Position numbers and translations under genes: made by a program
Shown: positions 1 to 21,367 of the stretch, one piece after another
Position numbering within the stretch: the stretch's first letter is position 1
Layout of the letters: every line of letters begins with the position of its first letter
DNA from: a virus
Reading direction: 5' to 3' (one strand)
IMG/VR virus record: IMGVR_UViG_3300010354_000819
Location: 1-21,367 of that record
DNA length: 21,367 bases
Notes under the pieces: model-generated
What the model saw: only the letters and a program-made list of their open reading frames with translations
Database searches by the model: none
Told to the model about the DNA's origin: nothing

Positions 1-1
1 A

Positions 2-1399
2 ACAGCCACTTTTCTAAAGCAAAAATGGAAAGAAATAGGATGGTGGATGAAATCATATATGTTAATTGCCACGCTATTTCTTATGGCAATAACGTCTATT
101 GGTATATATGGATATTTGAGTGCGGGATATACAGCAACATCTATTGCCGTTCAAGGATATGAACAAAACATAGAATCTAATAATACCAAGATAGCAGAGT
201 TTGAGAAAGAAATAGAAACTATCAAGAAGTCTGATTATAACTCGGAAGAAATAGCGGGTATTGATGCCAACAGAAAAAAGTTCATAGAACAAAAACTTCA
301 AGTTGTAGCACAAAAAAATCAGCAGATAGAAAGCATTCGTAAATCAGCAAATACAACACAGGATGCTTCGGCAGATATAGCAGCAGCAAAACAGGCTCTT
401 GAAATATCTAAATCTTCAACCGACACTGATATAGCCAGAGAACTTGAGCAGATAAAACTATTCAATGCCAGATTGGAAATATTAGACAAAGAAGTTCAGA
501 AATGGATGGACCAAGGTACGGGTGGGTTGTTTGGTAAAAATGGACTAAACCAAGCCAGGGTTGTAAAAGAAGGTCAAGCAAAAGAACGTGCCGAAATAGA
601 TGAAAAGATAAAATCATCACAAGACAGAATAAGCAAACTGCGTGAGCAATATGCGTCGCAGATGAAAGAGTATAATGACCGTGTAGCAGCAATAGAAAGC
701 AGAAGCAAAGGCCAACGCAGTGATATAGAAACAAACGTCAAGAAACTTGAAAAGGATATTGAAGAAATAATGGCGTCCATAGACGCATATAACAAAGAAT
801 CTGACAATAAAGTATCATCGCTAAACAGCAAAAAGGATGAACTCGCAGACGTTGGAAAGAAGAAAGTAATAGAATATCAAACCCAGATACAATCTTTACG
901 TAACCAAAATACGGACTTCAAAGATAAGATAGTAAAAACGGACGTTGGTACTTTTAAATTCATAGCAAATAGTCTTGGCATCCCTTTGGATGCTGCGGTC
1001 AATTATTTCATATGGTCCATAATGCTTGTATTCGATCCATTAGCTGTATGTTTGATACTAGCATACAATGTATTGATTGAAAAAAAGAAAAAAGAAGACC
1101 CATCGCCATCTCCAACTACTACCCCAACAGCCACACCTGCGGTTACTCCGACCGCCACTCCTGCGGTTACTCCGACGGTTACACCGTCACCTACGCCATC
1201 AATTGTTTTAGAGCAAATTTCACCTACTCCGGAACCAACACAGGAGCAACCGCCAGAACCATCTCAAGAAATTGCAATTACTGATCCGTATAACGAGGAG
1301 CTAAAAAATAGAACAGAATCGTTGCCAATAGAACCTTCTCCCACCCCATCCGGACCGTTTTTGAGAGAGTCTGAATATTTTAGTCGCCCACAACCATAA
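2..1399 (+). CDS. Membrane-anchored coiled-coil protein with Pro/Thr-rich tail (5' partial)
   Basis: I cannot assign a function. The first ATG that gives a sensible protein is at 47, but the frame stays open to base 2 (it reads ...KQKWKEIGWW before that Met), so the gene very likely begins outside the window. Counting from the Met at 47, a hydrophobic span lies at about residues 4-25. Long charged alpha-helical, coiled-coil-like sequence covers about 40-300. A second hydrophobic region at about 303-345 (IMLVFDPLAVCLILAYN) is followed by the basic stop-transfer stretch EKKKKED. The rest, about 350-450, is a Pro/Thr/Ser-rich tail with a tandem repeat, probably disordered. The layout suggests an inner-membrane protein with a long helical domain between two spans, as seen in uncharacterised membrane proteins of large environmental phages (family recollection, not checked). 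A role in lysis, superinfection exclusion or virion assembly is possible, but nothing here decides between them. Confidence 0.75.
   Translation, partial: TATFLKQKWKEIGWWMKSYMLIATLFLMAITSIGIYGYLSAGYTATSIAVQGYEQNIESNNTKIAEFEKEIETIKKSDYNSEEIAGIDANRKKFIEQKLQVVAQKNQQIESIRKSANTTQDASADIAAAKQALEISKSSTDTDIARELEQIKLFNARLEILDKEVQKWMDQGTGGLFGKNGLNQARVVKEGQAKERAEIDEKIKSSQDRISKLREQYASQMKEYNDRVAAIESRSKGQRSDIETNVKKLEKDIEEIMASIDAYNKESDNKVSSLNSKKDELADVGKKKVIEYQTQIQSLRNQNTDFKDKIVKTDVGTFKFIANSLGIPLDAAVNYFIWSIMLVFDPLAVCLILAYNVLIEKKKKEDPSPSPTTTPTATPAVTPTATPAVTPTVTPSPTPSIVLEQISPTPEPTQEQPPEPSQEIAITDPYNEELKNRTESLPIEPSPTPSGPFLRESEYFSRPQP
1124..1183 (+). repeat. Tandem 24-bp repeat encoding PTATPAVT
   Basis: Two in-frame 24-base units (1124-1147 and 1148-1171) encode PTATPAVT twice, and a degenerate third copy (PTVT) follows. 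The units differ only at synonymous positions. They sit in the Pro/Thr-rich C-terminal tail of the membrane coiled-coil protein and probably vary in copy number between relatives by slippage or recombination. Confidence 0.85.
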
Positions 1400-1401
1400 A
1401 A

Positions 1402-1433
1402 TTGTTTTATTATAATTTGACAAAATAAAACAA
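1402..1433 (+). repeat. Perfect 10-bp inverted repeat, 12-base loop
   Basis: TTGTTTTATT at 1402-1411 is exactly reverse-complementary to AATAAAACAA at 1424-1433, with a 12-base loop. It starts three bases after the stop codon of the upstream gene. The stem has only two G-C pairs, so it would be a weak terminator. It may instead be an operator, because the loop contains the possible -35 hexamer of the downstream promoter. Confidence 0.6.
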
Positions 1434-1444
1434 ATAGATATATA
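1417..1444 (+). promoter_or_regulatory. Possible sigma70-type promoter for def
   Basis: TTGACA at 1417-1422 matches the -35 consensus exactly. TATATA at 1439-1444 lies 16 bases downstream as a candidate -10; a register two bases later would give an 18-base spacer. This is the only place in the window where I noticed a full -35/-10 pair. It would allow expression of def and the late-sigma gene by host polymerase. In A/T-rich sequence a chance match is possible. Confidence 0.45.
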
Positions 1445-1472
1445 TGTGAATTGTATAACAAATATTCACATA
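1443..1472 (+). repeat. Perfect 9-bp inverted repeat abutting the def start codon
   Basis: TATGTGAAT at 1443-1451 pairs exactly with ATTCACATA at 1464-1472, leaving a 12-base loop. The right arm ends two bases before the def ATG at 1474. In RNA it would occupy the ribosome-landing region; as DNA it could be a repressor operator. No Shine-Dalgarno sequence is visible here. Confidence 0.6.
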
Positions 1473-1473
1473 C

Positions 1474-2091
1474 ATGAGTTACAAAATAATCAAAGATAAA
1501 GATTATCTACGCAAACCGACAAGTCCGGTTGCTTCAATAGAAGAAGGTCAAGAAATAGCAAATAAACTGATAGAAACATTGGATTCGTTGCCATCTGGAG
1601 GAGTGGGGCTTTCCGCCAACCAAATTGGAATATCCAAGAGTGTATCTGTTATTAGAGCCAGAAAAGGTCAATCTCCTGTTATTTTAATGAATCCAGTTAT
1701 AACAGAAGTTAGCGACGAAAATGTTATTTATTTGGAAGGCTGCTTAAGTTTGCCTGGTAAAAGTTGCAATACTTTGCGTAAAATGAGAGTGACGGTAACT
1801 ACGCTCAATCACGCCAATCCTATCCCTTTTGGTCCAGATACAAATCCCCCCACCAAGGAGAGTGTATACGACGACGTTGGACTACTTGAATCAATTTGCG
1901 TTCAACACGAGATAGATCATCTAAATGGAAAACTTATGATCGACGAAGGTACCAAGTTTATCAAACAAGCCGAAAAAAAGGTAAAACATGGTAGAAATGA
2001 CAAAGTAATCGTAGAAAAAAATGGAGATACGCAATATATAAAATATAAGAAAGCTTTGGAACTCGTTGAACAAGGATGGAAAATACTATGA
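1474..2091 (+). CDS. def: Peptide deformylase
   Basis: This enzyme removes the N-formyl group from nascent proteins in the cytoplasm. All three family motifs are present: motif I GVGLSANQ at residues 43-50, motif II EGCLS at 88-92 and motif III HEIDH at 145-149. Cys90, His145 and His149 are the expected metal ligands and Glu146 the catalytic residue, so the enzyme should be active. The 205-residue protein is longer than the usual 165-190. About 50 residues follow motif III and end in QYIKYKKALELVEQGWKIL, which looks like an added helical tail. The start at 1474 gives the normal N-terminus (a degradable Met-Ser) and lies just after an inverted repeat. The stop overlaps the next start (ATGA). 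Phage deformylases are known from marine myoviruses; here it neighbours the late sigma factor rather than metabolic genes. Confidence 0.96.
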   Translation: MSYKIIKDKDYLRKPTSPVASIEEGQEIANKLIETLDSLPSGGVGLSANQIGISKSVSVIRARKGQSPVILMNPVITEVSDENVIYLEGCLSLPGKSCNTLRKMRVTVTTLNHANPIPFGPDTNPPTKESVYDDVGLLESICVQHEIDHLNGKLMIDEGTKFIKQAEKKVKHGRNDKVIVEKNGDTQYIKYKKALELVEQGWKIL

Positions 2092-2240
2092 AAATTGACC
2101 CTGACAATATTGAGGAAGTTAAAGAACTATTGGAATATGCTCTCGACAGCCGCAGTTGGCCTTCGGTTGAAGAAGCTTTATACATAATCAAAGAAGAACT
2201 TGGTTATGAAATAGAAGAAGACGAAGAGGACGAAGAATAA
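2088..2240 (+). CDS. Small acidic protein, 50 aa
   Basis: The start codon overlaps the def stop (ATGA at 2088-2091), so translation is probably coupled. The 50 residues begin MKIDPDNIEEVKELLEYAL and end in the strongly acidic EIEEDEEDEE. The body looks like two short amphipathic helices (about residues 7-20 and 26-38). The frame fills the gap exactly between def and the next start at 2244, which supports it being a real gene. I do not recognise a family. The acidic tail could suit a DNA mimic or a small protein-binding partner, but that is speculation. Confidence 0.7.
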   Translation: MKIDPDNIEEVKELLEYALDSRSWPSVEEALYIIKEELGYEIEEDEEDEE

Positions 2241-2243
2241 AAT

Positions 2244-2498
2244 ATGTGGTTATTGTGGACGTTAATGGTTATATTTTTCCTAACGACAAGTGCGTTGGGA
2301 TATGCGTGCTACAATCTTCTTAAAAAGATTGAAGTTTATGAAGACTGGCTTGATATGTTTCGCAGCGAAATAGATCAAGTTTATTCAAGAATAAAGGCAA
2401 TTGATGATAAAAACTTGTTTGAAAAAGATGACGATGTCGGATTTGTTTTTTCAGAAATTGTAAGAATAACAAAAGAGTTCGACGAAAAAATTAAATAA
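2244..2498 (+). CDS. Small single-span membrane protein, 84 aa
   Basis: The N-terminus, about residues 1-26 (MWLLWTLMVIFFLTTSALGY and on), is one hydrophobic span, with no clear signal-peptidase site. The remaining 58 residues are charged and helical, consistent with a short coiled coil (YEDWLDMFRSEIDQVYSRI). The expected topology is an N-terminal anchor with a cytoplasmic or periplasmic helical domain. The gene starts three bases after the previous stop and ends three bases before the next start, so it belongs to the def-sigma transcription unit. Small spanin- or holin-like proteins can look like this, but no lipobox or endolysin neighbour supports a lysis role. Function unknown. Confidence 0.75.
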   Translation: MWLLWTLMVIFFLTTSALGYACYNLLKKIEVYEDWLDMFRSEIDQVYSRIKAIDDKNLFEKDDDVGFVFSEIVRITKEFDEKIK

Positions 2499-2501
2499 AA
2501 T

Positions 2502-3401
2502 ATGAAGAAAAAAAAGATTTTCAAAAAAATCAAAAAGCAAAAGAGTATCAAGAAAATAAAAAAAATTTCTAAAGCTCAAAAAAATAATAAAAACGAAAAT
2601 AAGGTAAAAAAGCCAATACACCAGATCGTCGAAACAACCCACGAAGTTATAAAACGACCTAGAGGTAGACCGAAGGGTGCAAAGAATAAAAAAATAGAGG
2701 GAACTGCACCCAAAAGCTCAAATGTATACTTCACCCCAGAAACAGAAGCGGCTATTATAGCATATAATAAATCGGAAGATCCGCGAGAAAAGGACAAAAT
2801 ATACAACGACTATATTCAGCAGGCGTTTTTTAAGATAGCAGAAAACGTTTATAACACGTTCAAGTTTAGTTATGCGGATGTAAGCCCAATCGAAATTCAA
2901 AAGCAAGCTATATCTCATATGGTGGCTAATATAGACAAATATGAGCCAGGCAAGGGTAAGGCATTCAGTTATTTTAGTATTGTTGCTAAGAACTGGTTTA
3001 TTTTAGACAATAATACAACATACAAGCGATTCAAAAAGCACGTGGAAATATGTGAACAAACTGGTGAATCTGGCGAGTTTGTTGTAGAACCAGAACACGA
3101 AAAACAAGAAAGCGAAACAAGAGAATTTATAGAACTTATGGTGGATTATTGGGATAAGAATGTGCATAAAATGTTTACCAAAGAAAAAGATCTTAAGATT
3201 GCACACGCGGTCATAGAAATATTCAGAAACGCGGATCGTATAGATGTATTTAACAAAAAAGCACTTTATTTATATATACGAGAAATTGCAGACTGCCAGA
3301 CCCAGAAAATTACTAAAGTAATCAACAAAATGAAGGCTACCCAGCAAAACATCGCCGAAGAGTACCTTAACCGTGGTACAATCAGCGGAATAAGAGTTTA
3401 A
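2502..3401 (+). CDS. 55: T4 gp55-like late-transcription sigma factor with N-terminal Lys-rich/AT-hook extension
   Basis: This protein probably binds host RNA polymerase core and directs it to late promoters. The central part (about residues 95-180) resembles the sigma region-2-like part of T4 gp55. ISHMVANIDKYEPGKGKAFS followed by YFSIVAKNWFILDNN parallels the T4 gp55 segment in which a helix is followed by an aromatic, Asn-rich stretch. About 70 extra residues precede it: an extremely Lys-rich tract (1-37) and the AT-hook-like core RPRGRPKG at 52-59 (bases 2655-2678). The C-terminus (about 225-280, KKALYLYIREIADCQTQ and on) looks like a helix-turn-helix of the region-4 type. I do not see the hydrophobic/acidic clamp-binding tail of T4 gp55. 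T4-late-like motifs occur at several gene boundaries in this window, which supports the role. Assignment is by motif memory, not by search. Confidence 0.75.
   Translation: MKKKKIFKKIKKQKSIKKIKKISKAQKNNKNENKVKKPIHQIVETTHEVIKRPRGRPKGAKNKKIEGTAPKSSNVYFTPETEAAIIAYNKSEDPREKDKIYNDYIQQAFFKIAENVYNTFKFSYADVSPIEIQKQAISHMVANIDKYEPGKGKAFSYFSIVAKNWFILDNNTTYKRFKKHVEICEQTGESGEFVVEPEHEKQESETREFIELMVDYWDKNVHKMFTKEKDLKIAHAVIEIFRNADRIDVFNKKALYLYIREIADCQTQKITKVINKMKATQQNIAEEYLNRGTISGIRV
2655..2678 (+). other. AT-hook-like motif in the sigma protein
   Basis: The codons at 2655-2678 read RPRGRPKG, which contains the Arg-Gly-Arg-Pro core of AT-hooks that sit in the minor groove of A/T-rich DNA. It is flanked by basic residues (VIK before, AKNKK after), as is usual for functional hooks. 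Confidence 0.65.
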
Positions 3402-3409
3402 ATATATAT

Positions 3410-3426
3410 TATAAATACTATTTATA
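3410..3426 (+). promoter_or_regulatory. Palindromic T4-late-type promoter motif
   Basis: TATAAATA at 3410-3417 is identical to the T4 late-promoter -10 consensus. After a single C it is followed by its exact reverse complement TATTTATA at 3419-3426, giving a 17-base hyphenated palindrome. The gene start lies three bases further on. The first half would give a leader of only a few bases. Confidence 0.55.
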
Positions 3427-3429
3427 GTA

Positions 3430-3807
3430 ATGGACAATGATATTGAAATATTCAAAGGTAAAAACTTCTCCGACCTGTGTAAAGACATAGTTAAAAACAG
3501 CGAAGAAAAGAAGAATCAAATAGATATTTTGATAACCGATCTTCGTGATATGATCAAAACGGTCAATGATGCTACTATGATAGTGCCATTGCTTAAAGAG
3601 TATTTTGATGTTGGTGTAAGAAACGACGAACAACTTATTAAACTTGCTGCCATTATACAAAGACTAATGAGTGGCAAGGGTGGAGCAGAAGGTGAAGGCG
3701 GTTCTATGCTTCTTACAGAAGAAGAACGAAAGCAACTTATGGCAACAGTTGAAGAAACTGCAAAGCACGTTGCTAAATTGGAAGTTCCCGATAAAAAACA
3801 AAAGTAA
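3430..3807 (+). CDS. Uncharacterised helical phage protein, 125 aa
   Basis: I do not recognise a function. The sequence is largely alpha-helical: residues 10-80 carry heptad-like hydrophobics (LCKDIVKNSEEKKNQIDILI and LIKLAAIIQRLM). A Gly/Glu-rich hinge follows (SGKGGAEGEGGS, 81-92), then a second charged helix (TEEERKQLMATVEETAKHVA) and a Lys-rich end. There is no signal peptide and no membrane span. It follows a late-type promoter motif and ends three bases before the spike gene, so it is probably made with the baseplate proteins. A small assembly factor or chaperone is a reasonable guess; a small terminase subunit is less likely because no terminase gene is nearby. Confidence 0.7.
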   Translation: MDNDIEIFKGKNFSDLCKDIVKNSEEKKNQIDILITDLRDMIKTVNDATMIVPLLKEYFDVGVRNDEQLIKLAAIIQRLMSGKGGAEGEGGSMLLTEEERKQLMATVEETAKHVAKLEVPDKKQK

Positions 3808-3810
3808 TTT

Positions 3811-5235
3811 ATGGCATACAATATCGTGGAGAAACGTGGAGAACAAAGCGTCAAGCAAGATGATATGCTTGCGTCAAAGCGATTTGTAATCGAAAGAAAA
3901 CCAGATTCTGTATTTTTTTATGAACTGGAAGAAGCGGTTGTGTTGGATGTTGTGATGGACGAAAATCATCCGATAGTAACCGAAACAAACTTAGATCCAG
4001 AAACTTGGCCACCAAATGTAGATGGTAGCAAGCCTAATGGAAATGATAAAAATTTTTCTTGGATAGGTAGAATAAAATTCAGATTTTTAAATAGCCAAAA
4101 GAACACAGAGAAGGAAGTATTATATTGGGCATATCCAATGGAAAACACGGGTATTATTGAATATCCACTGCTGAATGAAATTGTTGTGGTTGGACAATAC
4201 ATGGATATGTATTTTTATACCAAAAAGTTGAATGTAAATTCTACTGTAAATGCGAATGCTGATTTTTCAGCGGAAAGGAACTCTGGTTTTGTAGATGAAA
4301 ATATAAACGAGTATACAGGAGAACCATACAACGGTCCAAAATCGCAAATTAATTTTAGTGGCGGAGAAGACTATACCGGCGTTTTAGGTAGTTATTTTAA
4401 ATTTAATCCAAAGATACGCACGTTAAAATCGTATGAAGGAGACACCATCCTGCAATCTAGGTTTGGTTCATCTATAAGATTTGGAGCATATGACAATAAT
4501 CGCGGAAACGACAATGGACTAGGAGAATATTCGGACAAAGGCGGAAATCCGATGATCTTGTTAAGAAATCGTCAAGCGCCCATAAATATTCCACAAGGAA
4601 AAACGGGAAAAGGTTATACGGTTGAAGATATAAATAAAGATGGATCTTCTGTACATATTACTTCAGGTAAAACAATTTCAAATTTTTCTCCCACGACCAC
4701 CACGGGAATGATAAACGTGACGAAAGGTATTCCTTTTCCAAAATTGGATGGAGATCAAATAGTAATAAACAGTGACAGGTTAGTATTTTCGTCGAGATCG
4801 AACGAAATGATGTTTTTTGCTAAAAAAGCAATAACAATTACTACTGACCAAATATTAAGTTTGAATTCGTATGGAAATACCACCATCACGGCAAACAAAG
4901 GTATAATGACACTGAATGCACCAAAAATATATTTAAATTTTAATACAGAAGGTGCAAATGACCAGCCCGCACTCTTGGGAAGAACTACAGTATTGTGGCT
5001 GTATTCGCTTTGCGACTGGATGCTTTTGAGCGTTAATACTCAAATACAAATACTTATTTCCACAATTTCGCATTTTCATATGACAAAAGTTGGACCGACT
5101 ACTCCCGCATTACCACCGGCAGCGGTTGCTTGGGCAGAACAGTTACAATCCTTGTATGCATCGCAGATAAGTTTGACATCATTGCGGTCTCAACTTAGTA
5201 CGTTGATGAGCAGCCGTGTATTTTTGGGAGGTTAA
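3811..5235 (+). CDS. gp5/gpV-like baseplate central spike protein, no lysozyme domain
   Basis: This is probably the trimeric needle at the tip of the contractile tail tube that pierces the host envelope. Residues about 35-140 contain beta-rich sequence (WIGRIKFRF, VLYWAYPM, NEIVVVGQYMDMYFYTKK) compatible with the gp5/gpV OB-fold. The segment YEGDTILQSRFGSSIRFG at 208-225 is typical of phage and VgrG-like spikes at the entry to the beta-helix. Residues about 310-390 (DQIVINSDRLVFSSRSNEMM, ITITTDQILSLNS, NTTITANKGIMTLNAPKIYL) look like short beta-helix strands. A His-containing HFHMTKVGPTTPALPP lies near the C-terminus. I see neither the T4 gp5 lysozyme domain nor a PAAR motif. It sits three bases after the preceding gene and upstream of gp25 and gp6, as expected for hub genes. 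Confidence 0.75.
   Translation: MAYNIVEKRGEQSVKQDDMLASKRFVIERKPDSVFFYELEEAVVLDVVMDENHPIVTETNLDPETWPPNVDGSKPNGNDKNFSWIGRIKFRFLNSQKNTEKEVLYWAYPMENTGIIEYPLLNEIVVVGQYMDMYFYTKKLNVNSTVNANADFSAERNSGFVDENINEYTGEPYNGPKSQINFSGGEDYTGVLGSYFKFNPKIRTLKSYEGDTILQSRFGSSIRFGAYDNNRGNDNGLGEYSDKGGNPMILLRNRQAPINIPQGKTGKGYTVEDINKDGSSVHITSGKTISNFSPTTTTGMINVTKGIPFPKLDGDQIVINSDRLVFSSRSNEMMFFAKKAITITTDQILSLNSYGNTTITANKGIMTLNAPKIYLNFNTEGANDQPALLGRTTVLWLYSLCDWMLLSVNTQIQILISTISHFHMTKVGPTTPALPPAAVAWAEQLQSLYASQISLTSLRSQLSTLMSSRVFLGG
5226..5231 (+). promoter_or_regulatory. Shine-Dalgarno GGGAGG
   Basis: GGGAGG lies 7 bases before the ATG at 5239, inside the last Gly-Gly codons of the spike gene. It is one of only two strong ribosome-binding sites seen in the window. 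The coding constraint (LGG-stop) could also explain it. Confidence 0.6.
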
Positions 5236-5238
5236 TTT

Positions 5239-6177
5239 ATGCCAGCTGTACCAATAATACAAGCACCACAACTTAATGTCTCAAGGCCATCCACATCGAT
5301 TGCCTCGGCAGCATCATCCCCTATTAGTATAGGAACAGCCGGTACAAGTTTTTTAAATCCATCTTCTGCTACAAATTTATCTCTACGATCTATAAGTGCT
5401 CCCAACGTAAACATCACTGGAACAATTTCCAGTGGAGCAAATTTAAATTTGAGTGGAGTTGGTCAACAACTTGGAGCGCCTACTAGCATCGGACAAGTTG
5501 CTTCTGGGTTTGGTGTACCGACTTCATTGCCATCGGTTGGGCAATCACTTAATACTTTTGGTCTACCATCATCTCTACCGTCATTTAATGCAACTATCCC
5601 GCAAATAAATCTCAATTTACAAGGATTACAGTTCCCCAAACTGCCAGAATTTCCTGGTATAGATATGGCTGGTATAAATCTTGGGGCCGGTCCAAAGTTT
5701 ATATCAGAGCAGATATCAAAATATAAATCGATTGTTCCTCCGTTTGTACCTGGATTAAAAATAAATATGGGAATGGCTATGGCGGCGGTATCTATAATCA
5801 AGGCAGCAATGTCTGCAAATCCTAGTGAATTATTAAAACATCTACTATCCAGCGTCGTCGATGACCTAAAAGGTCAAGTAGCCGACCAATTAAAAAGTGC
5901 GGTCGATTCTACCGGAGTTAATGCGATCCAAGGACAAATTAATGGGGTTCAAGGACAATTAAGCGGTGTAGTAGATGGTGCAAAGGGATCATTCGTTGAC
6001 GAATTCAATCGAACGAATCCTCCACAAACAACCACCGATGAAGACGGTAACACTATAGAAATATCAGTACCAAAGCCAGATTTATCCGGATTTCCGGATG
6101 TCAAAATATCATCTAACACAGGTGAAAGCACCAATAGATCAAATTTGGGAACATTTACATCTCCTCCAACTGGATGA
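5239..6177 (+). CDS. Ser/Pro/Gly/Asn-rich probable baseplate-associated protein, 312 aa
   Basis: I do not recognise a family. The composition is strongly biased to Ser, Thr, Pro, Gly, Asn and Gln, and I see no Cys or Trp. Internal near-repeats include FGVPTSLPSVGQS (91-103) against FGLPSSLPSFNAT (107-119), and IQGQING against VQGQLSG (230-243). A hydrophobic helix (about 176-192, MGMAMAAVSIIKAAM) is followed by a helical region (195-225). The C-terminus is again low-complexity. The pattern resembles an extended, oligomeric structural protein rather than an enzyme. Its position between the spike and gp25, with a good SD and a 3-base gap, suggests a hub or tail-tube-tip component made together with the spike. 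Confidence 0.75.
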   Translation: MPAVPIIQAPQLNVSRPSTSIASAASSPISIGTAGTSFLNPSSATNLSLRSISAPNVNITGTISSGANLNLSGVGQQLGAPTSIGQVASGFGVPTSLPSVGQSLNTFGLPSSLPSFNATIPQINLNLQGLQFPKLPEFPGIDMAGINLGAGPKFISEQISKYKSIVPPFVPGLKINMGMAMAAVSIIKAAMSANPSELLKHLLSSVVDDLKGQVADQLKSAVDSTGVNAIQGQINGVQGQLSGVVDGAKGSFVDEFNRTNPPQTTTDEDGNTIEISVPKPDLSGFPDVKISSNTGESTNRSNLGTFTSPPTG

Positions 6178-6190
6178 TTATTTAAAATAA

Positions 6191-6204
6191 CATATATTTA
6201 TATA
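6191..6204 (+). promoter_or_regulatory. ATATTTAT late-promoter-like motif
   Basis: The gap contains CATATATTTATATA at 6191-6204, with the ATATTTAT core at 6194-6201, 16 bases before the ATG at 6218. The same core lies upstream of at least five other genes in this window. TATTTATA here is the reverse complement of the T4 late consensus, so it could act as a promoter in a variant form. Confidence 0.4.
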
Positions 6205-6217
6205 AAGCATCATATAT

Positions 6218-6670
6218 ATGAAAAAGAACGAACTAGTAGATATTATAAGAACTATCGTAAAAGAAGAAGTGCACAACGCCCTTCCACAGTTATTGATGGA
6301 AGTACTGGCAGAAAAAATGACCGAAAACTCGGCCACAATATTGGAATCCAATAAAACTCCAACAACCAAACAAAAAAGTCCAAATTTTAATGTTGGATTG
6401 GAGGAGCCATTAAAAAAGCAGCCGATTCAAGCGCCTAAAATGTTTACTAAAAATCCGTTATTGAATCAGGTGTTGAATGAAACTGTGGGAGGCGTTCCTA
6501 CAGAAGAACAAACTTCAACTCCTTCCGCAATTGATGTAATAAAAACTTTACCAAAAGAAGCATTGAACGAAAACAAGGAAGTTGCTGCGGTAGCAAATGC
6601 ATTGACCAGAGATTATTCTAAACTTATAAAAGCAGCCGACGCTAAAGCGAAAGCAAAGCGTCCATTATAA
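6218..6670 (+). CDS. Uncharacterised helical phage protein, 150 aa
   Basis: No function can be assigned. The N-terminal 35 residues form a strongly amphipathic helix (ELVDIIRTIVKEEVHNALPQ, then LLMEVLAEKM). Similar Lys/Glu-rich helical starts occur in many uncharacterised proteins of large phages and may be oligomerisation or capsid/baseplate docking elements (recollection only). The middle is Pro/Gln/Thr/Lys-rich and probably flexible. Residues about 80-110 and 118-145 look helical, and the end is basic (AKAKAKRPL). There is no signal peptide and no membrane span. It follows a late-promoter-like motif and ends five bases before gp25, so it is probably an accessory structural or assembly protein of the wedge. 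Confidence 0.7.
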   Translation: MKKNELVDIIRTIVKEEVHNALPQLLMEVLAEKMTENSATILESNKTPTTKQKSPNFNVGLEEPLKKQPIQAPKMFTKNPLLNQVLNETVGGVPTEEQTSTPSAIDVIKTLPKEALNENKEVAAVANALTRDYSKLIKAADAKAKAKRPL

Positions 6671-6675
6671 ATTAA

Positions 6676-7086
6676 ATGGCAACATCTGCACAACCTTATG
6701 GAATAGTTCTACCCATAGCACATGGGCCACAAGGATTTTTCAATCAAAGTTATACCGTGGTTGATCAGGTGAAAACGAACATGAATATGCTATTGAGAAC
6801 CAAAAAAGGAGAGCGTAGAATGAATCCTGAATTTGGTTCTGGACTGTGGAGTGTATTGTTTGAAAATTATACGGATGATATTGGACCGTTAATAGAAAAT
6901 ATTATCAGAAAAGATATCGGTCGTTGGATGAGTTATGTAAGCATAAAAGAAATACAAATTTTGACCGACGATACCGAATATAGAAACAAATATAAAATTG
7001 GAGTAAAAGTTTTATTTACCGTGCCGAGTGCCGGTATAAACCAAATACAGACTTTAGAAACATCAATGACAACAGGTAATATATGA
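6676..7086 (+). CDS. 25: gp25-like baseplate wedge protein
   Basis: This is a component of the inner baseplate wedge that helps initiate sheath polymerisation; the family is shared by contractile phages, type VI secretion (TssE) and related injection machines. The 136-residue length is close to T4 gp25 (132). The diagnostic stretch reads QVKTNMNMLLRTKKGERRMN then PEFGSGLW (residues 31-58). It holds the conserved small-helix/Thr and GxRxMxPxFG elements, followed by IENIIRKDIGRWMSYVSIKE (73-92) as in family members. The gene overlaps gp6 by four bases (ATGA), which matches the functional gp25-gp6 pairing in the wedge. No SD is visible; the upstream sequence is TAAATTAAATG. Confidence 0.92.
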   Translation: MATSAQPYGIVLPIAHGPQGFFNQSYTVVDQVKTNMNMLLRTKKGERRMNPEFGSGLWSVLFENYTDDIGPLIENIIRKDIGRWMSYVSIKEIQILTDDTEYRNKYKIGVKVLFTVPSAGINQIQTLETSMTTGNI

Positions 7087-9038
7087 TACTTGATACCCAA
7101 AAATCATTTCAACCAGGAAAAAAAGATATCAAATATCTAAACAAGGATTTTACCCAATTAAAATCTTCGTTGATGGAGTTTGCAAAGAAATATTATCCGA
7201 CTACATATAAAGATTTCAGCGAAGCATCGCCGGGCATGATGTTTATAGAAATGGCAGCATATGTAGGAGATGTTCTTTCATACTATATAGATTATCAATT
7301 CAAGGAATCGATGTTGATAAATTCGGAAGAGCGTAAAAATATTATAGACGCTTCTAAATCGATGGGATACAAAGCAAAAACGACTACTCCTTCTGTTACT
7401 CGACTGGATGTATATCAGCTTGTTCCCGCGAAATCAAATGATATAGGAGAAATGGTTCCAGATTTAAACTATTCTCAAATTATAAAACCAGGAATGGTCA
7501 GTACCAGCGACTCGAATGTATCGTTTCTTACAAATTCTCCGGTAGACTTTACTGTAGACACCAAGAATGATCCACTTGAAGTGTCTGTGTTTCAAAGAAA
7601 TGCGGCTGGTCAGCCAGAATTTTTCGTACTTAAAAAGAGCGTTGATGCGTTTTCTGGTCAAATATTAACAAAAACCGTATCAATAGTAAATCCAGTTCCA
7701 TTCTATAAAATATATTTAGACGATACCAACGTCATAGAAGTGTTGGACGTATATGACTCTGACGGAAATCGCTGGTATGAGACCGAGTATCTAGCACAGG
7801 ATTTGGTGCCAATAGATTACGAAAACATATTTAAAAATGATATTACATTGTCGGCATACAGAGATACTACTCCATTCTTACTGAGATATCTTCGCACATC
7901 AAGACGATTTGTTACCGGTGTAGACGCGGATAATACTACTTTCTTGGAATTTGGTTCTGGAACAAATATCAAAGATGACGAATTAATTGTTCCAAATGTG
8001 TTTACCGTAAACAAACCCACGACATTTAGAGCGGAAAATATTTCATACGATCCATCAAATTTCTTGTCTTCGAAAGCGTTCGGTCAAGCTCCGTCGAATA
8101 CAACGCTAACAATAAGATATATTGTTGGTGGAGGAATAAATAGTAATGTAAATGCAAACTCTATAAAAAACATTAGTTCCGTTGAATTTTTCGGAGATTT
8201 GACCGCAGTCGGTGAAGCTGAATTAAACCTTACAAATTTGGTGCGACGCTCTGTAAGAGTCAACAACCCGATCCCAGCAAACGGAGGAAAAGACGCAGAA
8301 ACAAACGACGAGATAAGAAACAACGCATTAGCAAACTTTTCTTCACAAAACAGGGCAGTTACGCAAAAAGATTATGAAGTAAGAGCGTATGCAATGCCAT
8401 CCAAATATGGATCAATTGCTAAAGCATATGCTGTTACAGATACGCAACTTAATATATCAAATGTACAAGCAGTACCTTCTTCGATTCAAACCGGAAGTTT
8501 GGCACCAGGACCGGTCAACGTAGTAAACCCGGACAAAAATAATCCATTTGCTATAAATCTATATGTATTGTGCTATGATAACAACCAGAGGTTGATTGTC
8601 TCCAACGAAGCAATTCGTCAAAATCTTAAAAATTATTTGAATCAATACCGAATGCTCACAGATAGTGTGAATATATTAGACGGTTATATCATCAATGTGG
8701 GCGTCGATTTTACTATTATAACTTATAAAAATTACAATAAACGAGAAGTATTGGCGAATTGTTTGACTCTTGTTCAACAATACTTTGATATTAATAATAT
8801 TCAATTTTGCCAACCAATCAATCTAAGTAGGTTGCAGCTTGAAATAGCTAAAGTGGATGGTGTACAATCTGTAACTCAATTGAAAGTAAAAAACTTGACA
8901 TTGAAAGACGGAGATTATTCTCCATATGAGTATGATATAACGAAAGCGACTGTGGACGGGGTTGTATATCCTTCCATAGATCCTAGCGTATTTGAGGTAA
9001 AATTCCCAACCAAAGATATAGTAGGCAGAGTAGCATAA
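7083..9038 (+). CDS. 6: gp6/J-like baseplate wedge protein
   Basis: This is a core baseplate wedge subunit that forms the iris-like ring around the hub and pairs with gp25. Its 651 residues are close to T4 gp6 (660). The N-terminus (DFTQLKSSLMEFAKKYYPTT, then SEASPGMMFIEMAAYVGDVL) is the characteristic helical domain of the T4 gp6/Baseplate_J family. The J-domain hallmark appears at residues 404-436 (DAETNDEIRNNALANFSSQN followed by RAVTQKDYEVRAY). The C-terminal part alternates beta and alpha (LSRLQLEIAKVDGVQSVTQL), as in J proteins. The start overlaps the gp25 stop (ATGA), implying coupled translation. No truncation or frameshift is seen. Confidence 0.92.
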   Translation: MILDTQKSFQPGKKDIKYLNKDFTQLKSSLMEFAKKYYPTTYKDFSEASPGMMFIEMAAYVGDVLSYYIDYQFKESMLINSEERKNIIDASKSMGYKAKTTTPSVTRLDVYQLVPAKSNDIGEMVPDLNYSQIIKPGMVSTSDSNVSFLTNSPVDFTVDTKNDPLEVSVFQRNAAGQPEFFVLKKSVDAFSGQILTKTVSIVNPVPFYKIYLDDTNVIEVLDVYDSDGNRWYETEYLAQDLVPIDYENIFKNDITLSAYRDTTPFLLRYLRTSRRFVTGVDADNTTFLEFGSGTNIKDDELIVPNVFTVNKPTTFRAENISYDPSNFLSSKAFGQAPSNTTLTIRYIVGGGINSNVNANSIKNISSVEFFGDLTAVGEAELNLTNLVRRSVRVNNPIPANGGKDAETNDEIRNNALANFSSQNRAVTQKDYEVRAYAMPSKYGSIAKAYAVTDTQLNISNVQAVPSSIQTGSLAPGPVNVVNPDKNNPFAINLYVLCYDNNQRLIVSNEAIRQNLKNYLNQYRMLTDSVNILDGYIINVGVDFTIITYKNYNKREVLANCLTLVQQYFDINNIQFCQPINLSRLQLEIAKVDGVQSVTQLKVKNLTLKDGDYSPYEYDITKATVDGVVYPSIDPSVFEVKFPTKDIVGRVA

Positions 9039-9065
9039 ATATAGGTTCAATTTATTGGTTGGGAA

Positions 9066-9077
9066 CTATATTTATAA
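9066..9077 (+). promoter_or_regulatory. ATATTTAT late-promoter-like motif
   Basis: CTATATTTATAA at 9066-9077 (core ATATTTAT 9068-9075) sits 19 bases before the ATG at 9095, in a 56-base gap. This gap separates the wedge genes from the receptor-binding-type genes, a natural place for a new transcript. Confidence 0.45.
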
Positions 9078-9094
9078 TGTAAAGAATATAGCAA

Positions 9095-10435
9095 ATGCAC
9101 TACTTTTTATATCCAACTAAAGATACTTTTATAACAAATTATCCTGCCTATATGTACAAAAATATGGGGTTGGACGAACTGTTGGAAGTTGAGAAGCGAG
9201 TGTCTGGCTATAGTTGTTCAAGTACTAGTACATTTCCCATTGTAGAATATTATACCAGTTCAAGTATAGAATTGCTAAATGGTCCAAAATCAGCGTCGTT
9301 TAATTCTGGATCCACTGATCCAAATCCGGTATCCAGTTCGATCAAAACCGTTTCCGGTCCAACTACTATGGGAGCCGTTTTGTCCAGAGCACTTTTACAT
9401 TTTGATCTGTCAACGATATCTCAATCTATTGCAAATGGTCAGATAAATAGCCCAAAGTTTTTTCTCAATCTTAAAATATGTGAATCTCAAGAAATTCCAG
9501 TTCGCTACGCATTAGCTGCGTATCCTGTATCGCAGTCTTGGGCGATGGGTACTGGATATAAGAATGATGGATATTCATATTCCGATGGAGCAAATTGGAA
9601 GATTTATGATGCCGATCAAAAGTTTAAATGGTGGAATACTGGTTCGCTGACTGACTGTAGCGGCGGTGGAGTGTGGTGGCTCAATAGCTCATCTATAGCA
9701 TCTGGATCAGGATATGCAGAGTATCCAAATATTAGCCAATATAATCCATTTCCAGACTGCCCAACTAGCAGCTATGTTCCAACATCGTCCGGAATAATAC
9801 CTACTTCTGGTGCATATGCCTGCTATCAATATTTTGATTATCAGACATCTGATGTAAATATGGATGTTACCACCATAGTAAATGCGTGGCTGAAGAAAGA
9901 GATTCCAAACGAAGGATTTATTGTAATGCATAGCGACGAATCAAGTTCCGTCGATTATGCTTCTTTAAAATTCTTTAGTAAGGAAACAAACACGATATAT
10001 TCTCCATATCTAGATGTACGTTGGTACGATTCTACAATAGATACTGGAAGCGCGGATCCAATTCAGTTGAGAGATGCCGTTGTTAATATGAAAAATATGG
10101 CCAAAGAATATAAATTTGGATCAATCGTTAGAATGGATGTATCTTCTAGAAAACGTTATCCGGTAAAAACATTTACCAATAAACTTTCCGATTATTTGTC
10201 TCCGTATTATCTTCCTTCTTCGAGTTACTATCAAATAAAGGACGCGGAAAGTGAGGATACTATACTTCCGTATGACGATTATACAAGATTGAGTTTTGAT
10301 TCAAATGGAAATTATTTTATGCTAGATACTAGCGGACTTCCATCCGAAAGATATTATAAAGTAGAAATAAGAACAGAACAAAGTGGTTCTATAATGACAT
10401 TTACTATTCCAACCGCATTTAAGATTTCTAGATGA
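9095..10435 (+). CDS. DNRLRE-like beta-sandwich baseplate/fibre protein
   Basis: This is probably a virion surface protein with a lectin-like fold. The N-terminal 310 residues resemble the DNRLRE type of extracellular beta-sandwich domain. The start is YPTKDTFITNYPAYMYKNMG. Further landmarks are LSRALLHFDLSTI (96-108), a Trp/Gly/Tyr-rich middle, and the hallmark end DVTTIVNAWLKKEIPNEGFI (257-276) followed by SLKFFSKETNTIYSPYLDVR. This is the usual position where such domains read 'V..W..G...N.Gf.l....'. Residues about 313-446 form a second beta-rich domain. There is no signal peptide, as expected for a phage virion protein. Its stop overlaps the next start (ATGA). In DNRLRE proteins of bacteria the domain is associated with cell-surface adhesion; here it may bind host glycans or act as a wedge extension. 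Family assignment is moderate. Confidence 0.75.
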   Translation: MHYFLYPTKDTFITNYPAYMYKNMGLDELLEVEKRVSGYSCSSTSTFPIVEYYTSSSIELLNGPKSASFNSGSTDPNPVSSSIKTVSGPTTMGAVLSRALLHFDLSTISQSIANGQINSPKFFLNLKICESQEIPVRYALAAYPVSQSWAMGTGYKNDGYSYSDGANWKIYDADQKFKWWNTGSLTDCSGGGVWWLNSSSIASGSGYAEYPNISQYNPFPDCPTSSYVPTSSGIIPTSGAYACYQYFDYQTSDVNMDVTTIVNAWLKKEIPNEGFIVMHSDESSSVDYASLKFFSKETNTIYSPYLDVRWYDSTIDTGSADPIQLRDAVVNMKNMAKEYKFGSIVRMDVSSRKRYPVKTFTNKLSDYLSPYYLPSSSYYQIKDAESEDTILPYDDYTRLSFDSNGNYFMLDTSGLPSERYYKVEIRTEQSGSIMTFTIPTAFKISR

Positions 10436-10653
10436 AACCAAATCAAAATTTAATAGGATATAATCAAGCGGATGTTGAAAATTTGATCAATACTGGATAC
10501 ATCGTTCCAAAAATAGACGAGTATTCTAATTTAATAATACAAAATATAGAAAATCAACTATACAGTTCTTCAATATCAATTGAGTTGAAAAATGTTGTAT
10601 ACGTTCCAACTAAAGTAGAAACAAAAATAGATACGGCATTCTCTGAACTATGA
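10432..10653 (+). CDS. Small coupled protein, 73 aa
   Basis: No family is recognised. The start overlaps the previous stop and the stop overlaps the next start (ATGA at both ends), so this is a genuine, translationally coupled gene. Residues 12-55 are mixed helical (ADVENLINTGYIVPKIDEYS and NLIIQNIENQLYSSS). The end is more beta-like (IELKNVVYVPTKVETKIDTA). It is unlikely to be exported. Its fixed place between the DNRLRE-like protein and the giant tail protein suggests a small linker or chaperone that joins them in the baseplate. Confidence 0.75.
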   Translation: MKPNQNLIGYNQADVENLINTGYIVPKIDEYSNLIIQNIENQLYSSSISIELKNVVYVPTKVETKIDTAFSEL

Positions 10654-13600
10654 ATTTGAGCGATCTAAAGTATACTGTCTCGTCTACTTCTTCTCTGGGA
10701 TATGGATCATTCTTGAGCCAAGACGACTTAAAATTTTATTCGGAAGGAACGACTTCAAAGAATTTTCCATTCGGAAAGTATGAAACGGACTACGTAAAGT
10801 TTGGGGTATATAATTTTGACGACACATTGGTTACGGCATCTATGTTTTATGCGAATCCATCGTATGAAAGCTATACTCGCTCTTTCTATGATGTATTCAA
10901 TCAATATACCGAATATTCGTATAAACAATACAGTGGAGATTTTGTTGTACTCGGAACCACCACTCAATCTTTATTTTTTGATGTAAATAGGCATTTGGAA
11001 AAGTTGAGCGTTCAAGATGGAAATTACAAATTATATATAGAACTTGGTAGAAATATCGTAGGAAGCGAAAAAACTTTAGATGATAAACTAATAATTGGAA
11101 AAATATCCAACAGCAGAAAAGAAATCTCTCTGATTCCAAAAACTATCAAAGGGTCTATCTCCAAAATAAATGAAGACTATAATACGTTTTCTAAAGGAGA
11201 AATTAGACCCAGTGAAATAGTCGATAATCTAATATTTGGAATATCTAAACCTGAGTTTTATAACATATACCAAGCTGCGGCAAAAAATGATCCTACTGGG
11301 TCTGCGGAGTTAATGTTTAATTACAGTTTTAAAAGAGATATAGACGTTGTATTTTTCCTAACTGACATATACTACGGAGTTAAAAAAGGAAATTATAGAA
11401 GCAATGGACAAATAGCATCAAACGACGTACTTGGAATATATGATCAGTTTAAAAATTGGATGTATCAGAATTACAGTTCTGGAAAAACGTTCCAAGATAT
11501 ACGTAATTATTATTACAGCCTATTTGTTTATATCGTTGATCACGAATTAAACAGAATAACTAATAAGAAACCGGACAGTTATAATAAAATTGTACAATTT
11601 CTTCAGTCTATATTTTACGATTCAATATTTTTTCCATACATATTTGCCGTAGAATCTAAGTATAATATAGATATCTCCGGTTATTTTAAGTATTATTTAA
11701 ATTTTGAAGATGGTACTAGAATATCAATCGTTAATAGAAAACTTGTACCTTCAGCGGATCCAAGGTTTTATGATGAACTTACTCTAAAATTATTAGATCC
11801 ACTCCCTACTATTGTTCCGTCAGGAGCAAATGTTTGGATTACTTGCGATTTTGGATTTTTACCAATAGTTCAAAATCTTTATTATTTTACAAAGCCCGTA
11901 ATAAACACAACACCTTTGCGCGGCCCAAACTTTCTAATAAAGATAGAAAATGAAGGAAATTCTACTCAAGCTCTATCGATGGAACAACTGCTGGAGGAAT
12001 CTGGAAGTTTGTACGACGAACTCAATTCAAAAATACAATCCAAGAAAACTGAATGGATCGACACAACGGACTACAGACATTTTGAGAACTTTGTAAACTT
12101 TTCTTCCGCTGGTTTAAGGTTGCAAGTATTTGCCAGCAAGCGTGATGATATAGAAAAATTACACAATGAAATATCTGATATAAACGAGAAGCTGATACCT
12201 AACCCATCGGATCCTTTTTATTTAAAACAAAAATCCGACAAAAATTCAGAAATAGATCAGATAGAATCTGGAATGGACGGGTACGAAAAATTCTTATACA
12301 CAAATCCAGCTTGGTACGAAGAGCATAATTCTGATAACGGAAGCGGATATACTTCTGCATCATTTTATGATAAAAATAACGGAGGTTCTCTCATAAACAA
12401 TCTTCCTCAATTCATGATAGAAGACTCGGATTATAATGAAGATTATATCAAGTTTGTTGGAATGATTGGGCACTTTTTTGATAATATTTCTTTGGCAGCG
12501 AAGCAGTACACGGAAAAAAATAACATTTCAAGTTCTCCAAATTATGGAATATCATTGGATGTAGTTGGAGATATGCTTCGTTCTCTCGGATGGGATGCGG
12601 AAATATCAAAAGAAAATCTCCCGTTGATATTGTCGTCTTTTTCAAAAGATGATTTTGACGCGGATTCTCCATTATACGAAAAAGCAAGAAGTTTATCGGA
12701 GGAGCAGAGGAATCAGATTATATGGAAGCGTATACTTAATAGTTTGCCGTTCATATACAAAACAAAAGGAACAGAAACGTCACTAAATGCTTTAGTTTCG
12801 TGTTTCGGCGTACCAAAAAATATCATAAAAATAAAAGAGTACGGCGGCATACAAAACACCAGAGATCTTGCGGACAAATCTCTGTATATCATCGAAGACG
12901 TAAAGTATGAGCCATATTTTAGTGGAAGCGGAGAGTATTTTCAATTAGATTGGACAGGCAGCGCTCAGACGGTAGAATTTACGTTTAGATTTGATACCAG
13001 AAAAATTCACGAAGATGGAAAAGTATTCAGGTTGGTAAATTGTTCAGATATATGGGCAGTTGGGGCGGTGAGAGAAAAAGGAAAAGATTGGGGATCTTTG
13101 TTTTTTAGCCTAGACGATGGTGCTGGAAACATAAAAACGTTGCTTACTTCTCGTGCTCCGATATTTGATGGTAATTCATATCACTTGATGCTTCGCAGGA
13201 ATGATATAAATTTACTGTTTGGAGCAACTGCGTCAATTAATGAATATCCAACAAGATACGACTTGGTAGTACAAAAATCAGAAGACGATAGAATAACATA
13301 CGAAGTCAGCGACAGTATTTTTGTTAGCGGAAGTTACAATGATTCGTTTGAGTCTGGATCGTATTTGTATATAGGAAACTATAATCAAAATACTTCATCG
13401 TTGAGCATTGATCCAGAAGCATTCTTTGGAAATATTGATGATATTCGAGTATGGGAATCTCCTATTTCCGATGAAAGATTTGCATCTCATACTTTAAATC
13501 GTAATGCGTATGATTTGGACGACCCGCAAAAAATGATAAACGAAAATTTATATAGAATATCATTCGAGCGTCCAATAAATTTGCAAGACGATACCGAGTC

Positions 13601-15326
13601 TTCTATACAACTTAAAAATTTATCTTTTAGGTCCGATTTTCCGACATTCAACGCTATAGGATTTCCACCGGCAGTCGGACCACTTGTACGAGATGAATAT
13701 TGTGATCCAAGTGAAGGAACGTTATTTCCATATCAATTCTCAAGAAAAAATGTTATATATACCATGAACTTGCCGGATTATGGGTCCAACAAGTTCAGAA
13801 GCAATAAAATAAATTATGTAGAACAAGAGTTGATTTCAGAACTTTCTTCCGACGCAAGGTCGTCGATGATGATGAGCGAATTGTCTTCAATCGATTCTAA
13901 TAAACTTGGAATATTCTTCTCTCCTTCAGAAATACAAAACACAGAAATCATAAAGTTTTTTGGAGAATTTCCAATGGGAGATTTGATTGGAGATCCGTCT
14001 GATGTATACAAGAGATCATACGATAAGTTTGAAAGATTCAAAAAGATATATTACGATCAAGGGTTTGGAAACATAGATTATTCTTTCTTTATGAACGTAG
14101 TTCGCTTTTATTTTGATAAAGCGATGTTCAAGTATATCAGAGGAATTGTTCCTGCGAGAGCCAAGCTGGTAGAAGGAATTCTGATAGAGCCTAGCATACT
14201 TGAGCGCCCGAAGATAGAAATAAAACCGGCAAAAACTGAAAATATAGAACAAAAAATTGGAACAGTAGATTCGACAAAAGGAATATTTGCTAACAATTTA
14301 AAGCAGCACGTTGCATCGGCTTCACTGGATTTTAAAAAGGGAACTACGGTATATAACGATGTCAACCAGTCCTTTTTCGACTCAGATTTTTCAGAGTTTG
14401 GATTTGCTGTATATGCAAACAATGGGTTGACGTATTATAATGAAAAATATTACAGATGCGATATTGTTAAAGTTGTCAAAAAGTATTCTGTTTTAAGAAG
14501 CGAGACATTGGATCATAATACTTTACCAGAAGATTTAAATACTCCGTTTAATAGAAAATATCAGACCATACAAAGATCGTATGAAAAGATAAATCTCGTG
14601 GATCTTCCAGGCGCAAAAGAATATCCTATGACGGCATCTATGTGGGCAGTTCCCGATTTATCTGCGGGGCAATCTCCAGCCAAAATATATTTTAAAGGAA
14701 AAATAAACTTTGATATAGGATACCTTGGATACACGGACCAGTATATCTATGCGGCACACACAATAGACGGCTTAGTAAATGGAACGTTTTTTGAAAAGCT
14801 TTCGCCGGATATTCACGCATATGGTACAATAAACTCTGATATGCGGGTTTCTGGTTCATATAACCCAAACCCAAATAATCCAGTAATATTCTCTGGGCTA
14901 TTTAACTTGGACGAAAATAATAATCCTATATTCGAAGGAACTATATCTACTGGTTATTATACTACCACCGCCGTTGGACCAGAATATTATCTTACAATAC
15001 AAGCTTCAGATAATTATGATTCAATTTTCTCGGAGTTTATAGACAAAACTTCAGGTCCGATGTTTGCCCGTTTGACCCAAGGCGTAAACCATCAAAAGTT
15101 GATATCCGATTCATATAAACCAGCCGATGCGGTGGCTTTGAATGGATATTTCCACACCCATTACAAATATAAAAAGCAGCAGTTTTCTAGAAAAGAAATA
15201 AATTCAATAGACAGCACGGGTAGATTCTCAAAATGGAAAAAGAGTAGCCAAAATAAAAAAACTACGGTAGATGCGGTCACGGGGCTATTGGATAATACAG
15301 AAGCCGTTGAGTCAAAAACTATATAA
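10650..15326 (+). CDS. Giant baseplate/tail protein with tail-protein-I-like core and inserted LamG-like domain, 1558 aa
   Basis: This is probably a major wedge or tail-tip protein linking the baseplate to receptor-binding elements. The stretch LNSLPFIYKTKGTETSLNAL, then VSCFGVP (residues 697-722, bases about 12738-12815), matches the 'LP.l...KGT...v..L...fG.P' segment of phage tail protein I/gp7-type proteins. Residues about 770-950 look like a LamG/concanavalin-type jelly roll: VEFTFRFDTRKI, WGSLFFSLDDG, HLMLRRNDINLLFG, YLYIGNY, then FFGNIDDIRVWESPISDERF, the typical terminal strand. A conserved phage segment follows at about 1130-1186 (PARAKLVEGILIEPSILER). The last 350 residues are beta-rich and could hold one more sandwich domain. 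A short coiled coil lies at about 495-545. The gene is coupled to the 73-aa gene by ATGA and is followed by a 50-base gap. T4 gp7 is 1032 aa; no frameshift is seen. Confidence 0.75.
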   Translation: MNLSDLKYTVSSTSSLGYGSFLSQDDLKFYSEGTTSKNFPFGKYETDYVKFGVYNFDDTLVTASMFYANPSYESYTRSFYDVFNQYTEYSYKQYSGDFVVLGTTTQSLFFDVNRHLEKLSVQDGNYKLYIELGRNIVGSEKTLDDKLIIGKISNSRKEISLIPKTIKGSISKINEDYNTFSKGEIRPSEIVDNLIFGISKPEFYNIYQAAAKNDPTGSAELMFNYSFKRDIDVVFFLTDIYYGVKKGNYRSNGQIASNDVLGIYDQFKNWMYQNYSSGKTFQDIRNYYYSLFVYIVDHELNRITNKKPDSYNKIVQFLQSIFYDSIFFPYIFAVESKYNIDISGYFKYYLNFEDGTRISIVNRKLVPSADPRFYDELTLKLLDPLPTIVPSGANVWITCDFGFLPIVQNLYYFTKPVINTTPLRGPNFLIKIENEGNSTQALSMEQLLEESGSLYDELNSKIQSKKTEWIDTTDYRHFENFVNFSSAGLRLQVFASKRDDIEKLHNEISDINEKLIPNPSDPFYLKQKSDKNSEIDQIESGMDGYEKFLYTNPAWYEEHNSDNGSGYTSASFYDKNNGGSLINNLPQFMIEDSDYNEDYIKFVGMIGHFFDNISLAAKQYTEKNNISSSPNYGISLDVVGDMLRSLGWDAEISKENLPLILSSFSKDDFDADSPLYEKARSLSEEQRNQIIWKRILNSLPFIYKTKGTETSLNALVSCFGVPKNIIKIKEYGGIQNTRDLADKSLYIIEDVKYEPYFSGSGEYFQLDWTGSAQTVEFTFRFDTRKIHEDGKVFRLVNCSDIWAVGAVREKGKDWGSLFFSLDDGAGNIKTLLTSRAPIFDGNSYHLMLRRNDINLLFGATASINEYPTRYDLVVQKSEDDRITYEVSDSIFVSGSYNDSFESGSYLYIGNYNQNTSSLSIDPEAFFGNIDDIRVWESPISDERFASHTLNRNAYDLDDPQKMINENLYRISFERPINLQDDTESSIQLKNLSFRSDFPTFNAIGFPPAVGPLVRDEYCDPSEGTLFPYQFSRKNVIYTMNLPDYGSNKFRSNKINYVEQELISELSSDARSSMMMSELSSIDSNKLGIFFSPSEIQNTEIIKFFGEFPMGDLIGDPSDVYKRSYDKFERFKKIYYDQGFGNIDYSFFMNVVRFYFDKAMFKYIRGIVPARAKLVEGILIEPSILERPKIEIKPAKTENIEQKIGTVDSTKGIFANNLKQHVASASLDFKKGTTVYNDVNQSFFDSDFSEFGFAVYANNGLTYYNEKYYRCDIVKVVKKYSVLRSETLDHNTLPEDLNTPFNRKYQTIQRSYEKINLVDLPGAKEYPMTASMWAVPDLSAGQSPAKIYFKGKINFDIGYLGYTDQYIYAAHTIDGLVNGTFFEKLSPDIHAYGTINSDMRVSGSYNPNPNNPVIFSGLFNLDENNNPIFEGTISTGYYTTTAVGPEYYLTIQASDNYDSIFSEFIDKTSGPMFARLTQGVNHQKLISDSYKPADAVALNGYFHTHYKYKKQQFSRKEINSIDSTGRFSKWKKSSQNKKTTVDAVTGLLDNTEAVESKTI

Positions 15327-15349
15327 AAAATAATAAAAAAGAGATAAAC

Positions 15350-15362
15350 ATATATATTTATT
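15350..15362 (+). promoter_or_regulatory. ATATTTAT late-promoter-like motif
   Basis: ATATATATTTATT at 15350-15362 (core ATATTTAT 15354-15361) lies 15 bases before the ATG at 15377, in the 50-base gap after the giant tail gene. A weak purine-rich GAGAAAG follows, and may serve as a poor SD. Confidence 0.4.
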
Positions 15363-15376
15363 GAGAAAGAACATAT

Positions 15377-16006
15377 ATGGCGTACATCGATAATACAACA
15401 ATTACAGTAGATGCGGTCCTAACAAAGAAGGGGAGAGAGCTTCTCGCAGCTAAAGGAGGGTTGAGCATCACATCCTTCGCACTATCAGACGATGAAATTG
15501 ATTATCGTTTGTATCAACCAAATCACCCTCAAGGTTCTGCATATTATGACTTGGCAATTCGTAATACTCCTGTATTTGAAGCATTCACGGATGAAACACA
15601 GGCACTTAAATATAAATTGGTAACATTGCCTTCCGGAGTAGAGTCTATACCGTTGATATCTCTGGGCCAAAGTTCTATTGACGTTGATAAGGATTATAAG
15701 GGAGAAGTTGTCATTGTTCCGTCAACAAATCCGGTATATAATACTACCTTGGGATATACCGCCGTATTGGCAAACAAGAACGTAGGAACTATTATAGGCG
15801 AGCAAATTCAGACTGCTACTACGGCTACAATCCCTACATTTATCGGAGATGTGTCATCTACTACTGCACAAGTTGCACTCGGATTGAGGTTCAGATTTGT
15901 ACCAAATAGTTCTCTTACTACCACAACAACCACAAATCTCACAGTGGTTGGAAACGAAAGTGGCGGATCTGTCACAATTCCTGTAACAGTTCGGGTAAAA
16001 TCTTAA
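15377..16006 (+). CDS. Conserved-type phage structural protein, 209 aa
   Basis: The N-terminus MAYIDNTTITVDAVLTKKGR, then ELLAAKGGLSITSFALSDDE, is of a type I recall from structural genes of large environmental phages; no biochemical function is known to me. Residues 1-60 are mixed alpha/beta with a conserved-looking SDDEIDYRLYQPNHP. Residues 75-110 are beta-rich (YKLVTLPSGVESIPLISLG). The C-terminal third is Thr/Val/Gly-rich, with a Thr-run (SSLTTTTTTNLTVVGNESGG) typical of fibre or surface beta proteins. There is no signal peptide. It lies 11 bases upstream of the first fibre-type paralog and shares its promoter. It could be a fibre adaptor or connector. The start is supported by its spacing after a promoter-like motif. 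Confidence 0.75.
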   Translation: MAYIDNTTITVDAVLTKKGRELLAAKGGLSITSFALSDDEIDYRLYQPNHPQGSAYYDLAIRNTPVFEAFTDETQALKYKLVTLPSGVESIPLISLGQSSIDVDKDYKGEVVIVPSTNPVYNTTLGYTAVLANKNVGTIIGEQIQTATTATIPTFIGDVSSTTAQVALGLRFRFVPNSSLTTTTTTNLTVVGNESGGSVTIPVTVRVKS

Positions 16007-16017
16007 AATTTTAATTT

Positions 16018-17109
16018 ATGATCTTCAAGCAATTTGAAACATCTGATATAGTGGCAGGTAGAACACAGCCTGTATCAACTGGATTGTGGAGTGATGGTAC
16101 CTCTAGTTGGAGTGAATTTTATACTAGCAGTGCGCAGACAATTTTATCTTCTTCAAGACTAGAGCCTCTAAACGGACTTTATTACACAAACGTATATGAT
16201 ACGGGATCGAATATCTCAAACTCGGATATTTACTTTTCATTGACATACGGACACTATGCTGGATCAGGAAGCTCCAATTATGATACAGGATCTTCCAATG
16301 GAAGTTTGATATTCCCTACGCAGGCAATATACAATCAATATAGAAATCTTATATTGACTCCAGCAGATACAAAATTTACATTTCAGACAGGAAGTGCCCT
16401 CCAAGATTCCGATGATATATATGTTATAGCATTTAGATCTGGAAAATATAAGGACCGTTTGGATCCAGGCCAATTCCAAATTACGCTCAGTGGATCTTTG
16501 GGAACTACTACTCTGATAGATGATTCTAGATTCAACCCAACCGTAACCGCTCAATCTGGCGGAAAGCGTTACAATATGATCCGAGGTTCTCTATCGGGCG
16601 GCGCAATTTCCACTGGATATGAGGGAATAGGAACAATGTATCCTGATTTGGGAATGGTAGTATTAAATCCTACAAAACTTAGCACTTTAATTGGGACGGT
16701 AAACGGGTATTCATTAAACAACCCAACAAGTTCAATGTGGAACGGAGAGTTTGCTACAATGCAAAACTTACTCTTTGAATCAATAAAGAAAGGTGCGGAA
16801 TCATACGGAATGCTCGCAAGAGTAACTGAGTATGTTGCTGCCAGACATTTCTTTGTTAGAGTGAAAAATCTAGAGTACAATTACTCAAACAACCCGACAT
16901 TTGTTATTTCTTCCGAAGAAGAGCCAACCAACCCACAAGATGTTGGAAAGTTGAGATTTACAGATTTCTACACCAATCCAAAAGTATATATCACGACCGT
17001 TGGTTTATATAACGAAAGTAACGACCTCGTTGCCGTAGCAAAGTTGAGCCAACCATTGCTCAAAGACTTTACCAACGAATGTCTTATCAAAGTCAAGATT
17101 GATATATAA
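16018..17109 (+). CDS. Fibre/baseplate-type structural protein, 363 aa (short paralog)
   Basis: This is probably a virion appendage protein. The start MIFKQFETSDIVAGR aligns with MIKQFSAGDITVRPF of the next large protein. The same order of landmarks follows in both: EPLNGLYYTNVY with EPINPSGKYYRNIY, IYVIAFRSGKYKDRLDPGQF with VITVAINQNSYGEKIVPNTV, LEYNYSNNPTF with GEFNYSTNPTS, and the C-terminal YITTVGLYNESNDLVAVAKL with FITTIGLYQDNQLVAIGKL. These show that the two genes are paralogs sharing N- and C-terminal scaffolds. This copy has no propeller and no dockerin-like insert, so it may be the minimal scaffold. No signal peptide and no membrane span. A small perfect hairpin lies six bases after its stop. 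Confidence 0.8.
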   Translation: MIFKQFETSDIVAGRTQPVSTGLWSDGTSSWSEFYTSSAQTILSSSRLEPLNGLYYTNVYDTGSNISNSDIYFSLTYGHYAGSGSSNYDTGSSNGSLIFPTQAIYNQYRNLILTPADTKFTFQTGSALQDSDDIYVIAFRSGKYKDRLDPGQFQITLSGSLGTTTLIDDSRFNPTVTAQSGGKRYNMIRGSLSGGAISTGYEGIGTMYPDLGMVVLNPTKLSTLIGTVNGYSLNNPTSSMWNGEFATMQNLLFESIKKGAESYGMLARVTEYVAARHFFVRVKNLEYNYSNNPTFVISSEEEPTNPQDVGKLRFTDFYTNPKVYITTVGLYNESNDLVAVAKLSQPLLKDFTNECLIKVKIDI

Positions 17110-17114
17110 AAAGT

Positions 17115-17130
17115 ACCACATGAGTGTGGT
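17115..17130 (+). terminator. Short perfect hairpin in intergenic gap
   Basis: ACCACA at 17115-17120 and TGTGGT at 17125-17130 form a perfect 6-bp stem with the tetraloop TGAG, six bases after a stop codon. No T-run follows (CAAATACTGC), so it is not a classical intrinsic terminator. It may protect or separate mRNA 3' ends before the next promoter-like motif. Confidence 0.4.
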
Positions 17131-17144
17131 CAAATACTGCGGGT

Positions 17145-17157
17145 TATAAATATTTAT
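17145..17157 (+). promoter_or_regulatory. TATAAATA late promoter-like palindrome
   Basis: TATAAATA at 17145-17152 equals the T4 late consensus. It is embedded in the perfect 12-base palindrome ATAAATATTTAT (17146-17157). The large adhesin gene starts at 17164, leaving a very short leader and no SD. The gap follows a hairpin, so a separate transcript for the adhesin is plausible. Confidence 0.55.
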
Positions 17158-17163
17158 CTGTAT

Positions 17164-20100
17164 ATGATAAAACAGTTCTCCGCAGGAGATATAACAGTAA
17201 GACCATTTAAAGCTTCTAAAAGCTGGTACGTACAGAGTATAACTACCGGATCTGTTGACGCTTATGGGTTTGACACGTATTACGATAAACGGTGTGAAAT
17301 TAACATAGGAAGGTTTATAACTTCTTCTTTTTATCCTTCTGGAAATATACATTATTCAGCAGCCGTGGAACCTATAAATCCAAGCGGAAAATATTATAGA
17401 AATATTTACAGTTTGACGGATTCGATGTTTTACAACACAGGAAACCAATATCAGTTATTCGGGGTTGAAAAATATGGTGGAGACAGTGTAACCGGAATAA
17501 AAGAAATAAGAAAAATACACGATAGAGTAATTACTGTAGCAATAAATCAAAATTCATACGGAGAAAAAATAGTACCCAACACCGTAGAAATTGTTGATAA
17601 TTCAAACGTAGATTCTTCGTTTAGAATTTTTGACGACGGTGTGACAAATTTATATATTACCGGTTCACATTTCTCATCGTATTATTCAGTCGGTGCAGTT
17701 AAAAATCTGTTAGCAAGACCATATTATGAAACTGGTTCTATTAAGTTTTACATAACATCTAGCAACGGAGAAAAAACGTATCTCACACTAAACCGTGCGA
17801 CAGAATACAAAAATATGGGGCTAAATGTTTTATATGAACAAGACAGTCTCATCTGGAAGTTTGATGAATCATACGAAAGAAATTATTTCCAACCAGAAAA
17901 TGAACATTTCGGAGAATCTGTTTCTGCTTGGTACAAATATATAGCCGTGGGAGCAAGTCGGGATCAATATAGTTTATCAACTTCAAGACAAGGATATGCG
18001 GCGATATTAAAATATGATGATTATAGTAAAACTCATAGACTAATTAAAAAATTTTATTGTCCATTCACTCAAAATGGAATAGCCCAAGAATTTTCTTCAG
18101 ATAGTTCATTTCTAACACTAATAGAAAACAATAATTTTCTGATGACTGAACAATCTGTTTTTAGTTCTTCATATTTGGAAGATAGTTTCGGGCAATCTGT
18201 TGCTGTTAAAGATAATTTTCTTGCAGTTGGATCCCCCACCGGATCAGTTTGCGTTACTACACAAACAAATTTGAGTGGATCAATGTGTTATACTAGTGGA
18301 TCTTATCCAGGATTTGTTTATGTGTATGAAAATAACAAAGGTGGAACGGATAATTGGGGGATAGTGAATATCCTGACAGGAAATACAAATAATGACAAAT
18401 TTGGATACTCATTAAGTATAGACGGAGACGTTATGGTAATTGGTGCACCTGGTGTAAGTGGAAGTAAAGGTGGAGCGTATGTATATCGCAAAAAAAATTA
18501 TTCTACAGAAACTTCCTGTAGCTATGTTACTATTACTACGGGGTCAAATCCAGGTGACTATCCTCCATATTTTGTAGGAAATACCACGTGGGTGGAAGAG
18601 GCATTTCTTACGTCTAGTGTATGGGCAACGGGGGACAAGTTTGGATGGTCCGTTTCCGTTGATTCTGGAAGTATAGTCGTCGGAACTAATAAGTATGGTG
18701 ATGGGTATGTTTCGATATACAGCTGCTCGTTGTATTCGGCCTCTCTTGGAGCTTGTCCTACCGCGTCTTGGTTAGAACAAAAACTTCTTAGAAAAGATAA
18801 TACATATGGAGATTTAAATACATCTTCACAGTTGTACGTAAATGACGTAACGTCTACAGCAATAACTTCGGACGGATATGGTAAATCTGTGGCGATCAGC
18901 TGGCCACACGTATTGGTGGGATGCGTTGCTGATAAAGCATTTATCCCATATACATCTTATACCGGCACTCCAACGTCTTTAGGTGCCACATATTTTTACA
19001 AATATAAACCGTTGTGTGGTACAGCCAGCTTCTACAAAATTAACAAAACGTTTGGAAATAGAAGTTATACAAATAATAACTTATTTTTTGGATCAAATGT
19101 TTCGATAGAAGGAAATATAGCGGCGGTTTCTTCTCGTTCCGACAAGCTAGGAAGAAACGTAGACTATATCGATGGAAATTTTGTATTGGAAGATTATTCA
19201 TATTATTCAACTTCTTCCGAAGATCCTAGAGGAGTATTAGGAAGAATTACTGTATACAACTACGATAATGTAAATGATGTTTGGAAATTGACGGGAAATA
19301 TTAAAACAAATAAGAGAGCAAATAGTCCAGCGAATATATATGGATATTCATTGGCAGTATGCTCCGATTTTCTAGTTGTAGGCGCTCCTGTTGTAAATTT
19401 TGCCTCTGCATCAGCAGCCACGTCGTCAATATATGATGTATATACTCAAGTATCATCAAGCTTCCCATCAAATTATTCTGGGTCAGTGTTTGTATACCCA
19501 CTGAGCAATTATGAAGAAAATCCTCTAGTGGGAAATATTTTTTATAAAAACGGATATTTTGTTCTGACCAACACTGCATCAAATTATTCTGGAATATTTA
19601 CAGGAACTTCTTCTTATGGGTTTGAATTAAATTACAAAGGATCTCATACCATATATGAACACGAATATCTGTGTTCAATAAAGCCGGGTGAATTTAACTA
19701 TAGCACAAATCCAACATCCTTAATTCAAAGTTCTCTTGTATTTGACGTAAATCAAGACGGTATATTTGATTTTATGGACGTAGATTTGATAATGAGATAT
19801 CTTCAAAATAAAAAATTCTTTGAGGAGTTTGTATTTGATGATAATGGCATAGTACTAGAAAAAGATACATCGAGCGATTATAGCTGGTGGGGCCGGGACA
19901 TTCTTCAAACAGAATCCGAAGATGTGCTTACATTTGAAAATGCACAAGCTGCTTACTATGCAAGTTCATCTATAAATGTATTCACAAAAACAGCATTTGA
20001 TTATATTCAATCTAATCTGGTGAACACGGGATTGCTAGATATTGACGGGGACGGAAATATAAATCTAAATGATGGAAAGATTTTGTCATTATACTATTTT

Positions 20101-20403
20101 GATAAATTAAATCCAGATGACTTGAATAGTTTATTAAGTTCAACTTCCACTAGAACATATGTCAAAGATATAGATAATTATTTAAATCATTACTGTGTTA
20201 AAAATGTCAATAAAGTTGACCCATTATTTTTAGATTATCAATATAGTTCTTCATATGACCCAACCGGCTCATATTTGGCTCCATTTATCACGACGATTGG
20301 CTTATATCAAGATAATCAGTTGGTTGCCATAGGAAAACTTGGCAGACCATTGAAGAATTTGGTCGATTGGCCACTCAATATTGTTGTTCGTTTCGACACA
20401 TAA
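17164..20403 (+). CDS. Phage adhesin/fibre with seven FG-GAP_2-type propeller blades and a split dockerin-like module, 1079 aa
   Basis: This is probably a receptor-binding virion protein. Residues 1-240 are a scaffold shared with the preceding 363-aa paralog. Residues about 245-785 contain seven blade motifs of the form [FY]G.S[VL]....(VG[AS]P): FG249, FG342, FG413, FG493, YG572, FG642 and YG726. Examples are FGQSVAVKDNFLAVGSP and FGYSLSIDGDVMVIGAP. The motifs are spaced 70-93 residues apart, as expected for a seven-bladed beta-propeller of the integrin/FG-GAP kind. Two dockerin-like calcium loops, DVNQDGIFDFMD (861-872) and DIDGDGNINLND (959-970), each followed by a helix, lie in an insert within the C-terminal scaffold (GEFNYSTNPTS at about 842 up to FITTIGLYQDNQLVAIGKL at 1041-1059). 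There is no signal peptide. Blade 6 is degenerate (VSSRS in place of VGAP). What it binds is unknown. Confidence 0.85.
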   Translation: MIKQFSAGDITVRPFKASKSWYVQSITTGSVDAYGFDTYYDKRCEINIGRFITSSFYPSGNIHYSAAVEPINPSGKYYRNIYSLTDSMFYNTGNQYQLFGVEKYGGDSVTGIKEIRKIHDRVITVAINQNSYGEKIVPNTVEIVDNSNVDSSFRIFDDGVTNLYITGSHFSSYYSVGAVKNLLARPYYETGSIKFYITSSNGEKTYLTLNRATEYKNMGLNVLYEQDSLIWKFDESYERNYFQPENEHFGESVSAWYKYIAVGASRDQYSLSTSRQGYAAILKYDDYSKTHRLIKKFYCPFTQNGIAQEFSSDSSFLTLIENNNFLMTEQSVFSSSYLEDSFGQSVAVKDNFLAVGSPTGSVCVTTQTNLSGSMCYTSGSYPGFVYVYENNKGGTDNWGIVNILTGNTNNDKFGYSLSIDGDVMVIGAPGVSGSKGGAYVYRKKNYSTETSCSYVTITTGSNPGDYPPYFVGNTTWVEEAFLTSSVWATGDKFGWSVSVDSGSIVVGTNKYGDGYVSIYSCSLYSASLGACPTASWLEQKLLRKDNTYGDLNTSSQLYVNDVTSTAITSDGYGKSVAISWPHVLVGCVADKAFIPYTSYTGTPTSLGATYFYKYKPLCGTASFYKINKTFGNRSYTNNNLFFGSNVSIEGNIAAVSSRSDKLGRNVDYIDGNFVLEDYSYYSTSSEDPRGVLGRITVYNYDNVNDVWKLTGNIKTNKRANSPANIYGYSLAVCSDFLVVGAPVVNFASASAATSSIYDVYTQVSSSFPSNYSGSVFVYPLSNYEENPLVGNIFYKNGYFVLTNTASNYSGIFTGTSSYGFELNYKGSHTIYEHEYLCSIKPGEFNYSTNPTSLIQSSLVFDVNQDGIFDFMDVDLIMRYLQNKKFFEEFVFDDNGIVLEKDTSSDYSWWGRDILQTESEDVLTFENAQAAYYASSSINVFTKTAFDYIQSNLVNTGLLDIDGDGNINLNDGKILSLYYFDKLNPDDLNSLLSSTSTRTYVKDIDNYLNHYCVKNVNKVDPLFLDYQYSSSYDPTGSYLAPFITTIGLYQDNQLVAIGKLGRPLKNLVDWPLNIVVRFDT
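17896..19518 (+). other. Seven-bladed FG-GAP_2-type beta-propeller region
   Basis: The codons cover residues about 245-785. The seven blade starts, in codon order, begin at about 17908, 18187, 18400, 18640, 18877, 19087 and 19339, and each reads F/Y-G-x-S/N-V/L. The blades lie between the two halves of the paralog scaffold, consistent with insertion as one unit. Confidence 0.75.
19744..20073 (+). other. Split dockerin-like calcium-binding module
   Basis: Two 12-residue loops with acidic or Asn residues at loop positions 1, 3, 5, 9 and 12 and Gly at 6 (D-x-N/D-x-D-G-x-[IF]-[DN]-x-x-D) occur at 19744-19779 and 20038-20073. Each is followed by a short hydrophobic helix (VDLIMRYL and GKILSLYYF). 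They are about 86 residues apart, wider than the usual dockerin spacing. Confidence 0.7.
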
Positions 20404-20417
20404 CTTTATATTTATAA
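20404..20417 (+). promoter_or_regulatory. ATATTTAT late-promoter-like motif
   Basis: CTTTATATTTATAA at 20404-20417 (core 20408-20415) begins directly after the adhesin stop, in a 36-base gap. It shares the sequence CTTTATATTTAT with the motif at 21293-21304. Confidence 0.45.
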
Positions 20418-20425
20418 TAAACAAC

Positions 20426-20430
20426 AGGAG
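20426..20430 (+). promoter_or_regulatory. Shine-Dalgarno AGGAG
   Basis: AGGAG lies 9 bases before the ATG at 20440. It supports that start and is one of only two strong ribosome-binding sites noted in the window. Confidence 0.7.
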
Positions 20431-20439
20431 AAAATATAT

Positions 20440-20781
20440 ATGGCAGAATTACCTTCCACACCAAGACCTTCAATGAACGAAAAGCTAGTAGATTTGTATA
20501 ACAGCATTTCTACCAGAAATAGCTCAGGCATACGTTCGCATTTAGCCAACAAAAATATCAATTCATACTCTTGGGGATTCAGCCAAAGAGCAGGCTCTCC
20601 GCAATATTTTTCAACAAACGCAATAAATGGCGCACCAGCAGGATATCCAAATGACTGGGCACAGCGCAATTTTATACCCAACCAACCACTCGGAGTAACT
20701 CAATTTACGGCAAACGGTCTTGGATACGCAAAAAATACATTGAAAATTGATACTACTGGCTACGGTAATTCGTCCAGATAA
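20440..20781 (+). CDS. Small Asn/Ser/Pro-rich probable structural protein, 113 aa
   Basis: No family is recognised. Residues 8-30 are helical (PSMNEKLVDLYNSISTRNSS). The rest is rich in Asn, Gly, Pro and aromatic residues without long hydrophobic segments (WGFSQRAGSPQYFSTNAING, PNDWAQRNFIPNQPLGVTQF), suggesting an extended surface-exposed or decoration-type protein. There is no signal peptide. It has a clear SD and its own promoter-like motif, so it may be produced abundantly. It lies between the adhesin and a nuclease gene. A minor virion protein is likely, but a specific role cannot be read from the sequence. Confidence 0.75.
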   Translation: MAELPSTPRPSMNEKLVDLYNSISTRNSSGIRSHLANKNINSYSWGFSQRAGSPQYFSTNAINGAPAGYPNDWAQRNFIPNQPLGVTQFTANGLGYAKNTLKIDTTGYGNSSR

Positions 20782-20787
20782 GTTTAT

Positions 20788-20795
20788 TATAAATG
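20788..20795 (+). promoter_or_regulatory. Weak TATAAATA-like motif
   Basis: TATAAATG differs from the T4 late consensus only at the last base. It lies in the 19-base gap before the nuclease start at 20801. It may be coincidence in A/T-rich DNA. Confidence 0.25.
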
Positions 20796-20800
20796 GTTAT

Positions 20801-21292
20801 ATGAAGGTGTTGGGGCTTGATTTATCAACTACTACTTGTGGTTGGGCTATTACAGAAAATAAAGAAATACTATCTTGTGGCTACATTGATATATCAAACG
20901 CCGAGAAGTATAAAGATAAAGCAGACCTTATTATAAAAACTCTGGTCGGTCATAGTTTTGATAAAATAATGATTGAAGAAAGCCTTTTTGGCTTTGCTGG
21001 TGGCGGCACTTCACAGCAGGTCATTATTAAACTGGTCAAGAACAAGGCTGTAGTGGGTTATATACTTGAAAATCATTATGGCGTGAGTGTAGACAGTATT
21101 CACGCACAAACTGCTCGTAAAAAGGCACTTGGGGCGGCTAGAATCAAAGGAGTAAAACCCAAAGTGTTTGTTAAAGAAAGTATTGATAAGATGTATGATA
21201 TGACCAAATGGACTGTTCTTAATAAAAAGGGGACCGAGGAGAAACGTATGGAAGATGTTAGGGATGCTATTGTCTTGAGTTTAGCGGGTTGA
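20801..21292 (+). CDS. RuvC-like RNase H-fold Holliday-junction resolvase, 163 aa
   Basis: This is probably a junction-resolving endonuclease that trims branched DNA during recombination or packaging. The N-terminus MKVLGLDLSTTTCGWAI is the first RNase H-fold strand, with Asp7. IMIEESLFGFAGGG contains Glu59/Glu60. EDVRDAIVLSLAG near the end supplies Asp152 and Asp155. This D-E-D-D order matches RuvC and phage relatives. The 163-residue length fits RuvC (about 170). I chose the ATG at 20801 because it places the first strand at the N-terminus. An upstream ATG at 20747 would add 18 unrelated residues and overlap the preceding gene by 35 bases. YqgF-type RNase H-fold enzymes are an alternative, but less likely in a phage. 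Confidence 0.82.
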   Translation: MKVLGLDLSTTTCGWAITENKEILSCGYIDISNAEKYKDKADLIIKTLVGHSFDKIMIEESLFGFAGGGTSQQVIIKLVKNKAVVGYILENHYGVSVDSIHAQTARKKALGAARIKGVKPKVFVKESIDKMYDMTKWTVLNKKGTEEKRMEDVRDAIVLSLAG

Positions 21293-21304
21293 CTTTATAT
21301 TTAT
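21293..21304 (+). promoter_or_regulatory. ATATTTAT late-promoter-like motif
   Basis: CTTTATATTTAT starts immediately after the nuclease stop and ends 5 bases before the next ATG. It is identical over 12 bases to the motif at 20404-20415. Confidence 0.4.
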
Positions 21305-21309
21305 TATAC

Positions 21310-21367
21310 ATGAAACTCACAGAGATACTTCAAGGGTACGAGGAAATCACTTTTACAGACGGAGAAG
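21310..21367 (+). CDS. Start of a further gene (3' partial)
   Basis: The frame from the ATG at 21310 reads MKLTEILQGYEEITFTDGE and is open to the end of the window. Too little is present to name a product. It follows a promoter-like motif and a 17-base gap, as for other genes here. Confidence 0.55.
   Translation, partial: MKLTEILQGYEEITFTDGE

Follow-up and report, generated by a model that had tools for sequence, protein, structure and literature searches.

A seven-bladed FG-GAP_2 propeller inserted into a phage scaffold suggests a modular adhesin in T4-like environmental phages

We find that a virus genome fragment of 21,367 nucleotides (the whole stretch that was analysed, here called the window) encodes a protein of 1079 amino acids in which a seven-bladed FG-GAP_2 propeller interrupts a conserved phage scaffold. 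The protein is best read, with a probability of about 0.68, as a modular adhesin of a T4-like environmental phage: an anchor with the propeller as an inserted head and a dockerin-like brace, probably placed at the edge of the baseplate and serving in host binding. The gene is composed of the following parts:

17164..20403, + strand: modular propeller protein, 1079 aa (ORF and translation; Pfam FG-GAP_2)
17164..17664, + strand: N-terminal scaffold, residues 1-167 (alignment with insert-free orthologues; strand order as in the naked model)
17665..19518, + strand: seven-bladed FG-GAP_2 propeller, residues 168-785, at site 1 between DDGxxNL and VGNIFYxNG (profile, motifs, model)
17905, 18184, 18397, 18637, 18874, 19084 and 19336, + strand: starts of the propeller motifs
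19519..19737, + strand: C-terminal scaffold part 1, residues 786-858, VGNIFYKNG to EFNYSTNP (alignment)
19738..20217, + strand: second insert, residues 859-1018, helical, with two dockerin/EF-type calcium loops (Dockerin_1, PDB profile, loops)
20218..20400, + strand: C-terminal scaffold part 2, residues 1019-1079, PFITTIGLY to VVRFDT (most conserved part)

The initial annotation had described seven FGxSV...VGAP-type motifs, and all seven are present, with first residues at 248, 341, 412, 492, 571, 641 and 725. The Pfam family FG-GAP_2 (PF14312) matches the protein in seven stretches (E 1.7e-27) and, at 95.7 bits, above its curated cut-off of 23. A strict regular expression recovered six of the seven motifs, whereas the same expression found on average 0.018 and at most two motifs in 5000 shuffled versions of the protein; chance is thus ruled out as the source of the repeat. 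Furthermore, seven blades are found in all 11 close non-redundant full-length relatives (41-74% identity). The interval that had been proposed for the propeller, 17896-19518, was correct at its end (residue 785, nt 19518), whereas the start has to be moved about 80 residues upstream, to about residue 168 (nt 17665).

AlphaFold, run without templates, predicts a closed seven-bladed propeller at residues 168-785. The mean pLDDT of the model is 74; the propeller blocks are mostly at 80-95, and a few loops and residues 888-937 have low confidence. Integrin alpha chains rank first in the structure search (Foldseek 5.9e-12), and in VIA-align the model aligns with them over the whole propeller (Z 29.7, 3.4 Å, 358 residues, model residues 168-805). 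Since other seven-bladed propellers (WD40) reach a Z almost equal to that of integrins, it takes the Foldseek rank together with the sequence profile to support the integrin kinship. In the PDB, a profile built from the window protein and its relatives, 47 sequences in all, matched integrin alpha-M at 8e-9 and integrin alpha-4 at 5e-8. The profile searches and the structure prediction by which the integrin-like FG-GAP_2 fold was to be judged thus both speak for it. We use 'integrin-like' for fold and repeat type only, because a motif scan for the calcium loops that integrins have in their later blades (D-x-D/N-x-D-G) found none in residues 168-785. The integrin FG-GAP Pfam family proper does not match the phage propeller, and the scanned window proteins contain no integrin-type domain, be it beta subunit, thigh, calf or transmembrane anchor. 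What remains of the protein outside the propeller is phage scaffold and the dockerin-like insert.

This architecture of scaffold and two inserts had been absent from the initial annotation. It becomes visible in the orthologues at the same gene position, which are much shorter (304 aa in an uncultured 484-kb phage, 357 aa in Flavobacterium immuto phages and 591 aa in Microcystis phage Mel-JY01). When aligned after the inserts had been taken out, the orthologues share an N-terminal part up to DDGxGNL and a C-terminal part from VGNIFYxNG; the propeller occupies the gap between these parts, and residue 168, where it starts in the model, coincides with the edge of the gap. In the model of a naked scaffold member (286 aa, mean pLDDT 80), the strand order is identical to that of the scaffold parts of the 1079-aa model, and the two strands that flank the propeller are connected by a short turn, forming a beta-hairpin. 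Searched with Foldseek, the naked scaffold had no match with an E of 0.001 or lower; in VIA-align, its highest Z, 5.7 with a phage P1 head protein, is too weak for naming a fold. The anchor thus has no recognisable fold in these models, and its attachment to the baseplate is putative. The relatives were retrieved with scaffold profiles: peptide patterns of the whole protein retrieved none, tblastn with the propeller alone against annotated phages gave weak matches only, and no DNA-level match to the window was found among phage records. Relatives of the scaffold occur on only two MAG contigs, which leaves a bacterial origin of the scaffold unsupported.

The second insert contains calcium-type loops at residues 861-872 DVNQDGIFDFMD and 959-970 DIDGDGNINLND, each followed by a predicted helix, as in the two calcium-loop/helix motifs of type I dockerins, and the PDB profile search matched type I dockerins at 7.6e-6. 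We call it dockerin-like rather than a dockerin because the motifs are 98 residues apart, instead of forming a compact pair within about 70 residues, and because the Dockerin_1 match of the window protein (9e-4, 19.8 bits) is slightly under the cut-off of 22.9; the relatives L149 and L134 exceed this cut-off. No cohesin match was found in the scanned proteins of the 21-kb fragment. The two inserts co-occur: the distance from EFNxSTNP to TTIGLY is 167-326 residues in propeller carriers where measurable, with dockerin/EF-type loops nearly always present, and 22-88 residues in non-carriers. The sole outlier (169 residues) is L138, a frame-shifted propeller carrier. We rejected it as an exception, since a frame shift parts its propeller ORF from the C-terminal scaffold; the two ORFs lie in different frames (6980-9387), either through a frame shift or through an error in sequencing. 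As propeller carriers form a clade that arose once, the coupling of the inserts may reflect joint inheritance, and alone it would be no proof of a functional link.

The genes upstream of the propeller gene agree with the tail-gene setting that had been proposed for it:

6676..7086, + strand: gp25-like baseplate wedge protein (GPW_gp25 8.5e-11)
7083..9038, + strand: gp6/J-like baseplate wedge protein (PHROG 219 3.7e-19; Baseplate_J 3.1e-5)
15377..16006, + strand: 209-aa protein of conserved gene order, MAYIDNTTITVDAVLTKKGREL (relatives have a similar ORF in this position)
16018..17109, + strand: scaffold paralogue without propeller, 363 aa (BLASTP with both ends of the 1079-aa protein)

The window, as a 21-kb fragment, has no capsid or fibre genes of its own in view. 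T4-type Gp23 is encoded on the contigs of five of 13 relatives, including the close relative L099, which further supports this setting. Homologues of the paralogue are found in the immuto phages, Mel-JY01, the uncultured 484-kb phage and RM378, which serves as the cultured reference for the Far-T4 phages (PMC4360716). FG-GAP_2 matches are confined to one gene per relative contig. The window also encodes a peptide deformylase (1474-2091, Pfam 6.3e-28), a coiled-coil protein with an N-terminal hydrophobic stretch, a TPTATPAVTP-type repeat and no convincing Pfam match (47-1399), and a RuvC/RuvX-like resolvase (20747-21292, Pfam sub-threshold at 0.036). In L008, L127 and L138, ORFs similar to the last of these also follow the gene of the adhesin; the gene order is thus conserved past the structural genes.

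Two IMG/VR scans yielded at least 578 and at least 550 confirmed scaffold loci. Among 130 non-redundant members (129 from IMG/VR loci and the window protein), 45 carry the propeller, five a LamG domain at the same site and 80 neither, although these proportions are biased by the ranking of the loci; two of the 45 (L127 and L138) were assigned by hand, with the propeller on an adjoining ORF. As most of the sampled members are headless, the scaffold must have a role apart from its head. The LamG lectin is found in one clade and the propeller in another, both at the same hairpin turn. In the tree of the insert-free scaffold, the propeller group and the LamG group need one change each (SH-aLRT 86 and 99), meaning that the heads were acquired separately at a single site, and rarely. 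Frequent head exchange was rejected for the same reason. We further observed five tandem scaffold-type genes in Mel-JY01 (L006, 3468-12414), two of them with long N-terminal extensions, and ORFs that by eye look like homing endonucleases or TnpB-type proteins around the scaffold genes of the uncultured 484-kb phage (L008, 5841-6845, 9192-10547 and 12308-13525).

When comparing 12 close sequences, we found that the propeller has a mean pairwise identity of 0.52 and 9% indel columns, whereas the scaffold has identities of 0.61 (N-terminal) and 0.72 and 0.80 (C-terminal parts) and about 1% indel columns or less. The protein is modular, with a conserved anchor and a variable head, as expected of receptor-binding proteins. 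A fast-changing head, a slow-changing anchor and an alternative lectin head are best explained by binding to the host surface. From the fixed insertion site, the LamG alternative and the faster divergence of the head, we thus infer a surface head that binds a receptor or glycan. Scaffold residues 1-167, 786-858 and 1019-1079 would form the conserved anchor, and the propeller in its hairpin turn would have both ends fixed at the base, with the rim and one face free. The head would most likely bind a glycan or protein of the host surface at adsorption, and the second insert, with its two dockerin/EF-type loops, probably braces it in a calcium-dependent manner.

Propellers are also common protein-interaction platforms. 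The head might thus serve, at the periphery of the baseplate, as a structural element or docking site by which other fibre proteins, such as those with an S74 domain, are held or oriented, and make no host contact itself; we consider this unlikely. S74 fibre genes in two of 13 relative records, one of them from a close relative, and the headless state of most family members would fit a platform, but S74 was not found in the other 11 records, which are fragments. Furthermore, faster divergence and more indels in the head than in the anchor are less expected of an internal docking surface, and a lectin-type domain at the same site in another clade also speaks for an adhesin. Because of these S74 fibres, a second host-binding device may coexist with the adhesin, and another protein may even be the main device for host recognition.

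The scaffold is not always encoded as one chain. About 20 distant carriers have the gene split at the insertion site: a separate ORF for the N-terminal scaffold stops a few to some tens of residues past DDGxxNL, and the following ORF starts with the propeller, usually after a gap of at most about 50 nt. This suggests that the scaffold halves may be able to assemble as separate chains. In L127 (4414-11033), both scaffold halves and the propeller are each encoded by an ORF of their own, and there is a second ORF for the N-terminal scaffold. In L102 (3725-6970) and L123 (3958-6750), the ORF of the N-terminal scaffold immediately precedes that of the propeller and has an extension of MBG/YDG or PKD repeats, probably a stalk, and L149 (7001-11419) has a LysM domain in the second-insert region, next to a dockerin loop. 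Such matrix-binding, wall-binding or stalk domains would also be expected if the protein decorated the virion, on capsid or tail, and stuck generally to a polysaccharide or mucus-like matrix, without being a specific receptor-binding protein. We regard this as very improbable; the place of the gene directly after the baseplate genes suggests the tail over the capsid, and the LysM domain of L149 also counts in favour of an adhesin. A literature search for virion proteomics of the Flavobacterium immuto phages found none.

Beyond the single protein, we tentatively suggest that this widespread family of scaffolds from T4-like phages remote from T4 could be a socket whose hairpin turn takes up whole domains (propeller or LamG), also in the form of two separately encoded halves that assemble round the head. 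Such a socket would be a means of host recognition different from the long tail fibres of T4. For host recognition in the many uncultured T4-like phages that are only distantly related to T4, the family is a concrete candidate.

In phages and giant viruses, FG-GAP proteins have already been annotated or predicted, and propellers of the same type are predicted in A0A6J5S3H5 (uncultured Caudovirales), the 'hemagglutinin' of Atu_ph07 and H6WG31 of cyanophage S-TIM5; the matches to most of these proteins, however, span the propeller only. Judged by titles, the literature mentioning FG-GAP and phage contains no description of an FG-GAP phage adhesin, and in the literature searched neither the insertion site nor the pairing with a dockerin-like insert nor the gene split seems to have been described. 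Propellers of receptor-binding proteins are known from phages, with five blades in phi11 and PRD1 P2 and seven in phiKZ gp131 (PMC4901313). The C-terminal domain of gp131 (PDB 4GBF) resembles our propeller in its seven blades and its place at the periphery of a myophage baseplate, and a receptor-binding or enzymatic role was proposed for it (PMC4901313); it is, however, not inserted in this type of scaffold as far as known. Its absence among the top structural matches listed says nothing against kinship. Phi11 Gp45, a receptor-binding protein of the baseplate, likewise has a propeller as its platform (PMC4901313), but with five blades, a trimeric stem and another architecture.

The integrin alpha-chain propeller is similar in its seven blades, its FG-GAP-type repeats, its structural match over the full length and its match to the sequence profile, whereas the phage propeller sits inside a phage scaffold and has no beta subunit, thigh or calf domains beside it. 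Here, evolution has placed an integrin-type propeller in a virus as an inserted domain. The same scaffold, gene position and insertion site are found in WWT39517.1 of Mel-JY01 (L006, 10639-12414), which differs by a Laminin-G lectin domain in place of the propeller and by having no dockerin-like insert. Naturally occurring headless, lectin-headed and propeller-headed versions of one scaffold can be compared.
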